From Fimbriimonas ginsengisoli Gsoil 348 (lineage in GTDB: Bacteria; Armatimonadota; Fimbriimonadia; Fimbriimonadales; Fimbriimonadaceae), in the NCBI RefSeq assembly GCF_000724625.1, contig NZ_CP007139.1, forward strand, positions 3,100,001-3,164,000: a stretch of DNA of 64,000 nucleotides. The letters are read 5' to 3'. Both the position numbers and the translations under genes were made by a program. This document shows, in pieces, positions 1 through 64,000 of this stretch. The notes below the pieces were generated by a model that did not search any database, had not been told where the DNA came from, and saw nothing but the letters and a program-made list of their open reading frames with translations. Within the stretch, counting starts at the first letter, position 1. Every line of letters begins with the position of its first letter.

Positions 1-2
1 CC

Positions 3-767
3 GCACTAGAGAATGAGTACGACGCCCGGGTGCGTGACTACATCCCGGTGCTCCAAACCTCTTCCTGGTCTCTCACCGACCAAGACCCGATCCCTGTCGA
101 TCAAGCCCGCACCACCGCCACCGTCTGGGCCCGAGGGATCGAAAAGGGGACTTTAAAGCCAATTCCCCTCACCAGATATCAAGATTCCATCTTCGATGGA
201 GCGGCCGGACAGATAGTTCGAACCGGCTTTTCCATCGCCACTACTCTTATCGATGCTGCCGCCAAACGTGCGGAAAGCGGAAAAGCCGATCGAGCCGTCG
301 ACGACGTTCTCTTAGGAATGAAGGTCTGCCGGGGTCTTCAATATTCAGATCCTCTGACGAACTCCCTCGCCAGCGCCCGGTATCGAAAAGCCCTATGGGT
401 GATCCGTATGGCCGCGAAAGAGCTGAGCCCGCAGGAACGGGCCAAGGCGAAGGCGGGGCTCGTGGGCTTTCGCGGTGACCGAGCCGCAACCACCGGGATG
501 CTGCTGAACATGTACGGCCTGTACATCAAAGACAATCCGCTCGATAGAGGCGGGCTCCTGACGCTGACCGACGTGGCCAGGCTCCAATCAACTTGGCAGC
601 TTCCGTCCAAAGCAGCGGTGATCGAAATCGTAACGGGGGACTCCTCGAAAATGAGAAGGCCGAAAACCGAGGTCCCTTTCGACCCGTTTCTCATGCTCGC
701 TTTTCGTTCGGTTCAGAACGACCGCACTACAGATGCCGAGCTAGAGCAAACCTTGGCGACCCTTTAA
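3..767 (+). CDS. Hypothetical protein, 5' end cut by the window edge
   Basis: The frame is open from the first bases of the window to a TAA at 765-767, so the gene starts outside. The first internal start codon, GTG at 30, is probably not the true start because the reading upstream of it is equally protein-like. I see at least 254 residues, mostly helical, with no membrane segment and no motif I recognise. The last 35 residues are acidic and threonine-rich. The gene faces the anti-sigma gene and the two share a terminator hairpin. Function unknown. Confidence 0.7.
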   Translation, partial: ALENEYDARVRDYIPVLQTSSWSLTDQDPIPVDQARTTATVWARGIEKGTLKPIPLTRYQDSIFDGAAGQIVRTGFSIATTLIDAAAKRAESGKADRAVDDVLLGMKVCRGLQYSDPLTNSLASARYRKALWVIRMAAKELSPQERAKAKAGLVGFRGDRAATTGMLLNMYGLYIKDNPLDRGGLLTLTDVARLQSTWQLPSKAAVIEIVTGDSSKMRRPKTEVPFDPFLMLAFRSVQNDRTTDAELEQTLATL

Positions 768-768
768 C

Positions 769-812
769 AAAAAAACGGCGCTGTCCGAAATGGACAGCGG
801 CCGTTTTTTGTT
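769..812. terminator. Bidirectional intrinsic terminator
   Basis: An A-run, a GC-rich stem (CTGTCC / GGACAG extended by the complementary runs AAAAAACGG and CCGTTTTTT) and a GAAA loop form a nearly symmetric hairpin. It lies exactly between two convergent genes, so it can serve both strands. Confidence 0.85.
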
Positions 813-813
813 A

Positions 814-1656
814 CTAGCGATCCATCAGCGAGAGAACTCCGTTCCCCCGCTGATCTACGACAAACTCCTGATCCTTCAGCACCGCGCTTGCCGCTTCCCG
901 GGGATCTGCCCCGTCCAGTTTCCAACTCAGCCGCTTCTGGTCGTCTCGAGTGCTCAGGATCACCGGCATGTGGTACCGGTCGGCGATCGCCACCGCGAAG
1001 TCCCGAATCGTTCCCATCCCCGAAGCCGCCGAGCTGGCGCCCGAGCCGGGAAGTGCCAGCAAGGTCGAATCCTTCTCTCCCTGGAGCTGGATTTGGAACA
1101 GGGCAGTTCCCGCAAGGCGGTTTTCAAACGGGTGGGCCGGCGAGTCGCCGGTGGCGGTGAACCGCTGAAGCTCTCTTCCGGTAACGCCGGAAGAGACGAT
1201 CACCGTCTTCTCCGACCGCGGCCGGAAGCTCATCGAGACCGTCGACCCCGCGCCGGAAAAAGTCGGCTGGGCGTCACCGGTGGTGCTCCCCACGATTCCC
1301 GCATTGGCGACCGGTCCACGCGACTGCATCGAGATCACCGCGCCCGTGATCGCTACCGCCGCAAGACCCGAGAATGCGAGACCTCGAATCCAAAGCGACC
1401 AGACCGGAACTCGGATCGTCTTTCGCGCGCGCTCCTCATCTAGACGGGTCGCGATACGGTCGCTGAGGAAGATGGGAATCTCGATCTCTTCGCGTGGAAG
1501 AGCCTCGAGCTCCTGCATCGTCTCCACAAACGCCGCGTAATCTGCCTGAAGGTTGGCATCGTTGCGCAGTCGCTGCTCGAGGGTTTGGCGCAGACCCGGT
1601 TCCAGGGTCTCCTCGTAATGTGCGGAGAAAAATTCGCGTGCCTTATCCTGGTTCAT
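814..1656 (-). CDS. Anti-sigma factor, membrane anchored, with an STN-like C-terminal domain
   Basis: This is probably the regulator that sequesters the ECF sigma factor encoded just upstream. The first 70 residues are an acidic helical sigma-binding-type domain (EALPREEIEIPIFLSDRI near its end). A single membrane helix follows at about residues 80-95. The last 60 residues (DRYHMPVILST, LDGADPREAASAVLKD, GNGVLSL) look like the short STN/secretin N-terminal fold that binds partner proteins in the envelope. I chose ATG at 1656; a TTG at 1695 would add 13 residues with no better ribosome site. No CHCC zinc motif is present. The assignment rests on context plus topology. Confidence 0.7.
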   Translation of the reverse strand: MNQDKAREFFSAHYEETLEPGLRQTLEQRLRNDANLQADYAAFVETMQELEALPREEIEIPIFLSDRIATRLDEERARKTIRVPVWSLWIRGLAFSGLAAVAITGAVISMQSRGPVANAGIVGSTTGDAQPTFSGAGSTVSMSFRPRSEKTVIVSSGVTGRELQRFTATGDSPAHPFENRLAGTALFQIQLQGEKDSTLLALPGSGASSAASGMGTIRDFAVAIADRYHMPVILSTRDDQKRLSWKLDGADPREAASAVLKDQEFVVDQRGNGVLSLMDR

Positions 1657-1812
1657 TGATTTTCTGGTGCCCGGCGTGACCCGGAAGTAAAACAAGCTAT
1701 GAAAGATCGAGTGGCGATACGCGTCGCAGTCTCGAGCCTCTCCCTTGCTCTTCTCGTCGACGTCCGGCTCCAGCGGTCTTCCAACCGTAAGAACCCTACG
1801 TACTTCGACTCT

Positions 1813-2403
1813 CTAGCGGCGGAAAAGTTCCTCGTGACGCACTAAAATATCGCGAAGGCTGATTCTTGCTCGATTAAGCCTACTCTTGACCGTTCCTATC
1901 GGTAGGTCCAACGCCGCGGAGATATCCTCGTAGCTCATCTCCTCCGAGTGGTACATCACGATCATCGCCCGCTGGTAGTCGGGCAGCATCGAGATCGCCT
2001 CCTGAACCCGCTCGTCTCGCTCTGAAAGCTCCATCTCTTGATGCGGATTCGGCGACGGGTCCTCGATCTGCCGTTCGATCTCGCCATCCTCGGTGATGAT
2101 CGTCGACTCCAAGGAGGTGGTCCGTCCCTTATCTTTCTTGCGCGCGTCTAGGTAGCAGTTGGTGACGATCCGATAGATCCACGTACTGAAGGCGCTTTGT
2201 CCCTTGAAATTTCCAATCGCGTTGTAGACCCGGACGAAAGCATCCGCAACCACATCTGCCGCCTCGTCCGCGCTGCGAGTCAGTCGGAACGCGTACTGGT
2301 ATGCCTTCGCCTCGTGTTTGCGGACGAGGACGTTGAACGCCGCCCGATCGCCCTGCTGGGCTCGGTTGACGAGTATCTGGTCCTCTTGGTCTCGTTCCGC
2401 CAT
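1813..2403 (-). CDS. RNA polymerase ECF sigma factor (RpoE-like)
   Basis: The 196-residue protein has the usual ECF layout. Region 2 covers about residues 12-85, with the core-binding and -10 recognition helices around DAFVRVYNAIGNF and FSTWIYRIVTNCYLD. An acidic linker follows. Region 4 covers about 128-190, with a helix-turn-helix in MSYEDISAALDLPIGTVKSR. It lies 14 bp downstream of the DUF4446 gene and 156 bp upstream of the anti-sigma gene, so the three are probably cotranscribed and control an envelope response. The start is ATG at 2403. Confidence 0.92.
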   Translation of the reverse strand: MAERDQEDQILVNRAQQGDRAAFNVLVRKHEAKAYQYAFRLTRSADEAADVVADAFVRVYNAIGNFKGQSAFSTWIYRIVTNCYLDARKKDKGRTTSLESTIITEDGEIERQIEDPSPNPHQEMELSERDERVQEAISMLPDYQRAMIVMYHSEEMSYEDISAALDLPIGTVKSRLNRARISLRDILVRHEELFRR

Positions 2404-2416
2404 GGTTCACAGCCGA

Positions 2417-2941
2417 CTACTCGGGCGACAGGATCGGTTTCGGCCCGGCGGCCTTCGCCTCTCGAATCGCGCGTTGCTCTTCTTGAGAGAGGTCTCTTTC
2501 CGACCTTCCGTTCACGAGTGGCTTACAATACACCCTACAGTCCGTACGCCCAATGATGCTCGTCAGCACCGCGCCGTTGCCCGCATCGTCGTAAACCGCC
2601 ATCGTAAAGCTCTGATTTCCACCGACGTCGTCGAAAGCGTCGTATCGCACCAGCCCCAGATGTCGTTTGCTGACCGCAAGCGCGTTCTCCAAGCGCGTCG
2701 ACCGCCCTTCGAGCTCCGCCAGCTTCTGTTCCATGCGAACGCGCTCGCGGAGGTGGCCGAGAAGCAGAGACTCGAGGCTCTCTCCATTTTCACTTTTCAG
2801 GAGTTCGCGCCACCTTGCGTGGTGCCGCGACTGCCGAATCGCTATTCGAACGAGCGCAAACACCAGCACCAGGACAATGCCAAATAAAACTAGCATGGCC
2901 TCGGGGCTATGTTGGGTTAAGCTTTTCAGAAGAACATCCAT
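2417..2941 (-). CDS. DUF4446 family membrane protein
   Basis: One N-terminal membrane helix (EAMLVLFGIVLVLVFALV) is followed by a coiled-coil stretch and the conserved DUF4446 block (GLVRYDAFDDVGG, SFTMAVYDD, LTSIIGR, YCKPLVNG, LSQEEQRAI). The biochemical function of the family is unknown. ATG at 2941 gives the usual family length of about 174 residues. Longer readings to 3016 would run through the lepB 5' end on the other strand. It is the first gene of a likely operon with the ECF sigma and anti-sigma genes. Confidence 0.85.
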   Translation of the reverse strand: MDVLLKSLTQHSPEAMLVLFGIVLVLVFALVRIAIRQSRHHARWRELLKSENGESLESLLLGHLRERVRMEQKLAELEGRSTRLENALAVSKRHLGLVRYDAFDDVGGNQSFTMAVYDDAGNGAVLTSIIGRTDCRVYCKPLVNGRSERDLSQEEQRAIREAKAAGPKPILSPE

Positions 2942-2987
2942 GGGAACAACGGCCATCGAAGACCAAGAAACGAGTATATCGGGAGCA

Positions 2988-3446
2988 ATGGCGCCCGTAT
3001 CGGCATCTCCCCGCATAGGACAGAAGCGAGCAATAACCGGCTTTGGAGTGGCGATGCTATTCCTGCTGGCCTTCGCAATATTTTGCTATCTGAATTTTAA
3101 GACGGTGGAAGTGTCGGGACGCTCGATGTTTCCCACTTTCAAGAGTGGACAGCACGTTCTCGTAAGCAGGGCTTACTGGCTCGTGGGGCCGATCAAAGAT
3201 AACGACGTGGTCGTCCTTACCGACACCGGTCCGACCGGCTATATCATCAAGCGGGTCATGTGGTCCGCAGGCGAGACGGTCAACTGGAAATGGGCGCCCG
3301 AAAATTACGACATCAGAAAGGGTCCTTTTGTCGTTCCACCGGGTTGCGTCTACGTCCTCGGCGATAACCGTCCGGAATCGGAGGATAGCCGGAAGTTCGG
3401 GCCACGAAAGGTCGAGGAGATCCTAGGTAAGGTCCTCGTCCGGTGA
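2988..3446 (+). CDS. lepB: Signal peptidase I
   Basis: This membrane serine protease (family S26) removes signal peptides from exported proteins. Counting from ATG 2988, one membrane helix spans about residues 17-37. The catalytic Ser is S46 in SGRSMFPT, the general-base Lys is K88 in YIIKRV, and the conserved box GDNRPESEDSRKFGP lies at about 125-139. At 152 residues it is a short, Gram-positive-like form. ATG 2940 is an alternative start that adds 16 residues, but it overlaps the ATG of the divergent DUF4446 gene. The 3' end overlaps the NUDIX gene by GTGA, so the two are translationally coupled. Confidence 0.92.
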   Translation: MAPVSASPRIGQKRAITGFGVAMLFLLAFAIFCYLNFKTVEVSGRSMFPTFKSGQHVLVSRAYWLVGPIKDNDVVVLTDTGPTGYIIKRVMWSAGETVNWKWAPENYDIRKGPFVVPPGCVYVLGDNRPESEDSRKFGPRKVEEILGKVLVR

Positions 3447-3925
3447 AACGGTTTCCGACCGGTCAATACGGTCGGCAGCGGTTGCAGTTTTTTCCGGCTC
3501 CATTCCGCGCCCCGCTCCGCGCCTTCGCGGGTCTGGTCTTTCCCTGGGACGGAAACCGGGTTCTAATCGCCGACATCGAAGGCCGAGGTTGGTGCATCCC
3601 CTCCGGACGGGTAGAGCCGGACGAAACTTCGCTGGAAGCCGTTAAGCGCGAAGCCTTGGAAGAGGCGGGCGCCCATCTCGCCGACATCCAGTACATCGGC
3701 TGCTACCACATCAGCGAACGCCGCGAGGTCCGCTGGGCCGACTGCTTCGTGGCCCACGTCACCGAGCTCGTCGAAATTGGCCGCCAAGACGAATCGAAAG
3801 GCCGAAAGCTGGCCACCTTAGAAGAGCTCCCCGCCATCTACCACCTCTGGAACCCCCTAACCCGAATGGTCTTCGAGCACTCCTACGAAATCCTCCAACG
3901 CCAAGAACGCTACGGCTGCCGATAA
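3443..3925 (+). CDS. NUDIX hydrolase
   Basis: The protein hydrolyses a nucleoside-diphosphate-linked substrate that cannot be named from sequence. It contains a complete Nudix box, from GRVEPDE through TSLEAVK to REALEEAGA, fitting G-x5-E-x7-REUxEExGU exactly. The start is GTG at 3443, overlapping the lepB stop codon. It has 160 residues, the normal size for a single-domain member. A hairpin repeat follows the stop. Confidence 0.9.
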   Translation: MKRFPTGQYGRQRLQFFPAPFRAPLRAFAGLVFPWDGNRVLIADIEGRGWCIPSGRVEPDETSLEAVKREALEEAGAHLADIQYIGCYHISERREVRWADCFVAHVTELVEIGRQDESKGRKLATLEELPAIYHLWNPLTRMVFEHSYEILQRQERYGCR

Positions 3926-3932
3926 CCCAACC

Positions 3933-4006
3933 TCCGGAGCCCCCTCTCCCTCCTTCGGCTGCATGTGCCGAACGAGGGAGAGGGGTTGGGGGTGAGGGAG
4001 TCCGGA
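3933..4006. repeat. Intergenic hairpin repeat, family C (CCCTCTCCCTC type)
   Basis: Complementary arms CCCCTCTCCCTC and GAGGGAGAGGGG enclose a loop, followed by GGTTGGGGGTGAGGGAGTCCGG; CCGGA blocks flank the unit. A near-identical copy is at 55753-55827, and relatives are at 12833, 13069 and 44581. It lies between two convergent genes. Confidence 0.8.
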
Positions 4007-4051
4007 AAGTGATGTTTGGCGGACCGCCGTAATAAACCCGGGCGAAGACGA

Positions 4052-4996
4052 CTACTTCGGCACGTACGCCGGATTCTGCTCCAGCCACGTCTGCAGAAGC
4101 TTTCCAACTTTCCCCAGCGATTGCGGGCTGCACTTATCCGGCGTATCGCTCAGGAGGTGCCACGAAGGATAGGTGAAGTCGATGAGGTCCACCGTTTTCA
4201 ACCCCGCCTGGTTGATCGGGATATGGTCGTCTTCGATCACCGGCCCCTCCACCATCGGGAACGTTCCACCCAGGCCCACGCGGGCAGCGTGCGCATACAG
4301 CGCGTAAACCAGATCTTTGGCGAACCCAATACTGTTCGGCTCCATCGGAACGCTGAGGTCCTTGTCGCCGATCATATCGAGCAAAATCCCGTAAGCCGGC
4401 CTAGGCGAGGGAAGTTGCTTCGCATAGGCGCGAGCGCCGAGAAACATCTCGTCTAAGCCTGGGCCGAGGTCTTCGCCGTCCGTAAAGACATACTGAATCC
4501 CTACATCCGGCCGCGTCTCCTTCAAGACTCGAGCGAGTTCCAGCAGCACCGCCACCCCGCTCGCCCCGTCGTTCGCGCCGGGAATCGGTTGCCTCTGCTT
4601 AAATTCGTCCTCTTCCTGGCTCGCCATCGGCCGTGTGTCCCAGTGAGCGAACAGCACGACGCGGGTTTTAGCGTCCTTCCAGTTCTGCTCCCCGATAACG
4701 TTCCACATCTTGATCGACTTGTGGTTCTGCGACCAGGTATGCGAAAGCTCCTGAAAATGGACGTTTTCGCAACTCAGCTTAAGCTGGTCCGCGATCCAAT
4801 CGCGGCATCGTATGTGATTGATCGACCCTGGTACGCGGGGACCAAAGGCGACCTGCTTAAGCAAATCCGACCAGGCCCGACTTGACTGGAACGTCTTGGG
4901 CGCTGAGGGCGCGGTTTGGCTGGGCGTCTGTTGCCCCCAACCGGATCCGCAAATAATCGCCGTAAAGGCGAGCGCCGCTAGAGCTGTCCGACCCAT
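4052..4996 (-). CDS. Secreted M28-family zinc hydrolase, glutaminyl-cyclase-like
   Basis: An N-terminal signal segment (ALAALAFTAIICGSG) precedes an M28 / glutaminyl-peptide cyclotransferase fold. By motif comparison with animal glutaminyl cyclases, the metal and active-site positions are D143 (GANDGASG), E175-D176 (TDGED), D207 (LLDMIGD), H258 (PVIEDDHIP) and H280 (YPSWHLLSD). The IEDDHIP signature argues for cyclase-like rather than simple aminopeptidase chemistry. I chose ATG 4996 because AGGAGG lies about 7 bases upstream; longer frames lack this. The first 19 bases overlap the end of the upstream gene, so the two are coupled. Confidence 0.82.
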   Translation of the reverse strand: MGRTALAALAFTAIICGSGWGQQTPSQTAPSAPKTFQSSRAWSDLLKQVAFGPRVPGSINHIRCRDWIADQLKLSCENVHFQELSHTWSQNHKSIKMWNVIGEQNWKDAKTRVVLFAHWDTRPMASQEEDEFKQRQPIPGANDGASGVAVLLELARVLKETRPDVGIQYVFTDGEDLGPGLDEMFLGARAYAKQLPSPRPAYGILLDMIGDKDLSVPMEPNSIGFAKDLVYALYAHAARVGLGGTFPMVEGPVIEDDHIPINQAGLKTVDLIDFTYPSWHLLSDTPDKCSPQSLGKVGKLLQTWLEQNPAYVPK

Positions 4997-5565
4997 CGCA
5001 AAGCCTCCTCGCTTACTTTCTTCCCTTTCAGCACGTCTTCGAGGGTTGTATTGGGGAATTTCTTCTTGGTTTCGGCTTTGTCCCATATCCGAGAGTAGCC
5101 CACGTTCCGCGCGAGAAGCGAAGGCATGGCCACCGTGTAGCTCTTCGTCTTGTCGAGCGGCACGCCGCCGACCTTGACTCCAACGACTCGCCCGCTTGGC
5201 GCAGCCTTCTTCTTGAAGGTCACCTCGAAGCCGGAGATCTGGAGAAAGAACTTGTTCTGCTCCGGATAAAACTGCACGGAACGCTCGAACGCCTGCAGAA
5301 TCTGATCGCCGGTCAGCTTCAAGACGACGATCTCGTCGGTTGGGAACTGCAGCATCGTCGCCATGTCGTCCTTATTGAACGTCTCTTTCAGCGATCCGCC
5401 CGCAAGGAAAGCCCCGTCGGCGCCCGCGAAGCTGCGGAGCGCATCGGCCGCCGCCTGGGCCGCCGGGTTGGGACCGACGTCAGGCTTATCCTTTTCCTCC
5501 GCCCAAACGGGAACGGCGGAGAGAAGAATGGCTCCGATGACAAGCGGGCGTAAAAGCGATTTCAT
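4978..5565 (-). CDS. Secreted stand-alone 5'-nucleotidase C-terminal domain protein
   Basis: After a signal peptide (LVIGAILLSAVPVWA), nearly the whole 195-residue protein matches the C-terminal substrate-binding domain of 5'-nucleotidases: VLKLTGDQILQAFERSV, FFLQISGFEVTF, VVGVKVGGVPLD, and SYTVAMPSLLARNVGYS. The metallophosphoesterase domain that normally precedes it is absent here and in the DNA upstream, which is a terminator and then rplK. It is probably a binding or structural protein rather than a nucleotidase. It overlaps the following M28 gene by 19 bases. Confidence 0.82.
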   Translation of the reverse strand: MKSLLRPLVIGAILLSAVPVWAEEKDKPDVGPNPAAQAAADALRSFAGADGAFLAGGSLKETFNKDDMATMLQFPTDEIVVLKLTGDQILQAFERSVQFYPEQNKFFLQISGFEVTFKKKAAPSGRVVGVKVGGVPLDKTKSYTVAMPSLLARNVGYSRIWDKAETKKKFPNTTLEDVLKGKKVSEEALRWVGQL

Positions 5566-5644
5566 ATAAGTGCCGCGGCATTTATTTTGACTCCGGACGT
5601 CGCTCGCCGTTACCGCCGTTTTGCACTTATGCCATACATGATCC

Positions 5645-5686
5645 TAAAAACCGCAACGGCCCGGTACGCAAGCGCACCGGGCCGTT
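5645..5686 (-). terminator. Intrinsic terminator of rplK
   Basis: An 11-bp stem (AACGGCCCGGT / ACCGGGCCGTT, 5655-5665 with 5676-5686) is followed on the minus strand by GCGG and a T-run. It lies 15 bp downstream of the rplK stop. Confidence 0.8.
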
Positions 5687-5700
5687 TTGATCGCGGTTAA

Positions 5701-6126
5701 TTAGCCTTCGACGCGAACGCCCATCGATCGGGCCGCGCCCGCTACGATCCGCATCGCCATCTCTTCGTCTTCCGTGTTCAGGTCGGCCATCTTCAGCTTG
5801 GCCACCTCGCGGAGCTGGTCGCTGGTCAAGACACCCGCCTTGTCCATTTTGGCGTTCGCGGCTCCCTTACCGATGCCGGCCGCTCGCTTGATGAGTTCCG
5901 TCGTCAGCGGCTGCTTGATTTTGAAAGCGTAGGAGCGGTCCTCGAAGACGGTGATCTCCACCGGCATGACGAATCCCATCTGGGGAGCCGTCTGCTCGTT
6001 GAATTTCTTGAGGAACTCCATCATGTTGATACCGGCTTGACCGAGCGCGGGACCAACGGGAGGCGCCGGCGTGCCCTTGCCGGCTGGAATGTTCAGCTTA
6101 ATGTTGTGCGTGATCTTCTTCGCCAT
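5701..6126 (-). CDS. rplK: Ribosomal protein L11
   Basis: This component of the large-subunit GTPase-associated stalk base binds 23S rRNA. The N-terminal domain carries the proline-rich switch PAGKGTPAPPVGPALGQ. The C-terminal rRNA-binding domain includes MDKAGVLTSDQLREVAKLK and the terminal IVAGAARSMGVRV. Its length of 141 residues is standard. The usual neighbours nusG upstream and rplA downstream are both absent; a terminator follows directly, so it is a single-gene unit. Confidence 0.97.
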   Translation of the reverse strand: MAKKITHNIKLNIPAGKGTPAPPVGPALGQAGINMMEFLKKFNEQTAPQMGFVMPVEITVFEDRSYAFKIKQPLTTELIKRAAGIGKGAANAKMDKAGVLTSDQLREVAKLKMADLNTEDEEMAMRIVAGAARSMGVRVEG

Positions 6127-6286
6127 GGGTTTGAAATCCTGGGGAGGTTATCCTTCGTTAAGGGTTAACGCCCGGAGAGGGAAGCTTCTCGGGCACGAAC
6201 GCCTAGGTTACCCCAAGGACAGCAGGCCACTTCCGGATTAATGCGGCGGTGGGAGACTGCTCAAAGGTGGATTCTCGGCGGTTTAT

Positions 6287-6670
6287 CTAGATTTCTCCTG
6301 AATAGGTATTGAGCACACTGCCGACAAATCTTGCGAGTTCGACCTCGTCCAGCCAGTTCAGCTCGGAGAATCTGTCGTTCGCCGGAGCTGATACCGAGCC
6401 GTCGGGCGTCGCCCACGGATACTCCACATTCTTTGCCTGGCCAGCGAGGGCGGGCGCAAACCTCTCTACTGTATCGGCAATTCTCACAAGCCGGCGGATC
6501 GCTGCATCCCATTCCGATGACTTTTGATATCCCAGTCGCCGACGAAGCATTCGATCCGCGTGCAAGACCTTGAAGAACCGCTTTACCGTTGCGTGAGAGG
6601 GTGCCGGGGCGATCGACGGATTGTTGCGTGCTTGCCCGGCCTTGGCAGTCTTCTCGACTATCATCTGCAT
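6287..6670 (-). CDS. Hypothetical protein, start uncertain
   Basis: A basic N-terminal half (HATVKRFFKVLHADRMLRRR) and an acidic C-terminal half (NWLDEVELARFVGSVL) suggest a small soluble helical protein; I recognise no family. ATG 6670 gives 127 residues. The frame upstream stays open and protein-like to a TAG at 6764-6766, reading NSDLEAYKVLNNANLPRC, but it offers only CTG (6712) as a start. Either a rare start is used or the 5' end is damaged. The gene follows another hypothetical gene on the same strand. Confidence 0.5.
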   Translation of the reverse strand: MQMIVEKTAKAGQARNNPSIAPAPSHATVKRFFKVLHADRMLRRRLGYQKSSEWDAAIRRLVRIADTVERFAPALAGQAKNVEYPWATPDGSVSAPANDRFSELNWLDEVELARFVGSVLNTYSGEI

Positions 6671-6768
6671 ATAGTGGAGTTGATGACAACGAGGGAGGTT
6701 GGCGTTGTTCAGAACTTTATATGCCTCGAGATCGCTGTTGGCCTGCGTGACGAACGCGCCGAACTAAT

Positions 6769-7074
6769 TCAAGCCGCGTGCGCCTCATGGATCGGAATCA
6801 CCTCGGCGGACTCGCGGTTCCACCCGCTGGGGTAGACAACTCGGTCTACGTCTTCCGGACGAATCAGTCCAACTTCTTTTGGGGAATCGGCGGGGTCATC
6901 CGGGTCGGCAGGGAACCGAAATGTCTCGACGACTGCGCCCGAAGCGGGGGCGGTGTTAGACACGACGACTAGCCGGACGGAGTTGTCCGCCGGAAACCAA
7001 AGCACCTCTTCCATCCCCTCGTCGACCCTCTTGAAGTCTTCGATTACCCGGTCGACCTGTTCGCGCGTTGCCAT
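6769..7074 (-). CDS. Hypothetical acidic protein
   Basis: It has 101 residues, a helical N-terminus (REQVDRVIEDFKRVDEGM) and a beta-rich middle (VRLVVVSNTAP, VVETFRFPAD). It has no signal peptide, no membrane helix and no family I can name. Codon use looks like that of real genes nearby. It is transcribed toward the hypothetical gene at 6287-6670 and diverges from the E2 operon. Confidence 0.6.
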   Translation of the reverse strand: MATREQVDRVIEDFKRVDEGMEEVLWFPADNSVRLVVVSNTAPASGAVVETFRFPADPDDPADSPKEVGLIRPEDVDRVVYPSGWNRESAEVIPIHEAHAA

Positions 7075-7165
7075 AACCGCAGTTTACGTGGATTGAAGGT
7101 TGGTCATCCGATCGGGTTGCGTGCCAAACTCAGACCACCCGCAAAGGAGCGTAATAGAAAGAGCG

Positions 7166-8317
7166 ATGCCCGTCATTTCCGTCCGTATTCCGCAGATCGG
7201 CGAAGGCCTTCAAGAGGCCCGCCTCGTGGCCGTGCTCAAGCAGCCCGGCGATTACGTCAAGCGCGATGAGCCGATCTACCAGATGGAGACCGATAAAGCG
7301 GTCATGGACGTCGAGTCGCCCTACGAAGGAACCCTCGTCGAATGGCTCGGCCAACCCGACGAGATCCTCGCCATCGGCGCCGAAGTCGCCCGCATGGAAG
7401 TCGCCGGCGCCGTCGAAGAAGCCCCCCCGCACGGCCACGCTCCCGCCCCCGTAGAGGCTGCGGCCGCTTCCGCCCGCGGCGCCGCCATTCCGCCAAGAAC
7501 CCGCGCCTACGCCAAAGAGAAGGGAGTCTCCGACGATCAGCTCGCATCGATACCTTCCGCAAGCGGCAAGCTGATGCCGGCCGATATCGACGCCTTCCTC
7601 TCCGGCCCCGGCCCAGTAGCCCCGGTTTCCACCGACCGCTACGACGAGCAGCCCGTCGCGCAAAAGCAACGGCTACTCGCCTCGCGCCTCGTTCGTGGCG
7701 CTCAGCTCGTGGTCCCCGGAACGATGACCTTGGTCGCCAACTGGGAAGCGATCGAGCACGCCCGGGCTCGCTACAAGTCTGGTGGCGGCGACTTCCAGCC
7801 GAGCAGCTTCACGATGTTCGCCTACGCCGTTGCCTTGGCGCTCAAGGATTACCCGGCCTTCCGCTCGACTCTCATCGGCGAGGATCGGCTCCGCACCTAC
7901 CGCCATGTTTCGCTCGGAATCGCCGTCTCCCTCCCCGGGGACGAACTGGTTCTGGCGGTTGTCGAAGACGCCGACACCTTGACCTGGCGGGAATTTGCCC
8001 AACGCACCCGCGAGCGAATCGATCTCGCCCGAACCGGCAAGGACCAAGCGAACGAAGCGATGACGATTTCGCTGACGAATATGCAGTCGTTCGGCCTGCG
8101 CGATGCCGTCCCCGTCGTCGTCCCCCCTGCCGTCGCCACCCTCTTCCTCGGCGAGACCTATCAGGATCTCGATCCCGCTACCGAGACTCCGAAGCTTCGC
8201 CGGGTGGTGAACCTCGCCCTGACCTTCGATCACCGTATCCTCAACGGCGTCGGTGCGGCCGAATTCATGAAGGCGGTCCGGCAAAACGTCGAGACCATTG
8301 GATCGCTAATCGACTAA
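7166..8317 (+). CDS. 2-oxoacid dehydrogenase E2 acyltransferase (lipoyl)
   Basis: This E2 moves an acyl group from lipoate to CoA. Domains in order: a lipoyl domain (1-80, lipoylated K44 in METDKAVMDV), an Ala/Pro linker, an E3-binding domain (about 110-150, PPRTRAYAKEKGV, LMPADIDAF) and a short catalytic domain to residue 383. The active-site motif is DHRILNG at 355-361: His356 is kept, but the usual Asp is Asn360. ATG 7166 places the lipoyl domain at the N-terminus; GTG 7100 would add 22 unlikely residues. E1 and E3 genes are not in the window. Confidence 0.9.
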   Translation: MPVISVRIPQIGEGLQEARLVAVLKQPGDYVKRDEPIYQMETDKAVMDVESPYEGTLVEWLGQPDEILAIGAEVARMEVAGAVEEAPPHGHAPAPVEAAAASARGAAIPPRTRAYAKEKGVSDDQLASIPSASGKLMPADIDAFLSGPGPVAPVSTDRYDEQPVAQKQRLLASRLVRGAQLVVPGTMTLVANWEAIEHARARYKSGGGDFQPSSFTMFAYAVALALKDYPAFRSTLIGEDRLRTYRHVSLGIAVSLPGDELVLAVVEDADTLTWREFAQRTRERIDLARTGKDQANEAMTISLTNMQSFGLRDAVPVVVPPAVATLFLGETYQDLDPATETPKLRRVVNLALTFDHRILNGVGAAEFMKAVRQNVETIGSLID

Positions 8318-8322
8318 CTGCC

Positions 8323-9036
8323 ATGAAGCCGATTATTGGAATCACCGTCGACTGCCATCACGACCCCGAAGATCCTCGCACGCGGGGGAAGTTGGAGCTC
8401 AACTGGAACTACGCCCAGGCCGTCTCCGACGCCGGCGGCGTACCGGTTCTCATTCCGCCCACCGCCGATATGGAGGTCCTCGCCGGAGTCATCCACGGCT
8501 GGCTGATCCCCGGCGGGAACGATATCGACGCCGCTAACTTTGGGGAGGAGAACCATCCGAAGGTCAAACTTCAAGATCCGTCCCGCTTCGTCGGCGAAAA
8601 GTCGCTCTTTGAGGCGATCGACTCCGAGATGCCGGTGCTCGGAATCTGCTATGGATGTCAATTCCTCAACGTGGCTCGTGGTGGCACGCTGGAGCAGCAC
8701 CTGCCCGACCGGGTCGGTCACGAGATCCACACCGGCGGCACCATGCAGTCCTATCCCCTCGCGGAATCGCGCCTGCGGGAAATCGTTGGCGTCCCCGAAA
8801 TGACCGGTAAGAGCTACCACCACCAAGCCGTCGGCCAGGTAGGCGAGGCGCTCGCCGTCGTCTCCAAACACGAGGACGGCACTGTCGAAGCCGTGGAAGC
8901 AACCGACCGTCCTTGGATGATCGGCGTCCAGTGGCACCCCGAGCGAACCTTGGAGGACGAGGCGACCCGCCGTCTGTTCCGCGAATTCGTTCTTGCCGCC
9001 GCCCGGTTTGCCGAAGGGAAAGCGGGAGCCAAGTAG
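8323..9036 (+). CDS. Peptidase C26 / gamma-glutamyl hydrolase-like class I amidotransferase
   Basis: This cytosolic glutamine-amidase-fold hydrolase resembles PuuD, which cleaves gamma-glutamyl-GABA. The triad is Cys109 (LGICYGCQ, where Arg is usual in place of Tyr), His205 and Glu207 (QWHPE). An oxyanion segment LIPGGNDID is present. It has 237 residues, normal for the family. It starts 5 bp after the E2 stop, and its TAG overlaps the GTG start of the biotinyl gene, so it is part of the operon. The substrate is not known. Confidence 0.85.
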   Translation: MKPIIGITVDCHHDPEDPRTRGKLELNWNYAQAVSDAGGVPVLIPPTADMEVLAGVIHGWLIPGGNDIDAANFGEENHPKVKLQDPSRFVGEKSLFEAIDSEMPVLGICYGCQFLNVARGGTLEQHLPDRVGHEIHTGGTMQSYPLAESRLREIVGVPEMTGKSYHHQAVGQVGEALAVVSKHEDGTVEAVEATDRPWMIGVQWHPERTLEDEATRRLFREFVLAAARFAEGKAGAK

Positions 9037-9467
9037 TGAAACGCTTCGTCGATGGAGACGAGGTCGACCTTGACGAAGCCGGCGCCGAAGTCGTCCGAGC
9101 CGGTGACCGGCTGATGGTCCGAACCCCGGAAGGAACCTTCAGCGCCGTCGCCGTCTCCCAAGGCGACGCGGTTCTCGTTTCCTACAAGGGACGCCAATAT
9201 CGAGTCGAAAAGAAGTCGACCCGCCCCCGGGGCGCGGCCGCAGCTTCCTCCGGTCAACTCCTCGCCCCCATGCCGGGCCAGATCGTCGACGTCCGGGTGG
9301 CCGAAGGGGAAGAAGTGAAGAAAGGACAAACTCTCCTCGTTCTGGAGGCGATGAAGACCCAGCAGCCTTTCAACGCCCCGTTCGACGGTATTGTCAAGAA
9401 CCTCGGCGTCGCCAAAGGCGACCAGGTTATCGACGGCGCGATCCTCGCCGTGGTGGAGCCCGCTTGA
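9036..9467 (+). CDS. Biotinyl carrier protein (BCCP-type)
   Basis: The last 75 residues are a biotinyl domain with the attachment lysine K107 in LEAMKTQQ and the paired half-motif around APMPGQIVDVRV. The first 65 residues are a beta-rich domain as in carrier subunits of acyl-CoA carboxylases. The start is GTG 9036, within the preceding stop codon. The carboxylase subunits are not nearby. Together with HMG-CoA lyase immediately downstream, this suggests the carrier of methylcrotonyl-CoA carboxylase or a similar enzyme. Confidence 0.88.
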   Translation: MKRFVDGDEVDLDEAGAEVVRAGDRLMVRTPEGTFSAVAVSQGDAVLVSYKGRQYRVEKKSTRPRGAAAASSGQLLAPMPGQIVDVRVAEGEEVKKGQTLLVLEAMKTQQPFNAPFDGIVKNLGVAKGDQVIDGAILAVVEPA

Positions 9468-10369
9468 GGATCGTCGAAGTCGGCCCCCGAGATGGCCTTC
9501 AAAACGAAAAGGCCCCTGTTCCGACCGATGTCAAGCTCCGCTTTATCGCCCGATTGGCCGAAGCCGGCCTAAAAGAAATCGAGGCGACCAGTTTCGTCTC
9601 CCCGAAATGGGTCCCGCAGCTCGGCGATGCCGCCGAACTCTGGCCGCAACTTCCACCCGGTCCGCTCTACTCCGCGTTGGTGCCTAATCAAAAAGGGTTG
9701 GCACGCGCGATCGAGGTCGGTGTCAAACGCATCGCCCTCTTCACCGCCGCCAGCGACGCATTCACTCAGAAGAACATCAACATGACGGTCGATGCCTCTC
9801 TGGAGGTGTTCCGCCAAGTCATCGCCTCTTTCCGTGGCGCCGGCATCCCGCCTGCCGACCAATGGATGCGCGCCTACGTCAGCACCGCCTTCGAGTGCCC
9901 CTACGCGGGGCGCATCGAGCCCGGCCGGGTGGCCGAAGTGGCAAATCGCCTGTTCGAGATGGGAGTCGACGAAGTGAGTCTCGGCGACACCATCGGAGTC
10001 GCCGCCCCTGTCGAGGTCTTCCGCCTCGCCGACGCTCTGGACAGCCGGAGGAAAAGTCAGATCGCCTGGCACTTCCACGACACCCACGGCACCGGAATCG
10101 CCAATGTCTCCGCCGCCCTCGATCTCGGCTACACGGCGTTCGACTCCAGCGCCGCCGGTTTCGGCGGCTGCCCCTACGCCCCCGGCGCCGGCGGCAACCT
10201 CGCTACCGAGGACCTTGTCTACTTTCTGGAGCGGACGGGAATGCCGACGGGTGTTGACGTGGATCGTATGGCCCGGGCAAGCGAGGAAGTCTTGGCCGTA
10301 CTTGGGCGGGCTCCGACGGCAAAGTCACAACTCGCGGCGCTGGCGGCGGCTGCGAAATGCGCCACATAA
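9464..10369 (+). CDS. mvaB: Hydroxymethylglutaryl-CoA lyase
   Basis: It cleaves HMG-CoA to acetyl-CoA and acetoacetate, the last step of leucine breakdown. It is a TIM-barrel DRE-TIM enzyme: R9-D10 in VGPRDGLQNE, metal ligands H203 and H205 (WHFHDTHG), and the loop signature GFGGCPYAPGAGGN with catalytic C236. The TTG start at 9464 overlaps the biotinyl gene by TTGA. The last 167 bases overlap, in antisense, the 3' end of the presenilin-like gene. Confidence 0.93.
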   Translation: MRIVEVGPRDGLQNEKAPVPTDVKLRFIARLAEAGLKEIEATSFVSPKWVPQLGDAAELWPQLPPGPLYSALVPNQKGLARAIEVGVKRIALFTAASDAFTQKNINMTVDASLEVFRQVIASFRGAGIPPADQWMRAYVSTAFECPYAGRIEPGRVAEVANRLFEMGVDEVSLGDTIGVAAPVEVFRLADALDSRRKSQIAWHFHDTHGTGIANVSAALDLGYTAFDSSAAGFGGCPYAPGAGGNLATEDLVYFLERTGMPTGVDVDRMARASEEVLAVLGRAPTAKSQLAALAAAAKCAT

Positions 10370-11240
10370 CGAACAAACTGCCGAATATCGCTAAAAACCA
10401 GGTTACGAGCCGCTCCTCTTTCGCCAGCTTGAATTGGCTGCGGTTGACGATAAGCACGACGATCCCGATCGGAACCAGCGCGGGCAGCGCCCCCAGCCGG
10501 ATCGGCCCGATCTCCACATCACTGAACCTAAGCACCACCAGCAGGTAGAGCGCAAGCACCGGCACGAGCGCCTGCAGCGTTTGCCGGGTGCGCATTTTGA
10601 GGCGGTAGATCGCCACAAAGAACATCGAAATAAACAGATAATCGGCCGGACCTACGAAGAGAAGGGGAGCGGCCAACCCTCCCGCGGAAACCGTTCGCAC
10701 CTGCGGCACTTGGTATCCCAGCATCGCCAGACCCTGCCCCGTGCCCCGCACCACCGTTTGCTGCACAAGCCCCTCCGGGGCGAACACGAGCCAGAGATCG
10801 AAAAGCGCCAAAAAAATGGCGACCGGAACGAGCATGTTCCGGTCCTTGAGCCGGAGCGCGAGCAAAGATCCGATCGCGAGACACCATGCGATCAACCCGC
10901 TCTGGCTGATCGCCATCATCGCTCCCCCCGTCATCGGCTGGGTCGCCCGTTGCGCGGCGAGGTATCCCAGCCACCAAATCGCCAACCCGCCGAGGAGCAT
11001 CGCGAACGACCTCAGATAGGTCCAAGGATATTTGGCCGCCGCGTAAAGGGCAAGGATCGGCGCGGCCACGAACACGACCGAGACCCCGACGCTGACTGGC
11101 ATGATGAGCCGCAGTGGCACGGGGACGATCCCGATCAGCATCCGCAGGGCGGCGATGAACAGAAGCACCGCAAGGAAAATGCCGAGCGTTCGGCTAAACC
11201 CAGGCGAATCGGTCGGCGTTGGCGGATTCTCGTTGGTCAC
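10203..11240 (-). CDS. Polytopic membrane protein with presenilin/A22-like aspartyl protease motifs
   Basis: Hydrophobicity suggests about nine membrane helices in 345 residues. The features of GxGD-type intramembrane proteases occur in order: Asp148 in LALFDLWLVFAPEGLVQ, which resembles the YDLVAVLCPKGPL segment of presenilin helix 6; Asp200 in LLFVGPADYLF, equivalent to GLGDFIF but with GPAD; and PAL at 253-255 in GALPALVPIG. The D-to-PAL distance is 53 residues, against 48 in human presenilin 1. If active, it would cut membrane proteins within the bilayer. The proline-rich tail from residue 297 lies antisense to mvaB. It starts inside the end of the glycosyltransferase gene (47-bp overlap). 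This is a motif-based assignment without a database search. Confidence 0.6.
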   Translation of the reverse strand: MTNENPPTPTDSPGFSRTLGIFLAVLLFIAALRMLIGIVPVPLRLIMPVSVGVSVVFVAAPILALYAAAKYPWTYLRSFAMLLGGLAIWWLGYLAAQRATQPMTGGAMMAISQSGLIAWCLAIGSLLALRLKDRNMLVPVAIFLALFDLWLVFAPEGLVQQTVVRGTGQGLAMLGYQVPQVRTVSAGGLAAPLLFVGPADYLFISMFFVAIYRLKMRTRQTLQALVPVLALYLLVVLRFSDVEIGPIRLGALPALVPIGIVVLIVNRSQFKLAKEERLVTWFLAIFGSLFVMWRISQPPPAPRVVTLPSEPAQVRPRLPRLPGPYDPRQHPSAFPSAPESRQGPR

Positions 11241-12378
11241 GGATTACCTGACGGTATACCGCGAGAACCCGCTCGCCCATCGCGGGAACGCCCAGATCGC
11301 GCACCGAGCGGGGCGCTTGTTCCGTCAGCCGGCTGTAGAGCGGCTCGTCCCGCAACACCCGCTGGATCGTTCGCGCTAGTTCGCCCGCCTCGTTCTTCAC
11401 GACGAATCCATTAAGCCCATCCACCACGGAAGCCCCCGCCCCGCCACCGGCCACCACGACGGCCGGAAGCCCATGCGTCATCGCCTCTTGGACCACCAAC
11501 CCCTGGGTCTCCGTAATGGAAGAAAACACGAACAGGTCGGCCGCCGCGTAATAGCGGTCCACTTCCGCCCTCGGCACGAATCCGACGAACCGAACCCGGT
11601 CCCCGATTCCGGAGCGGCGAACGATGTCGACGCATTCCTGCCGATACGGCCCATCCCCCACCAGCCAAAGCCGCGCTCGAGGGTCTTCGCGGCAGACCGC
11701 GGCCGCCGCCTCCAACAGCACCCCGAGATTCTTCTCCTGCGCCAACCGCCCCACGTACAAGAGAATGCGAGCGTCGGGAGGGATGCCCAACGCTTGGCGC
11801 ATCTCCGCCCGCTCCAGCATCGGCCCCCGCGGAATCCCGGTCGGAACCACCGTCGTGGGGGTTGAAACCGAGTGCCGCTTTAGCCACTTCATCGAAGCCT
11901 CGGACGGCGTCAGCACATGGTCGACATGGTTGTAGTAGAAGTTGGTGTGCTTGGCAATCCGGAACCGGATGTAGCGCCTCGGCAATAGCCGGAAGTAGTG
12001 GGAGTATCGGTCGTACAGCGTGTGGTACGTCGAGACGATCGGCAAGCCGTGCGACTCCGCCCACCGTAGCCCCACCATCCCCAACACGAACGGAGTATGC
12101 GTGTGCACCACGTCGTACTCCTGCCGCCGAAACTTGTGCAGCATCCGATAGAACGGCGGAATCGCCACCGGATATCCCCGCGAAATCGGAGTCTCCAGCG
12201 CCCGGAACCGATACGTGTTCGCGTCCGGGTCCCGATAGTGCGGATACCGGGCCGTATACAAGTGAACCGAGTGCCCCTGGTTCCGAAGCTCGCCCACCAA
12301 CGCATCCACGGATACGCTCACCCCGTTCAAAATCGGTAGTGCGCTGTCCGAGAACATCGCGATACGAAGCGGCTCCAT
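11194..12378 (-). CDS. GT4 family glycosyltransferase (diacylglycerol glucosyltransferase-like)
   Basis: This GT-B enzyme resembles the MgtA / alpha-monoglucosyldiacylglycerol synthase group. The N-terminal acceptor domain begins RIAMFSDSALPILNGVS and includes DVVHTHTPF and PIVSTYHTLYDRY. The C-terminal nucleotide-sugar domain has LLYVGRLAQEKN, LWLVGDGPY and the EX7E motif ETQGLVVQE. The start is ATG 12378; the extension to 12435 adds residues unlike the family. It probably adds a sugar to a membrane lipid. It is cotranscribed with the presenilin-like gene. Confidence 0.87.
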   Translation of the reverse strand: MEPLRIAMFSDSALPILNGVSVSVDALVGELRNQGHSVHLYTARYPHYRDPDANTYRFRALETPISRGYPVAIPPFYRMLHKFRRQEYDVVHTHTPFVLGMVGLRWAESHGLPIVSTYHTLYDRYSHYFRLLPRRYIRFRIAKHTNFYYNHVDHVLTPSEASMKWLKRHSVSTPTTVVPTGIPRGPMLERAEMRQALGIPPDARILLYVGRLAQEKNLGVLLEAAAAVCREDPRARLWLVGDGPYRQECVDIVRRSGIGDRVRFVGFVPRAEVDRYYAAADLFVFSSITETQGLVVQEAMTHGLPAVVVAGGGAGASVVDGLNGFVVKNEAGELARTIQRVLRDEPLYSRLTEQAPRSVRDLGVPAMGERVLAVYRQVIRDQRESANADRFAWV

Positions 12379-12469
12379 CCCTAGTGGATTGTACGCGTAG
12401 CTTGCCACCGTCGCTGCCGTCCTCACCCAGATCAATCTCTTTCTTTCTGGTTATTGGTAAAGTCGCCGT

Positions 12470-12829
12470 ATGGACGCCACCCTGTTCCGCTGGAACGAAG
12501 TCGCCGAAGACAATCCGATCCCGCTGCTGACTCGCCGCACCGTCAAGGGCGAACGGATGATGGCGGCTCGAGTCCGGTTGGAGCCGGGTTGTGTGGTCGC
12601 CGAGCATCGCCACGAGAGCGAGCAGATCGCCGTCGTCCTCTCCGGCCACGTCCGCTGGGGCTTGGGCGAGAAAGGAACGCCGGGCTTTCGCTACCAGGAG
12701 ATGAGAGGCGGGGAAGTGATGGTCCTCCCCTCCAACTTCCCCCACTCCCTCGAAGTCTACGAAGCCGCCGAAATCATCGACTTTCTAACCCCCATTGGCC
12801 CCATGGGCGTCGACAGCCAAAAGTCGTAA
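12470..12829 (+). CDS. Cupin domain protein
   Basis: A single cupin barrel of 119 residues. Motif 1 is EHRHESEQIAVVLSGHV with two His and a Glu as metal ligands. Motif 2 is GGEVMVLPSNFPHSL with the third His. It is probably a small metal-dependent enzyme or sensor; the substrate is not inferable. It diverges from the glycosyltransferase gene, and repeats start right after its stop. Confidence 0.87.
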   Translation: MDATLFRWNEVAEDNPIPLLTRRTVKGERMMAARVRLEPGCVVAEHRHESEQIAVVLSGHVRWGLGEKGTPGFRYQEMRGGEVMVLPSNFPHSLEVYEAAEIIDFLTPIGPMGVDSQKS

Positions 12830-12832
12830 GAA

Positions 12833-12937
12833 ATTCCGGAGCCTCCTCCTCTTGCCGTCGCGGCAAACAACCCCCGCTCATCCCCCAACCCGATCGCGAA
12901 CGGGAGGAGGAGGGGGTTGGGGGTGGCGGTTCCGGAG
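12833..12937. repeat. Degenerate family C hairpin repeat
   Basis: TTCCGGAG-type ends flank complementary arms CCTCCTCCTCTTG and GGGAGGAGGAGGGGG, then GTTGGGGGTGGCGGTTCCGG. It is a diverged copy of the 3933 and 55753 units, with a different inner segment. Confidence 0.6.
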
Positions 12938-13164
12938 AACCTAGGCGCTCCCGAGGAAAGGGCCCGACGATCATCACTGCACCTGGTCCCTATAGTGATG
13001 ATGATCGTCAGGAAGTGTCGTTTGGGGCCGAGGGGAGCCGCTCTGGAGAGCGGCGGTCCTCCGGATTTTCTCCACCCCAACCCCCTCCTCATCGCACGAA
13101 CATCGACGAGGAGGGGGCTCCGGAGGTTGCGCACTCCAGGACGCTTCTTAATTTGTCGAGCCGC
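12938..13164. repeat. Hairpin plus E+C composite repeat between convergent genes
   Basis: The stretch 12938-13164 holds no gene. At 12966-13009 there is a hairpin (GACGATCATCACT against AGTGATGATGATCGTC). At 13035-13126 there is a family E unit (CCGCTCTGGAGAGCGGCGG) joined to a family C unit (CCCCAACCCCCTCCTC ... GAGGAGGGGGCTCCGG). A near copy of this composite is at 44550-44643. Confidence 0.75.
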
Positions 13165-14493
13165 TTACCCGTCGCTCGGACGCGACTCGCGTCGCGCGGA
13201 GGGGAGCTCGATGACGAAGCGGGCGCCGGCGTCGCCGTTTTCGGCTCGGATCGTTCCGCCCCGCGCCGCGATGAGGCGGCTGCAGACGGCCAATCCGATG
13301 CCGAAGCCGCCGTGATCTCGGCTTCGGCCTTCGTCACCCCTCGTAAAGCGCTCGAATACCCGCTCCGACATCCCTTCCGGAATGCCGGGTCCCTCGTCTT
13401 CCACGACTACCGTTCCAAATCCTCCCGCTCGCGGAAAGCATGAGATGAGGCATTGAGAACCGGGAGGGCTGACCCGCAGGGCGTTCGATAAGAGGTTGTC
13501 GAGCACCACCCCGATCTCCGAGGGTTGGATGCAGACCAGCACCGGGTACGAGCGCAGTTCCAGTTCGACGCCCGCTTCCGAGTACCGGTCGACCCATCGG
13601 GCGTGCGCTTTTTCGGCCGCCTCCTCCAAGTCCAACACCGGCGCGGCGTCGGTTTTCGGAGTCGCGGATTGCAGCAGCGTTTCCACCAGCGTGGAGAGCC
13701 TCTCGGCTTCGCTCAAAGCAGTGATAAGGACGGTTCGGTACTCCTCTTCCGAGCGCGCTCGGCGCAACGTCGTCTCGATGCTTCCTCGGAGCACCGCCAG
13801 CGGTGTGCGAAGCTCGTGCGCGGCATCCCCGACGAACTGTTCCTGACGTCGAACCGAGTCCTCCAAACGGTCTAAGAACCGGTTGAGTCTTGCGGCGAAA
13901 GTCGAAAACTCATCCTCGCCGGATACCCGCAGCCGTTGAGAGAGCGATCCTTCGCTCATCTTCTCCGCCTGTTGGGCCAAGTCGGCGAGCGGACGAAAAG
14001 TGGCTCGCGAGGCGATCCAGCTCGCCAGCGCGGCACACCCCACCAGGGGCCCCCAGAGCGCTGCCAGCATTATTGCGAGCCGTTCGATCGCCGCTTCCCG
14101 CGAGTGCCATGGCAGCGCGGCCACCACGTGCACTCCGCCTGTATCGCCCGCTACCACCACCGCCGAGGTTCCATCGGGCAGGCGGGTCCTCCCAACTTGG
14201 ATATTTGGCTCGATGTCCAGTGGGCCGGCGCTCGCTATCAGTCCCCCATTTTTGTCGAAGGCCGCCAGGGTTATCTCGGGGTCGGAGGCGGCGACCTCCC
14301 CTAGGTCGGGGTTCGTCGGCGACGCGCGGACCTCCTCCTGACCCATCCTGAGTGCCGGCATCAAAAGGTCGTGTGCCGCTCGAAACTCCGAGGCGCGGCT
14401 CGTCAGCACGATCCCCGTGAAAACCACCGCTAGCAGAACCCCCGCCGTTGCCGCCGACACCATCGTGAGCCGAGCTCGATGCCCCATCCTCAT
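13165..14493 (-). CDS. Sensor histidine kinase of a two-component system
   Basis: The 442-residue protein has two membrane helices (about 13-30 and 138-160) around a periplasmic sensor domain, then HAMP, a HisKA box with phospho-acceptor H226 (GDAAHELRTPLAVL), and a HATPase domain (N box DNLLSNALRVSP, G1 VEDEGPGIPEG, G2 GGFGIGLAV). The start ATG 14493 overlaps the response-regulator stop (ATGA). Position next to an RND efflux operon suggests that it senses an envelope toxicant or metal. Confidence 0.93.
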   Translation of the reverse strand: MRMGHRARLTMVSAATAGVLLAVVFTGIVLTSRASEFRAAHDLLMPALRMGQEEVRASPTNPDLGEVAASDPEITLAAFDKNGGLIASAGPLDIEPNIQVGRTRLPDGTSAVVVAGDTGGVHVVAALPWHSREAAIERLAIMLAALWGPLVGCAALASWIASRATFRPLADLAQQAEKMSEGSLSQRLRVSGEDEFSTFAARLNRFLDRLEDSVRRQEQFVGDAAHELRTPLAVLRGSIETTLRRARSEEEYRTVLITALSEAERLSTLVETLLQSATPKTDAAPVLDLEEAAEKAHARWVDRYSEAGVELELRSYPVLVCIQPSEIGVVLDNLLSNALRVSPPGSQCLISCFPRAGGFGTVVVEDEGPGIPEGMSERVFERFTRGDEGRSRDHGGFGIGLAVCSRLIAARGGTIRAENGDAGARFVIELPSARRESRPSDG

Positions 14494-15161
14494 TCGGGCG
14501 GAGCCTCGCTCAACACATATCCCTTGCCGCGGACCGTATGAATCAACCGGGGTGCTTCGCCTCTCTCCAGCTTGTGTCGAAGGTAGTTGACATAAACCTC
14601 CACCACGTTGGGAGCCCGCTCCGCGTCGTCCCAAACGTGCTTGAGCACCGTCCCCTTCGATACCGGCTCGCCGGGAGACCGGGCGAGTAGCTCCAGGAGC
14701 GCATATTCGGTGGTCGACAGAAAGATCACCTTTCCGCCGTGGGTCACCCGGCGTCGCGCCATATCCACCGTCAGGTCGCCCACCGTCACCGTGGTGGCTC
14801 CGCCCCGGGTTCGGCGTAACAATGCTCGCATTCGCGCCAGCAACTCCTCCAGCCGGAACGGCTTAACAAGGTAGTCGTCTGCGCCTCCATCGAGTCCCAG
14901 AATCCGGTCTTCGATGCCGGTCCGGGCCGTCAACATCAGCACCGGTACCTCGCTGGCTTGCCGGACCTCCGCAAGAAAATCCATGCCGCTGCCGTCGCCA
15001 AGCATGATGTCCAGTAGGATCAAATCCGGCTTTTCCGAGGCGATTTGTTGGCGGGCGGCCGCCAGGGAGTGAGCCACGCTCGGTTCGTAATTCGCCTCCT
15101 TCATCGCTTGCTCGATCACTCGCGCAAGCTTCGGTTCATCCTCGACGATCAGGATACGCAC
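14490..15161 (-). CDS. OmpR/PhoB-type response regulator
   Basis: The receiver domain (1-115) has acidic pocket E7-D8, phospho-acceptor D51 (LILLDIMLGDGSG), T79/A80 in MLTARTG and K101 in VKPF. The C-terminal winged-helix domain (125-223) ends with the recognition helix in NVVEVYVNYLRHKL and the wing HTVRGKGYVL. It is the cognate partner of the overlapping kinase gene. Transcribed away from tolC across a 190-bp intergenic region, it probably activates that efflux operon. Confidence 0.95.
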   Translation of the reverse strand: MRILIVEDEPKLARVIEQAMKEANYEPSVAHSLAAARQQIASEKPDLILLDIMLGDGSGMDFLAEVRQASEVPVLMLTARTGIEDRILGLDGGADDYLVKPFRLEELLARMRALLRRTRGGATTVTVGDLTVDMARRRVTHGGKVIFLSTTEYALLELLARSPGEPVSKGTVLKHVWDDAERAPNVVEVYVNYLRHKLERGEAPRLIHTVRGKGYVLSEAPPE

Positions 15162-15351
15162 GGCTTAGGTTACGCTCAAAGTTGGATGAATCGCCCACAT
15201 ACCCAGCGTTCCGTTCGACGCAAATCTCCAAGATTCGCGCCCTTCCGCAGCCCCGTTAGGTTCGGTTTTCAGTATCGCCCTCGTATCGGCCTTAGGAATT
15301 TCTAAGCCCTTGCCTATTGTCGAGCAAGCAGGTTCAAACTGAGCGACACCC

Positions 15352-16545
15352 ATGCGGTTAGTCATCTCTCTTGCATTGCTACTGTCCGCACTAGGTCGCG
15401 CCCAGGCCGCGCCGCTGACGGCGGGCGAGGCAGTGGCGATGGCGTTTCGCAACCGAAACTCTGTCCGCGCCGCCGAATTCCGGGTGCGGCAGGCTATTGC
15501 GAGCCGGTCCGCCCTCGGCGCGCCCCTGCCAACCCGACTAGAATTCGGCGCCGGCTCCCTACCGGACGTGAGCGGCGGAGAGGATTTGCTGCTTGCCCAG
15601 CCGCTCGATATCTTCGGCCGCTCTTCCGCCGGCCGCGCCTCCGGCAACGCCGCCCTTGCCGCCGCTCGGGCCGCGCTCCGCCAAACGAAGCTCGACCTGC
15701 AGGGCGAAGTGCTCACGGCGTTCGCCGAAGCGCAATCGGCCCAGGCGCTCGTCCAAACCGGCCAATCGATCTTCGACATCGCCGACAAGGTCTACGCCGC
15801 GACGAAGCGACGAGCCGACCAGGGCGACTTACCCCCCGCTCAACTTCTGCGCGCCGACCTGGACCGCGAGCGGGCCAGGCAAACGATCGAAGTGCGCCGC
15901 CGTTCCCTTGCCGCCGCGGTGATTCGTCTCGCCGGCTCGCTCGGTGTAGCCGCTTCCTCTCTAGATATCCTCGATTCGGCCCCCGTGCCCCTCCCAACCG
16001 CTGCAACCGGCATCGAGACGCGGCCCGACCTACAGCAGCTCCAATCCGATGTCGCCAATGCTCGGGCCGAAATAAGGCAAGGCCGCCTCACCGGCTTACC
16101 AGACGTGGAGCTCCAGTTTCGCCGCTCCCCTTGGTCGACCCCGGAACAGTACGGCGCCCGGCTCCAGGTGGTCATGCCCTTATGGGATTGGGGCGCCAGC
16201 CGAAACCGTGTCCGCGCCGCCCAACAGGGGGAGCGCGCCGCTAAGGCCCTTCTCGCCGATCGCCAAGCGATCGCCCAATCCGAAATCGCCTCCGCTCAGG
16301 CCGATTACGACGCCGCAACCGCTACCCTTGCCTCGTTCGAGCGGCTCGCCGCCGACGCTCGAACTCTGTTAGAGAAGGAACAGCGGGGCTTCGATCTCGG
16401 TGCAAGCACCTTGCTCGACGTCCTCGACGCCACAAGAGCGCTACGCGACATCGAAGAAGGCGTGGTCAACGCCCGCCTCAGCCTGGCCCAAGCGGCAACC
16501 CGGCTCATGACGACGACAGGAACCATCGTGGGAGAAACAAAGTGA
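15352..16545 (+). CDS. TolC-family outer membrane efflux protein
   Basis: A signal peptide (ISLALLLSALGRAQA) is followed by two tandem OEP repeats of long helices and beta-barrel strands, about residues 20-205 and 210-397, giving the trimeric channel-tunnel of a tripartite pump. Typical helix heptads occur around AALRQTKLDLQGEVLTAFAEAQ and LEKEQRGFDLGASTLLDVLDA. It is the first gene of the operon. Its stop overlaps the GTG of the adaptor gene (GTGA). Confidence 0.9.
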   Translation: MRLVISLALLLSALGRAQAAPLTAGEAVAMAFRNRNSVRAAEFRVRQAIASRSALGAPLPTRLEFGAGSLPDVSGGEDLLLAQPLDIFGRSSAGRASGNAALAAARAALRQTKLDLQGEVLTAFAEAQSAQALVQTGQSIFDIADKVYAATKRRADQGDLPPAQLLRADLDRERARQTIEVRRRSLAAAVIRLAGSLGVAASSLDILDSAPVPLPTAATGIETRPDLQQLQSDVANARAEIRQGRLTGLPDVELQFRRSPWSTPEQYGARLQVVMPLWDWGASRNRVRAAQQGERAAKALLADRQAIAQSEIASAQADYDAATATLASFERLAADARTLLEKEQRGFDLGASTLLDVLDATRALRDIEEGVVNARLSLAQAATRLMTTTGTIVGETK

Positions 16546-18095
16546 AGGTCGCAGCCCTGATATGGATCGCCGGAATCGCATGTCTCGCCGGCTGTAAGCC
16601 GTCCGCCGTCGAAGAAGCCGGGGAGAAGCCCGCCGAAGCCGCCCCCGTAGCCGTCGAGACCGTCAAGGCCATCCGCCGCTCCATGCGGACCACGCTCGAG
16701 GTAACCGGAACGTTCAACCCGTCACAGGGCGGCTCCGCCAAGCTAACCTCCGCCGCCCCCGGCCGCATCGCGACGGTCAATGTCAAAGAAGGCGACCATG
16801 TCCGCGCCGGCGAGGTCCTGGCGACGATTGAAAGCAAGGTCCAGCAGTCCCAGCAAGCCGCCGCTCAAGCCGGCTCCCTGGCCGCCGCGCAACAAGCCGA
16901 CGAAGCCCGCCTCACCTACCAAGCCTCGGCGGCGGACCACGCCGCCGCCGTCCGCACCGCCGAACAGTCGCTGCAAACCGCCAAGGTCGAGCGCGACAGC
17001 GCGGTCACCCAGGCGAACTTCGACTACCAAACCGCCCTCGCCGACCTGCGCCGCATCCGCTCCGGCGCGCGCCCCCAAGAGCTCGCCCAAGCTCATCAAG
17101 CGACCGTCCAAGCCGAAGTCACCCGCGATCGCGCAAGGCGAGAGCTGCAGCGCGACCAAGCTCTCTCCGCCGAAGGTTTCATCGCCCGCCGGCAGCTAGA
17201 AGACGCGCAAGCCGCCGCCGCCACCGCCGAATCCGCCCTTGCCGCGGCCCAGGCGAACGAAAGCCTCATACGCGAAGGAGCCCGCCCCGAAGAGCTCCGC
17301 GCCGCCGAGCTAAAAGCCGCCGCCGCCCGTCAAGCCGTAGAAAACGCCCGTAAGGTCGGCGCGCAAAGAGTCGCCCAAGCCGAGACCGCCCTCAATCAAG
17401 CCCGCCAAGCCGTTCTCGGCGTCGAAGCCAAGGCTCGCGACGCCACCGCGCTTTCAAGCCTCGCCCGCCAAAAAGCCGCGGAAACCGCCGCCGCCGCCGC
17501 GACATCGGCCTTGGCCCAGATCCGCGCCCCCTACGATGGGCAGATCGTTCACCGCCTCCTCAACCCGGGCGACTTCGCCGATTCCACCACCCCGATCTTG
17601 GAGATCGCCGGATCCTCCGGATCGGTCGACTTCGTCGCCTCCCTCCCCGCCGCCGACGCGGCGAGCGTACGCCCCGGCATGGAGGCAGAAATCGAGCTTG
17701 CCAACGGCAAATTCGCCGCCGGGCGAGTGGTGAGCGTTTCGCCCGCCGACCCCCAAACCGGCCTCGCCGGCGCGAGGATCGCCACCTCCGCCCACGCCGT
17801 CCCGGGCTCGTTTGGCCAAGCCAGAATCGTCCTGGGTAGAAATCCAAACGCCATCGCCGTTCCTAAAGAGACGCTCCTCGATCGCGACGGCCAAACTGTC
17901 GTCTTCCTGGCCAACGGCGACACCGCCAAGATGGCCCCCGTCGTCACCGGCGCCAAAGACGCCGGCTTTATCGAGGTGAAATCTGGCGTCAAGGCCGGCG
18001 ACACGCTCGTTCGTCTCGGGCAATACGAGCTATCCGACGGAGCGAAGATAAAGGTCGCCGAGCCGGCGAAATCCGAGCCCCAGGAGAAACCTTGA
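16542..18095 (+). CDS. RND efflux periplasmic adaptor lipoprotein, long coiled-coil form
   Basis: This membrane-fusion protein joins the RND pump to TolC. The lipobox is LAGC (residues 16-19), so it is a lipoprotein. A lipoyl half-motif (IATVNVKEGDHVRAGEVLATI) is followed by a very long Ala/Gln-rich helical region (about 100-325), then the second lipoyl half (IRAPYDGQIVHRLLNPGD), beta-barrel and membrane-proximal domains. At 517 residues it is longer than the usual 370-420. The helical part repeats a segment: SGARPQELAQA near 176 and EGARPEELRAA near 245, which looks like an internal duplication of the hairpin. Confidence 0.92.
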   Translation: MKVAALIWIAGIACLAGCKPSAVEEAGEKPAEAAPVAVETVKAIRRSMRTTLEVTGTFNPSQGGSAKLTSAAPGRIATVNVKEGDHVRAGEVLATIESKVQQSQQAAAQAGSLAAAQQADEARLTYQASAADHAAAVRTAEQSLQTAKVERDSAVTQANFDYQTALADLRRIRSGARPQELAQAHQATVQAEVTRDRARRELQRDQALSAEGFIARRQLEDAQAAAATAESALAAAQANESLIREGARPEELRAAELKAAAARQAVENARKVGAQRVAQAETALNQARQAVLGVEAKARDATALSSLARQKAAETAAAAATSALAQIRAPYDGQIVHRLLNPGDFADSTTPILEIAGSSGSVDFVASLPAADAASVRPGMEAEIELANGKFAAGRVVSVSPADPQTGLAGARIATSAHAVPGSFGQARIVLGRNPNAIAVPKETLLDRDGQTVVFLANGDTAKMAPVVTGAKDAGFIEVKSGVKAGDTLVRLGQYELSDGAKIKVAEPAKSEPQEKP

Positions 18096-21000
18096 GCCTT
18101 AGCGATTGGGCCGCCCGCTCGATCAAGCCGATCCTCTTTACGGTGATCGTGCTCTGCCTCATGGGCATCTTCGCCTATCGGACCTTCCCGGTCTCCATCC
18201 TGCCCGACGTCAGCTTCCCGCGGGTCGTCGTCATCGCCTCCGCCGGCGAGCGCCCGGTCCAGATGGTCGAAGCGGCGATCACCCGCCCCCTCGAAGAAGC
18301 GCTCGCTACCGTCCCCAACGTCCATCGCATCCGCTCGCGGACGAAGCGTGGCTCCACCGAAATCTCCATCGACTTCAACTGGGGCGCCGACATCCTCGTT
18401 GCCGAGCAGCTCGTCAACGCGAAAGTGAACGAGGTCCGCCCGGAGCTCCCGGCCGATGCCCGCACCGAGACGGAACGGATGAACCCGACCATCTTCCCGG
18501 TTCTCGGCCTCACCCTCGACTCCAAAGGACTCAGCCCGACCGAGCTCTACAACCTCGCCACTTACTCCGTCCGCCCAAGGCTCGCCCGAGTCGAAGGCGT
18601 CGCGCGCGTGGTCGTCCAAGGTGGCCTCGCCCCCGAAGTGCTCGTGGAGGTGGACCCCGCGCGACTGCGCTCCGCTCGCCTTAGCATCGTCGACGTCACA
18701 CAGGCGCTGACTCAGTCGAACCTGGTGGCCGCGGTTGGCCGGGTCGATCACCAATTCCAGCAGTTCCAAGTCCTTGTCGACGGGCAGGCCGTCGATACGG
18801 AAGCCCTGAGCCGGATCGTGGTCGCCCAACGCAACGGCGCTCCGATCGAGCTCCGCCAGATCGCCACCGTCCGAAATACCGCCGAAGATCGGCTCACCGT
18901 CGTCTCCGCGAACGGCCACGAATCGGTGCTGATCAACATCATCCGGCAGCCCACCGCCAATAGCGTCGCGATGGCCGATGCGGTCAAGGCCGAGATGCTC
19001 CAGCTTCGGTCGTCGCTCCCTCCCGGGGTCAAGCTCGGCATCTTCTACGACCAGTCGATCCTCGTTAACGACGCCATCCAGAGCGTCGGCGAGGCGGTCC
19101 TGATCGGCGCCGTCCTCGCCGTGGTCGTGCTCCTCCTCTTCCTTAGAGATCTTCGCGCCACCCTCGTCACCGCTGCCATCATTCCGATGACGGTGTTGGT
19201 CACGTTCCTCCTGATGCGCGCATCCGGGCTAACGCTAAACCTCATGACCCTCGGCGCTCTCGCCGTCGGAATCGGCCTTGTCATCGACGACGCCATCGTC
19301 GTCGTGGAAAACGTCTTCCGCCATCTCCCTAGCGAGCCAGACCTCCGTTCCGCCGTCCGGGCCGCCTCCGGAGAGATCGCGAAGCCGATGATCTCCTCGA
19401 CCCTGACCACGGTCGTCGTCTTCCTCCCGCTCGCCCTTCTCGAAGGGGTCGCCGGCGCTTTCTTCGCCGCCCTCGCCATCACCCTTACCCTCGCCCTCCT
19501 CGTCAGCCTTGTCCTCGCCCTCACCGTAAGCCCCAGCCTCTGCGCCGGATTCCTTCGTACCACCAGCAACCACGGCCAAACCCGCCTCTACGGCCGCGTT
19601 CTGAACGGCTACGAGAAGCTGCTTCGCTGGGGTGTCCGCCACCGCTGGCTCGTGCCCGTCGCCGGAGTCGGCCTGCTCGCGGCGACCTTCTTCATCGCCA
19701 AATTGCTCGGCTCGGGATTCATGCCCGAAATGGACGAAGGGGCTTTCGTGCTCGACTACCTGACCCCTCCCGGAACCTCCCTCGCCGAAAGCGACCGCCT
19801 TCTCCGCAAGGTGGACCAAATCCTCCTGAACACCCCCGAAGTGGCCACCTTTTCGCGCCGAACCGGCACCGAGCTCGGCTTCGCCATCACCGAGCCGAAC
19901 CGAGGCGACTACGCCGTCATGCTCAAGCCGCACCGGAGCCGAAGCATCGACCAAGTGATCGAAGAGGTTCGGGGGCAGGTCGAGTCCGGCGTCCCCGGCC
20001 TCGAAGTCGAATTCATTCAAGTTCTCCAAGACCTCATCGGCGACCTCGCCGGCGAGCCCGCTCCCATCGACGTCAAGCTGTTCGGCGAAAATCAACAGGA
20101 GCTGGAACGGCTCGGCCAGGACCTCGCCGAACGGCTCGGCAACGTAAAAGGGCTCGCCGACCTCAAGAGCGGCGTCGTCGAAGCCGGCCCCGACCTTTCG
20201 CTCCGCGTCGACCCCGCCAAGGCCGGCCGTCTCGGCCTCACCGCCCAGACGGTCTCCGAGCAGGCCGAAGCCGCCCTCCTCGGTACCGTCGCGACCCAAA
20301 TGCTCCGCGGAGACCGGCAGGTTCCGGTCCGGGTGCGATACCCCTCCGCCATTCGCCTCGACCTCGACGCTGTCTCGAACGTGCCGATCACGACCCCCGG
20401 CGGAGCCACCGTCCCGCTTGGGTCATTGGGCGTCCTCGAAAAGCGCTTGGGTAGCACCGAATCCGCCCGAGAAGACCAGCGCCGAGTCGTCGACGTGACC
20501 GGCCGCCTCGATAACGTCGACCTCGGAACCGCCATCGCCGGCGTTCGCAAGGTCCTTGCCGATAAACCCCTTCCGCCCGGGGTTTCCGTGGTGCTGGGTG
20601 GGCAATATCAGAGCCAAACCCAGTCGTTCCAAAACCTCGCCGAGGTCCTCGCCCTCGCGATCCTGCTGGTCTACGCCGTAATGCTGTTCCAGTTCGGCTC
20701 GTTCCGCGCGCCCACCGTGATCCTGCTCGTCATGCCGCTCGGCCTCTTTGGCGCCGTCCTCGCCTTGTGGGCCACCAAGACGCCGCTGAATGTCTCCTCC
20801 TTCATGGGCGCGATCATGCTCGTCGGAATCGTCGTCAAGAACGGGATCCTACTGCTGGATCGCGCTCAGGAAGCGGAACGAGCCGGGATGTCGACCGTGG
20901 AGGCCGTCGTCGACGCGGGCCGCCAACGCCTGAGGCCGATCTTGATGACGAGCCTCACCGCGATCCTCGGCCTCTTTCCCCTCGCCCTCGGCCTCGGGGC

Positions 21001-21130
21001 CGGAGCGGAGATGCAAAAACCGCTGGCCGTGACCGTCATCGGCGGCCTCACTTTCTCCACTCTGGTCACCCTCGTGCTGGGTCCCCTCCTCTACGCTACG
21101 TTCGCGGGTAAGGCGAAGACCAGCCGGTAA
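18092..21130 (+). CDS. RND efflux pump, inner membrane transporter
   Basis: This proton-driven trimeric exporter has 1012 residues, with twelve membrane helices in the usual 1+5 / 1+5 arrangement and two large periplasmic loops. The helix-4 proton-relay aspartates are D399-D400 in GLVIDDAIVVVENV. That DD pair points to the HAE/multidrug branch rather than the heavy-metal (CusA) branch. The TTG start overlaps the adaptor stop (TTGA). The operon is tolC-adaptor-RND, divergent from the two-component genes. Confidence 0.95.
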   Translation: MSLSDWAARSIKPILFTVIVLCLMGIFAYRTFPVSILPDVSFPRVVVIASAGERPVQMVEAAITRPLEEALATVPNVHRIRSRTKRGSTEISIDFNWGADILVAEQLVNAKVNEVRPELPADARTETERMNPTIFPVLGLTLDSKGLSPTELYNLATYSVRPRLARVEGVARVVVQGGLAPEVLVEVDPARLRSARLSIVDVTQALTQSNLVAAVGRVDHQFQQFQVLVDGQAVDTEALSRIVVAQRNGAPIELRQIATVRNTAEDRLTVVSANGHESVLINIIRQPTANSVAMADAVKAEMLQLRSSLPPGVKLGIFYDQSILVNDAIQSVGEAVLIGAVLAVVVLLLFLRDLRATLVTAAIIPMTVLVTFLLMRASGLTLNLMTLGALAVGIGLVIDDAIVVVENVFRHLPSEPDLRSAVRAASGEIAKPMISSTLTTVVVFLPLALLEGVAGAFFAALAITLTLALLVSLVLALTVSPSLCAGFLRTTSNHGQTRLYGRVLNGYEKLLRWGVRHRWLVPVAGVGLLAATFFIAKLLGSGFMPEMDEGAFVLDYLTPPGTSLAESDRLLRKVDQILLNTPEVATFSRRTGTELGFAITEPNRGDYAVMLKPHRSRSIDQVIEEVRGQVESGVPGLEVEFIQVLQDLIGDLAGEPAPIDVKLFGENQQELERLGQDLAERLGNVKGLADLKSGVVEAGPDLSLRVDPAKAGRLGLTAQTVSEQAEAALLGTVATQMLRGDRQVPVRVRYPSAIRLDLDAVSNVPITTPGGATVPLGSLGVLEKRLGSTESAREDQRRVVDVTGRLDNVDLGTAIAGVRKVLADKPLPPGVSVVLGGQYQSQTQSFQNLAEVLALAILLVYAVMLFQFGSFRAPTVILLVMPLGLFGAVLALWATKTPLNVSSFMGAIMLVGIVVKNGILLLDRAQEAERAGMSTVEAVVDAGRQRLRPILMTSLTAILGLFPLALGLGAGAEMQKPLAVTVIGGLTFSTLVTLVLGPLLYATFAGKAKTSR

Positions 21131-21138
21131 TAAGTCGC

Positions 21139-21525
21139 TTACTTGCCCCCTTTCCCGTGCGTCTCCTTCTTGGGTTTCGCCCCTTTGGCCTTGCCCTTCT
21201 GTCCTTTCCCTTTTTCCTTGGCCTCTTCGGCGGCCGAGGTGTTTTCGACGCTGCCGATCTTGCCCGAATCGGCGAGGACGTTGACCTCCATCACCTTGTT
21301 GCCGGTCTTGATAAACACCTCGTACTGCATCTTGCCATCCTCCTTCTCCAAGTGAGGCTCGCGTGTCAGCTTGCCCGGATACTTGGCGAGGGCGATCTTC
21401 GCCGCGGCCGATGCCGTGATGAGGTGCGGGTGCTTATGCTTCCTCGGCGCGCCTTGCGCGGCCGCCATTGCGGAAAGGCCCAAAGCGAGGGCGGCAGAAA
21501 TCAGAACCGTAATTTTTCCGTTCAT
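21139..21525 (-). CDS. Secreted PepSY-domain protein with a basic tail
   Basis: A signal peptide (VLISAALALGLSAMAAAQ) precedes a single PepSY-type domain (about 35-95: ASAAAKIALAKYPGKL, YEVFIKTGNKVMEVNVLADSG) of the kind that inhibits peptidases or senses the envelope. A Lys/Gly-rich tail of about 30 residues follows (EKGKGQKGKAKGAKPKK). The start ATG 21525 precedes the signal peptide; the TTG/ATG frame to 21591 adds an unlikely leader. It is convergent with the RND gene, 8 bp apart. Confidence 0.8.
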   Translation of the reverse strand: MNGKITVLISAALALGLSAMAAAQGAPRKHKHPHLITASAAAKIALAKYPGKLTREPHLEKEDGKMQYEVFIKTGNKVMEVNVLADSGKIGSVENTSAAEEAKEKGKGQKGKAKGAKPKKETHGKGGK

Positions 21526-21652
21526 CGTGATTAACCCCGAGTCCCCTGACGGGACGAAACATCGATATGTAACCTTCGGCCAGCATAGCAAACTCTATCC
21601 CTTAACAGATTCTAAGAACCCGGATCTGACCCCATCGGCGCATACTCGCGAT

Positions 21653-22651
21653 ATGACGACGCTCGCCCTGGCCTTCGTTGCGCTCCTCACCCCTCCGGCT
21701 CCCAATTACTCCGTCATCCAAAAGATCGCGATCGGCGGAGAAGGTGGATGGGACTACCTCACGATGGACTCGAAGGCGCGCCGCCTCTACATCTCCCGCG
21801 GAACCCACGTGATGGTGCTGGATGTCGACCGTGGCCAACTCGTCGGCGATATTCCCGATACCCCCGGCGTTCACGGGGTCGCCGTTGCCTCAAAAGCCGG
21901 GAAGGGCTACTCCAGCAACGGCCGCGACGACACGGTCACCGTCTTCGATTTGACCACTCTCAAGGCGCTTAAGCGAGTAAAAGTGGGCAACCGCCCCGAC
22001 GCGATTTTCTACGATCCGGCCTCCGACCGCGTCTTCACCTTTAACGCCGGTAGCACCGACACTACCGCCATCGACGTAAAGACCGACACCGTCGCCGGAA
22101 GCGTGAAACTCGACGGCAAGCCGGAATTCCCGCAGGTCGACGCCCACGGAAACCTGTTCGTCAACATCGAGGACAAGAGCGAGATTCAGAAGCTCGATAC
22201 CAAGGCGCTAAAGGTAACCGGCTCGTGGCCGCTCGCCCCCGCTGAGGAACCCTCGGGGTTGGCTCTCGATGTGAGGCGTCAAGTGCTTTTCTCCACCTGC
22301 TCGAACAAGCTGCTCGCGATCAGCGACGCGAAAGCCGGCAAACTCTTGGGCACCGCGCCGATCGGCGAAGGCCCCGACGCCGCCGCGTTCGATCCGGGAG
22401 AAGGGCTCGCCTTCAGTTCGAACGGACGAGATGGAACCCTTACCGTCGTTGGCAGACTGCCCCGAGGCGGTTACGGCGTTCTGCAAACCGTCACCACTCA
22501 GGTAAGCGCTCGAACCATGGCCCTCGACCCGAAGACCCACCGCATCTACCTCATCGCGGCTCAGTTCCAGACCAACCCGGACTCGAACAATCGTCGCCGC
22601 CAAATGGTCCCCAACTCGGCCACTATCCTCGTCGTTGCCCCGGGCAGGTAG
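21653..22651 (+). CDS. Secreted YVTN-type beta-propeller protein
   Basis: A short hydrophobic leader (TTLALAFVALLTPPAP) is followed by about seven repeats of the YncE/YVTN type, for example YISRGTHVMVLDVDRGQLVGDI, YSSNGRDDTVTVFDL and FSSNGRDGTLTVVG. These form a propeller, usually a binding scaffold in the periplasm or outside the cell. It has 332 residues. ATG 21653 puts the leader at the N-terminus; the longer frame from 21371 runs antisense to the PepSY gene. The substrate is not inferable. Confidence 0.85.
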   Translation: MTTLALAFVALLTPPAPNYSVIQKIAIGGEGGWDYLTMDSKARRLYISRGTHVMVLDVDRGQLVGDIPDTPGVHGVAVASKAGKGYSSNGRDDTVTVFDLTTLKALKRVKVGNRPDAIFYDPASDRVFTFNAGSTDTTAIDVKTDTVAGSVKLDGKPEFPQVDAHGNLFVNIEDKSEIQKLDTKALKVTGSWPLAPAEEPSGLALDVRRQVLFSTCSNKLLAISDAKAGKLLGTAPIGEGPDAAAFDPGEGLAFSSNGRDGTLTVVGRLPRGGYGVLQTVTTQVSARTMALDPKTHRIYLIAAQFQTNPDSNNRRRQMVPNSATILVVAPGR

Positions 22652-22686
22652 GCGGCGGCAGCCGGTCTCCGGACTGGCCTCTGCGG

Positions 22687-22760
22687 TGTACTTTCGGTAC
22701 GGCGGATCATCGGCGAGGGCGCCGACGCTACGTGGTGGAGAATCGGCGGGGGCGGCGACG
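22687..22760. repeat. Family A hairpin repeat, reverse copy plus partial copy
   Basis: GGATCATCGGCGAGGGCGCC followed by GACGCTAC is the reverse complement of the family A core. It is preceded by a GTACTTTCGGTAC hairpin and followed by a second truncated copy ending GGCGACGCTAC. It sits between two convergent genes. Confidence 0.8.
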
Positions 22761-23585
22761 CTACGGGGCGGCGAGCGCCTGCGCGTGCCCGTCCGCGAGC
22801 GCGAAATTCACCTTCCCGTCGTGCCGCGATTTCCGCAATAGGCTGGTTTGCGGATCGGAGGCTCCTAGCGCCTCCGTCGTCGACTCGAAGAACAACACCG
22901 TGTCCCGAGGGTTCTGAATCGTCGCGGTTCGGAGTCCCGACAGCCGGCTGTCCATTGCGAATCCCCCTTTCTTCCCGGCCTTGATTAGCGTCGGACAGGA
23001 GAATAGGGTGGCGTTCTTCGCATACGGATAGAGCGACGTCGCCCACGTCGTGGCTGTCGGAAGAGTTTCGTCGTAGTCCTGCGAATAAAGGACCGACGCC
23101 ATCGCGACCTGCTTGATATTCGAAAGGCAAGTGGTCTGCATTGAGTCCTTCGGTGGTACGGACCCTGGCACGCTTCCCGTGGTGAGCTTCGCCGTTTTCG
23201 CCGCCTTGCCGGCGAGCGTGTAGACTGCCTCGATTCCGCCCGGCGCGTCGCTCTTGAGCGCCATCTTCGTCGGCGAGATCCAGCGGTACCGATACGTCGA
23301 TTTCATGGGCGTCGGCTCACCCGGCGAGGCCAACTCCAGAGTGAGCCGATCGCCGCTTTGCGAGAATCGCCCTTCGAGAACGCCGGTTGCGAACGAATTC
23401 CCCACGATCATTGTCGCCGAGCCGTCTTCGGCTAGACGCAACACGCTCTTGGCATCCGTCGAGGTGGCCGCCCAGTCCCCCGCGAGCGATTTTGTTCCCC
23501 CGGCGGCCGCATCGCCGCCCGGTTTGGAGCACCCCGCCGCCGCGATGATCACCAGCAAAACGCCGTATCGAGCTGCAACAAGCAT
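22761..23585 (-). CDS. Lipoprotein joined to a pseudopilin-like C-terminal domain
   Basis: A lipoprotein signal peptide (LLVIIAAAGC, Cys19) is followed by a lipocalin-like beta domain (about 35-125: LAGDWAATSTDAKSVLRLAEDG, GRFSQSGDRLTLEL). The second half is the globular part of DUF1559-type pseudopilins without the pilin helix: CLSNIKQVAMASVLYSQDYDE, LYPYAKNATLFSCPT, and the H-x9-DG motif in RHDGKVNFALADGHA. It is therefore lipid-anchored where its relatives at 36-39 kb are helix-anchored. ATG 23585 precedes the lipobox. It lies 19 bp downstream of the tricorn gene and is probably cotranscribed with it. Confidence 0.8.
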   Translation of the reverse strand: MLVAARYGVLLVIIAAAGCSKPGGDAAAGGTKSLAGDWAATSTDAKSVLRLAEDGSATMIVGNSFATGVLEGRFSQSGDRLTLELASPGEPTPMKSTYRYRWISPTKMALKSDAPGGIEAVYTLAGKAAKTAKLTTGSVPGSVPPKDSMQTTCLSNIKQVAMASVLYSQDYDETLPTATTWATSLYPYAKNATLFSCPTLIKAGKKGGFAMDSRLSGLRTATIQNPRDTVLFFESTTEALGASDPQTSLLRKSRHDGKVNFALADGHAQALAAP

Positions 23586-23604
23586 TCTGCATCTATGATA
23601 CGGC

Positions 23605-26600
23605 TCAGCCGATCTTTTTCTGCGGAAACGCCTTGTTTGGGTACTTCGGCGCGGGAGGCACCGGAACCGGCTTGTCTTTGATTTCCTTCGCCAGATATGC
23701 CAGCGCCGCCTCCAACTGGGCGTCCTTCCCAAGGAACGTCGCATGCGGTAGGTTGTCCACCACGAAATCCGGGTCCACTCCGTGTCCTTCGATCAGCCAT
23801 TTCCCTTCGGGACCGTACACCCCGTACTCCGCCGCCGTCGCGATCCCGCCGTCTCCCAGGAAGTTGCTTGAGGAGAGCCAGACCTCGCCGCCCCAGGTTC
23901 GGGTCCCGATGATCTTGCCGATCCCCAACCGCCGAATCCCCTCGGTGAACGCTTCACCGTCGGACCCGGTCCCTTCGTCGCAGAGGACCACGACGTGCCC
24001 ACGGAACGCGGACTGCATGTTCCAATAAGGGTTCCCGATGCGAGGTTGCCAGTAGAACCAAGCCTTACGGATCAGCTTCTCCAGGATCCACGAGTCGATG
24101 TTCCCGCCGCCGTTGTGTCGCACGTCGACGATCAATCCGGACCGGTTGAAGACGGGGTAGAAGTCGCGCTCCCACGTGGCGATATCGCCCGAACCCATCG
24201 CCCGCAGGTGCACGTATCCGATTGTGTTGTTGCTCGCCGACTCTACTTGCCGCCGTCGCGAGATCTCCCAGTCGGTGTACTGCAGATCGTTCGCCTGCCC
24301 TCCGGAGATCGGCCGGACGATCACGTCTCGCTCCTTGGCGGTGATTCCGTCCTTCACGTGCAGCAGCACCTGCTTACCCGCCTGGTTCCGCAGCAGCGCC
24401 CCAATGTCTGGCGCCCCCATCGTGTCCACCCCGTTCACCGCCAAAATCGTGTCGCCCGCTTTCAGCTCCGTCCCCGGTCGAACGAGCGGCGACAGGGTCT
24501 CTGGATAGTCGGGATCCCCCTGATAGATCTTCTCGATCCGAAATCCGCCGTTCGCCGCGTCACGCGTCAACAGCCCGCCCAGGTAGCCGATCCCGACCGA
24601 GTCGGGGCTCCGCCGGTTATCGCCGCCGTACACGAAGATGTGCAGCGCCGAGAGCTCGCTCACCATCTGCGCCAGCAGGTTGCTCAGCTCACTCCGGTCC
24701 CGCACCCGGTCCACGAGCGGCTCGTACTGCTTCCGCACCCGGTTCCAATCCACGGAGTGCATGTTTCGGTCATAGAAGTAGTCCCGCTCGAGACGCCACG
24801 CCTCCGCGAACATCTGCCGCCACTCCTCCCGTGGCTGGACTGCGAAGTTCCATCCCGAAAGGTCGACCGGCTTGTCCATCGCCGCCACCGGCGCCGAAGC
24901 TGGCATTGGAAAGAGTTTCCCGTCCTTGAAGACCACGAGCTTCTTCCCATCTTGCGAAAGTTGGTAGCCGCCGATGCTGGGGACGAGCACCTTCGGCGTT
25001 ACGTCCCGATCCTTGATATCGACCACAACCAGGTTGCGCGGTCCCGAAAGGGAAGCGTCTTGGACGATCAGCCGCTCGGCGGTCGCGCTCAGCAAGTTGT
25101 AGTTGCTTGCCGGAACCGGCACCTCCCACAGCCGCCCCTGAATTCCGTCGAGGTCGATCTCGACGTTGACGGGACCCGTCTTCGCGGGCGCGGCGGGAAC
25201 CGGCGTCAGCTCGTCCGGCGCCTCGAACGGAGAACGCAGCCCCTTCACCAGGCTAAGCGCGTAGATCTTGGTTTGCCGGTCGAAGAACGGCTCCGGCTGC
25301 CGCGTCCCCCACGGGGAACCTACCAGCGACCGGAAGGTGCGGTCCGACAGGAAGTAAAGCCATTTGCCGTCCGCCGACCAAGCCGGACTGGTGCTATCCG
25401 CCCGATCCGTGGTGACCGTCGTCGATTTGCCCGTGGCGACCGCCAGAAGGTTGATCCGAGAGAACGTGGACGACGGCATGACATATGCCAGCCACTTCGA
25501 ATCGGGCGACCAAGCGAAGTCGCTGATGGTGTCATCCAGACTCGAAGCCACCTTCGTCGAGACCTTGGTGGCGAGGTCCACGATCCAAAGCTCTAAGTCC
25601 TTGTTGTAGTAGGCAAGACGTTTGCCGTCGGGCGAGATCTTGCCCCCCATGTTCAGCACTTTGGAACCCGTGGTGATTTGCTCCGCGAACCCGACCCCGT
25701 TTGCCGGCATCTTCCACCACTCGGTTTCGCCCGATTGGTCGGAGAGCGCATACACCCACTTCCCATCGGCAGAGAACATGCCTCCGCGGTACCGCACCCC
25801 CGGCTTGCGTGACACCTCCACGAATCGCCCGGGCTCGACAGGCGCAACGAACACCTGCCCCCGCGCCGTAAGCGCGACCTTGCTCCCGTCGGCGGATACG
25901 TCGAGGCCGTTCATGTACGACAGCGGATCTTTCTGCCACCGATCCCTTGTTCCCTCGAAATCGGATTCGAGGGTCACGTCTAGCTTCTTATCCTCTCCGG
26001 TCGTCACATCGACCAGATGCAGGTCCGCCCCAAGCTGATAGACCACGCGCCCTTTGTCTATCGAGGCGCTTTGAATGTCCCAATTTTCGTTCTTCGTCAC
26101 CTGCTTGAGGTCGGTCCCATCCGGAGCCATCGACCACAGGTTCATCGAGCCGTCCCGGTCGGTTAGGAAGTAGATCCGCCCGTTCCACCACATCGGGTCC
26201 TTGCTCGTCCCCGCGTAGCTTTTGGTGAGGTTCACCGCCTCCGGCGACCCCTCGGTGTATTTCCAGATCCCCTGCGCGGTGCCCCCCTGGTACCGCTTCG
26301 TGTGGCTCCCTTGGAACCGCATCCGCGTAAAGAAGAGCGTCTTGCCGGTCGGGTCGTAGCATCCGTCGCTCGCCTGCGCGAGGGGGACCATCGCCGACTT
26401 TCGTGTGGCCGGGTCGATGGTCATCAGCTGCGTGTTCGGAAGGGTGGAGCGGATTCCCGTGGCGACGATCACGCGCCCATCTGGGGTCCACCCCGCCACG
26501 TTCATTCCCCCTTCGTAGGTGATCCGCCTTGGCAGCTCGCCGTCGAGCGACATCGTATACGCTTCGGTCGGCCCCTCGTACGTTCCTGTAAACGCCACCG

Positions 26601-26823
26601 CTTTTCCATCGGGAGAGATCGCCGGATACGAAGCCGGCGCCACGTGTCCGGTCAGCGCGTGCGCGAGTCCGCCGTCGATTCCCACTCGCCAAAGATCTCC
26701 CTGCGAAACGAAGACGATGTCGTTCCCCCGAATCGAAGGCTGCATGTAGTACCCGCGGTTCAAAGCGGAACCCTGGGCGGGATGAGCAAGGGAAAGGAGA
26801 ACAAGAACGTGACAGAAACTCAT
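23605..26823 (-). CDS. Tricorn protease homologue (S41 family), exported
   Basis: This large serine protease degrades oligopeptides. The 1072-residue length matches archaeal tricorn. A signal peptide (HVLVLLSLAHPAQGSA) implies export. Two beta-propellers fill about residues 25-630 (repeats such as YPAISPDGKAVAFTG, DFAWSPDSKWLAYV). Then come the C1 helical domain, a PDZ domain (about 790-860, LKAGDTILAVNGVDT) and the C2 catalytic domain. The likely catalytic His is near 727 (SALHIFVYGG), and the nucleophile Ser is near 955 (DEGTGSDGEAF). ATG 26823 is preferred over TTG 26832. Confidence 0.93.
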   Translation of the reverse strand: MSFCHVLVLLSLAHPAQGSALNRGYYMQPSIRGNDIVFVSQGDLWRVGIDGGLAHALTGHVAPASYPAISPDGKAVAFTGTYEGPTEAYTMSLDGELPRRITYEGGMNVAGWTPDGRVIVATGIRSTLPNTQLMTIDPATRKSAMVPLAQASDGCYDPTGKTLFFTRMRFQGSHTKRYQGGTAQGIWKYTEGSPEAVNLTKSYAGTSKDPMWWNGRIYFLTDRDGSMNLWSMAPDGTDLKQVTKNENWDIQSASIDKGRVVYQLGADLHLVDVTTGEDKKLDVTLESDFEGTRDRWQKDPLSYMNGLDVSADGSKVALTARGQVFVAPVEPGRFVEVSRKPGVRYRGGMFSADGKWVYALSDQSGETEWWKMPANGVGFAEQITTGSKVLNMGGKISPDGKRLAYYNKDLELWIVDLATKVSTKVASSLDDTISDFAWSPDSKWLAYVMPSSTFSRINLLAVATGKSTTVTTDRADSTSPAWSADGKWLYFLSDRTFRSLVGSPWGTRQPEPFFDRQTKIYALSLVKGLRSPFEAPDELTPVPAAPAKTGPVNVEIDLDGIQGRLWEVPVPASNYNLLSATAERLIVQDASLSGPRNLVVVDIKDRDVTPKVLVPSIGGYQLSQDGKKLVVFKDGKLFPMPASAPVAAMDKPVDLSGWNFAVQPREEWRQMFAEAWRLERDYFYDRNMHSVDWNRVRKQYEPLVDRVRDRSELSNLLAQMVSELSALHIFVYGGDNRRSPDSVGIGYLGGLLTRDAANGGFRIEKIYQGDPDYPETLSPLVRPGTELKAGDTILAVNGVDTMGAPDIGALLRNQAGKQVLLHVKDGITAKERDVIVRPISGGQANDLQYTDWEISRRRQVESASNNTIGYVHLRAMGSGDIATWERDFYPVFNRSGLIVDVRHNGGGNIDSWILEKLIRKAWFYWQPRIGNPYWNMQSAFRGHVVVLCDEGTGSDGEAFTEGIRRLGIGKIIGTRTWGGEVWLSSSNFLGDGGIATAAEYGVYGPEGKWLIEGHGVDPDFVVDNLPHATFLGKDAQLEAALAYLAKEIKDKPVPVPPAPKYPNKAFPQKKIG

Positions 26824-27392
26824 AGCTTCCAACCGGAAAATCCGGCTTCTACTTTATCGCATGTCCGCCCGAACCGCTCCGATGGTAGCATCGGCACCTT
26901 GCCGATGAACCCCCGGAGTGACAGGGTGCTGGCGTGTCGAGGTGTTAAGGCCGAAGGGATGGGCAACGGACCTCTAACGCCAACCCCGCCAGAGGCATCC
27001 CGACCGCGGAACGGTCTTTAGAAATTAGCCCCGGGTCAGCAGACCCGGGGAAGAGAGGCCGTCTGAACCGACCCCGGAGCGGGTCGCAGAACCTACCGCC
27101 TGTGCCAGACGACCTTGTATAGAAAGCCGAAGGGGCTTCCTAACGCATTCTTGGTCACGAGACGAAACGCACTCGCGCAGGTACGAGCCAACCTGCGGCC
27201 ACAACGCTTCGCGTTAGGAGGCAGCCGGAAACTGGGTGACGTCACTAACAAGACTAAGCTCTCGTAGTCTGTCAACACGGAGGCCACCCTCGCGGCGACC
27301 AAGTTGCGCTTGGCCGTAGGCACGAAATACAGTTGCCCAAGGCGCGACACTCCACATGGAAACCGCCCGCCCCGGTTATAATCGCTGCACGC
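26824..27392. repeat. Intergenic region with three repeat families, no gene seen
   Basis: This 569-bp divergent region holds a short family A fragment at 26881-26920 (GGTAGCATCGGCACC), a unit at 27003-27043 (GGTCTTTAGAAATTAGCCCC then GGGTC hairpin) that also occurs at 37391-37420, and a family B unit at 27151-27218 (GGTCACGAGACGAAAC then CGCAGGTACGAGCCAACCTGCGG). The family B unit closely matches 59866-59933. Open frames here are short and repeat-derived. Promoters for tricorn and the 27393 gene must lie here, but I could not place them. Confidence 0.6.
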
Positions 27393-28001
27393 ATGGCAGA
27401 CATGGCCGAGGTTTGGAAGCAGGCGCTTCCCGTCATCCTAAATCAGGTTTCGGGGCGTGGTGTTTGGGCAGCATTGAATGCGGCAAGGCCGGTCGCATTT
27501 GAGGACGGCATGCTTGTGCTCGGACTTGCTTCGCAGGATAGTGAGCTGGCCGGCCATCTTCGCATTCCCGCCACCAACCGGCTGATGGAGAACGTGATCT
27601 CCCGCGGCATCGGCTCCCCTACCCGCGTGCGAATCATCGACGGAACGACGCCCGCCGATTACGAAGTCGTCAAGCGGCGCGACGCCGAGCGACGCCGGCT
27701 GCAAGAAGCCGAGATGGTCAAGATGCGGCGCGAGCTGGAGGCCGGCTCCAGTTGGGATTCCGTCTACGACCAGCTCAGCCGCCGCTTCGCCGCCGTTACG
27801 AACAAGTCGCTCCCCCAGAACCGCGCCCGCTTCTTTGTCGAGGCGATCGAGCTGATTGCCGACACGCGAAAGGGAATGACGAACTTCGACGACATGGCCG
27901 AGCGAACGTTTGCCCGTTGCCTTGAGCGTGTGGCCCAGTATTGCGAGATTCCGAGTCCAATCGTTGCCATGTATGTGCTGCAACGCGCCGGCGAGCTGTA
28001 A
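27393..28001 (+). CDS. Protein with a DnaA N-terminal-like domain
   Basis: The first 90 residues (VWKQALPVILNQVSGRGVWA, ARPVAFEDGMLVLGL, NRLMENVI, VRIID) follow the pattern of the DnaA N-terminal oligomerisation domain, a small KH-like fold. There is no AAA+ or DNA-binding domain after it. Instead a charged helical region (about 100-202) follows. It may bind DnaA, DnaB or RNA polymerase, but this is inference from weak similarity. ATG 27393 is chosen; the frame to 27333 adds a basic leader. It ends directly at the GTG of the MBL gene. Confidence 0.6.
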   Translation: MADMAEVWKQALPVILNQVSGRGVWAALNAARPVAFEDGMLVLGLASQDSELAGHLRIPATNRLMENVISRGIGSPTRVRIIDGTTPADYEVVKRRDAERRRLQEAEMVKMRRELEAGSSWDSVYDQLSRRFAAVTNKSLPQNRARFFVEAIELIADTRKGMTNFDDMAERTFARCLERVAQYCEIPSPIVAMYVLQRAGEL

Positions 28002-28784
28002 GTGGCCCAGGCAATCGTCCTTGGGTCGGGAACGAGCAACGGAGTCCCTATGCTCGGGGTGGAATATCCGCCCGAATATCTGGCCAATCCTAAGAATCAT
28101 CGCACCCGCTCCTCGATCTTGATCGAAGGGCCGACCGGCAACCTCCTCGTCGATTGCAGTCCCGAAATGCGGCTGCAAATGTCTCGCGAGCGGATCTATG
28201 ACGTCGAGGCCGTCCTGATTACCCATACCCATGCGGACCATGTCATGGGAATGGACGACCTGAGGTCGATCTGCATGAAGACCCGGCAGGCGGTGCCGGT
28301 ATACACCCTCCCCATCTACCAAGAGGACATCCGCCGCATCTACTCTTACGCCTTTCGCGATTTCCCGGAGGGGGTTTTCGTCCCGCGATTTGACCTGCGA
28401 GACGTGCCTGTCGACCTGGAAGTCGGGGGACTACGCATCCGCACCTTCCTCGTGGAACACGGCGGGACGACCGTGATTGGCCTGCGCGTCGGCGGCTTCG
28501 CCTACATTACCGACGTCAGCCGAATCCCCGACGAGGCGATGCGCGAGTTGGACGATTTGGATGTCCTCATGATCGACGCGGTACGCATTCGGCCCCATCC
28601 AAACCACTTCAATCTCGAGCAGGCGATCGCAATTTCCAAGCAAATAGGCGCCCGTAAAACCTATCTTACGCACCTTAGCCACGACTACGACCACGACGAA
28701 ACCAATGCCCAATTGCCCTATTCTTTTGAGCTTGCGTGGGATGGACTTAAGATCCAAATCGAAGCTGAAGCCGCGTATTTGTAG
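28002..28784 (+). CDS. MBL-fold metallohydrolase (PhnP/RNase Z-like)
   Basis: A metallo-beta-lactamase-fold phosphodiesterase of 260 residues. The opening AIVLGSGTSNGVPMLG and the metal motif THTHADHVMGMDDLR (HxHxDH) are those of the PhnP / phosphoribosyl cyclic phosphate diesterase and RNase Z-like branch. Further ligands are D in YITDVSRI and H in THLSHDYDH. The GTG start follows the preceding stop with no gap. The substrate is probably a cyclic phosphate or phosphodiester. Confidence 0.87.
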   Translation: MAQAIVLGSGTSNGVPMLGVEYPPEYLANPKNHRTRSSILIEGPTGNLLVDCSPEMRLQMSRERIYDVEAVLITHTHADHVMGMDDLRSICMKTRQAVPVYTLPIYQEDIRRIYSYAFRDFPEGVFVPRFDLRDVPVDLEVGGLRIRTFLVEHGGTTVIGLRVGGFAYITDVSRIPDEAMRELDDLDVLMIDAVRIRPHPNHFNLEQAIAISKQIGARKTYLTHLSHDYDHDETNAQLPYSFELAWDGLKIQIEAEAAYL

Positions 28785-28933
28785 CAAATAAGCCCTAGCC
28801 CTGACACATAAAGGTAGTTCTGGGCGAATACTTAAACATGCCCGGGTCACTTAAAAAGGTGGCCTCAGATGAGCTCCAACTTTGCTTGCGGGTGCGTCAA
28901 ACTGAAGACGACCGCGTTATTTGTAGGGAAAAA

Positions 28934-29713
28934 ATGCCGCTGACTCCGGATCAACTAAATAAAGCCTGGCAGGAATTTAAAGTATTTCGAAGCCCGAATG
29001 CGCGCGTCGAATTGATCAACCATTACGCCTATCTCGTAAAGATCACTTCCGGCCGCCTTGTGACCAGTCTGCCGAACGGCCTCGAGCGAGAGGACCTTAT
29101 TAGCGCCGGCGTCGTCGGCCTCATCAAGGCCGTCGACCAGTTCGACCCGACGAGAGACGTCAAATTTGAAACCTATGCCATCGCCCTCATCCGCGGCGCT
29201 ATTTTAGAGATGCTCCGCAGCGAGGACTGGGTCCCCCGTTCCATTAGAGAGCGTCTGAAGGCGCTCGACCGGGCGATGATGTCGCTCGAATCGCGCATGG
29301 GCCGCCCCGCGACCGAGCAGGAAGTGGCCGACGATCTGGGAATTACTCGCCAAGAAGTCGGCGAGCTGATGGTCCGCATGGGCCGAACGAACGTTTACAG
29401 TCTCGACGACATCCTCGGTACCGGCGACGGTGAGGAATCGGTTCACTTCGTGGACATGCTCGCCGACGACAGCAGCGACACCGGTGGGGAAGTGGAAGGT
29501 CGCGAAATCCGCCGCCTCCTATCCGAAGGGGTCGACAAGCTCCCGGAGCGAGAGCGACTGGTAGTAGCCCTTTACTACTCGGAAGGTCTTACGTTCAAGG
29601 AAATCGGCAAAGTCCTCGGAGTCTCCGAGTCCCGCGTCTACCAGCTCCACACCCAAGCCATGTCCCGCCTCCGCAACTTCATGCGCCAAGTAGTCGGCGT
29701 CAGCCCCGTCTAA
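28934..29713 (+). CDS. RNA polymerase sigma factor, FliA/WhiG family
   Basis: This group 3 sigma factor has 259 residues: region 2 (about 20-95, REDLISAGVVGLIKAVDQFD, FETYAIALIRGAILEMLR), region 3 (about 100-150) and region 4 (about 200-255, LTFKEIGKVLGVSESRVYQLH). I chose ATG 28934 because AGGGA lies 5 bases upstream and the first 32 codons of the longer frame do not resemble the family. No flagellar genes are in the window, so its regulon is unknown. It might serve the pseudopilin genes, but no sequence evidence shows this. Confidence 0.93.
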   Translation: MPLTPDQLNKAWQEFKVFRSPNARVELINHYAYLVKITSGRLVTSLPNGLEREDLISAGVVGLIKAVDQFDPTRDVKFETYAIALIRGAILEMLRSEDWVPRSIRERLKALDRAMMSLESRMGRPATEQEVADDLGITRQEVGELMVRMGRTNVYSLDDILGTGDGEESVHFVDMLADDSSDTGGEVEGREIRRLLSEGVDKLPERERLVVALYYSEGLTFKEIGKVLGVSESRVYQLHTQAMSRLRNFMRQVVGVSPV

Positions 29714-29952
29714 CCAAGCGTTACGAAGTGGCAAGGCGGCCAAGCCGCGTGTATCAGGGTCGCCTCCTATCCCCCCTTTGCGCCTCCGCGCCTTAGAGTG
29801 CCTCTCGCCCGTTCCCCCTCAAACCCCTCCGCCCTCCGCATTCCCCCTTCCGCCTAGGAACCGTTGTCGCTCAACAAATTGTTGGTAACCTATTGCGGGT
29901 CGCTATTAGCGTCCGGCGCATCTTTCCAATCCCTTCGGGAGACTATATCGAT
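29714..29952. other. Intergenic region, promoter side of the parvulin-like gene
   Basis: No gene seen. It contains a CT-rich stretch, TTTGCGCCTCCGCGCC, reminiscent of a common low-complexity intergenic repeat. A 13-bp palindrome CAACAAATTGTTG at 29872-29884 precedes the lipoprotein gene and could be part of its control region. Confidence 0.35.
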
Positions 29953-31044
29953 TTGAAGTTAAGCTATCTTTCCGTTGCGGCCGCACTCCTCGCTTCCGGC
30001 ATTATCGGGTGCGCCAAGAAGGAGGCCGCAAGTTCGTCCGCCGCCGTTGCCACCGTCAACGGCGAACCGATTTCCGACCAGGATTACCACGACTACCTCG
30101 AGAGAATGAACATGGTGTTCGTTAACGGGGGGCAGGGACCTCAGCGCGTTCCCACCGTCGGCTCGGTTGGTTTCCAAGGGCTGCGAGACATCGTCGAGCG
30201 CCGGATCATCCTCCAGATGGCGAAAGAAGACGGCGTGCTTCCTACCGACGCCGACGTAACCAAGGAACTCGACGAGCGGACCAAACAGCAGCCGGACTAT
30301 GCGACCCGAATGATTTCACAGGGTGGCTACACGATGAAAATGCTGCGGAACGACATTCTGTTCGAACTCGCCCGAGAAAATCTGGTGACCAAGGGTGTCG
30401 TCGTTACGATGCCGGAAGTAGAGACCTACATCAAGGAAAACCCCAAGCAGTTCTCCGAACCGGCTCGGGCAAATCTCCTGGTCATCGCCCTTCAAGACGA
30501 TGCCAAGAAGAAGCAAGCCGACCAAGACCTGGCGGCCGGACAAAACTTCCAAACCGTCGCTATCCGCTATAGCGTCGACCCCCGTATCAAGGAGACCGGC
30601 GGCGCCTACCCTGAGAACGTCGTCGACCGAATGCCGAAACCGCTTCAGGATCTCGTGGCCAAAACCGCTCCGGGCAAGGCTACGGCGTGGATCCACGAAG
30701 GGGCAACCTGGATCAAGTTCTTTGTCCAGAGCAAGGCCCCCGCGAAGCCGATCGTAATGACGGAAGAAAAGAAAAAGCAGGTTCAGCGCGAGCTTAAGAA
30801 GAGCCGAGGCTCCTTGGCAAACGACCTTCCGCGCCGCCTAGGTGAGAAGATGAAAGCGGCCAAAATCGAAGTCGTTCCGGATCACCTGAACAAGCCGTGG
30901 ACGGCGATGATGGACGAGTTGAAGAAGTCCTCTCCCGCGCCCGCCGGCAACCCGGCCGGTCCCGGCGGCGCTCCTGGCGGCCCCGCTCCGACCGGAACGG
31001 CCCCTGCGCCCGGAAAGGCGACGCCCGGCGCTAAGCCAAAGTAG
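29953..31044 (+). CDS. SurA/PrsA-like parvulin lipoprotein
   Basis: This lipid-anchored folding factor has a lipobox in ASGIIGC, Cys20. A SurA N-terminal-like helical domain (about 30-170) is followed by a degenerate parvulin rotamase domain (about 172-265: ARANLLVIALQDD, FQTVAIRYSVDPRIKETGG). A charged helix and a 40-residue Pro/Gly/Ala tail follow. The start is TTG 29953, which places the lipoprotein signal at the N-terminus and has GGAG about 11 bases upstream; GTG 29893 is less likely. Several rotamase active-site residues are missing, so chaperone activity may dominate. Confidence 0.82.
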   Translation: MKLSYLSVAAALLASGIIGCAKKEAASSSAAVATVNGEPISDQDYHDYLERMNMVFVNGGQGPQRVPTVGSVGFQGLRDIVERRIILQMAKEDGVLPTDADVTKELDERTKQQPDYATRMISQGGYTMKMLRNDILFELARENLVTKGVVVTMPEVETYIKENPKQFSEPARANLLVIALQDDAKKKQADQDLAAGQNFQTVAIRYSVDPRIKETGGAYPENVVDRMPKPLQDLVAKTAPGKATAWIHEGATWIKFFVQSKAPAKPIVMTEEKKKQVQRELKKSRGSLANDLPRRLGEKMKAAKIEVVPDHLNKPWTAMMDELKKSSPAPAGNPAGPGGAPGGPAPTGTAPAPGKATPGAKPK

Positions 31045-31065
31045 ACGGCTTACACAAAAATGCCA

Positions 31066-31099
31066 AAGAAGCCCCGGCCAAAGACCGGGGCTTCTTAAT
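31066..31099. terminator. Bidirectional intrinsic terminator
   Basis: An 11-bp perfect stem (AGAAGCCCCGG / CCGGGGCTTCT) with a 7-base loop is followed by TTAATTT on the plus strand and preceded by A-rich sequence. It lies between two convergent genes. Confidence 0.85.
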
Positions 31100-31402
31100 T
31101 TATGCTGCCTTGGCTTCTCGAAGCAGGGTGCTCAGCAACGCTTGGCACTGGTCCCGCGAGAACTCGTCTGTGCGGACGAATTCGTCGAGCCGGTCGGCGA
31201 GACCGTCGAAATTCGGCTCGAGCCAAGTCCCGAACGGGTCCTGCTCGCAGTCGAGTTTTGTGAGGGTAAGACGCAATCGCGCCCCGTCGGGCCGGTTGAG
31301 GCCCTGTCGAATAAGGTTAGGAATGGACGTATAAACGCCGTGAACGTCGGAGTTGCCGTCTGAATAAACGTACTCCGTGACCCAATAGACCCGTCGAAAC
31401 AT
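31100..31402 (-). CDS. Hypothetical protein
   Basis: It has 100 residues with no membrane helix. The N-terminus is beta-rich (RRVYWVTEYVYSDGNSDVHGVY), the centre is RLRLTLTKLDCEQDPFGTW, and the C-terminus is helical and acidic. I recognise no family. A terminator stands directly after its stop and its start is isolated, so it is a single-gene unit. Confidence 0.65.
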   Translation of the reverse strand: MFRRVYWVTEYVYSDGNSDVHGVYTSIPNLIRQGLNRPDGARLRLTLTKLDCEQDPFGTWLEPNFDGLADRLDEFVRTDEFSRDQCQALLSTLLREAKAA

Positions 31403-31718
31403 CTTTGTTCTTCCTTGTCAAGCGGCGACGCTGCCGCGGATCTCCTTCGATAAAGAAGACACTAAATGGTACCTCCAGCGTTCGAAGTCGACTCTCCAGC
31501 GCGTCCTTATAGGTCCAATGATGGGTCAGACGGGCGGTTTCAGTAGGGCTACGCTTAGTTGAGATGGTGTAGCCGCAGGTTGGCTCGTACCTGCGCGAGA
31601 GCTTTTCGTCGTAGCGTCGGCGCCCTCGCCGATGATTCCGGTGCACCTTCCGTACGCCGGGCGCAGGTACGAGCCAACCTGCGGCTACAACGCTTCGCGT
31701 TAAGCGCCGACGCTTCCC
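31403..31718. repeat. Inverted B-A-B repeat composite in a 316-bp gap
   Basis: At 31570-31702 two inverted family B hairpins (AGCCGCAGGTTGGCTCGTACC and CGCAGGTACGAGCCAACCTG, then CAACGCTTCGCGTTA) flank a family A unit (GTAGCGTCGGCGCCCTCGCC). The same modules occur in a different order at 59765-59933. The remainder, 31403-31569, holds nothing I recognise. The block lies directly after the ABC permease stop. Confidence 0.8.
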
Positions 31719-34247
31719 TTACTCGTACGCGATGGCGGACAGAACTGGGATCGCGGAGGCCTGCCGCATCGGGAGGATGCTGGCGATGAGGCCGATGACG
31801 ATGGCGCAGGCGAACACGATTCCCATGTGCGCCCACGGGATCACCAGCGGGAAAAGATAGCCGGTGACGCTAAAGGTGAAGTAGCGAAGCGGGATCCAGC
31901 CCCCAACGAGTCCGCCCGCCATTCCCATCACTCCCGAGGCGATGGAGACCAGCAGCGCCTCCGCGATCACCGTCTGCTGTAGCTGACGCCGGCTCATTCC
32001 CACCGCCCGCAGCAATCCGATCTCGCGCTTTCGCTGAAGCACGCTCATCGCCAAACTGTTCCCAATCCCCAGAAACCCGATGAGCGCCGCCAGCCAAACC
32101 TGAACGTTCGCCACTGCCGTCGTCTGTTGCAACACATCATCGGCCACCTTGACGATCTGGTTTCGGTCGAAGATGAAGAGCGCGTACTGGTCGCGCGTAA
32201 GCTCCCCGATATTGGCCCGAACTTCCGCCATGCGCTCCGGTCGGTCGACCTGCACGTCGATATACGAGAGGTTCGGGTCTTTCCAAAGCCGCCGTACCGT
32301 CTCCAAATCGGTCACAATCGTCCCCCGCGGCCAAGAGTAATCCTCGACCGAGCCAAGGATTCTAAAGCTCCGCTCCCCCGATGGCGTCGTGAGCTTGAAC
32401 GACTCCCCGATCCGGAGGTGATTGAGCGCGAGAAAGTTTTCCGACGCGAAAGCTCCCGAACCATCGAGCAACGCCTCCTGATTCTCCGCGATCGGCCGCG
32501 CCCAGTCGCTTGTCCCTTTTCGCCGGTGGGCCTCCAAGTACTGACGCGTCTCGATCCCGATGACCATCACGTCGCCCGTGTCATGCCGAGCGAACGATTT
32601 CCGAACCCGGTAAACGTGCGTTACCCCGTTCAGATTTCTGATCCGAGGCACCAGCGAGTCGGGAATCGTCTCGCTTGAATAGACGCTCGTCCCCAAATCC
32701 GAGGCGGTCACCGCCAGGTCGAACGGCAAGGTGTTGTGGATCCAACGCCTAGTGCTCGTCCCAAGTCCCTGGACCAAAGACGAGGTCGCCACCATGATCC
32801 CCAGCGCCCCGCCCAGCGCGATAACGTTCAGCCCCGTTCGCTGCGGAGCTTTGTGAACGTTATCCGTAGCAAGGAAGCCGGGGAATCCGAGCCGCGCCCC
32901 CGCCACTCGCTTCAACCGTCCGGCGGCGAACGTCACCGCAAACGGCATCGCGAACGCCAGTCCCAAGAATGCGAGCACGATCCCCGCCAGGCTCGTGACT
33001 AACGAGACCCCCACCAGCGCGCACAAGCCGAGGCCCGCTGCCAACAGAGGGACTCCTAACCAAAACCCAAGCGCCTGCCGGTTCTTGAGCCGGTACATGT
33101 GCGGTTTGAGGGAAAGAAGCGGCGACTCTCGTACCGAGGAGATCGCCGGCAGCATGGCCGCGAACAAGACCGTCACCACCCCCACGACAAATCCACCCGC
33201 CGCCGCGCTCGGGGTCATTTCCGCCGTTGCCCCCTTCACCACCGGCACCATCGCATTCACGGTGCTCATTGCAATCCGGAGCATCGAAGTCGCCAACCAC
33301 GCGCCGGTAAAAATTCCCAGCCCCGACCCAATTAGGCCGACGAGGAGCCACTCGACGAGCAGAGCTCCCACCACTTGCCCCCGAGATGCTCCGATCGCGC
33401 GGAACGTCGCGATCTCCTTGATCCGCTCCAGAACCGTGACCTGAACCGAACCGAAGATCACGAAGCACCCGATCAGCATCGCGACCAGGCTCAAGCCGTA
33501 GAGCGATTCCATCTGCGCCAAAGCATCCTGAGCCGCCGGACTCAGCGCGGTAACCGGTTCCACCACGAAGCCGGGCGCCGCCTTCTTTAACTCCGATTGA
33601 GAGACGCCGGCGACGTCGATATAGTCAAGCAAACCAGTCGCCTTGACCATCGCCTGCGCTTGGTGAAGCTCCATAAACGCAATCTGCCCTTCCACCGCGC
33701 TTGCCGCCCCCGGGTCGTCGAAGAAACCGGCGATCGAGAGCTCGCTCGCCCCTTCCGGCGCTCCCACCCGGACCTTATCGCGGGCTTTCAGCCGGTAACG
33801 ATCCGCGAATTGGCGAGTAATCAGGATGCTTCCCGGAGTTAGCACCATTCGCGCCAATGCGGCGGGGTCGAGCGCCCGCTTCGACCCGTAGAGTCGAAGC
33901 ATGGAGTCGCTTCCCATATCGACTCCGACTACCACCAACTTTCCCGCCCGGGGGCGGAGCAGCGTTACCGATGAATTGAGGAACGGCGCCGCCACCACGT
34001 TCGGGGTCGATCGAATCCGCCCAAGAAGATCCTCCGGCACTCCTCGCCCCCCGCCCCGGGAGACTCTCCACTGGGCGTTTCCCGCCGCCTCCTTCGCGTT
34101 TCGGACGATCGAAGCTCGGATTCCGGAAATCGATGTGAACGAGGAGACGAAGAGCGCGACCCCCAACGCCACCGCGACGATCACCTGAACAACTCGTAAC
34201 GGGTGTCGAAGGAGGTGCCGAACCCCGGCCAGCAGGATCGGCCTCAC
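31719..34247 (-). CDS. ABC exporter permease, FtsX/MacB-like, two FtsX domains
   Basis: The 842-residue permease has four helices near the first half (one N-terminal, three at about 260-400) and further helices at about 410-460 and 720-830, giving two FtsX domains with periplasmic loops. Conserved FtsX segments are LERIKEIATFRAIGASRGQV and LQRKREIGLLRAVGMSRRQL. The family acts by mechanotransmission, exporting lipoproteins, peptides or macrolides or controlling wall enzymes. The GTG start overlaps the ATPase stop (GTGA). Confidence 0.9.
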   Translation of the reverse strand: MRPILLAGVRHLLRHPLRVVQVIVAVALGVALFVSSFTSISGIRASIVRNAKEAAGNAQWRVSRGGGRGVPEDLLGRIRSTPNVVAAPFLNSSVTLLRPRAGKLVVVGVDMGSDSMLRLYGSKRALDPAALARMVLTPGSILITRQFADRYRLKARDKVRVGAPEGASELSIAGFFDDPGAASAVEGQIAFMELHQAQAMVKATGLLDYIDVAGVSQSELKKAAPGFVVEPVTALSPAAQDALAQMESLYGLSLVAMLIGCFVIFGSVQVTVLERIKEIATFRAIGASRGQVVGALLVEWLLVGLIGSGLGIFTGAWLATSMLRIAMSTVNAMVPVVKGATAEMTPSAAAGGFVVGVVTVLFAAMLPAISSVRESPLLSLKPHMYRLKNRQALGFWLGVPLLAAGLGLCALVGVSLVTSLAGIVLAFLGLAFAMPFAVTFAAGRLKRVAGARLGFPGFLATDNVHKAPQRTGLNVIALGGALGIMVATSSLVQGLGTSTRRWIHNTLPFDLAVTASDLGTSVYSSETIPDSLVPRIRNLNGVTHVYRVRKSFARHDTGDVMVIGIETRQYLEAHRRKGTSDWARPIAENQEALLDGSGAFASENFLALNHLRIGESFKLTTPSGERSFRILGSVEDYSWPRGTIVTDLETVRRLWKDPNLSYIDVQVDRPERMAEVRANIGELTRDQYALFIFDRNQIVKVADDVLQQTTAVANVQVWLAALIGFLGIGNSLAMSVLQRKREIGLLRAVGMSRRQLQQTVIAEALLVSIASGVMGMAGGLVGGWIPLRYFTFSVTGYLFPLVIPWAHMGIVFACAIVIGLIASILPMRQASAIPVLSAIAYE

Positions 34248-34897
34248 GCCACCCGACCGTCCGTAATTCGAACGACGCGGTCCGCAAACGCCTCGACCTT
34301 CGGATCGTGGGTGACGATCACGATCGTCCGTCCTTCCCTGAACTCCCGCAGCATCGCGAGGATCTCGCTCCCGGCCGTGGAGTCGAGGTTCCCGGTCGGC
34401 TCATCGGCCAATAGGAGCGGCGCACCTAAAACCAATGCCCGGGCGAGCGCAACCCGTTGTTGTTCGCCGCCGGATAGCTGCTCCGGGCGATGATCTAGCC
34501 GATGGCTCAGCCCCACCCGCTCTAACAGCGTCGTCGCGGCATCCGTCCTTTCGCCCGCGATCATCGCCGGCACCGCCGCGTTCTCGAGCGCGGTAAGCGT
34601 CGGAATCAGATTGAAGAACTGAAAAACGAACCCGATCGACCGCAGCCGCAACCGCGCTCGCGCATCCTCGCTAAGCTTGGATGTCTCCTGTCCGCCGATA
34701 AGCACCCTGCCCTCCGTGGGTAGATCGAGCGCGCCAGCAAGATGCAGCAGAGTCGACTTCCCAGACCCACTCGGCCCCACCACCGCCACGATCTCGTTCG
34801 GCACAAAGGAAAGGGAAACGCCATTCAATGCCGCGGTACGGCTCGCCCCGCTCTCAAAGGTGCGGCTTACGTTTTGCAGTTCGAGAGCAGAGCTCAG
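34244..34897 (-). CDS. ABC exporter ATPase, LolD/MacB-like, with probable CTG start
   Basis: All ATPase motifs are present: Walker A GPSGSGKST, Q-loop FVFQFF, signature LSGGEQQRVALARAL, Walker B LLLADEPTGNLD and H-loop VTHD. The first conventional start, TTG 34828, leaves out the family's first strand. The frame upstream reads SSALELQNVSRTFESG, a typical ABC N-terminus, and contains no ATG, GTG or TTG before a TAG. I therefore place the start at CTG 34897, which has GGAGG about 10 bases upstream. It is coupled to the permease gene. Confidence 0.85.
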   Translation of the reverse strand: MSSALELQNVSRTFESGASRTAALNGVSLSFVPNEIVAVVGPSGSGKSTLLHLAGALDLPTEGRVLIGGQETSKLSEDARARLRLRSIGFVFQFFNLIPTLTALENAAVPAMIAGERTDAATTLLERVGLSHRLDHRPEQLSGGEQQRVALARALVLGAPLLLADEPTGNLDSTAGSEILAMLREFREGRTIVIVTHDPKVEAFADRVVRITDGRVA

Positions 34898-34933
34898 CGG
34901 AAGAATGCCTCCGCTCTCATCCTACCTAAAGGG

Positions 34934-35034
34934 GCACTGGCTTCCAGCCAGTGGGTCCCAGGGGCATCTTACCCCTGGCCCATTTACACGACCAGGATGG
35001 TCGTGATACACATGGGCTGGAAGCCCATGCCACT
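34934..35034. repeat. Family F array of four hairpins
   Basis: Four successive perfect hairpins: CACTGGCTTCCAGCCAGTG, CCAGGGG / CCCCTGG, CACGACC / GGTCGTG, and ATGGGCTGGAAGCCCAT. The array abuts the speE stop codon. A second, longer copy is at 52128-52279. Confidence 0.85.
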
Positions 35035-35959
35035 ATGCCGTCCAGACGAACGGCTCGGCATCGGTGAGGATCCGACCCTCTTCTTCCACCGCCCGGTGCA
35101 AGTACTCCGGGAGGGTGAAGCAGGCGTTGTGGAAGCGCGGAGTGTAGTATCGGTTGCTCACTCCCCGGGCGGCAAAACGGCGCGCGATCTCCTCGGGATC
35201 CAACGCGAGAGGATCGTGCCGCTTGCTGGCGAGTACAAACCCCCAGGGTTGGAAGAAGGTCGTGACGATCCCGTAGTAACCGGCCACGTGCTGGAAGACC
35301 TCCATGCTTTCGAGGGTCTTGATGCAGGACGCCATGCAAGCGGGATAGTTCTCGTTCGCCGATCCTGCCTGCATTGCGAAGACCCCGTCGTCGCTCATCG
35401 CGTCGGCGCAGATCTGGAAATACTCCTCGGTGAAGAGCATCTGCCCCGGACCGTCCTCGTGCGGGTTCGGAAGGTCGCTCAAGATGACGTCGAACTTCTC
35501 ATCCGAGTGATCCACGATCCACTGCCGAGCGTCGGTGTGCACCAGCGTCGTCCTGGGGTCCTCGAACGCCCCCTGATGCCACTCGGGCATGTGGACTTTC
35601 ACCATGTCCACGAGTTCCTCGTCGATATCCACCATCACCGCTTTCTCGACGGTGTTGTGCTTGAGCGCCTCGCGCAGGGTGGCCCCCTCGCCGCCGCCGC
35701 AGACCAACACCTTCTTCGGATTCGGATGCAACGTCATTGCCGGCTGGCTCATGCACTCATGGAAGACGTACTCGTCCATGATCGACGTTTGAATGTTGTA
35801 GTCGAGGAAAAGGGACTTGCCGAATCGCGGAATATTCGCAATCTGGTAGGTCTGAAATTGGGTTTTCCCCTCGAGGATCATCTTCTCCACGCGGTACTGC
35901 CAAATGGCGGCCGACGTATGAGTCTCATTAATAAAAATTCCGGTAGCGTCGCTGGACAT
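35033..35959 (-). CDS. speE: Spermidine synthase (polyamine aminopropyltransferase)
   Basis: It transfers aminopropyl from decarboxylated S-adenosylmethionine to putrescine or a related amine. An N-terminal beta domain (about 1-75) is followed by a Rossmann methyltransferase-like domain with VLVCGGGEGATLRE, the acidic VMVDIDEELVDMVK and the active-site loop SDLPNPHEDGPG. It has 308 residues, standard. The start is ATG 35959. No speD or arginine/agmatine gene is nearby, so it stands alone here. Confidence 0.92.
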   Translation of the reverse strand: MSSDATGIFINETHTSAAIWQYRVEKMILEGKTQFQTYQIANIPRFGKSLFLDYNIQTSIMDEYVFHECMSQPAMTLHPNPKKVLVCGGGEGATLREALKHNTVEKAVMVDIDEELVDMVKVHMPEWHQGAFEDPRTTLVHTDARQWIVDHSDEKFDVILSDLPNPHEDGPGQMLFTEEYFQICADAMSDDGVFAMQAGSANENYPACMASCIKTLESMEVFQHVAGYYGIVTTFFQPWGFVLASKRHDPLALDPEEIARRFAARGVSNRYYTPRFHNACFTLPEYLHRAVEEEGRILTDAEPFVWTA

Positions 35960-36043
35960 CGTCGGGGGTGATTTTGGCAGATATCCCCCCGGCGCCAGCG
36001 GAAATGAATCGGCCCCCCATTAAGAAGTGGGAGGCCGGCCCAT

Positions 36044-36163
36044 TTACTTTGACTTTGCGGTGTCGCTTTTCTTGTTGACGACCGTCGTCGAGGTGTCCGC
36101 GGGCGCACTGGAGCACCCGACCAGAATGGCGGCAAGCGCGAAGAGAAGGAGGGCTCGCGTCAT
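36044..36163 (-). CDS. Very small lipoprotein (39 aa), pilin module 1
   Basis: The gene reads MTRALLLFALAAILVGC, a lipoprotein signal with Cys17, then a 22-residue Ser/Thr/Lys mature part. The ATG overlaps the TGA of the pseudopilin gene upstream (ATGA), which supports translation. Comparable mini-lipoproteins follow the two other pseudopilin genes. Function unknown. Confidence 0.75.
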   Translation of the reverse strand: MTRALLLFALAAILVGCSSAPADTSTTVVNKKSDTAKSK

Positions 36164-36966
36164 AGCTTGACTCGGTCCCGGGTGATCATATCCGCCACCT
36201 GCCCGCACGGAACCCCTTTCCCGTATCCACCGTTGCGCTCCTGAATCGCGTCCACGTTGTAGCAGTACTTCTTAATGTCGTTCCCATTCTCCGGCATGAT
36301 GTCGAAGTCGTCCCCGTCGGCGAGGAAGGAGTAGCGGGACATTTTGATCGTCTTCGCGTGTCCATCGACGAACGCCATCGGATACTGTCCGCCGTGTCGC
36401 AAGGCGGAAACGCCGGTACCGTCACCGGTCTGGAAGTAGAACGACAGGGTGTACATATTGGTGTCGTTCGTTGCTCCTGCCATGATCGTATCGGCCGGGT
36501 GGGCGAAGTCGCTACCGTTCCGGCCGCGCCAACGGGAGCTCTCGGGGAACTCGGGCGCATCCGACTCGGCTAGGTGGAAGATGCCGTTGCCGTTGTTGTA
36601 GCTGTAGATGCCGAAGTTCGGGGCAAACCCGAGGCAGCGGCCGGTCGGGTCGACCGAGGTGTCGCAGCCCCTGCGGGTCCGCGTCGGATCGTAGAAAATC
36701 TCCCGATTCTTAACGTACGGCTGGAGAATGTATTGAAATTCACCCCGATCGTTAAGAGCGTCGTCGTTTCGCTGCACCAAGAACGTGTCGTCGTTGTCGG
36801 TGTTGTACATGATGAACGACAGCGCAAACTGCTTGCAGTTGCTGACGGCCTGAGTCTTCTTGGCCGCAGCTTTGGCTTGGGCAAAAACCGGGAAGAGGAT
36901 GGCGGCCAAGATCGCGATGATCGCGATGACGACGAGAAGCTCGATGAGCGTAAAACCTTTCTTCAT
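36160..36966 (-). CDS. Pseudopilin, DUF1559-like, module 1
   Basis: A type IV prepilin leader MKKG is cut before [18 protein letters not shown], with Glu5 of the mature protein kept; the helix continues [13 protein letters not shown]. The globular part has paired cysteines (RRGCDTSVDPTGRCLG) and the H-x9-DG motif in RHGGQYPMAFVDGHA. It would be inserted in the inner membrane and processed by a prepilin peptidase encoded elsewhere. It has 268 residues. Its stop overlaps the mini-lipoprotein start. Confidence 0.9.
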   Translation of the reverse strand: MKKGFTLIELLVVIAIIAILAAILFPVFAQAKAAAKKTQAVSNCKQFALSFIMYNTDNDDTFLVQRNDDALNDRGEFQYILQPYVKNREIFYDPTRTRRGCDTSVDPTGRCLGFAPNFGIYSYNNGNGIFHLAESDAPEFPESSRWRGRNGSDFAHPADTIMAGATNDTNMYTLSFYFQTGDGTGVSALRHGGQYPMAFVDGHAKTIKMSRYSFLADGDDFDIMPENGNDIKKYCYNVDAIQERNGGYGKGVPCGQVADMITRDRVKL

Positions 36967-37139
36967 GATAATTACACCGCTGTAAAGACGGGGGCCAGAT
37001 TAACCTCCACCTAAGTTAGGTGGAGGTTAACGACACCTTGTCCGTCAAGTCAAACTCGGCTCTTTCCGAATTTGACCCGGTGCAATTGTAAAGCGACAAA
37101 CGCCAAAAATCTTAACAATTCGACGATTTTTGTAGGAGA

Positions 37140-37280
37140 TCACTTTTCGCCATTTTCCCCGCGATTGTGCGAGGCTTTGGCGTTGCGGGCCCACTCAGCC
37201 TCGCCGGAGCTGCCTGATCCACAGGCAGCTACCGACAAGACGAGCGAAGCGAGGAGCACGAACTTCAGCATTTTCATCAT
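37140..37280 (-). CDS. Very small lipoprotein (46 aa), pilin module 2
   Basis: It reads MMKMLKFVLLASLVLSVAAC, a lipoprotein signal with Cys20, then 26 charged residues (GSGSSGEAEWARNAKASHN). It lies 282 bp downstream of pseudopilin 2 on the same strand, with repeats in between. The pattern matches modules 1 and 3, though the wider gap makes cotranscription less certain. The exact start among the clustered ATGs is uncertain. Confidence 0.65.
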   Translation of the reverse strand: MMKMLKFVLLASLVLSVAACGSGSSGEAEWARNAKASHNRGENGEK

Positions 37281-37562
37281 TTGTTGACCCATCGCAGCGT
37301 CTCGAAGGATTTCCGACATGAAATCGGTCCCGGTAAATCGACTCGGGGCCCAGATCTAACGGCCAGAATCACCCGCATCGCGACCCCGGAGGGGTCTTCA
37401 GAACTTAGCCCCGGGTCGACGACCAGGGGTTGAAGCGCCACCACCTTTCCCGACCCCGACAGGTGGTCGAAGAACGCCCCAACTCCCCACGTGGAGGAGG
37501 GAGTTGGGGGAGTTCGATAGATCTGAAAAGACAGGCCCGTAGGCACTCGCAGATTTCCTGCC
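37281..37562. repeat. Intergenic repeats between pseudopilin 2 and its lipoprotein
   Basis: The segment 37381-37420 (GACCCCGGAGGGGTC hairpin, then AGAACTTAGCCCCGGGTC) matches 27003-27043. A GGAGGAGGGAGTTGGGGGAG stretch near 37493 resembles family C. No gene seen. Confidence 0.55.
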
Positions 37563-38486
37563 CTAGTTCGTGAAGTAACAAGCCGAGGACGGATTGTTGC
37601 CGCACGGCGACGTGATGTTGTCGACGATCCACTGCATAAAGTCGCCGCAAGCGAGCGCCGGCGGGCGAGGCGATGTGTTCAAACTCGACGTGCTGCCGTC
37701 CTCCGGAACGAGGATCGCGGTCGAATCGGAGCAGTAGGCTCCGCCCCACTGCTTGGCGTCGCTCGGCATGATCCAGCGGTTATTGAAAGCTCCGGGGAGA
37801 ATGCCGCCCCGAACCTTTAGCGCCTTGGCGTGACCGTCGAGGTAAGCGTAGTTGAACGAGCCGCCGTACCGCAGCTCGTGATTGCTGAAACCGTTGAAGT
37901 CATCTCCCGAGAAGCCGATTCCAACCGTTGCGCGGGGCGTATCGTAGGTGTCGCCGAAGACGAACACCTTGGCCGGCTCGCTTACGCTGGTGGCCGACTT
38001 GCCACGGTTCATGCTGCCCACCGCGGTCTGGGCCTCCAGCAGTCCGCCGCCGCGCCAGCCAAACGGTCCCCAGTTATAGCCATAGGCCGACAGTTTTTTG
38101 GCGCCGAACGATTGCCGGTACTGAGCCGAGTTAGACGTGGAGTTCGGGTTCTCCAAATCGTTCCGCTCGCTTGAGTAGATCAGGTCGATGCTCTTGAAAT
38201 ACGGGTAGAGCGGAATCCACCACTCGATGCCGCAACCGACGAATTTCTTCTGCGTGTAGTCGCAGTTCGCGGGGTCCGTGGTTCCCCAGATGGAGACGGT
38301 TGTATCGTCGTTGTCACCCAGGTAGATCTGGTTGGCGGTACCGAGCTGCTTCACGTTGGAGAGCGAGCTGGTCTTCTTCGCCGCAAGCTTGGCTTGGGCA
38401 AAAACCGGGAAAAGGATGGCAGCGAGGATCGCGATAATGGCGATCACGACGAGAAGTTCAATCAAAGTAAAAGCTCGGCGTTGCAT
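37563..38486 (-). CDS. Pseudopilin, DUF1559-like, module 2
   Basis: The prepilin signal is MQRRA before [18 protein letters not shown]; the residue before the cut is Ala instead of the usual Gly. The helix ends [13 protein letters not shown]. The globular domain (307 residues in all) has four or more cysteines ([22 protein letters not shown]) and the DG motif in [15 protein letters not shown], with Tyr in place of the usual His. Predicted to be inner-membrane anchored after processing. Confidence 0.9.
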
Positions 38487-38610
38487 ATGAGACTCCGTGG
38501 CATGCTCAGATTCACACGCGATCGTTTACGGTGGGTTAAGCCTTCAAAACGCTAACAATCGGCCGGTCGACGGGTTAAGACCGTAACAAAAACATTCGCC
38601 CACCAGGTTC

Positions 38611-38640
38611 GAACCACGCCTGAAAAGCGGCCAGGCGTGG
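38611..38640. terminator. Possible terminator hairpin
   Basis: A stem CCACGCCTG / CAGGCGTGG with a short inner loop lies between the module 3 lipoprotein and the pseudopilin 2 promoter region. There is no clear T-run, so it may be a weak or factor-dependent terminator. Confidence 0.4.
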
Positions 38641-38652
38641 CGCGAACTGAAA

Positions 38653-38847
38653 CTATTTCTTAGGCTTCCAGCCTTTGAAATCGGCAGCGATCCTATCGGC
38701 CTGTTCTTTCGGAATGTTCTGGGTCACCTGGGACGGCTTTGTCTCTTCGGCGACGTCCTTTGGTCCACACCCGTGCGCCGCCGCCACCGAAATGGCGGCG
38801 GCGACGAGGCCCAGATCGGCTAAGAGTCGAACGGGTCGTTTTCTCAT
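38653..38847 (-). CDS. Small lipoprotein (64 aa), pilin module 3
   Basis: A basic N-terminus (MRKRPVR), a hydrophobic stretch and Cys27 in AAHGC give a lipoprotein signal. The mature part has a helical segment (IPKEQADRIAADFKGWKPKK). ATG 38847 begins one base after the TAG of pseudopilin 3, so the two are surely cotranscribed. Function unknown; it parallels modules 1 and 2. Confidence 0.75.
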   Translation of the reverse strand: MRKRPVRLLADLGLVAAAISVAAAHGCGPKDVAEETKPSQVTQNIPKEQADRIAADFKGWKPKK

Positions 38848-38848
38848 G

Positions 38849-39673
38849 CTACCAAGGGGTTCGGTTGGCCACGATGTAGGCGTTGATGTCGCCGCACTTC
38901 ATGCCGGTAAAGGGCGAGCCGGCGCCCGTCGGAACCGTCTCGACCGCGTCGAGCGAACGGCACAGCATATTGGCGTCCGTCAGGCTCTTCGGCATCTGGA
39001 TATAGGTTCCCATCAGGTTGTAGGCGCCGTAGAAAACGGTCTTGGCGTGGCCATCCACAAATGCCCGCACCCACCGCCCGTCGTTGCGCGGCGTCTTGAG
39101 GTGGCCGTCGCCATCCTGGAAGTAGTAGGAGTCGGTAAACATCGGCGTGTCCGCCGTGGTCACCATCATCACCATTTCGGCGGGAGCGTCGAAACTCGTC
39201 ATGCTTCGCCCTTTCCACATTCGGCCCATCTGAGTACCGCCAAACGTGGTCGTGATGGGGAAGTTGTCCGTGGAGGTTTCGAACATTCCGGTTCCGCCGT
39301 TGTAGTCGAAGACGCCGAAGTTCGGCGCGAAGCCGACACAGCGGCCGGTGGGATCGATGTACTGATCGCAACCGGTCCGGGTTCGGTTTACGTCGTAGAC
39401 GATCTGCCGGTTCTTGATGTACGGCTGCCAGAGTCCCTGGGGTTCGCCGTAGTCGTTCAGCGAGTCGTGGTTGAAGTTGCAGCTGAAGTAGTCGTCCGCG
39501 TCGCCCGCGTACATGATGCCCGCGAGCGCGAGCTCCTTGACATTGTTCAGATTGGTGGTGTGCTTCGCCGCGGCCTTCGCTTGGGCGAAAACTGGGAAGA
39601 GGATGGCGGCGAGGATCGCAATGATGGCGATCACGACAAGAAGCTCAATTAGGGTGAATGCTCTGCGCTGCAT
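38849..39673 (-). CDS. Pseudopilin, DUF1559-like, module 3
   Basis: MQRRA precedes [18 protein letters not shown] and [13 protein letters not shown], with Ala before the predicted cut. The 274-residue protein is most similar to module 1: both have [10 protein letters not shown] / [30 protein letters not shown] and a late AFVDGHAKT motif, but here the His of H-x9-DG is Asn. ATG 39673 is chosen; the frame to 39769 adds a leader that would hide the prepilin signal. Confidence 0.9.
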
Positions 39674-40001
39674 AAGTGCCTCCGTACCGCCCTCATCGTC
39701 CACCGTGGGACCGCGCCGGCAGGTTTGCGCAACGTTAAGGATTCCAAACCATAACCCCGGCAAATTCACCGTGTTATGGCCCTAACATTCAACCCTCCGT
39801 AGCGTCGGCGCCCCCGCCGATGATCGCGAACGTTAGTTCGCCCGGGGGCCGGTCTGGAGACCGGCGGTCCTGGGATTTGGTACAATTCAATTATCGCGTC
39901 CAAAGCGCGATGTTATGACAGACCTCAGCTAGTTACCCGGACCGCTTTCTTTTTCCGCCATCCCACGGATGGCTCGGTTCTGCGTTTGGAGGTTTCTGAT
40001 C
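39674..40001. repeat. Divergent intergenic region with A+E hairpin repeat
   Basis: This 328-bp gap holds a family A+E composite at 39797-39873 (GTAGCGTCGGCGCCCCCGCC, then GCCGGTCTGGAGACCGGCGG). The same pair occurs at 42922-42997. A TACAAT at 39880-39885 could be a -10 box for the ABC-F gene, but no matching -35 is clear. Nothing else recognised. Confidence 0.65.
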
Positions 40002-41492
40002 ATGCTACAGGCGTTTGGCCTGTCCTATTCACCCGACCCTCGGGTCGGTCCGTTGTTCGAGAACGTCGATTTCTCGCTCGATCCGGGCGAGAAAGTCGCG
40101 CTCGTCGGACGTAACGGCGCGGGTAAGAGCATCCTGCTTCGCATCCTCGCCGGACGCCTCGCGGCGAGCCATGGCCGGGTCGTCCGCGGTGCGGGTGACG
40201 CGCTCGGCTACCTGCCTCAAGATTTCGAGCAGGGATTCGAAGGGTCTCTCGCCGACCTGTTGGAGCTCACTTCTCCCGATGCGCCTCCCCACGCCGTGGC
40301 GCGGGCGCTGCACCGGCTACGCCTGGATCCTTCCCGCCTTCAACAGCAGTACTCAAGCCTGAGCCTGGGGGAGCGAATGCGAGGCGCATTGGCGGCCTTG
40401 TTGGCAGCCGAGCCCTCGATCTTGTTGCTGGACGAGCCGACCAACCACCTCGACGTTTCCGCCCGGGAATGGCTCGAAAGGTTCTTGTCGACCTGCCCGG
40501 AGGCGGTACTCATCGTCTGCCACGACCGGACCGTCATCAACGCCGTCGCAGATCGCGTGGTCGAGTTGGAGCGAGGCGGCCTCACCAGTTACACGGGAGA
40601 TTTTAACGCGATGGTGGAGGCGAAGCAGCGTCGCGATGCCCGGCAACAAGAGAGCTGGGAACGGCATAAACAGGAAGATCGCCGTCTGCGAATAGCCGCT
40701 GAGGAGACGCTGCAGGTGGCGGCCAAGATGACCCGCAAACCGACCGGGCGTACCTACGATCCCAAGTTCAAGGCGTTCTACGCCGGTAAGCAGGCCCGGC
40801 TGGACAAGCGGGCCAAAGCGATCGTCTCGCGCGTGGAAAAGGGAAGGGAAGAGGCGCCCGAGAAGCCGTACGTGGGGGATGAAGTGACCCTTCGCTTCCC
40901 GACCCGTCCGCTCCGGGCGGCGGAGGCGCTGGCGGGGCGACGTTTAAAGAAGTCGTACGGAGGGCGCTGTCTCTTCGACAACCTAAACGTCACCCTGCTC
41001 CGCGGCTCGCGCATCGCGGTGGTCGGACCCAACGGCGCGGGCAAGACGACCCTCTTCCGCCTTCTCTTGGGCGAGGAGTCGCCCGATGCCGGGGAAGTGG
41101 TGTGGGCTTCCGATGCTAAAGTGGCGACTCTGTCGCAGGCCCGAGACGCCCTGAATCTCGAGTTGCCCGCTATTCGGGCGCTCGAGCCGGAGAGTTCGGA
41201 GGAGGACCGTTTCGCCCGCACCGCTCTCGCCCGCCTCGGACTCCGAGGCGAGGCCGCCGATCGCCCGGTCGGCGTGTTGTCAGTCGGTGAGCGGACCAAG
41301 GTGGAGATCGTCTCGATGCTCCTCTCCAGCGCCAACGTCCTCCTGCTCGACGAGCCGACGAACCACCTCGACCTGGTCTCCGTGCAAGCCCTGGAGTCGG
41401 CGTTGATGGAGTTCCCAGGCGCCATCCTCTTTACCTCGCACGATAGGTCGTTTGTGGAGCGGGTGGCGACGGAGGTGTTGGAGCTCGCTTAG
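40002..41492 (+). CDS. ABC-F family ribosome-associated ATPase
   Basis: Two ABC domains and no membrane helices: Walker A GRNGAGKS and GPNGAGKTT, signatures LSLGERMRGALAAL and LSVGERTKVEIVSML, Walker B LLLDEPTNHLD twice. The inter-domain linker (about 225-300) is long, basic and helical, as in proteins that reach into the ribosome. ABC-F proteins rescue stalled or drug-blocked ribosomes; whether this one gives antibiotic protection or acts like EttA/Uup cannot be told. ATG 40002 has GGAGG 9 bases upstream. It has 496 residues. Confidence 0.92.
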   Translation: MLQAFGLSYSPDPRVGPLFENVDFSLDPGEKVALVGRNGAGKSILLRILAGRLAASHGRVVRGAGDALGYLPQDFEQGFEGSLADLLELTSPDAPPHAVARALHRLRLDPSRLQQQYSSLSLGERMRGALAALLAAEPSILLLDEPTNHLDVSAREWLERFLSTCPEAVLIVCHDRTVINAVADRVVELERGGLTSYTGDFNAMVEAKQRRDARQQESWERHKQEDRRLRIAAEETLQVAAKMTRKPTGRTYDPKFKAFYAGKQARLDKRAKAIVSRVEKGREEAPEKPYVGDEVTLRFPTRPLRAAEALAGRRLKKSYGGRCLFDNLNVTLLRGSRIAVVGPNGAGKTTLFRLLLGEESPDAGEVVWASDAKVATLSQARDALNLELPAIRALEPESSEEDRFARTALARLGLRGEAADRPVGVLSVGERTKVEIVSMLLSSANVLLLDEPTNHLDLVSVQALESALMEFPGAILFTSHDRSFVERVATEVLELA

Positions 41493-41505
41493 GGTCAGCT
41501 TCCCT

Positions 41506-41714
41506 TATCCCGAAGGGATTGCGTCCCCTAGCGAACTGTAGGACCCCGCGTAGCGGAGTCCTACCCCGGTACCGGGGCCGCCAATCTCATCAACCTCGAA
41601 GAGGTTGCGTCCGGACGCAACCTCTTCGAGGTAGGAAAGGTGTCTGTCGCCGATACCAGGGTAACCCGCGGGAGCGGGTAACCCTTCGCTAGGGGACGTA
41701 ATCCCTTCGGGATA
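41506..41714. repeat. Complex nested palindrome with long outer arms
   Basis: Outer arms of 30 bp (41506-41535 and 41685-41714) are inverted copies with one mismatch. Between them lie a GTAGGAC / GTCCTAC hairpin, the perfect palindrome CCCCGGTACCGGGG, a perfect 40-bp palindrome at 41593-41632 without a loop, and a GGGTAACCC pair. It sits between the convergent ABC-F and MFS genes. It resembles a multi-branched mobile repeat or strong terminator; no transposase is present. Confidence 0.85.
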
Positions 41715-41741
41715 GGGGGGCGGAACCAGGATGATTGCCCG

Positions 41742-42902
41742 TCAAGTGCCCGTGTCCAGCGTGGCCGCCGCTCGGCGGCTGTTCATTGCGATCGCAAGGC
41801 AACAGAAGGCGATCAAGCCTAAGGCGAACGCGAGCGAAGTCCGGTCGGCGATGTAGCCGACGATGGGGGGGCCGCCGAGGAAGGCCGTGTAGCCGAGAGT
41901 GGTCACCGCCGCAAGGCCCGAACCGGCGGCGAGACCGGGGAGGGTGGCGGCGGCGCGGAAGAGGATGGGGACCAGATTCGCAAGTCCCAGCCCGGTAAGG
42001 GCGAAGCCGACGATGGAAAGGGGGACGCTCGCGAGATTCACGGCGAGAAGCAACCCCGCGCCGGTGAGCAGGGCGCTGTCGCGCAAGACGCGCCGGTATC
42101 CAGAGCGGTGGGTCCAGGAGTCTCCCAAAAATCGTCCGACCGCCATCGAAAGACTCGCCAGGCCGAAACCGAACGCCGCGATCTCGGTCTTCGCGTGCAG
42201 GGCTTGGCGCAGATAGACCGCGCACCAATCCCACATCGCTCCCTCGCTCGCGAGCGCCAAAAGAACGAGGATTCCGAGCATGAGGACGGCCCCTTTCGGC
42301 AGAGCGAAGCGAGGTCCCTCCCCTTCTTTGTCGATATCGGACGGAAGCATCGCGGCGACGCCGGCCACGAGCACCCCGGCTAGCAAGATGGAGGCGACGA
42401 TCATGTGTACCGGCGGGCTTACTCCGAGTCGAGCCGCCAATGCGGTACCCGCCCCTCCGGCGAAGCCGCCCACGCTGAACCAGCCGTGCATCGCCGATAG
42501 GATCGGTCGAGGAAATCGGCCCTGGACCGACATTGCGTGGGTGTTCATCCCGACGTCGGTTTGTCCGTTCGACGCCCCGACGAGGTAGAGAACCGGACAC
42601 AAGATCCAAAGGCTGGGGGCGAGCATGACGAATGGGAGCACAGTTAGGAGAATCGATCCCGCTCCAAGAGACACCCATCGGCTCCCGAATCGGTGGATCA
42701 GGGATCCCGCCAGCGGCATCGTCGTCATGGCGCCCAGTGCCGAGAAGAGGAGCGCCCGGCCCAACTCGGCGTTCGTGAGGTGAAGCCGGGCCAAGATATC
42801 CGGTAGGTGGGCCACATACCCGCCCAGCCCCGCGCCGTCGACGAAGAAGATCGCGGACACCCCCCACCGGGCACGGCGGTCAGCTTCGGTCGGGCCCCCC
42901 AT
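41742..42902 (-). CDS. MFS transporter
   Basis: Twelve membrane helices in 386 residues. Similar helical pairs and the cytoplasmic loop SLIHRFGSRW (MFS motif A-like) and its second-half counterpart SWTHRSGYRR point to a 12-TM MFS permease of the YbjJ / sugar-permease type. The substrate is not inferable. ATG 42902 is chosen because the frame further upstream is made of repeat DNA. It diverges from the merR gene; the shared intergenic region carries a MerR-type operator. Confidence 0.85.
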   Translation of the reverse strand: MGGPTEADRRARWGVSAIFFVDGAGLGGYVAHLPDILARLHLTNAELGRALLFSALGAMTTMPLAGSLIHRFGSRWVSLGAGSILLTVLPFVMLAPSLWILCPVLYLVGASNGQTDVGMNTHAMSVQGRFPRPILSAMHGWFSVGGFAGGAGTALAARLGVSPPVHMIVASILLAGVLVAGVAAMLPSDIDKEGEGPRFALPKGAVLMLGILVLLALASEGAMWDWCAVYLRQALHAKTEIAAFGFGLASLSMAVGRFLGDSWTHRSGYRRVLRDSALLTGAGLLLAVNLASVPLSIVGFALTGLGLANLVPILFRAAATLPGLAAGSGLAAVTTLGYTAFLGGPPIVGYIADRTSLAFALGLIAFCCLAIAMNSRRAAATLDTGT

Positions 42903-42921
42903 GAACCCAGTAACGTACCCC

Positions 42922-42997
42922 ACGTAGCGTCGACGCCCCCGCCGATGACGCGAACGCACGTTCGCCCGGAGGCCGGTTTGGAGACCAGCGGTCCGAA
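42922..42997. repeat. Family A+E composite repeat
   Basis: GTAGCGTCGACGCCCCCGCC is followed by a CGAACGCACGTTCG hairpin and GCCGGTTTGGAGACCAGCGG. It is a variant of 39797-39873, placed just upstream of the MFS gene start. Confidence 0.75.
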
Positions 42998-43020
42998 TTT
43001 TCACGAATTTCTCTTTACCC

Positions 43021-43054
43021 TTGACTTAGAGCGCGCTCTAAGTTTTCAGACTAT
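43021..43054 (+). promoter_or_regulatory. MerR-type promoter with 20-bp palindromic operator
   Basis: TTGACT (43021-43026) overlaps a perfect 20-bp palindrome ACTTAGAGCGCGCTCTAAGT (43024-43043), followed by a weak -10 (GACTAT, 43049-43054). An operator between an over-long -35/-10 spacer is the hallmark of MerR-family control. The reading frame starts only about 6 bases after the -10, so the transcript may be leaderless. Confidence 0.8.
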
Positions 43055-43060
43055 TGGGTG

Positions 43061-43498
43061 ATGGAGCTCGAGCTAACGATTCAACAGGTCTCGGAGGCAA
43101 CGGGGCTGACGGCGCATACTCTGCGCTACTACGAACGAGCGGGATTGCTCCCGCGGGTCGATCGAAACGGGGGCGGCCACCGCCGGTACCATCCGCTTGC
43201 GATCGACTCCCTGCTGTTTCTCACCCGGCTTCGCTCCACCGGCATGCCAATTCACCAGGTTCGGCGATACGCCGAGCTGGCTCGGGAGGGGGTGCACACC
43301 ATTCCCGAGCGAAAAGCGCTCCTCGAAGCGCACCGCGAGACGGTCCTTTCGCACATTGCGGAGCTGAATCGGAACCTCGCCGCGCTCGACTACAAGATCG
43401 GACTATACGAGCAGGGATGGGTGCCTGAGAATGGCATCGACGACCCTTGCTTACGCGAGCTTCGCCGGCTGTGCGGAGCGACGGAGGAAGAAGAATGA
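43061..43498 (+). CDS. MerR family transcriptional regulator
   Basis: An N-terminal winged helix ([26 protein letters not shown], then [11 protein letters not shown]) is followed by a dimerisation helix and a 40-residue C-terminus with one cysteine in DDPCLREL and another in RRLCGA. It resembles the AdhR/NmlR branch that senses aldehydes or electrophiles. The ATG 43061 lies directly after GTG 43058. Its stop overlaps the reductase start, so they are one operon, autoregulated from the palindrome upstream. Confidence 0.93.
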
Positions 43499-44499
43499 AA
43501 ACCAGAAAAATCGGAGACCAGACGGTTGGCGCTATCGGGCTAGGCTGCATGGGGATGTCGTTCGCCTACGGCCCGGGCAACGACGACGAGTCGACACGGG
43601 TTCTCCACCGTGCGCTGGAACTCGGCGTGAATCACTGGGACACCGCGGATATGTACGGAATGGGCGCCAACGAGCGGCTCCTTTCCGGAACGCTCAAGAC
43701 CCGCCGTGACGAGGTGTTCCTCGGTACCAAATTCGGCAACGTGTTCGACCGCACCTTGTCATCGCACCGCGAGAAGGCGGCGGACTCAAGTCTCACCTAC
43801 TTCGTCGATGGCACCCCGGCCTACGCGCGAAAGAGCCTGGAAAACTCCCTCCAGAGATTAGGCGTGGACCATGTGGACCTCTACTATCTCCACCGAATCG
43901 ACCCCGAGGTGCCGATCGAGGAAACGATCGGGGCGATGGCGGAGTTCGTTCGCGAGGGGAAGGTTCGCTTCCTCGGCATTAGCGAAGCGTCGGCGGAAAC
44001 GGTCCGCCGGGCTCACGCCACCCACCCGATCGCGGCCGTCCAGAACGAGCTGTCGCTCTGGACGCAAGACTTCCTGCCGGACGTGGTGCCGACGACGAAG
44101 GAACTCGGCGTCGCCTTCGTGGCTTATTCTCCGCTCGGACGCGGATTTCTTACGGGTCAGATTAAGTCGATCGAGGATCTCCCCGCCGACGACTGGCGGC
44201 GCAACAATCCCCGATTCCAGGGTGAAAACTTCCGACGCAATCTCGTCATCGTCGACCACGTGAAGGCGATCGCGGCTCGGCACGGGGTGACGCCGGGGCA
44301 AGTCGCCTTGGCTTGGACGCTGGCCCAGGGGGAGCACGTGGCGCCGATCCCGGGAACGAAGAAGCTCAAGTACCTCGAAGAGAACACCGCTGCTCAAGAC
44401 CTGGTCCTCACTCCGGACGACCTCGCCCGACTCTCCGGCTTGGAACCCACCGCCGGAACCCGATACCCGGAAGCGATGATGTCGGCCGTCGCTCGATAG
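43495..44499 (+). CDS. Aldo/keto reductase
   Basis: This NADPH-dependent TIM-barrel reductase has 334 residues. The catalytic tetrad is D49 and Y54 (WDTADMYG), K79 (FLGTKFG) and H133 (LYYLHRID). The cofactor-binding C-terminal part includes [14 protein letters not shown]. The start ATG 43495 overlaps the merR stop (ATGA). Regulation by an AdhR-like MerR protein suggests that it detoxifies reactive aldehydes. Confidence 0.95.
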
Positions 44500-44643
44500 T
44501 AGCGTCGGCGTCCTCGCCGATGATTCCCGTGTACCTTTGGTACATGGGTACGGGGGCCGCTCTGGAGAGCGGCGGTCCTTCCGGAATTCTCCACCCCCAA
44601 ACCCCCTCCTCATCGCACATACATCGACGAGGAGGGGGCTCCG
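44500..44643. repeat. Composite A+E+C hairpin repeat
   Basis: In order: family A core (TAGCGTCGGCGTCCTCGCCG, then GTGTACCTTTGGTACATGG), family E (GCCGCTCTGGAGAGCGGCGG) and family C (CCCCCTCCTC ... GAGGAGGGGGCTCCG). It begins at the reductase stop codon and ends about 60 bp before the next gene. Confidence 0.85.
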
Positions 44644-44700
44644 TGCCCACGCTTTTCGATTCTTTGCTAGACTCCTTGCCGTAGGGCGGAGTGTGCAATT

Positions 44701-47700
44701 GTGTTTCTTGCGGCGTGCTTAGCGATGTTGGTAGGTGCGCCCGATCCGGTGGCGATCGGGCGGGAGGAGATTTCGAGGGTTGCCGGGTCGAAGGCGAGCG
44801 CGGTGGTCCTGCGAATCGCGCCGGGATCCAAAGAGGGGTTCCGGATCTCCGGCGACGGCGGCAAAGTCCAGATCGTCGGCTCGGACCCGGTCGGCGCCAT
44901 GTACGGGGCGTTTGAGTTTGCCGAGCGGTTGCGAAACAACGGCGCGAGCGCCTGGTCGACGAAGGTCGAGCAGAAGCCGTTCCTGGCCGACCGAGGACTG
45001 AACCTCTTCCTTACGCTCCCTTGGAATTACGTCAAGAACGACACCGATTACGATCCCGCCGCGCTGACCGATCCGAACCGGTGGTGGTTTCACAACGAGG
45101 ACTACTGGAAAACCCTCCTCGACCTGATGGCGCATAGCCGGCTGAACTGGTTGGATATCCACGGGACTTGGGATATCAGTGTTACGGATGCGCCCAATCT
45201 GTATGCTTATTTTATACAGAGCGACAAGTTTCCGCAGGTGGGCGTAGCGTCTGAGGTCAAGGCGGCAAACCTGCGGCAGCTCAACCACGTGATTGACATG
45301 GCGCACTCGCGAGGAATCCGAGTGAGCCTGATGGCGTACCAGGCCGACCTCCGAATCCCCCAGAACCGCACCCCGCCTTATAAGAACGACGAGCCGACGA
45401 TCTACGACTACACGCGAGACGTCGTTGAGCGGATGATTCGGCAAGCGCCCGGTCTCGATGCGATCGGATTCCGAATCGGAGAGAGCGGCAAGAGCGAGTC
45501 GTTCTTCAAGTGCTACGGCGAAGCGGTCAAGCGGAGCGGGCGAGACATTCCCCTCATTACGCGTAGTTGGATCACGAGGCGGCAAAACGTGCTCCCGCTC
45601 GCCCGGGCGTCGAAAGACTTCACCGTCGAGATCAAATACAACGGCGAGCAGTGGGGCGCGCCGTACCCGGTGGCGGGCGGACGGATGCCGAACTGGTACA
45701 GCTATTCGTTCGAGGATTACCTGAGCGACGCGGGCGATCCGAAGCTGAACGCCAAAACCTGGCCCGGTCAGCCGACCGAGGATGGCAAGCGCTGGCCGAG
45801 CGAGCCGTACAAGGTCGTTTGGCAGGTTCGGGCGAACGGAACTCACCGGATTTTTCCGTTCTACAACCCGGAATGGGTGCGGCGGTCGATCAAGGCGATG
45901 CGAATGGGCACCGCCTCCGGCTACACGATCGAGGGGCTAGACGCCTACTACCCAAAGTCGCCGGATTACTACCTCGCCGATCCGAAGGACAAATACTGCA
46001 ACTGGATCCATCAGCGCGACGAGATGTACTGGATGACCTGGGGCCGCCTTGGCTACGACCCGACGGTTCCGGAGGCGACGTTCGACGCCCAGGCGGATCG
46101 CTTGCTCGGTAAGGGCTCGCACCCGCTGGTTCAAGCTTGGAAAGAGGCGAGCCTGTTGATGCCGAAAGCGTTCATGGCTTACAGTCTCGGACCCGACCAT
46201 CGGAACCATGCGCCGGAATTAGAGTGGGGCGGCGATACGTCCGCTTACGTTCAGGGGCAGGGCCTAGATAGTTTTTCGTTCCTACCGATCAATGAGGAGT
46301 TAGCCAATCGAGCGACGGGTGGGGTCGACGGCCGTATTCCTCTCTTAGATGTCGCCCGAGACCAAGGTATCCCGGAAACACTGCTCGGTAGGACTGCCAG
46401 TTTTTTCCAGTCGCCGAGCTTGCGGGCGAGGGAGATTGCCGAGACCGTCGTAATGGACAGCACCCTCGCATCCTACTATCAAGGACGCTTCACCGCGGCA
46501 TCCGAGTATGCGCAGACCGAGGCTGCACAGGGGCCCCCGGGAGCCACGGACCTAATGAGATCCAGCATGCGGGACGCCGCCGAGGCGATGCGGTTGCTGG
46601 GCACGAATACTCGCTACAAGCCATTTACCGAGCGGCTTCGGATGCGCACGAACACCTTCTCTTGGTCTGGGGAGGCGAAGAAGGTCGCCGACGAGGTTGC
46701 GCGGTTGCATGGGCTCCCTGGGGCGATCAATCCGGTTCCATCCATTGTAAGCGGGGCCGGTCGAAAGCGCGACGAGGCGATGTCGTGGTTCGATACCGGC
46801 AAGACGATTACGTGCGCTCTCCGGGCGCCCTTCGCGGATAGAGCCTGGCTGCTGGTGAAGCCGTTGCCAAGCTCAACGTTCTTCCATCGCATTCCGATGC
46901 GGCGTCACGGCACCCAGTTTGAAGCAGAGTTCGATCGGGACCGTTGTGGCCACATGGTGGCGGCGGAGCTGCTTTACGGGAGGAAAGCGGTCCGTTATCC
47001 GGGTCCGTTCCCGGTCGCCCCGTACTTGGTTATTCCCGCTCGGTCCGGCCCGACGCCGCAGATCTACAACGCAACGGAGGCGGCTTCCCATCTGAAACCG
47101 TCGGTGATCGATTCATCCAAATATGGCGGACTTCTGCTAGGGACCCGCGCTTGGGCGTTCTTTAGCTCGTTCGACCGGGCGACCAAGCGAAAGCTGCTCG
47201 ACCCGGTGGAGCGCGGGATGCGGCTGGTCATCCTTCAGCAGGACTTCAACCGGTACAAGCTCGATTGGCTGCCCAAGCCACTAAAGATCGAGCCAGCTAA
47301 CAATTCGGTCTTCGACCCGGGCGGGCAACTCGGCCTTGGTAAGGTTGAGACGGCCGGAATTATGTGGCAGCGCTTCGCGCCTAGCGAGGGTTGGGAGATA
47401 TTCGGCAATGGGGGACTCGCCCGCATGAAGCTCGGCAAAGGCGAGATTTGGGTGACGAGCGCGCGGCTGATGCAGACGATGCATCTGCCCGCATCGGCAA
47501 AGGCGTTCGTTCGCTTGCTGAGCCTAGGCGGAAAAACGAAGCCGACAATTCTCGTCGACAGTTGCAGCGAGGGTGCCGAATTCACTAGCTCTTGCCACCC
47601 CGACCTGATGAATTCGCACGATATTCCTTTCATGACGCTCGGCGAGGTCATCGCCAAGGAACAAGGCATGGACAGCTTTACAACGATTCCCGGTCCCGTG

Positions 47701-49449
47701 GCCGACGACGATTTGCTCGGCGGAAAGGGGGCGGAGATTGCCAACAAATTCCTTCGCGACCGCGTCGTCAGCCTCTCCAAACGCCCTACCCCGGCCTCGG
47801 CCGCCGACTTCGAGCCGGAGCGCGCGCGACGGAGAAAGGAGCTGTTGAGGACGCTCGGCCTCGACCCGATGCCGGCCAAGACGCCGCTCAATGCCCGCAT
47901 CACCGGACGCATCCAGCGAAACGGATATCACATCGAGAAGCTCGTTTTCGAGAGCCGGCCGAAGTTTTATGTGACGGCTCACGTGTACGTCCCGGACCGT
48001 CCTGCCGAGGCGAAGATGCCGGTCATCGTCAACGTCAACGGCCACTGGGCGCATAAGAAAGGGGAGGACCGGCTGCAGTATCGCTCCGCTTTCCAGGCCT
48101 TGCATGGCTACATGGCGGTGACCATCGACAGTCCTGGGTGGAGCTTTGAAGGCGACTCGCTCATCGAGCGGCGGCCCGAGGGGGACCACAACGACTTCAA
48201 GCTGGTGGAAGGCGGCACCAACACGACCGGTTACTACGTCTGGGACGCCATACGGGCGCTGGACTACGTCGAGACCCGGCCCGATGCGGACATGAGCCGC
48301 ATCGGCCTAACCGGCGCTTCCGGCGGCGGCCTGGCCACCCTCTATTTGTTCGCGGCCGACGACCGGTACAAGGCGGCGGTCCCGGTGGTCTATATGTCGA
48401 GCATGGAGCTGGCGCCGGACAACGGCTGCCTCTGCAACCATGTCCCAGGTACGTCGCTGATCGGCGATCGCTCGGACGTCATCGGAATCCAGGCGCCCAA
48501 GCCGGTGCTTCTGATGGGCGCTCAAAACGACGGCGAATTCCCGCCCGACGCGATGCGGCTCACCCACAAGAAGATGGGCGAGACGTGGCGGCTGTTCGGG
48601 AAGCAAGACGACGTCTACGTGAAGATTTTCCCGGGCGGGCACGACTACAGCAAGCCGATGCGGGAGACGATGATGGGATTCTTCGACCGCTATCTTCTTA
48701 AGAAGGGAGACGGCTCGCCGGTGCCCGAGCCACCGATCGAGTTACTGAACCCCGAAGACCGATCGATCCTGGTCCTCGACCCGCCGATCGCCGGCGAGCG
48801 GACGATGCGCGATCTGTCGAAGGAGTACCTAGCCGCCGCGCCGGCGGCGGCTTCGGTCGCTGAAGTCTTTCGGGTGAATGGAGGCGTACCGGCTCGGACC
48901 GATATGAAGTACCACGAGATTGGCGACGGACCGAAGCGAACGGTTACCTTTGAGTCGGAACCCGGGCTAGCCACCCCCGGAGTCTTGGTCCTCCCATCCG
49001 GCAAGCCGTCGGGCGTCCGAATCGTTGTGGCCGACGACGGCAAATCCCCTGAGGTGCGACCCTCGACCGATGGTTTCGCCACCCTGTACTTGGACACCCT
49101 CGGTACCGGAGAGCTCGCCGGTTTCGACATGCGGTACGCAGTCTACGCGGGCCGTTCGGTGGCGTTTACTGGCGGCTGGCAAATCGCGCGCGCGGCTGAG
49201 GCGATGCGGAAGTATTCCAACCACATCGAAGTTGTGGGCAAAGGACCGCTCTCGTCCCAGGCCGCCATGTACGCCGGCCTCATGGACCCCACATTCGCCA
49301 AGGTCACCGGCATCGACTGTCTGAGAACCTGGGCCGACGTCTTCGCCGACGGCATCCCAGACTACGCGGTGCAGCCGCGGGCGCACCTTTGCGGGTTACT
49401 GGAGAGTCTGCGGGCGAAAGTGAAGAACGGGGATTGGCGTTTACGTTGA
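44701..49449 (+). CDS. Giant secreted glycosidase / alpha-beta-hydrolase fusion (1582 aa)
   Basis: It is probably a plant-polysaccharide enzyme. A short signal-like leader is followed by an alpha-glucuronidase/GH20-type N-terminal domain (about 45-92, VQIVGSDPVGAMYGAFEFAE), then a TIM-barrel glycosidase-like domain (about 95-560: LNWLDIHGTWDIS, IGFRIGESGKSE, VEIKYNGEQWG, YTIEGLDAYYPKS). A helical and a beta-rich domain (about 560-1010) follow. An acetyl-xylan-esterase-like alpha/beta hydrolase (about 1040-1370) has nucleophile S1207 (GLTGASGGGLA) and His1315 (PGGHDYSKP). A second, degenerate hydrolase-like domain ends the protein. GTG 44701 has GGCGGAG upstream. The enzyme family is inferred from short motifs only. 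Confidence 0.75.
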   Translation: MFLAACLAMLVGAPDPVAIGREEISRVAGSKASAVVLRIAPGSKEGFRISGDGGKVQIVGSDPVGAMYGAFEFAERLRNNGASAWSTKVEQKPFLADRGLNLFLTLPWNYVKNDTDYDPAALTDPNRWWFHNEDYWKTLLDLMAHSRLNWLDIHGTWDISVTDAPNLYAYFIQSDKFPQVGVASEVKAANLRQLNHVIDMAHSRGIRVSLMAYQADLRIPQNRTPPYKNDEPTIYDYTRDVVERMIRQAPGLDAIGFRIGESGKSESFFKCYGEAVKRSGRDIPLITRSWITRRQNVLPLARASKDFTVEIKYNGEQWGAPYPVAGGRMPNWYSYSFEDYLSDAGDPKLNAKTWPGQPTEDGKRWPSEPYKVVWQVRANGTHRIFPFYNPEWVRRSIKAMRMGTASGYTIEGLDAYYPKSPDYYLADPKDKYCNWIHQRDEMYWMTWGRLGYDPTVPEATFDAQADRLLGKGSHPLVQAWKEASLLMPKAFMAYSLGPDHRNHAPELEWGGDTSAYVQGQGLDSFSFLPINEELANRATGGVDGRIPLLDVARDQGIPETLLGRTASFFQSPSLRAREIAETVVMDSTLASYYQGRFTAASEYAQTEAAQGPPGATDLMRSSMRDAAEAMRLLGTNTRYKPFTERLRMRTNTFSWSGEAKKVADEVARLHGLPGAINPVPSIVSGAGRKRDEAMSWFDTGKTITCALRAPFADRAWLLVKPLPSSTFFHRIPMRRHGTQFEAEFDRDRCGHMVAAELLYGRKAVRYPGPFPVAPYLVIPARSGPTPQIYNATEAASHLKPSVIDSSKYGGLLLGTRAWAFFSSFDRATKRKLLDPVERGMRLVILQQDFNRYKLDWLPKPLKIEPANNSVFDPGGQLGLGKVETAGIMWQRFAPSEGWEIFGNGGLARMKLGKGEIWVTSARLMQTMHLPASAKAFVRLLSLGGKTKPTILVDSCSEGAEFTSSCHPDLMNSHDIPFMTLGEVIAKEQGMDSFTTIPGPVADDDLLGGKGAEIANKFLRDRVVSLSKRPTPASAADFEPERARRRKELLRTLGLDPMPAKTPLNARITGRIQRNGYHIEKLVFESRPKFYVTAHVYVPDRPAEAKMPVIVNVNGHWAHKKGEDRLQYRSAFQALHGYMAVTIDSPGWSFEGDSLIERRPEGDHNDFKLVEGGTNTTGYYVWDAIRALDYVETRPDADMSRIGLTGASGGGLATLYLFAADDRYKAAVPVVYMSSMELAPDNGCLCNHVPGTSLIGDRSDVIGIQAPKPVLLMGAQNDGEFPPDAMRLTHKKMGETWRLFGKQDDVYVKIFPGGHDYSKPMRETMMGFFDRYLLKKGDGSPVPEPPIELLNPEDRSILVLDPPIAGERTMRDLSKEYLAAAPAAASVAEVFRVNGGVPARTDMKYHEIGDGPKRTVTFESEPGLATPGVLVLPSGKPSGVRIVVADDGKSPEVRPSTDGFATLYLDTLGTGELAGFDMRYAVYAGRSVAFTGGWQIARAAEAMRKYSNHIEVVGKGPLSSQAAMYAGLMDPTFAKVTGIDCLRTWADVFADGIPDYAVQPRAHLCGLLESLRAKVKNGDWRLR

Positions 49450-49875
49450 CGACGCCTCACGGGAATTTCAACACGGAGACTCAGAGGCACAGAGACACGA
49501 AGAAGATCCAGGCGACAGCCTCTTCTCTTGAACGGTATTTGCCTTCTCAAGTCTCAATGTCTCTGAGTCTCTGAGTTGCTTTCTTCTGAACAGAGATTGC
49601 GTAGGCTGTTTCCTCAAAAAACATTTCACGATGCCAGAGCAACTAGATCAAAAATTAACCAGACTTCTGGCCAGATAGTTGACACCGCAATTGCGGTTAT
49701 GGTCATCAACCAAATAGATTGACAAAGTAGATTCACCCGTAGCCCGGGGATTTATCCCCGGTAGAACCTTGAACCGCGGCTAAAGCCACGGGCTACGGAT
49801 GAAATAAGATCAGGGAAATGTAAACCTAATTCGTCAATGACCATGAAATTGAGTCTCGATTTTTACTCAATCGGC
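49450..49875. repeat. 426-bp intergenic region with inverted low-complexity and G-type repeats
   Basis: The segment 49472-49577 has inverted tracts of the type GAGACTCAGAGGCACAGAGA, with the opposite strand version TCTCTGAGTCTCTGAGT. ACCGCAATTGCGGT at 49684-49697 is a perfect palindrome. The segment 49739-49797 is a hairpin with arms GTAGCCCG / CGGGCTAC and inner hairpins CCGGGGATTTATCCCCGG and CGGCTAAAGCCACGG. Base composition is more AT-rich than the surroundings. No gene seen. Confidence 0.7.
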
Positions 49876-50586
49876 TTACAATGGTTTTGTCGGATGAATC
49901 CGCCAGCTTTGGGCGACTGGGTCGGCGATCGAGGAGATGGTTTGAGCGTCCTCCTGGGTCAGGAAGCGGAGGGTGTAGGTGTATTCGCCGTCGATCACGA
50001 CGTAGCTGATCTGGTGGCGGTCGGATCCGTCGCGGAGTTTGTCGTCCGCGAAGAACCGGTACGCCTTGCCGATCGGTAGCTTCACTTCCTCCGGTTTGGG
50101 GGGATACGCGTAGTGACGCCGCTCGGCGTCCGTTGCCTCTGCCCACCCGACGTTTCCCGAGAGGTGGTGGCGAACCACGTAGTATTTGGTGCGGTCCTCA
50201 CCGATCGTCGGTCGGCTGCCGTTGATCACTTGAATCACGATTCCGCGCTTTTCCAGCGACGCCAGCTCCTTCTGCTCCATCTCCTGGCTTCGGCGATCCG
50301 AGTCGGCGGCCATCCGCTGAAGATCGGCACTTAGCGCCGACCCGTTAGGATCGGAACTCGAATCGCCGCCGGCGCTGCCAAGTGCGGAGAGGAGGTTGTC
50401 CGCTTTGTCCACGCCCACCCGCCAGCCGGGAGCGACCGCGAGGGTTACCGATCCATCTCGGCTTTGGCCGGGAGTCCAGCCGCCGGAGAGGGCCACTGGG
50501 CTGGCAGCGGTGACGTGAAGAGCGGGCGCCTTACGGCAGCCGGCGAGCCCAATTACGCCAATCAGGACCCAAGCGACATTTTTCAC
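49876..50586 (-). CDS. Hypothetical lipoprotein
   Basis: The GTG 50586 start gives a lipoprotein signal VLIGVIGLAGC, Cys17, in 236 residues. The mature part has a beta-rich N-terminus, a charged helix (LQRMAADSDRRSQEMEQKEL) and a beta-rich C-terminal half (GIVIQVINGSRP, KYYVVRHHLSG, ISYVVIDGEYTYTLRFL), similar in style to surface lipoproteins of unknown function. The longer frame to 50682 lacks sense and would bury the lipobox. Confidence 0.72.
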   Translation of the reverse strand: MKNVAWVLIGVIGLAGCRKAPALHVTAASPVALSGGWTPGQSRDGSVTLAVAPGWRVGVDKADNLLSALGSAGGDSSSDPNGSALSADLQRMAADSDRRSQEMEQKELASLEKRGIVIQVINGSRPTIGEDRTKYYVVRHHLSGNVGWAEATDAERRHYAYPPKPEEVKLPIGKAYRFFADDKLRDGSDRHQISYVVIDGEYTYTLRFLTQEDAQTISSIADPVAQSWRIHPTKPL

Positions 50587-50638
50587 CCGCCCATCGTACC
50601 GATTTCTTTGACCGGTGGCAAGGGTGTAACGTGTAGGA

Positions 50639-51004
50639 ATGGTGCAAGGCCTGAATACGCTGATCTGCCAGATCAGCGACATGGATCGCGCGGTTGCGTT
50701 TTATCGCGACGTTCTTGGGCTCTCGCCCAGGCTGGTAACGCCGTATTGGTCGGATTTCATGCTTGGCCCGATTCGGCTTGGCCTCCATCCAAAATTCCGA
50801 GGCGAGGCGTCGGGAGGAGGATGGATCGTCGGAGTGGAGGTCGCCGACCTAAAGGCGCTTCGAACAAGGTTGTCCGAGGCCGGCTATCCCACCGATCACC
50901 CCTATCATGAGACACCACTCGGCGTCGTCGTTGATTTCGCGGACCCGGATGGAAACCCCCTGCAGGCTATCCAACTTGGGACGAAGATGAGCGATTTCGC
51001 CTGA
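50639..51004 (+). CDS. VOC-family (glyoxalase-like) protein
   Basis: It has 121 residues and two beta-alpha-beta-beta-beta units: DMDRAVAFYRDVLGLSPRL and the C-terminal LGVVVDFADPDGNPLQAIQ. Such proteins are small metal-dependent lyases, isomerases or dioxygenases. A His and Glu pattern is only partly kept (LGLHPKF, and no Glu in the last strand), so activity is open. ATG 50639; its stop overlaps the tsaE start (TGATG). Confidence 0.85.
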   Translation: MVQGLNTLICQISDMDRAVAFYRDVLGLSPRLVTPYWSDFMLGPIRLGLHPKFRGEASGGGWIVGVEVADLKALRTRLSEAGYPTDHPYHETPLGVVVDFADPDGNPLQAIQLGTKMSDFA

Positions 51005-51414
51005 TGGAGGTTCACCAGGTCGCCGACGAGTCGGCTATGAAAGCTCTGGGGGCGCAACTTGGCCATCGTCTCAGTGTCGGGGACGTCGTGTTGCTGCGGG
51101 GTGAGCTCGGCGCGGGCAAAACCACCTTGGTGCGTGGACTGCTGGAGGGGCTCGGGCATGTGGGCGCGGTCCGGTCTCCCACTTTTAACTTGGTCCAGAG
51201 TTTTGAGACAAGTCCGCCGGTAATGCATGCGGACCTATATCGGGTCGGCAGTTACCTCGGAATCGGCTTGGAGGATTATCTCGACACTCACCTCTCCCTC
51301 ATCGAATGGCCCGACCGGGCGGAAGGCCTCATTGACCCCGCGTCGGCGTGGCGGGTCGAGATCGATTTCACGGAAATCGGCCGTTCGGTGAAGATTTCGC
51401 CACCCGGAACGTAG
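51004..51414 (+). CDS. tsaE: tRNA threonylcarbamoyladenosine biosynthesis ATPase
   Basis: It works with TsaB, TsaC and TsaD to make t6A37 in ANN-decoding tRNAs. Walker A is RGELGAGKTT (32-41), followed by SPTFNLVQSF, the conserved HADLYRV and LIEWPDRAEGL. It has 136 residues, normal. tsaB and tsaD are not nearby. The start overlaps the VOC stop. Confidence 0.94.
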   Translation: MEVHQVADESAMKALGAQLGHRLSVGDVVLLRGELGAGKTTLVRGLLEGLGHVGAVRSPTFNLVQSFETSPPVMHADLYRVGSYLGIGLEDYLDTHLSLIEWPDRAEGLIDPASAWRVEIDFTEIGRSVKISPPGT

Positions 51415-51421
51415 CAGGACT

Positions 51422-52123
51422 ATGAGCATCACCGTCGCGGGGCTTGTTGCGCGCTCGTGGTCCCGCCCCCAGGTCGTCGGCCATCGGGGCGCATCTGCGC
51501 ATGAGGTGGAGAACACTCCGGCTTCCTTCGAGGCCTGTATCCAGTCCGGTGCGCCGGCGGCGGAATGCGACGTTCGACTGAGCCGCGATGGGGAATTGGT
51601 GCTCGTTCACGACCCGGTAGTGGAAGGGAAATGGGTTCGGGATTTGAGCGCCGCTTGCCTGCATGCGCTCGGCGTATCCACCCTCGACGAAGTACTCTCC
51701 ATCACGAAAGATCGCTCCGTATTGGCGGTCGAGATCAAGCAAGGCAACGGAATCGAGGAAAGCCTTGCCGTACTCCTAACCCGGAGAGGGCTAGTCGACC
51801 AAGTAATGGTTTTCGCCTTCGACTCGCGGCGAGTCGCGATGGCGGTAGAAGCCTGTCCTACTCTCTTCGCGGTGTGGTTAGTCGGCCGCCCGCTCGAGCA
51901 CTGGAACTTTCCCGAGCTGTTCGCGCGACTTTCCGAGATCGGTGCGTCCGGACTCGGGATCGACTACCGATACCTAACGGCGAACCTAATTGCCGCCGCC
52001 CATTCCCGCGGCATCCCGATTTTCTCCTGGACCGTGCCTCCCGGCCCAGAAGCCGACCGAGTCCGAGACCTCGGCGTCAACTTCATCATCACCGACTACC
52101 CAGCCGAAGTCTCAGCCCAATAA
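51422..52123 (+). CDS. Glycerophosphodiester phosphodiesterase
   Basis: A cytosolic GDPD-type TIM barrel of 233 residues that splits glycerophosphodiesters. Catalytic H21 (VVGHRGASAH), E48 and D50 (AECDVRLSRDG) and H63 (LVHDPVV) are all present; further motifs are LAVEIKQG and FSWTVPPG, with the terminal ITDYPAEV. It starts 7 bp after tsaE. No signal peptide. A family F hairpin array follows its stop. Confidence 0.93.
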   Translation: MSITVAGLVARSWSRPQVVGHRGASAHEVENTPASFEACIQSGAPAAECDVRLSRDGELVLVHDPVVEGKWVRDLSAACLHALGVSTLDEVLSITKDRSVLAVEIKQGNGIEESLAVLLTRRGLVDQVMVFAFDSRRVAMAVEACPTLFAVWLVGRPLEHWNFPELFARLSEIGASGLGIDYRYLTANLIAAAHSRGIPIFSWTVPPGPEADRVRDLGVNFIITDYPAEVSAQ

Positions 52124-52127
52124 CCTG

Positions 52128-52279
52128 GCACTGGCTTCCAGCCAGTGGGTCCCAGGGGCATCTTGCCCCTGGACTTTACGCACGACCTACAAGGTCGTGA
52201 GGTTCATCGGCTGGGAGCCGATGCTACGTTTGCACGACCAGGATGTTGTTGCACACATGGGCTGGAAGCCCATGCCACT
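52128..52279. repeat. Family F array of six hairpins
   Basis: It has the same modules as 34934-35034, plus two more. It contains CACTGGCTTCCAGCCAGTG, CCAGGGG / CCCCTGG, CACGACC / GGTCGTG, ATCGGCTGGGAGCCGAT, a weaker GCACGACC hairpin and ATGGGCTGGAAGCCCAT. The fourth and sixth hairpins differ by a paired G-C to C-G swap. It lies between convergent genes. Confidence 0.87.
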
Positions 52280-52282
52280 TTG

Positions 52283-52699
52283 CTACTCCTGCGGAGCGCC
52301 TTTGAAGAGCCAGATGTGGGCGCCCTGGGGGTCCATGATGAGGGCCATGCGGCCGACGGTCGGGACATCCATCGCGGGAACCACAACGGTGGCGCCGAGT
52401 TCTTGGCACTTGGTCAATCGAGCGTCGACGTCGTCGACGGAAAGGTACGTGGCCCAGTGCGGAGGGGCGTCCTTGATCTGCTCCATCTCGGTCGTGCCGA
52501 GAACTCCGCAGACCGGAATACCGTTGCGGGTAAGCATCTTGTAGGTGCCCATGGAACCCATTTCCATCTCGGTGAAGCCGAAATCGAGAGCCGACGTGTA
52601 AAAGTCGATCGAAGCCTGCGAGCTTGCTCCGTAGACCTCGTGCCACACGAAAGTTCGACCGTTGTTCAATACATTTTCGTTTGCGTTATTTTCTGCCAC
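52283..52699 (-). CDS. VOC-family protein (glyoxalase-like)
   Basis: It has 138 residues and two VOC half-folds: FVWHEVYGASSQASIDFYTS and PHWATYLSVDDVDARLTKCQ, ending MALIMDPQGAHIWLFKG. The first-strand His and a His in HIW could serve a metal site. This layout is that of small antibiotic-binding or isomerase VOC proteins; the role cannot be told. ATG 52699. Confidence 0.85.
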   Translation of the reverse strand: MAENNANENVLNNGRTFVWHEVYGASSQASIDFYTSALDFGFTEMEMGSMGTYKMLTRNGIPVCGVLGTTEMEQIKDAPPHWATYLSVDDVDARLTKCQELGATVVVPAMDVPTVGRMALIMDPQGAHIWLFKGAPQE

Positions 52700-52750
52700 G
52701 AAGTTATCTTACTGCGATTTCGATGAGGCCAACAACCCTAATTTTTGACC

Positions 52751-53695
52751 TTAACGATCACGAAACGAAGCTAGAATCACCGCCACTCCCGCCGCATCCT
52801 GCGCCGCGATGCCGACCGATTTGTACAAAGTGATCTCATCGGCGGAGGTGCGCCCAGGTCGGGTTCCAAGCAACACCTCTCCAATCTCCGTGATCTCATC
52901 CAACGACAAAGTAGCTTCGCGAATCGCCTGGTCGAGCTCGTTGGCGCCGGTCGGCATCGGCATCACCGCCGTGGCCCGATGCTCCACGAAGACGTGGGCC
53001 ATGCGTAAAGCGAGCTGATCGACTTCCGCCCCGTGCGATGAGAGGCCGACCGAATTGACGTGAGTTCCGGGGCGAAGCCACTCCCCTCTAACCACGGGCC
53101 GATCCGGATGAGTCGCCGCGCAAACGATGTCCGCGGACCGTACTGCGCTTTCCCAGTCGGAGGCCTCCACCGGTAGCTCGCTCTCCAACTCGCTTACCAT
53201 TGCCGCCACTTTGTGGGGACTCCGCCCGGCAACGAGAATCCGGTCGACCGCACGCACCCGCATCATCGCCCGAGCATGCGCCTTCGCCTGAACCCCCGTC
53301 CCAAGAATCGCCACCACTCGCGAATCTTCTCGAGCCAAGAGCCGGGTTGCCAAAGCGGATCCGGCCGCCGTACGAAGCGTCGTGATATCGTCCCCTTCCA
53401 TCACGGCGAGAGGCGCCCCGCTATTGGGGTCGAACGCCACGATGACCGTCAGATGCGTAGGGATCGGATCGGCATTTCCCGGGAACAGCGCCACCAACTT
53501 TGCCTCTAGAACCCCCAGCGAGGGAACGTAGCCGGGCATCGCGGCAAGCAAACCTTTCCCCTCCACGTGGGCGGCTATTCTGGCCGGAATCGAAGTTGCG
53601 CCCCGCGACACGTCCTTCATCGCCGTCTCCAGCGCGATGTCCAGTTGACCAAGGTCGAGACGGTCCCGAACTTCTTCGGCATCGAGAAATTTCAT
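52751..53695 (-). CDS. Ornithine cyclodeaminase / mu-crystallin family oxidoreductase
   Basis: This NAD(P)-dependent enzyme of 314 residues has a dimerisation domain and a Rossmann domain: EGDDITTLRTAAGSALATRL (substrate region), ILGTGVQAKAHARAM (dinucleotide binding), DIVCAATHPDRPVV and GTHVNSVGLSSHGAEVDQ. Members act as ornithine cyclodeaminase, alanine dehydrogenase or ketimine reductase; the specific reaction is not settled by sequence alone. Single gene, ATG 53695. Confidence 0.88.
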   Translation of the reverse strand: MKFLDAEEVRDRLDLGQLDIALETAMKDVSRGATSIPARIAAHVEGKGLLAAMPGYVPSLGVLEAKLVALFPGNADPIPTHLTVIVAFDPNSGAPLAVMEGDDITTLRTAAGSALATRLLAREDSRVVAILGTGVQAKAHARAMMRVRAVDRILVAGRSPHKVAAMVSELESELPVEASDWESAVRSADIVCAATHPDRPVVRGEWLRPGTHVNSVGLSSHGAEVDQLALRMAHVFVEHRATAVMPMPTGANELDQAIREATLSLDEITEIGEVLLGTRPGRTSADEITLYKSVGIAAQDAAGVAVILASFRDR

Positions 53696-53824
53696 GAGCG
53701 GCTACCGTAACCTTGGCAGAGAAACGGCGTTCGTTAAATTTTCGGCAAGCTTATTGCGGGCGGCCGTTCACTTGTGTATCATTAGCAGACAAGCGTCTAT
53801 CATTAAGGCGTCTGGAGAAAACCA

Positions 53825-54301
53825 ATGAGATATCAGGACTATATCATCGACGTCACGCGCAAAGCCGCGGAAGAGGCGTTTCGGTACGCGGCGAACGTTC
53901 CCGCCGACAAGCTCGAATGGAAACCCCTGGATGCTGGACGGTCCGTGTTGGACATGGCCCGTGAGATGGCCAAGACTCCGGTCTGGGCCTACGACATTAT
54001 CTCCGGCGCCCCTGCACCAGAGTGGGACGAAGAGTCCGCGGCGGCCCTTAAAGCGGAAATGGAGGCATGGAAGACGATCGACCAGTGCAAAGAAGAGTGC
54101 CTGAAGCAGATCGATCGCCTCGCCGGTCTCTACAAAGATTTCCCGGATGAGCGGCTATCCGAAACGAAGTGGCTCCCCTACAGCGGTGGAAAGGACTTCA
54201 CCTACTACGAAATGATGGATTACCCTCGCTGGAACTTCACCTACCACCTCGGCCAGATCGGCTACATCCAGACGCTGTACGGCGACAAAGAAATGTACTG
54301 A
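53825..54301 (+). CDS. DinB-like four-helix bundle protein
   Basis: It has 158 residues, all helical. The end (WNFTYHLGQIGYIQTLYG) matches the DinB/YfiT pattern in which a late His binds metal. An early His is missing, so the metal site may be incomplete. Members are thiol transferases or of unknown function. ATG 53825 has GGAG 8 bases upstream. Ends at a strong hairpin. Confidence 0.72.
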   Translation: MRYQDYIIDVTRKAAEEAFRYAANVPADKLEWKPLDAGRSVLDMAREMAKTPVWAYDIISGAPAPEWDEESAAALKAEMEAWKTIDQCKEECLKQIDRLAGLYKDFPDERLSETKWLPYSGGKDFTYYEMMDYPRWNFTYHLGQIGYIQTLYGDKEMY

Positions 54302-54337
54302 GGCGAGCCGGCTCAATCGGGCGTCGAATAGACAACG

Positions 54338-54369
54338 TTGATAAAGGGTCCCTTGGGACCCCTTATCAA
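54338..54369. terminator. Symmetric hairpin terminator between convergent genes
   Basis: A 15-bp stem with one mismatch (TTGATAAAGGGTCCC / GGGACCCCTTATCAA) has a 2-base gap at the tip. It has no long T-run but its position between convergent genes fits termination. Confidence 0.7.
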
Positions 54370-54384
54370 ATCGGGTGCCTTCTC

Positions 54385-55344
54385 TTAGCGCCGATTCCGA
54401 ATAGCCTTAAAGATCTCCCATGCCGTTGCCCCCGCCATGACGATCAACGTCGAGATCAGACCGTAGCGGAAGAGGTATTCGTTAACGCCTGCGACCCCTC
54501 GGCGAGTGGTCACCGTATCCGGCATTCCATGAGTCAGTACGACCCAGGTCCCGGAGCTAAGGAGATAAGCGGCCGTAACCAGCCAGACGACAGAGCCGAT
54601 GATTTTGACCAATCGCCGGTACCGTCCGTTATCCGGACGGAAAACGGTAACCAGATCGAACGCCATCGTCGCTACCGTCACCGCCACGAGCGGCCAATAA
54701 GCGTTGTGCCAAATCGGCGCCAGCTCCCAAATCCCGAGCGAAACATGCGGCGGCCACAGCACGCCTTGAATCCAAGCGAGGACGACCCCGAGCACCACCA
54801 GTTCGGCGATCGCCTCGAACCGGACCGCGATATTCGGGTTCTTGGCCTCGGGCCGGCGCATATTGCCTACCGCGTCCCACTTATCCGGATAGCGGGTGAG
54901 ATGTCTTTGGATGGCAATGAATATGCCGGTGATGACCACGAACTGGATGGTGAAGTGGAAGACGAATCCGGAAATCCAAACGCCCACCGAGACCGGCTCC
55001 CAGTACGAGAGGACCGCTAGAACCAACACGTGCAGCACCACCGAGATGGCGGCGATGATCTTCATCGCGCCGAGATAAAACGGAAACAGGTCGCGTCCGA
55101 TAAGTTCGCGCCCAAAGGAAAGGGTTCCTTGGTTCGGTTGATACCGGCCGCCGACGATCAGGGGGTGCCCGAAGCGGTGCAAGATCTCTTCTTGCTCGGC
55201 GTCGGTCAGCGTTCTCCCGAGCGAGCGCTGACGCTCCTCCATCTGTGAGGCGATCTCTTCCGAGAGCTCGGCAAGGATATCTTGCTGCTGATCCTTGGGC
55301 AGCAGGGGCTTGATCGCCCGTAAGTATTGATCCAAAAGTTCCAT
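54385..55344 (-). CDS. HAAS-domain membrane protein, PadR partner
   Basis: The N-terminal 70 residues form the HAAS-type helical domain that follows PadR genes (YLRAIKPLLPKDQQQDILAEL, LTDAEQEEILHRFGHPLIVG). About six membrane helices follow (starting near 85, 120, 180, 215, 245 and 292). HAAS proteins are thought to pass membrane signals in PadR operons. It starts 2 bp after the padR stop, so the pair is one transcript. Confidence 0.85.
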   Translation of the reverse strand: MELLDQYLRAIKPLLPKDQQQDILAELSEEIASQMEERQRSLGRTLTDAEQEEILHRFGHPLIVGGRYQPNQGTLSFGRELIGRDLFPFYLGAMKIIAAISVVLHVLVLAVLSYWEPVSVGVWISGFVFHFTIQFVVITGIFIAIQRHLTRYPDKWDAVGNMRRPEAKNPNIAVRFEAIAELVVLGVVLAWIQGVLWPPHVSLGIWELAPIWHNAYWPLVAVTVATMAFDLVTVFRPDNGRYRRLVKIIGSVVWLVTAAYLLSSGTWVVLTHGMPDTVTTRRGVAGVNEYLFRYGLISTLIVMAGATAWEIFKAIRNRR

Positions 55345-55346
55345 TG

Positions 55347-55673
55347 TCAGACTCCCTCTAAAATTCCGTTCAGCGATCTATCGATGCTCTTCCACTCAGT
55401 CAAGAGCTGCTCCAGCGTCGTTTCCCCTTGGGACGAGAGGCGATAGAACCGCTTCTTCCGCTTGTCCTCCTCGCGCCATTCGCTCACTAAAAGCCCCTGA
55501 GTCTCGAGGCGGCGCAGGAGTGGGTAGAGCGTCCCTTCGTCGATCTCCATCCCGTGCTCGCTGAGGGCTTTCCGCAGCGTGTAGCCGTACTGTTCGCTCC
55601 GTAGCGCCGCCAACGCGGCTACCACCAAGCACCCCCGTCGCAGCTCCAACCGTAAATTCTCAAACTGGTCCAT
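55347..55673 (-). CDS. PadR family transcriptional regulator
   Basis: A compact winged-helix repressor: LVVAALAALRSEQYGYTLRK (helices 1-2), IDEGTLYPLLRRLETQGLL (recognition helix), wing EWREEDKRKKRFYRLS, then one C-terminal dimerisation helix, 108 residues, PadR subfamily 2. ATG 55673 is preferred; GTG 55679 adds two residues. It is likely autoregulated through the repeats directly upstream and controls the HAAS gene. Confidence 0.92.
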   Translation of the reverse strand: MDQFENLRLELRRGCLVVAALAALRSEQYGYTLRKALSEHGMEIDEGTLYPLLRRLETQGLLVSEWREEDKRKKRFYRLSSQGETTLEQLLTEWKSIDRSLNGILEGV

Positions 55674-55684
55674 CTTCACCTGCT

Positions 55685-55747
55685 CATACTATGTGTCGCA
55701 CAGTAGCTTATACATACTATATCACACACAGTATGCGTTGCACAGTA
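55685..55747 (-). promoter_or_regulatory. Repeated PadR-type operator
   Basis: Two 19-bp imperfect palindromes, TACTATGTGTCGCACAGTA (55687-55705) and TACTATATCACACACAGTA (55715-55733), are 28 bp apart. A third partial copy ending CACAGTA (55741-55747) follows after a further 14 bp. The AT-rich block directly precedes padR and should hold its promoter. Confidence 0.72.
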
Positions 55748-55752
55748 ATTTC

Positions 55753-55884
55753 TCCGGATCCCCCTCTCCCTCCTTCGGATGTATGTGCCGAACGAGGGAG
55801 AGGGGGTTGGGGGTGAGGGAGTCCGGAAGAGCCGGTCTGGAGACCAGCGGTCCTCCGGATCATCGGCGAGGGCGCCGACGCTAC
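55753..55884. repeat. Composite C+E+A hairpin repeat
   Basis: A family C unit close to 3933-4006 is followed by GCCGGTCTGGAGACCAGCGG (family E) and a reverse family A core (CATCGGCGAGGGCGCCGACG). The order is the reverse complement of the 44500 composite. Confidence 0.85.
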
Positions 55885-55929
55885 ATCCGCCACGACTGGG
55901 CAAAATCCTTCGCCGAAGAAGTAGGCTAA
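55885..55929 (+). pseudogene. Possible remnant of a gene end next to the repeat
   Basis: Directly after the repeat an open frame reads RHDWAKSFAEEVG and stops at TAA 55927-55929. It looks like a real protein C-terminus whose upstream part has been replaced by repeat DNA. Too short to be sure. Confidence 0.25.
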
Positions 55930-55932
55930 GCC

Positions 55933-56079
55933 ATGAAGCGTCCATCTAAAAAAGACATCAAGGCCGCCGTGGACAAGCTGAAGCTGTCCAACAATGCGGC
56001 GGGCGGGACCAACGAAGAAGTCGTCGTTACCCCCACCGAAAAGAAGGGCAGCCAGCGTATTCGTAAGCGAACGATCTAG
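55933..56079 (+). CDS. Small basic hypothetical protein (48 aa)
   Basis: It reads MKRPSKKDIKAAVDKLKL and ends GSQRIRKRTI. It is strongly basic with an acidic Thr/Val centre, has no hydrophobic segment, and shows good codon use. GTAGG lies upstream of ATG 55933. Its position just after a truncated frame suggests a former two-gene unit, as in small antitoxin or nucleic-acid-binding pairs, but I cannot name a family. Confidence 0.5.
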   Translation: MKRPSKKDIKAAVDKLKLSNNAAGGTNEEVVVTPTEKKGSQRIRKRTI

Positions 56080-56155
56080 CCCGAACCTAATTCCGAATCT
56101 CCGGCGTTGCCTTCCCCTTGCGCAAATAGCTGGGCTAAGATGGTGTCGGTAAGAT

Positions 56156-57844
56156 ATGGACGACTCGCTCAGACTCAGCGAATCGATCGGTGAAAGGACG
56201 GTCGAGGACTACCGTTTTCTGGCCGAAGCGAGTGCCTTGCTGGGAGAGTCTCTCGATTATCAGGCCACCCTTCAGGTGGTCACCCAACTTGCCATTCCCC
56301 ATCTCGCCGATTGGTGCGCGGTTGACGTGCTCGATGAGAACGGCCAGCTCGAGTCCGTCGCCCTCGCCCATTCCGATCCGGAGATGGTGGCATGGTCCCG
56401 CAGCTATTGGATGGCCCATCCGCACGACATGCGGGCCGATCACGGCATGCCGAACGTCGTTCGGACTGGAGTCCCCGAGCTTTACGGCGATCTTATCGAG
56501 GAGCTCGTGCGACCCCGGGGGGTTCCGGATGACGTTATCCGAGATATCGAGCGAGCGGGTTTCCGGTCCGTCGTCCTAGTCCCGCTGCATGCCCGCGGAA
56601 AAATCTTGGGCGGAATGTCGTTCGTCTCCGCAGAGCCGAATCGATATAACTGGGGAGACGTCGAGTTCTTCGGCTTCTTGGCCCGCCGGGCCGGCGCCGC
56701 GGTGGACAACGCCCGCCTCTACACCCTCGCTCGTAACGAAATCGCCGCGCGGGTCGAGACGGAGGCGGAGCTCCGAGCGGGTGAAGAACGCTTCCGCGCG
56801 ATGGCAAACGGCGCCCCCGTCCTCATTTGGACGGCCGGCCTCGATCGGCGGCAGAGCTGGTTTAACCGGGCTTGGCTAGAGTTCACCGGCCGAACCATGG
56901 AACAAGAAATCGCCGATTCCGCCTCTAGCATCCACCCTGGCGACGTAATCCAGTATCGGTCGGCATTCGAGAACGCCTTCGATGAACGGGTGCCGTTTCA
57001 GATGCAATATCGCCGGCGTCGGAAAGATGGCCGCTGGCGCTGGATGCTCGCCCACGGCTCCCCCCTCTTCGATCCGGAAGGCGAGTTCGTCGGTTACATC
57101 GGGACCTGCGTCGATGTCACCGATCAGGTGGCGAGCCAAGCTGCTTTGGAGCGCCGGGTGGAGCAGCGCACGACCGAATTGGTGTCGGCCTATCGCCAGC
57201 TCGAGTCGTTTTCTTATTCCGTGGCCCACGACCTTCGCGCCCCTCTCCGTGGGATCAATTTCGGGGTCGGCGCGTTGCTTGAAGATTATGGAGGTTTGCT
57301 CGACGAAGGTGGCCGTAAAGAACTCTTCCGAGTGAGGGATGCTGCTAGTCGCATGGATCGCTTGATCCAAGACCTGCTGGAGCACGCCCGAATCGGGACG
57401 AAGCCGCTGGAAAAGGTCAATGTGGACATCACCGCCCACGCGCGAAACGTCGCTCGCGATTTGGAAGGGGGCTCCTACGCCCCCGGAGATGTAACGATCG
57501 AGATTCAGGAAGGGCTAACCGCCGAAGCCGACCAGAGCCTTATGCGAGTGATCTTGCAGAACTTGATCGAAAACGCCCTGAAGTTCACCAAGGGGCAGCC
57601 GCACCCCCGCATCGAAGTCGGGTTCAAAGACGGTGTCTTTCATGTCCGAGACAACGGCGTCGGGTTCGAATCGACCCTTGCTCAAAAGCTCTTTGAACCA
57701 TTTGAGAGAGGGCACGACACCTCGAAGTTTCCGGGGACCGGCCTTGGCCTCGCCAATGTAAAGCGGGTCATCGAACGGCACGGCGGCCATGTCTGGGCCG
57801 AATCGGCGCCTAATAAGGGCGCGTCTTTCTACTTCACGCTATAG
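56156..57844 (+). CDS. Cytosolic sensor kinase: GAF-PAS-HisKA-HATPase
   Basis: It has 562 residues and no membrane helix. A GAF domain (about 25-195) is followed by a PAS fold with PAC (about 215-330, ending YIGTCVDVTDQ), a coiled coil, HisKA with H358 (FSYSVAHDLRAPLRGI), and a HATPase domain (N box LIENALKFTKG, G1 VRDNGVGF, G2 GTGLGLANV). This layout is that of phytochrome-like/CikA-type kinases, but the chromophore Cys is not evident. No response regulator is adjacent. It overlaps the ABC ATPase 3' end by 11 bp. Confidence 0.93.
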   Translation: MDDSLRLSESIGERTVEDYRFLAEASALLGESLDYQATLQVVTQLAIPHLADWCAVDVLDENGQLESVALAHSDPEMVAWSRSYWMAHPHDMRADHGMPNVVRTGVPELYGDLIEELVRPRGVPDDVIRDIERAGFRSVVLVPLHARGKILGGMSFVSAEPNRYNWGDVEFFGFLARRAGAAVDNARLYTLARNEIAARVETEAELRAGEERFRAMANGAPVLIWTAGLDRRQSWFNRAWLEFTGRTMEQEIADSASSIHPGDVIQYRSAFENAFDERVPFQMQYRRRRKDGRWRWMLAHGSPLFDPEGEFVGYIGTCVDVTDQVASQAALERRVEQRTTELVSAYRQLESFSYSVAHDLRAPLRGINFGVGALLEDYGGLLDEGGRKELFRVRDAASRMDRLIQDLLEHARIGTKPLEKVNVDITAHARNVARDLEGGSYAPGDVTIEIQEGLTAEADQSLMRVILQNLIENALKFTKGQPHPRIEVGFKDGVFHVRDNGVGFESTLAQKLFEPFERGHDTSKFPGTGLGLANVKRVIERHGGHVWAESAPNKGASFYFTL

Positions 57845-58487
57845 ACGGTTCGATTCGGCCCTCGACGATCCGAACCACCCGGTCCGCCTCTTCCAGCATC
57901 GATGGGTCGTGCGTCACCATCACCAGTGAGCCCGACCCTCGCAACCGGTTCAGTAACTGAACGACGGCCACTCCGTTCTTGTGGTCCAGCGATGCCGTCG
58001 GTTCGTCGGCGAAAACCACCTTCGGCCGCCCCAGCAACGATCGCGCCACGCAAACCCGCTGCCGCTCGCCGCCGCTCAGCTCGTGCGGCAGCCGATGGCT
58101 CTTGGGGCCTAGATTCAGGTCTTCTAGCAACGCCAGGGCATCGTCCGGCCGAGTCACTGCCGGCGTCGCGACAAGCACATTCTCAAGCGCGGTCAAGTAA
58201 CCCAGCAAGTACGGCTGTTGGAAAACGAAGCCGAAATCGCGAAGGCGAAGCCGGCTTCGCTCCTCCTCATGCATTCCGGTAAGGTTTTCGCCATTATAAG
58301 AAACCTCTCCGGTGGTGGGGATCTTGAGCCCGCTCAGCAAGTAGAGGAGGGAAGATTTGCCCGAACCCGAGGGCCCCAAGATTCCCAAGAACTCGCCCGA
58401 CTCGACCCTCAGGTCGACGTCTTGGCAAGCGAACACGGGACGCCCGTGGTCGGAATACTCGAGAGCCGCTCCGCGCGCCTCGATCAT
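57834..58487 (-). CDS. ABC exporter ATPase, LolD/MacB-like
   Basis: Walker A GPSGSGKSS, Q-loop FVFQQPYL, signature LSGGERQRVCVARSL, Walker B VVFADEPTASLD and H-loop VTHDPS are intact in 217 residues. The start ATG 58487 overlaps the permease stop (ATGA). Unlike the 34 kb system, the permease gene comes first. Partner of the FtsX-type permease upstream. Confidence 0.93.
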   Translation of the reverse strand: MIEARGAALEYSDHGRPVFACQDVDLRVESGEFLGILGPSGSGKSSLLYLLSGLKIPTTGEVSYNGENLTGMHEEERSRLRLRDFGFVFQQPYLLGYLTALENVLVATPAVTRPDDALALLEDLNLGPKSHRLPHELSGGERQRVCVARSLLGRPKVVFADEPTASLDHKNGVAVVQLLNRLRGSGSLVMVTHDPSMLEEADRVVRIVEGRIEPSIA

Positions 58488-59680
58488 ACGAGCCGCCGCT
58501 CCACGACACCAACCGGGTCGAATCTTCGGAACCTCAATACCACCGTGCCGATCGCCACGATCAGGATGGCGAACGGAATCGGAATCGTGTATTGGAACGC
58601 CAAGGGATCCCAGACTTGCAATGCAAAGGCACTCGGATCCATGAGGAGCTTTTTGGCCATGACAAGCAGCAGATAGGCCATGCCGTTCCCCAGAATCCAC
58701 CCCATTACGATCACCGCGATCGCTTCCAGAAGCACGCGTTTCAGCAACTGCCGTTTGGTGTAGCCGATCGCCTGGAGCAGGCCGAACTCGACCAGCCTTT
58801 GCGACTGATAGATGTTCATCAGCATCCCCATCATGAAGGTGATGACCAGGGCCAGCGTAGCGATGACCACGTTCAGGATTTTGAAGAGGACGGTGAACAT
58901 CTCCTTCGTCTGTTTCTCGATCTGGAAATACGCCCAGATCTGGCCGTGCTGCCCCTTGAAATACTTGTCCGCCCAGTGGTCGAGCTTGTCTTGGTCTTGG
59001 AGGTTCTTGGCAAACGCCATGCCGAGGTCGATGGGCGGATAGTGGTATGCCCGTTGATACTCGAGGCTGTTCACCATCACCCATCGATCGGTCTCGGCGA
59101 TGCCGACGACCTTGACCCATTTGGGCGAGTAGCTCTCGTTCATGTCGGGTCCCTGAACCGCCGAGCCGATTTTGAGGTTCAGGTTCTTGGCTACTGGGCG
59201 CGAAACCACGGCTTCGGGCGCTCCAGGTTTGGGGAGACGCCCCACCAACGCCGTCATGCCCTGGCGCTTCAAGTAGTACTGCATATCCGGCTGGCTTAGC
59301 CCTAGCATGATGAAGGGCCATTTGCCGACGATGCTTTTCACCTGCGACCCGCTTGCCCGGCAGGTCACGATTCGGTCGAGCGGCACCGGGCTGTGCTTTC
59401 GAACGTCGTCCAAGAGCTTCGGCGTTTGGGACGTGTCTCCCCGGGGGGTGATTCCGACCATCTCCTTCGAGTAGGCGTAGATCACGCGAATGGAATACGG
59501 AATCGAGTCGATCATCGAAATGATGCTGGAGACCAGCATCACGGCGAGCATGATGACGCTCGTCAGCGGGATCGTCTTACCGGCGTTCCGCAGCAGATAC
59601 GTCGAGGGCGCGAGCGGTCGAAGGATCGCACGCGCCCTCGTCCGGGGCACTTTCTGGGCAGCTTGTTCTTGGGCAGTCAA
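58484..59680 (-). CDS. ABC exporter permease, FtsX-like, single FtsX domain
   Basis: One N-terminal helix (PLTSVIMLAVMLVSSIISMI) is followed by a periplasmic MacB-like domain (about 70-250) and three C-terminal helices (about 260-390) with the FtsX segment SQRLVEFGLLQAIGYTKRQL. The start is uncertain: the frame is open to TTG 59764, but its first part is close to repeat DNA. TTG 59680 gives a sensible N-terminus without a good ribosome site. The substrate is unknown. Confidence 0.8.
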   Translation of the reverse strand: MTAQEQAAQKVPRTRARAILRPLAPSTYLLRNAGKTIPLTSVIMLAVMLVSSIISMIDSIPYSIRVIYAYSKEMVGITPRGDTSQTPKLLDDVRKHSPVPLDRIVTCRASGSQVKSIVGKWPFIMLGLSQPDMQYYLKRQGMTALVGRLPKPGAPEAVVSRPVAKNLNLKIGSAVQGPDMNESYSPKWVKVVGIAETDRWVMVNSLEYQRAYHYPPIDLGMAFAKNLQDQDKLDHWADKYFKGQHGQIWAYFQIEKQTKEMFTVLFKILNVVIATLALVITFMMGMLMNIYQSQRLVEFGLLQAIGYTKRQLLKRVLLEAIAVIVMGWILGNGMAYLLLVMAKKLLMDPSAFALQVWDPLAFQYTIPIPFAILIVAIGTVVLRFRRFDPVGVVERRLV

Positions 59681-59764
59681 AGGAAGTTCTACGCGGTCTG
59701 AAGCGCTATTGATTATGGGACAACCGCCAAACCCCCTCCTCCGTTCCACAACCTGGTACGGCAA

Positions 59765-59933
59765 GTAGCGTCGGCGCCCTCGCCGATGATTCCGGTGTAC
59801 CTTCGGTACACCAGTAGCCGCAGGTTGGCTCGTACCTGCGTGAGAGCCTCCGAAAGATCCGCATGTTTGGTCACGAGACGAAACACCCTCACGCAGGTAC
59901 GAGCCAACCTGCGGCTACAACGCTTCGCGTTAG
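59765..59933. repeat. Composite A-B-B' hairpin repeat
   Basis: A family A core with a C(UUCG)G-capped hairpin (GTGTACCTTCGGTACAC) is followed by a family B hairpin (AGCCGCAGGTTGGCTCGTACC). After a spacer containing GGTCACGAGACGAAAC comes an inverted family B copy ending ACAACGCTTCGCGTTAG. The last 68 bp match 27151-27218. Confidence 0.85.
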
Positions 59934-59941
59934 ATTGCTCC

Positions 59942-61213
59942 CTACCGTCGCCGGCGATAGCGCAGAAAGAGCTCGTCGCCAATCACCTGCTCGCTCATCA
60001 GCTCGAATCGAAGAAGCGCCTCCCGCGGAAGCGGGTCTCCGCCGGCATAGGTGGGCAGGCCGTGCCCAAGCTTCACTTTCGGGGCGACGGTCCAGAACAG
60101 CTCGTCGACCAAATCGAGCCGCAAAAGTTCGGCATTCAACTCGCTGCCTCCGGAGACGAGCAGCCGCTCGACTCCCATTTCTTTCCGAAGGCGGCTCAGG
60201 AGCAAGGGAAAATCGAGCGAATCGCGCCCTGCCCGCAGCACCTGCGTCTGGCCGAACGGCTCGACGGCTGCCGACTCGCACGCCGCGACGTACGACTCCC
60301 CGCATTCGAAGAAGGCGGCATGTTGCGGCACGTCGCCGGAACGGGTCACCGCGATCCGGCGCGGCGACATTGGGTCCCAAGCTGGGCTGGTGGCTCGGAT
60401 CGTCTGGGCACCGGTCATGATCGCATCGGCTGCCGACTCGATCCGCCGCATCAGCAGGCGGTCGATTTTTGAGCCAAGGTCGCTAACGCTCTCGTCGCGG
60501 GTCCCGCTCACGCTCTTCCCGTCGATCGTCGTCACCATGTTGATAAAGGTGTACGGGCGGTCGACCGGGGCGGCGGGGAAAGCCAGATCGGAGTAGAGAC
60601 TGGTCCCCTCCGGTGCGCCAAGCGCGTTCTTAACCGCCTGCCGAAGCACAACGTACGGCTGTTCGGCATACTTTTCGCCTCCGATAAAGAAGGTCGGCAC
60701 GTTGTACACCCCACTCGCGTAAGCGTCCTCGTCGAACCCGATAATCTTGTCTTCGAATCGCCGGTTACGGATTGCGTCGTCCAAGGCGTCCAGATCCATA
60801 ACGATCCCGGCGGCCAGCCTCCGCAAGACGACTGGATCGTTGATCGTCTCCCCGTCTTCCCAAAGTGCTCGGTAAAGCCGTTCCACCAGCGCGTCGGCGA
60901 CCCCTTCGGTCTTGGCGTACTCTACCGCCTCGTGGGCGTTGTGCGTGCGCATCTGCTTGGGCCGCTCTGCCGCCGGCATCACCACGCCGTCGGCAGCCTT
61001 GATGAGGTCGAACCGGCTCGGGGTGGGAGCCTTGTTGGCAGGAGGCGGAGAGGCGGGCGTGGAGGTTGACCACTCCAACGCATCCGGAATCAACTCATAT
61101 GAGAGCCACTCGAACGAGACGCCGAACTCTCGTTCCAGCCGACGCGCCTGCAATAGGCCGACCCAGCACCACGGGCAGATGAAATCGTGAGCGACGGGTA
61201 TCGTGACTACCAT
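59942..61213 (-). CDS. Fusion of DsbA/FrnE-like oxidoreductase and RibD-type reductase
   Basis: Residues 1-205 are a FrnE-type DsbA domain: CxxC at C13-C16 (DFICPWCWVGL), a helical insertion, and the cis-Pro loop YNVPTFFIGG. Residues 218-423 are a RibD C-terminal / dihydrofolate-reductase-like domain (FINMVTTIDGKSVSG, ADAIMTGAQTIRA, ERLLVSGGSELNAELLR, ELFWTVAPKV). No signal peptide, so the protein is cytosolic. ATG 61213; the longer frame to 61453 overlaps a divergent lipoprotein gene. The two domains are normally separate proteins. Substrates are not inferable. Confidence 0.85.
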   Translation of the reverse strand: MVVTIPVAHDFICPWCWVGLLQARRLEREFGVSFEWLSYELIPDALEWSTSTPASPPPANKAPTPSRFDLIKAADGVVMPAAERPKQMRTHNAHEAVEYAKTEGVADALVERLYRALWEDGETINDPVVLRRLAAGIVMDLDALDDAIRNRRFEDKIIGFDEDAYASGVYNVPTFFIGGEKYAEQPYVVLRQAVKNALGAPEGTSLYSDLAFPAAPVDRPYTFINMVTTIDGKSVSGTRDESVSDLGSKIDRLLMRRIESAADAIMTGAQTIRATSPAWDPMSPRRIAVTRSGDVPQHAAFFECGESYVAACESAAVEPFGQTQVLRAGRDSLDFPLLLSRLRKEMGVERLLVSGGSELNAELLRLDLVDELFWTVAPKVKLGHGLPTYAGGDPLPREALLRFELMSEQVIGDELFLRYRRRR

Positions 61214-61571
61214 GCTTCGATTCTGGCGCAGGCTGCTAGGCGCCTGTTCCATCGCATGCCTATCGTTAGGCTGTGCCAACCAGAACCTGCAGGGTCGTTG
61301 GCGAGGCGAGTTCCCGCTTGATAATGCTAAGGGTTGCGTGCTAAACCTGTACGCTGCGAGTCGCTTTGATCTCGGTTGCACCGACTGGGTCGGCGGCGGA
61401 AGCTTCGACGAGGTCGACGGCGACATCCGGTTCAATTTCGCCATCCTATCCAAACACGGCAGCCGGGTCGATAAGCCGCCGCCGATGACGTTCGAGAAGT
61501 CCCAGACCGGGAATCACCTAACCCTAACTATCCGCCACGGCAGCTCCTACCGCCTCGAGCGTCACCTTTAG
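61212..61571 (+). CDS. Small hypothetical lipoprotein
   Basis: It has 119 residues. The lipobox is SLGC (Cys21) after a basic start (MLRFWRR). The mature part is a compact beta domain (LQGRWRGEF, CVLNLYAASRFDLGC, FEKSQTGNHLTLTIRHGSSYRL) resembling small lipocalin-like lipoproteins. ATG 61212 shares the CATG tetranucleotide with the opposite-strand start of the fusion gene. Confidence 0.7.
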   Translation: MLRFWRRLLGACSIACLSLGCANQNLQGRWRGEFPLDNAKGCVLNLYAASRFDLGCTDWVGGGSFDEVDGDIRFNFAILSKHGSRVDKPPPMTFEKSQTGNHLTLTIRHGSSYRLERHL

Positions 61572-61594
61572 CCCGAGCAAAAGCTCTTCGAGCG

Positions 61595-62575
61595 CTAGAG
61601 CGCGACCGCTTGCCCCAGATCCGCGCTCCGATACCCCGCCAGCGCGACGCGCGCCGCTTGGAACCCGTCGAACCCGGTCACCGCCGCCTCCCGGCGAGCG
61701 AGGCAGGCTTGCACGAACTCCTCGACCATCGCCCGGTCCGCGTCGCTCCCCCACCCTTGCGATTGGTGGGCCGGCGAACTCGAGAGAGTGTAGAGCTGCG
61801 CGTCGCTGCCAAACAGGTCGACCTCGATCGTCCCTTCGTCGCCGACGACGTTCATGGTGACGTCCCCCCACGTTCGGTACGTTTTCGGACGAGACCACGA
61901 AGAGTCAAGTGTGGCGAAGATTCCGCTGGGAAACTCGATCGTCAGCATCGCGGTGTCTTCCCAATCCTGGTGGTACACGTTCGACCCGGTCTGGGCTTGC
62001 ACCCGTACCGGCTCCTCTTGGAGCAGGTCGCGAAGGAGATCCGCGACGTGGACGACGTGGTCGATCATCGCCCCGCCTCCCGATTTCTCCCGCTCGATAA
62101 ACCAGCCGCCTGGGCATTGCCCCCGGTTCGTGGCGCAGATCGCCCGAATCTTGCCGATCTCCCCCGCGCGAACCTTCTCCCGAAGCTCCATGTAGGCAGG
62201 AACGAATCGGCACGGAAAGGCGGTCATCAGCACCACTCCCGCTTCCTTCACCGCCGCGAGCAACCGCGCGCCCTCCTCTTCCGACGTAACCAGCGGCTTC
62301 TCACAGAGGATATGCTTGCCCGCCTTCGCGGCCAGGATGCCAAGCTCGGCGTGCCGCTTATTCTCGGTGGTGATGCAGACCGCGTCGCATGCCGCGAGCA
62401 AGTCGTCGAAGTACCCAGTGTAGGTGATGCCCGCCTGCTGGGCAAACGTCTCCCCGCGCTCTACCTCGTCGTCCCAAATCCCCACGATCTGCGCATCCGG
62501 ATGCCCCCTTAAACAAGAGACGTAGCTCCAGCAGTGCATGTGAGCGCAGGTGAGGATCCCGATTCGAAGCGGCAT
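61595..62575 (-). CDS. Gfo/Idh/MocA family oxidoreductase
   Basis: An N-terminal Rossmann domain (RIGILTCAHMHCWSYVSCLRG) with the hallmark CEKPLVTSEEE, then a C-terminal dimerisation and substrate domain (GAMIDHVVHVADLLRDLL). It acts on a sugar or cyclitol using NAD(P). The first loop has an unusual HMHC instead of the common GxGxxA, as in some of the glycosyl-hydrolase-linked members. ATG 62575 is preferred over TTG 62584. Confidence 0.9.
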   Translation of the reverse strand: MPLRIGILTCAHMHCWSYVSCLRGHPDAQIVGIWDDEVERGETFAQQAGITYTGYFDDLLAACDAVCITTENKRHAELGILAAKAGKHILCEKPLVTSEEEGARLLAAVKEAGVVLMTAFPCRFVPAYMELREKVRAGEIGKIRAICATNRGQCPGGWFIEREKSGGGAMIDHVVHVADLLRDLLQEEPVRVQAQTGSNVYHQDWEDTAMLTIEFPSGIFATLDSSWSRPKTYRTWGDVTMNVVGDEGTIEVDLFGSDAQLYTLSSSPAHQSQGWGSDADRAMVEEFVQACLARREAAVTGFDGFQAARVALAGYRSADLGQAVAL

Positions 62576-62585
62576 GCCGTCCAAT

Positions 62586-62966
62586 TTACTCCGCTCCGCC
62601 GATCGGCGACGCGAACCGAATCCCGAACCCGTCTGGGTCGAGCACCGTGAAGTCCCGCAACCCGTAATACCGGTCCCCGATCGGAGCCATCACATCCAAC
62701 CCGAGCCTGCTCACGCGGTCCCAAATCTCATCGACATCCGCCACCATCACCCGCACATTCGCCTGCGTCCCCCGGGGCAATAGCTCCGCCGGCCGCTCGT
62801 CGAGAAACAGCTCGCACCCTTCCCAAGTCAGCACGGCAAACCCGCCATCTACCCGACCTTGCTGGAAGCCGAGCTCCGCGTAGAAAGCTAGCGACCGCCG
62901 GAGATCGGACACGAAAACTTCGACCACTAACTGACGTTGCGGAGGCACGAATGGTGATTTAGACAC
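62586..62966 (-). CDS. VOC-family protein
   Basis: It has 126 residues and two VOC units (VVEVFVSDLRRSLAFYAELG; NVRVMVADVDEIWDRVSRLG), ending RDFTVLDPDGFGIRFASP. This is the bleomycin-resistance/dioxygenase-like layout. GTG 62966 is chosen, with GGAAG next to it; the frame extends to 63017. It lies 10 bp upstream of the oxidoreductase gene, probably in one operon. Confidence 0.8.
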   Translation of the reverse strand: MSKSPFVPPQRQLVVEVFVSDLRRSLAFYAELGFQQGRVDGGFAVLTWEGCELFLDERPAELLPRGTQANVRVMVADVDEIWDRVSRLGLDVMAPIGDRYYGLRDFTVLDPDGFGIRFASPIGGAE

Positions 62967-63178
62967 CTTCCAAGGGTAGCATCGGATGGGCTTGGAGCGC
63001 GGTCGTCCCGCCCGCACCCCGGACTCCGGGCGTCTCGCCCGGCCACCGGCATGCTTCCAACTTCAGCAATGAGGGGCCTGCCCGCAGCCACGTCCATCCG
63101 GCACCTACGCCACGGGCACAACCTATTGCTGCTGCGACTCTTTCCCGAGTTGTATCACAAAACCGCACCTAATCTACG
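62967..63178. other. Intergenic region without recognised features
   Basis: GC-rich sequence with small inverted repeats (GCACCCCGGACTCCGGGCG, CCCGGCCACCGG) between the VOC start and the SGNH stop. It looks like degenerate hairpin repeats; I see no gene or RNA. Confidence 0.4.
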
Positions 63179-64000
63179 CTACGGATGGATTGGAGGTCGG
63201 TAGATCCTAACCCGGGAGATAGGGCCAGGGTGGCCATCGAGAGTAAATAGGTCCAGCGTGTGGCGGCCATTGCGGAGACCCTGGGCGACGGTGGTGGCGT
63301 ACTCGAGTGACGAGTCCGGCATCGGCGGAGGGAGATAGGAGTCGAGGTAGCCGGGGACGACGCGCCAGTGGACCTTAAAGCCGACGGGAGTAGCCGGCGT
63401 TCCGACGCGCTGGGCGTAGTCCAAAGTCCAGTCGACCCGGCGGATGACGATGCGGCCGGACCGGGAGACGAAGTCGGCGGCTGTGCTCCCTTGGCCGTCC
63501 CATCCGGTGACGGAGCCTCGGACATCGAAGATGAAGTTTCCGTCGGGGGCCACGGCGGTCACGGTGGCGGTCCAGTCCTCGACGAGCGGCCGGGTGCGAG
63601 GCGGCTGGAACTGGAGAATGGCGGGGAACCACGCCGCTCGAAGCGGGCTCGGCCGGGTGAAGATGTACGTCCCGATCGTGGCAGAGGGTGGTCGGCCGTC
63701 GATCAACACCCTGACCTTCGTCGTCGGGCGCGCCTTTTTTCCCGTGAAGTTCCGCCCTGGTATCAAGTCGACCCGATTGCCCTGAAAGGCAAGGCGGTAA
63801 TGTCCTTTGCTCCAGTGAATCAATCCTCCGTAAGCGACGCCCGCCCACGCCTTACGGGGCAGCGTCGGGTCGTATCGGAAGATAGGTTTGAGTAGAGATG
63901 CCATGAGGTGGTTGCCCCGCTCGTTCGGATGGGTTCCGTCCACCGTGAGGTCGAGCGGCTGGAGACCCTCTCGCAGCACCAGATCCTTCCAGGGTTGGCG
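63179..64000 (-). CDS. SGNH/GDSL-type hydrolase, 5' end cut by the window edge
   Basis: The visible part is the C-terminal half. It begins with sequence leading into DLTVDGTHPNERGNHLMA, the block V motif that carries the catalytic Asp and His of SGNH hydrolases. About 230 residues follow, forming a beta-sandwich-like region (VRVLIDGRPPSATIG, TATVTAVAPDGNFIFDV, HTLDLFTLDGHPGPISRVRIY), perhaps carbohydrate-binding. The frame is open to the last base of the window; the nucleophile Ser lies outside. Likely an exported esterase. Confidence 0.72.
   Translation of the reverse strand, partial: RQPWKDLVLREGLQPLDLTVDGTHPNERGNHLMASLLKPIFRYDPTLPRKAWAGVAYGGLIHWSKGHYRLAFQGNRVDLIPGRNFTGKKARPTTKVRVLIDGRPPSATIGTYIFTRPSPLRAAWFPAILQFQPPRTRPLVEDWTATVTAVAPDGNFIFDVRGSVTGWDGQGSTAADFVSRSGRIVIRRVDWTLDYAQRVGTPATPVGFKVHWRVVPGYLDSYLPPPMPDSSLEYATTVAQGLRNGRHTLDLFTLDGHPGPISRVRIYRPPIHP

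Follow-up and report, generated by a model that had tools for sequence, protein, structure and literature searches.

We examined a 64,000-nucleotide stretch of the Fimbriimonas ginsengisoli Gsoil 348 chromosome (NZ_CP007139.1, positions 3,100,001 to 3,164,000), hereafter the window, in which two convergent genes with stops at 41492 and 41742 are separated by a gap of 249 bp. From their translations we take the former to encode an ABC-F-like ATPase and the latter an MFS-like transporter. Most of the gap is occupied by a palindromic element (41504-41716) made of two half-units of ~105 bp placed head to head and meeting at 41612|41613, which are 79 % identical as mirror images. Each half-unit contains three hairpins (A, B and D) and runs in the order hairpin A, a GCGTCC or ACGTCC tail, TAGCGAA, hairpin B, GGTA, a spacer of ~20-30 nt, hairpin D and a GCGTCC tail (Table 1). 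The initial annotation of this DNA described outer arms of 30 nt with one mismatch, and 41506-41535 and 41685-41714 indeed differ at a single base; taken as 34 nt (41502-41535 and 41685-41718) the arms are 94 % complementary. The inner inverted repeats that it listed correspond to hairpins A, B and D together with their mirror copies D′, B′ and A′, and the perfect, loopless 40-bp palindrome that it reported is also present, the runner-up in the window being 20 bp long. We infer that this palindrome is a side effect of D directly abutting D′ and does not represent a separate function.

Table 1 Features of the palindromic element, in window positions (R1 and R2 are covariance models described in the text)
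Feature	Position	Strand	Evidence
Left half-unit, A-B-D toward the centre	41504..41612	+	R1 E 1e-16 (R1 built with this copy); R2 41505-41615, E 1.1e-7
Right half-unit, mirror order D′-B′-A′	41613..41716	-	R1 E 5e-20 (R1 built with this copy); R2 41610-41713, E 1.4e-11
Hairpin A, loop GAA, tail GCGTCC 41521-41526	41507..41519	+	Sequence, fold, covariation in 26 relatives
Hairpin B, after TAGCGAA	41538..41564	+	Sequence, fold
Hairpin D, loop GAA, tail GCGTCC 41607-41612	41592..41606	+	Sequence, fold
Perfect 40-bp palindrome, D meeting D′	41593..41632	.	Palindrome scan
Hairpin D′, foot GGACGC 41613-41618	41619..41632	-	Sequence
Hairpin B′	41659..41684	-	Sequence, fold
Hairpin A′, foot GGACG 41694-41698	41701..41713	-	Sequence, fold

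Folded as RNA, the + strand of the element has a free energy of -161.5 kcal/mol, whereas its shuffled versions average -90.9 and none of 200 is as low (z -13.3); the - strand gives a z of -13.0. A scan for end-to-end complementarity over 912 windows of 210 bp scored the element at 69, followed by 62 at 59781 and 58 at 31501, each of which holds pairs of another repeat of GTAG type. GTAG-headed repeats resembling classical REPs (GTAGCGTCGGCG..., GTAGCCGCAGGTTGG...) occur at window positions 22706, 31611, 39799, 42924, 44499, 55859 and 59765, with inverted pairs at 31568/31661 and 59814/59888. The window also contains, at 27001-27094 and 37381-37477 (+), single three-hairpin units of a further family with a TAGCCCCGGGTC motif (R2 E-values of 2e-3 and 6e-4), and three adjacent genes whose pilin-like products have a prepilin-type start, an apparent local duplication, at 36160-39769 (-).

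The element is one member of a repeat family. R1, a covariance model built from 30 half-units of this genome with the window copy included, identified 49 half-units at E ≤ 0.01 (43 at E ≤ 1e-3) in the chromosome, which was searched as a single piece of 5,231,762 bp. Single half-units are common, and 16 half-units form eight abutting dimers at 1455425, 2080984, 3141504 (the window element), 3401529, 4412217, 4565767, 4602240 and 4830901. In all eight dimers the plus unit precedes the minus unit, the gap between them being 0 bp in four and 6 bp in four. The dimers are 0.71-0.87 identical to one another, with flanks that resemble random 60-mers (mean 0.61 vs 0.64). The instability of such palindromes, on which the initial annotation had built an argument, can be invoked for the 40-bp centre only, and just one of the eight dimers has a perfect palindrome of this length, the next being 24 bp. 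The hairpin B loops (loci L009-L024) draw on a few cassettes, such as GCGAGGCACGAGC, that are mixed between left and right halves, with two different ones in seven of the eight dimers; a near-identical cassette was seen in units of other phyla (L080, L084 and L102). In two copies (L022 ~3110-3340 and L020 ~3080-3230) the D|D′ junction is occupied by another palindromic repeat, containing AAGGCACAGAGACACAAAG. We found no empty site for the window element: the MFS neighbour occurs in one of 20 genus genomes, namely its own, and had no match in the other 19.

According to a rough codon-usage gene caller, 20 of 21 copies are intergenic (8 between convergent, 9 between tandem and 3 between divergent genes) and one falls within a predicted frame, these 21 including both unit groups adjoining the transposase gene tnpA described below. 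The proposal that the element serves as a terminator for two convergent genes agrees with the orientation of its neighbours; yet a scan detected no intrinsic (T-tract) terminator in it and the genes on either side of other copies are arranged in tandem or divergently, and we rejected it as an intrinsic terminator. A broader possibility is that the element acts as RNA, either as a transcribed 3′ structure that ends or protects convergent messages or as a relative of the Acido-Lenti-1 'sRNA' (RF01687). The very stable fold on both strands, the convergent-gene site shared with other copies and the typing of RF01687 as sRNA in Rfam speak for such a role, which we nevertheless regard as improbable given the missing T-tract and the covariation and RF01687 data set out below; a secondary RNA role after insertion may exist.

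The units of the family also flank a transposase gene. The available text of the genome paper on Gsoil 348T counts 12 transposase genes only and no known IS elements (PMC4072686). We found matches to Pfam Y1_Tnp at 13 places in the chromosome. tnpA (4494039-4494482) encodes a protein of 148 amino acids with DHVH, WQ and YVENQEEHH (Y---Q--HH) and is bracketed by half-units at 4493772 and 4493926 (plus) on the left and 4494503 and 4494652 (minus) on the right, in the order seen in the dimers. The intact element (~4,493,772-4,494,752) can be written as [A-B-D units] tnpA [D′-B′-A′ units] and the window element as [A-B-D][D′-B′-A′]. Two further tnpA elements, at 2310823 and 18654, have a unit of another type but of the same design. 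Over 653 bp they are 98.5 % identical, with inverted ends of ~98 bp, and on either side the similarity breaks off abruptly at the foot of hairpin A, beyond which their flanks are unrelated. Neither of these two shows a target-site duplication, which is not expected for Y1 enzymes. The many copies at unrelated sites and the matching transposase element support the suggestion in the initial annotation of a mobile repeat.

Not all copies of the gene appear intact. The tnpA copy at 18654-19103 (L030) has a cysteine in place of the catalytic tyrosine, and a tnpA fragment lies between two facing half-units at 1741799-1742419, apparently a decayed full element. Such a fragment, together with the shared order of units in dimers and around tnpA, raises the alternative that each dimer is an in-place remnant of a full element from which tnpA was deleted. 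Repeated loss leaving the same clean junction (a gap of 0 or 6 bp in all eight dimers) is difficult to envisage, and the many gene-less elements with a common core in Terriglobus albidus (see below) are a further argument against this explanation, to which we give little credence.

The tnpA products of this genome have DHVH or DHIH, WQ and Y---Q--HH, motif columns that are invariant or nearly so in two alignments of the proteins. The NCBIfam IS200/IS605 model NF033573 (cut-off 55 bits) was exceeded by three of five own proteins, the other two reaching 51 and 43 bits, and was matched by 36 of 36 relatives, and the REP-associated model NF047646 (cut-off 80 bits) gave at most 24 bits in the five own genes. 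A PDB sequence search with the 148-aa TnpA returned nothing at 0.001. An AlphaFold2 model of a 61 %-identical relative (L073, pLDDT 91.6) had the IS608 and ISDra2 TnpA as its best PDB matches in Foldseek (E 4e-8 to 1e-6), the REP-associated transposase 4er8 appearing at rank 30, and on this model the cognate enzyme is predicted to have the HUH Y1 fold of IS200/IS605. By its motifs and its length of ~148 aa we provisionally assign the cognate TnpA to TnpA_Y1 subclass 1.2. Elsewhere in the chromosome, at 1982689, a class-2-like Y1 gene adjoins a GTAG repeat of the GTAGCGTCGGCG type, which suggests that two distinct repeat systems coexist in this genome.

The same end design recurs in other genomes. 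The protein was present in 16 of 41 genomes of the genus and order, where 23 of 30 readable tnpA genes (duplicate genes removed) show an inverted pair at a score ≥ 46; the pair was weak, absent or ambiguous in L038, L041, L042, L043, L048, L049 and the second gene of L046/L056, and L054 and L060 had no intact frame with the tyrosine motif. A wider scan of GTDB 220, in which each species was represented by one genome, used 25 query proteins and yielded 583 relatives, the best 80 of which, from Verrucomicrobia, Planctomycetes, Armatimonadota, Acidobacteria, Bacteroidetes and others, were used. An inverted repeat across tnpA exceeding shuffled and mismatched controls was found in 46 of 78 loci and not in the remaining 32 (~40 %), the flanks of two of the 80 loci being too short. 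The flanking repeats follow a common design: hairpin A, whose loop is GAA, AAC or AAA, is followed by a short tail, by AGC and by hairpin B, which ends in CCCTGG or a similar sequence and is separated from hairpin D by a spacer. Of 155 near flanks, 86 contained a strict hairpin A, AGC and hairpin B motif, as did 9 of 141 flanks situated 900 bp away; none of 155 shuffles had it. Reading the near flanks the other way round also gave the motif in 24 of them, as expected of partly palindromic units, yet the strand argument is weakened by this.

To a second covariance model, R2, 26 units from tnpA flanks of Verrucomicrobia, Planctomycetes, Hydrogenedentota and the like contributed, none of them from Armatimonadota. 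Within these units 98.1 % of pair cells pair. Of the 482 pair cells, 74 show changes on both sides, where shuffles average 14.9, and five on one side only. The scarcity of one-sided changes implies that G-U pairs are nearly absent, which would suit hairpins of DNA better than hairpins of RNA and argues against an RNA role. In the window the top two matches of R2 were the right and the left half of the element, and in the chromosome it found 70 units at E ≤ 1e-3. R1, at the same threshold, identified units next to tnpA with the expected orientation in 27 of the 80 loci (on both sides in 22), with ten more matches beside tnpA facing the other way and 13 elsewhere, and had no matches in three loci of other Y1 genes. 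Across the Armatimonadota phylum (even sampling, stricter filters) R2 identified units at E ≤ 1e-6 in 9 of 151 genomes. Long perfect palindromes are often mis-assembled, and the initial palindrome could in principle have been an assembly artefact or the product of chance; with a fold z of -13, 49 related units in the genome and the same architecture in other phyla, in many independently assembled genomes, we consider either very unlikely.

Within a unit, the tails following hairpins A and D have a mean longest match of 3.19, as against 2.54 for tails of different units (2000 permutations reached at most 2.86, n=100), and the tails of the left and right hairpin A also agree (4.39 vs 2.76, n=33). 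Such agreement is what an element-specific address would be expected to look like. One Armatimonadota genome (G049, L153-L161) contains ~10 tight dimers but we detected no tnpA of the subclass-1.2 kind in it. These dimers are embedded in a larger repeat and their flanks too are common to the copies, and we therefore dropped them as proof of dimer mobility. Another genome (G118) has two pairs in the opposite order.

A link to a catalogued family emerged from the tnpA loci. Acido-Lenti-1 was rated a probable RNA by Weinberg et al. 2010 (PMC2864571, in the text available), and a 2026 paper suggests it, in the portion accessible, as a possible regulator of Tannerella protease genes (PMC13298647); the available text of neither links it to a transposase. 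Among 75 of the 80 tnpA loci (all but L148-L152) RF01687 gave ten matches at gathering score in six loci (L095, L116, L128, L138, L142 and L143), all ten within 165 bp of tnpA, a position that also counts against an RNA role. Its consensus aligns to hairpin B′, the linker and hairpin A′ of the tnpA-flanking units. The window copy lies below the family, as RF01687 (gathering score 37 bits) had no match at E ≤ 1 in window 41000-42300 and Rfam gave only sub-threshold matches to unrelated families on the window.

Six of eight genomes reached via tnpA loci contain RF01687 matches and 14 control genomes contain none. The T. albidus genome has at least 136 (150 of 1726 candidates scored), and both of its full-length subclass-1.2 tnpA genes are bracketed by them (C48:3550-/4146+ and C28:645898-/646490+). 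One tnpA each in G042, G043 (where the match is partial) and G048 is bracketed, and the other tnpA genes of these genomes are unbracketed among the RF01687 matches listed. Among the 110 T. albidus matches listed there are 31 neighbouring pairs ≤ 800 bp apart, all 31 running minus then plus; because RF01687 runs B′-A′, this corresponds to plus then minus in the units and hence to the order of the window dimer. Ten gene-less T. albidus elements are 0.76-0.94 identical (mean 86 %) over ~261 bp, core included, with sharp common ends at AGCGCT, unrelated flanks (0.59) and ends that match those of the tnpA element. These comparisons make it probable that the entry catalogued as an 'RNA of unknown function' is in reality DNA of a transposon.

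We conclude with considerable confidence, on sequence evidence, that the window element is a miniature non-autonomous mobile element in which both ends of an IS200-class HUH tyrosine transposon are joined in inverted orientation without its gene. Several results support this reading: the 49 half-units of the genome with eight dimers in one order and non-matching flanks, the bracketing of tnpA (4494039-4494482) in the same inverted order, the near-identical elements at 2310823 and 18654 with their sharp ends and unrelated flanks, and the ability of R2 and R1 to find units both ways across phyla. To these are added the 46 of 78 loci in which an inverted repeat spans the gene, the ends that gene-less T. 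albidus elements share with a tnpA element and the match between the fold of a relative and the IS608 and ISDra2 TnpA. We infer from them that the family transposes. The transposase would be supplied in trans; TnpA would recognise hairpins A and D by their shape and the shared tail (CGTCC, or GGACG on the other strand) on single-stranded DNA, such as that of the lagging strand, and would cut at the foot of A and A′, so that the end pair moves as one piece. Against the miniature-element reading stand the failure to find an empty site or a target-site duplication, the dimers of G049, the opposite-order pairs of G118 and the 32 of 78 loci that failed the inverted-repeat test. The lack of an RF01687 match to the window element does not fit either. 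Known IS200-class enzymes, moreover, read hairpins on one strand, so that inverted ends are unexpected and likewise count against it.

The main rival is that the half-unit and not the dimer moves, dimers and tnpA brackets having been assembled from independent insertions. The abundance of single half-units suggests that they may move alone, which counts against mobility of the pair, and within a D′-B′-A′ unit two hairpins point the same way and share the 5′ foot GGACG, so that a single half-unit could act as a full left/right end pair comparable to that of an IS200 element. The closer match of A and D tails within units and the mixing of B-loop cassettes in the dimers can be read in the same way. 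Independent insertions would, however, have to explain why neighbours are inverted in one order in all eight own dimers and in all 31 T. albidus pairs among the matches listed, and why whole T. albidus elements, core included, are so alike. We hold this rival to be a minority possibility, about a chance in four in our judgement, and favour movement of the pair.

Subclass 1.2 TnpA_Y1, as described by Quentin et al. 2018 in the text available (PMC6006769), resembles the enzyme studied here in length (~148 aa), in its DH[IV]H, WQ and Y---Q--HH motifs and in an IS608-like fold, and is given as 'no' for REP and as lacking typical IS200 ends. In the loci described here, by contrast, inverted three-hairpin ends flank the gene. 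The main hosts reported for the subclass are Cyanobacteria and Bacteroidetes, and the available main text of that paper names neither Armatimonadota nor Fimbriimonas; the loci sampled here were mostly from Verrucomicrobia and Planctomycetes, and also from Armatimonadota, Acidobacteria and Bacteroidetes. Class 3 Y1 enzymes have atypical flanking structures but a different motif, Y----Q, in the same text (PMC6006769).

REP/RAYT systems, REPtrons, REPINs and BIMEs share with this family extragenic hairpin repeats, inverted pairs and a Y1 gene flanked by the same repeats. They differ in their enzyme, which is of class 2 (Y---NP) and not class 1, in having a GT[AG]G foot where the present family has the foot GGACG and the tail CGTCC, and in a single hairpin of 20-40 bp as opposed to a three-hairpin unit of ~105 bp. 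A classical GTAG REP/RAYT origin was rejected by enzyme class and foot sequence, although the genome also has GTAG-type repeats. CGTC-tagged REPs reported without a transposase, and Y1 genes flanked by TIRs, were described by Di Nocera et al. 2013 in the text available (PMC3733652). A CGTC-bearing hairpin tail occurs in the present family as well, although the two may be distinct repeats; here CGTC lies 3′ of stems of 5-7 bp with 3-nt loops, and the available text places the tag at one end of a hairpin with a stem of 8-9 bp and a loop of 4-5 nt, on an ambiguous strand. The latter, TIRtrons or TIRYT, are likewise Y1 genes with long inverted ends, most of them belonging to subclass 2.1 in the available text of PMC6006769. 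RF01687 differs from the units whose B′, linker and A′ it covers in being catalogued as sRNA. Bacterial MITEs, finally, resemble the family in lacking a gene between their inverted ends, in occurring as many copies scattered over unrelated sites and in having an autonomous relative whose ends match their own. They differ in that here no target-site duplication was seen, the ends are nested hairpins and the enzyme is a single-strand HUH enzyme. At the level of sequence the family has the appearance of a MITE belonging to a subclass-1.2 transposon of the IS200 class. We found no earlier description of these transposon ends in the open-licence literature; prior reports are possible.

We lean, by a modest degree, towards a wider generalisation, namely that these loci represent a widespread type of mobile element, moving as single-strand DNA and not described before, whose subclass-1.2 transposase uses inverted three-hairpin ends, that the A and D tails act as an element-specific address, that pairs of ends without a gene spread as palindromic miniatures and that Acido-Lenti-1 is the B-A part of these DNA ends and not an RNA. 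Subclass 1.2 Y1 transposases, described without REP-like repeats, would thereby gain a candidate substrate. An explanation may also be offered for an Rfam family of unknown function that was still invoked as a possible protease-gene regulator in 2026, in the accessible portion of PMC13298647. The inverted arrangement in turn raises the question of how inverted ends would be handled by enzymes of a family that is known to read a single strand.

Follow-up and report, generated by a model that had tools for sequence, protein, structure and literature searches.

The window analysed here is a stretch of 64,000 nucleotides from the genome of the soil bacterium Fimbriimonas ginsengisoli Gsoil 348 (Armatimonadota), which consists of a single contig of 5,231,762 bases. 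Positions 44701..49449 of its forward strand hold an open reading frame of 1582 open codons that begins with GTG and encodes a protein of 1582 amino acids with a short, weak signal-peptide-like N-terminus (residues 1-15). The GC content by codon position is 61/47/78%, which matches a coding frame at such GC. Full-length homologues with 48-67% identity, an identical layout and no internal stops are encoded in about 20 Fimbriimonadaceae-type genomes, and because of these stop-free homologues we conclude that the reading frame is real and that the fusion is retained in related genomes. For the same reason a chance open reading frame was rejected, and retention of the layout in many genomes likewise led us to reject a sequencing or assembly fusion. 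The named relatives come from Fimbriimonadaceae and Armatimonadetes MAGs, and the full-length homologues from many genomes of the family and its order. In the genome-wide scan outside the phylum we found near relatives only, plus those carried by Haladaptatus on plasmids. Upstream of the fusion gene, the window encodes an aldo/keto reductase, a MerR-type regulator and an MFS protein; the reductase (43498-44499) and the regulator (43058-43498) are located just upstream on the same strand and have no obvious link to the use of uronate.

In order to delimit the domains we used HMM models made from the fusion homologues, which place the glycosidase at residues 2-745, the middle part at 703-1000, the esterase at 1002-1361 and the C-terminal domain at 1371-1579. 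Read from the N-terminus, and all on the forward strand, the protein comprises a GH138-like glycosidase (residues 16-690, 44746..46770), with an N-terminal GH20b/67N/NAGLU_N-type domain, a barrel and a helical C-terminal part; a middle region (residues 700-1000, 46798..47700), which is beta-sandwich-like at first and alpha/beta thereafter; a BT1017/CE19-like serine esterase domain (residues 1011-1370, 47731..48810), recognized by sequence and fold searches; and a degenerate second esterase-like domain (residues 1371-1582, 48811..49446), recognized by hhalign with the esterase profile. All four parts named by the first-pass annotation, including an active-looking serine esterase with a GASGGG motif and a degenerate hydrolase end, are thus present in one polypeptide. 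The description of the middle part as beta-rich holds for about residues 690-765, while the remainder is predicted to be mixed alpha/beta.

The middle region was also detected by the HMM models in the stand-alone barrel proteins of loci L042 and L043, and because of this we assign it, as judged from sequence, to the glycosidase half. The C-terminal domain, in turn, is found in the stand-alone esterases of loci L023 and L028. Taken together, these distributions argue that the fusion protein is the union of two ancestral units, one composed of the barrel and the middle region and the other of the esterase and its C-terminal neighbor. The profile of the C-terminal domain aligns with that of the esterase domain with an hhalign probability of 96% (E 4.7e-9), and its nucleophile elbow has changed from GxSxG to GKGPLSS. 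A nucleophile serine at this elbow was found in 0 of 20 aligned homologues; an active C-terminal hydrolase was rejected on this ground, and its sequence marks the domain as a partial, dead esterase copy.

A single-sequence search with the barrel gave a weak match to the GH138 enzyme BPa0997 (1e-5), and a ten-member barrel profile searched against the PDB with hmmsearch matched BPa0997 (6hzf) at 3e-27 over nearly the whole length. The NCBIfam alpha-D-galacturonidase model (NF049878) is matched by all ten members; the barrel of the window scores 48 bits against a curated cut-off of 1300, which is not reached. Given this score, we name the barrel GH138-like rather than an alpha-D-galacturonidase equivalog, and its specificity may differ from that of the named enzyme. 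The structure model of the barrel is only fair (pLDDT 59) and poor in its second half, with pLDDT under 50 over residues 272-441. Foldseek searches with this model returned the BPa0997 entries 6hzf and 6hze as the top matches (2.2e-15), and VIA-align gave a Z score of 14.9 with BPa0997 over 459 aligned residues (rmsd 9.8 A). Thus, by both profile and predicted fold, the closest solved relative of the barrel is the RG-II alpha-galacturonidase BPa0997. VIA-align also gave a nearly tied Z score of 13.4 with GH84, over about 240 residues; a GH84 or GH20 hexosaminidase was rejected, since the N-terminal domain and the early barrel are common to these enzymes and sequence profiles match the N-terminal domain only. 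The barrel had previously been called glucuronidase-like, of which the barrel-type glycosidase stands and the glucuronidase does not: the Pfam match to GH67N reaches 17.4 bits against a cut-off of 24.3, spans 30 residues and is accompanied by no other GH67 domain, and a GH67 or GH115 glucuronidase was rejected as lacking profile support, the barrel profile finding GH138 instead.

Two glutamates, E261 (in RIGESG; 45481..45483, forward strand) and E316 (in KYNGE; 45646..45648, forward strand), are conserved without exception in 26 barrels from two deep clades, and R98, K312 and G448 are likewise invariant across these very distant clades. The conserved motifs RIGES, TRSW, KYNGEQ, RANGTHR and GPDHR.HAPELE are pocket-like, and stand-alone barrels retain the conserved residues and motifs. 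In both single-sequence and profile searches E316 falls on E361 of BPa0997, which is the position mutated in PDB entry 6hzg (E361S). E261, the proposed catalytic acid/base, meets E294 of BPa0997, which we take to be the second catalytic glutamate of GH138, only after a one-residue shift relative to the HMMER alignment, and is likely its equivalent. The active site of the barrel therefore looks intact in prediction.

The top Pfam match of the esterase domain is AXE1 (30.4 bits against a cut-off of 21, over 150 residues), and S9 and DLH are matched as well. It had been assigned to the acetyl-xylan esterase type, and AXE1 is indeed its best Pfam match, but comparison with solved structures points elsewhere. 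A sequence search against these structures gave 1.6e-19 for BT1017 (6goc) versus 1.4e-8 for CE7, and Foldseek also placed BT1017 nearest (1.6e-15). With VIA-align, BT1017 reaches a Z score of 27.0 over 318 residues (rmsd 3.4 A), the next match is 4.5 lower (22.5), and CE15 glucuronoyl esterases and CE7 score about 22 and about 18, respectively. Sequence and modelled fold thus clearly indicate that the nearest solved relative of the domain is BT1017, an RG-II pectin methylesterase, and not an acetyl-xylan esterase. BT1017 has a catalytic triad of S282, D352 and H388 and binds zinc through H201, H244, C315 and C317 (PMC7939467). The residues aligned with the triad are the nucleophile S1207 (in GASGGG; 48319..48321), the acid D1277 (48529..48531) and H1314 (48640..48642), all three on the forward strand and present in each of 28 distinct homologues; the catalytic histidine had earlier been placed at position 1315, which is an aspartate. 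The zinc ligands correspond, in the same order and on the same strand, to H1115 (in NGHW; 48043..48045, 28/28 homologues), which is also the putative oxyanion histidine, H1163 (48187..48189, 26/28), and C1243 and C1245 of a C-x-C motif (48427..48435, 28/28). With its triad and zinc ligands in place, the predicted active site of the esterase looks intact. The same genome also encodes a paralogous stand-alone esterase (L002, 4358387-4359358) that is 44% identical.

The pairing of the two families is not restricted to this fusion. Loci L078 (2982-8189) and L079 (2180-7552) encode proteins of 1735 and 1790 amino acids, respectively, in which a GH138-like barrel and a BT1017-like tandem esterase are joined in the same order; the former comes from another family of the phylum and the latter from a Fimbriimonadaceae genome. 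In both the barrel and the esterase trees this second fusion belongs to a supported clade different from that of the main fusion, and for this reason the trees are best read as recording two fusion events. The main split of the barrel tree has support of 100/99, but long branches meet there, and one old fusion followed by many splits stays a less favored alternative. At locus L039 the two families are encoded by separate adjacent genes, the esterase followed by the barrel with a 4-base overlap, while the flanks of the other barrel-only loci retrieved contain no esterase gene. The stand-alone esterase of L023 (L047:9020-10939) has the fused esterases as its closest relatives and no barrel within the flanking 19 kb, which likely reflects loss of the glycosidase half. 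A further multi-domain architecture of the tandem esterase occurs in L080 (1446-8855), where it occupies residues 562-1149 of a 2470-residue open reading frame that is cut by the contig end and has a long remainder without domain assignment.

Genomic neighborhoods of the relatives contain several genes that bear on the substrate. Beside the fusion of L036 and that of L038, and divergent from it, lies a gene for an MFS carrier of the galactonate/hexuronate family (TIGR00893); the scores, 236-242 bits, are below the cut-off of 395. Enolase-superfamily genes similar to those of galactonate or galactarate dehydratases are found in the vicinity of the L039 pair and of the L046 esterase. Several such sugar-acid dehydratase-like (MR/MLE) genes, together with several MFS carriers, are also present on a plasmid of the haloarchaeon Haladaptatus sp. 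QDMS2 (L088:32785-58644), in an island where four GH138-like genes carry the annotation hypothetical; one of these four barrels has lost both invariant glutamates and the other three retain them. No pectin gene cluster was seen around the fusion gene within the window, and the genes adjoining it there are uninformative. The genome of strain Gsoil 348 has one GH28 gene, and UxaC was not found in it, which means that the usual isomerase pathway for galacturonate is missing.

We propose, with a probability of roughly 55%, that the fusion protein acts in two steps on ester-masked uronic acids of pectin-type polymers, the esterase unmasking what the barrel then cleaves. It would be an exported or cell-envelope enzyme. 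By analogy with BT1017, S1207, D1277 and H1314 would hydrolyse a methyl-type ester on the carboxylate of the uronic acid, with H1115 contributing to the oxyanion hole while tied to the zinc that it would bind together with H1163, C1243 and C1245. By analogy with GH138, E261 and E316 would then serve as the catalytic carboxylates that hydrolyse an alpha-uronosyl linkage of the galacturonosyl type, and the invariant arginine and lysine residues of the barrel would take up the freed carboxylate. The presumed order is ester removal followed by uronosyl hydrolysis at that site or nearby. The last 210 residues, i.e. the dead esterase copy, are probably a structural or substrate-positioning part. Pectin, in the form of homogalacturonan or RG-II-like chains, is the likeliest substrate because both nearest solved relatives act on RG-II and because the two families are repeatedly joined. 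BT1017 itself acts on RG-II (PMC7939467), the titles of the PDB entries tie the solved relatives of both halves to RG-II, and the sugar-acid MFS carriers and dehydratase-like genes near relatives of the fusion or of its halves fit the same reading.

The substrate is nevertheless the weakest link of this pectin-type reading, given the distance of the barrel from GH138 and the warning of the authors of the BT1017 study that distant relatives of that enzyme may act on other substrates (PMC7939467). The low score against the galacturonidase model, the one-residue shift at E294, the poor barrel model and the weak signal peptide all count against the proposal, as do the missing pectin cluster in the window, the single GH28 gene and the absence of UxaC from the genome. 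Several of these observations would be accommodated if both halves acted on another uronic acid polymer, such as a microbial or cyanobacterial exopolysaccharide, a glycosaminoglycan-like chain or an algal polysaccharide, with the barrel representing an unnamed family beside GH138. The low identity to BPa0997 and a score far under the galacturonidase cut-off are what such a family would be expected to show, the several related barrel copies on Haladaptatus plasmids are an unlikely setting for RG-II, and the caution of the BT1017 authors and the lack of UxaC point the same way. On the other hand, RG-II enzymes are the nearest solved relatives of the two halves independently of each other, and the neighbors in relatives indicate galactonate- or galacturonate-like products; we therefore regard another polymer as rather unlikely.

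Acetylated glucuronoxylan, on which an alpha-glucuronidase-type barrel and an acetyl-xylan esterase would act jointly, is improbable as the substrate. AXE1 as the top Pfam match, the weak match to the N-terminal domain of GH67 and the presence of CE15 glucuronoyl esterases in the fold list are consistent with it, but in sequence and fold alike BT1017 is ahead of both CE7 and CE15, its zinc ligands are conserved, and the GH67N match is short and below its cut-off, whereas the barrel profile finds GH138 and not GH67 or GH115. The hemicellulose substrate suggested by the first-pass annotation accordingly gives way to pectin-type uronates, which fit better because the esterase is nearest to BT1017 and the barrel matches both GH138 and the alpha-D-galacturonidase model. 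It is also conceivable that the esterase alone is catalytic and that the barrel serves for binding or as a scaffold, as could be suspected from its low-confidence model and its place in a subgroup without known activity. This we consider very improbable, given that E261, K312, E316, R98 and G448 do not vary among barrels of distant clades, that the conserved motifs are pocket-like and that stand-alone barrels retain the conserved residues. A bolder reading, possible but doubtful, takes the barrel as the founder of a new glycosidase family that neighbors GH138 and has a uronosyl specificity of its own. Its fusion with BT1017-type tandem esterases, on two or more occasions, would then be due to a glycosidase that accepts nothing but uronate freshly unmasked by the esterase, and the protein would be a single-chain enzyme that demethylates and cleaves, the dead copy serving as a substrate guide.

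The systems available for comparison are BPa0997 and BT0997, the GH138 alpha-galacturonidases of RG-II chain A (PDB 6hze, 6hzf, 6hzg), and BT1017 (PDB 6goc), which we take to be CE19 in CAZy. With BPa0997 the fusion shares an N-terminal GH20b-like domain, a barrel and a helical part that align nearly end to end, as well as the KYNGE glutamate; identity is about 15-20%, however, and the PDB constructs have no attached esterase. With BT1017 it shares the cap and alpha/beta hydrolase, the S/D/H triad, the oxyanion histidine and a zinc site of two histidines and two cysteines, but identity is about 22%, and BT1017 ends in a DUF3826 domain rather than a dead esterase copy and lacks a glycosidase. 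Stand-alone "acetylxylan esterase"-like proteins of Armatimonadota (550-700 amino acids; L023, L028 and the paralogue L002) contain the same esterase, with the same dead second copy in L023 and L028, and have no glycosidase half. Fusions of glycosidases with carbohydrate esterases are known, e.g. of a xylanase with an acetyl-xylan or feruloyl esterase; they likewise unite a glycosidase with a debranching esterase in a single polypeptide but involve other families and another substrate class. No case of a GH138-like barrel joined to a BT1017-like tandem esterase was found in the literature searched, and within that literature the earlier statement that no named family has this layout holds. The partner domains reported for BT1017 are GH28, S9, beta-lactamase, symporter and xylose-isomerase-like domains, and GH138 is not among them (PMC7939467).

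These results extend two small families, GH138 and that of BT1017, to Armatimonadota, with residues that can be tested. As it is known, the degradation of RG-II and methyl-esterified pectin takes a score of separate Bacteroides enzymes. If the pectin-type proposal is true, the unmasking of a uronic acid and its cleavage by one and the same chain, which is retained across a poorly characterised phylum and arose by fusion more than once, would reveal that these steps are coupled. Such an enzyme would also provide a one-enzyme tool for work on pectin and a first handle on the diet of Fimbriimonadaceae.
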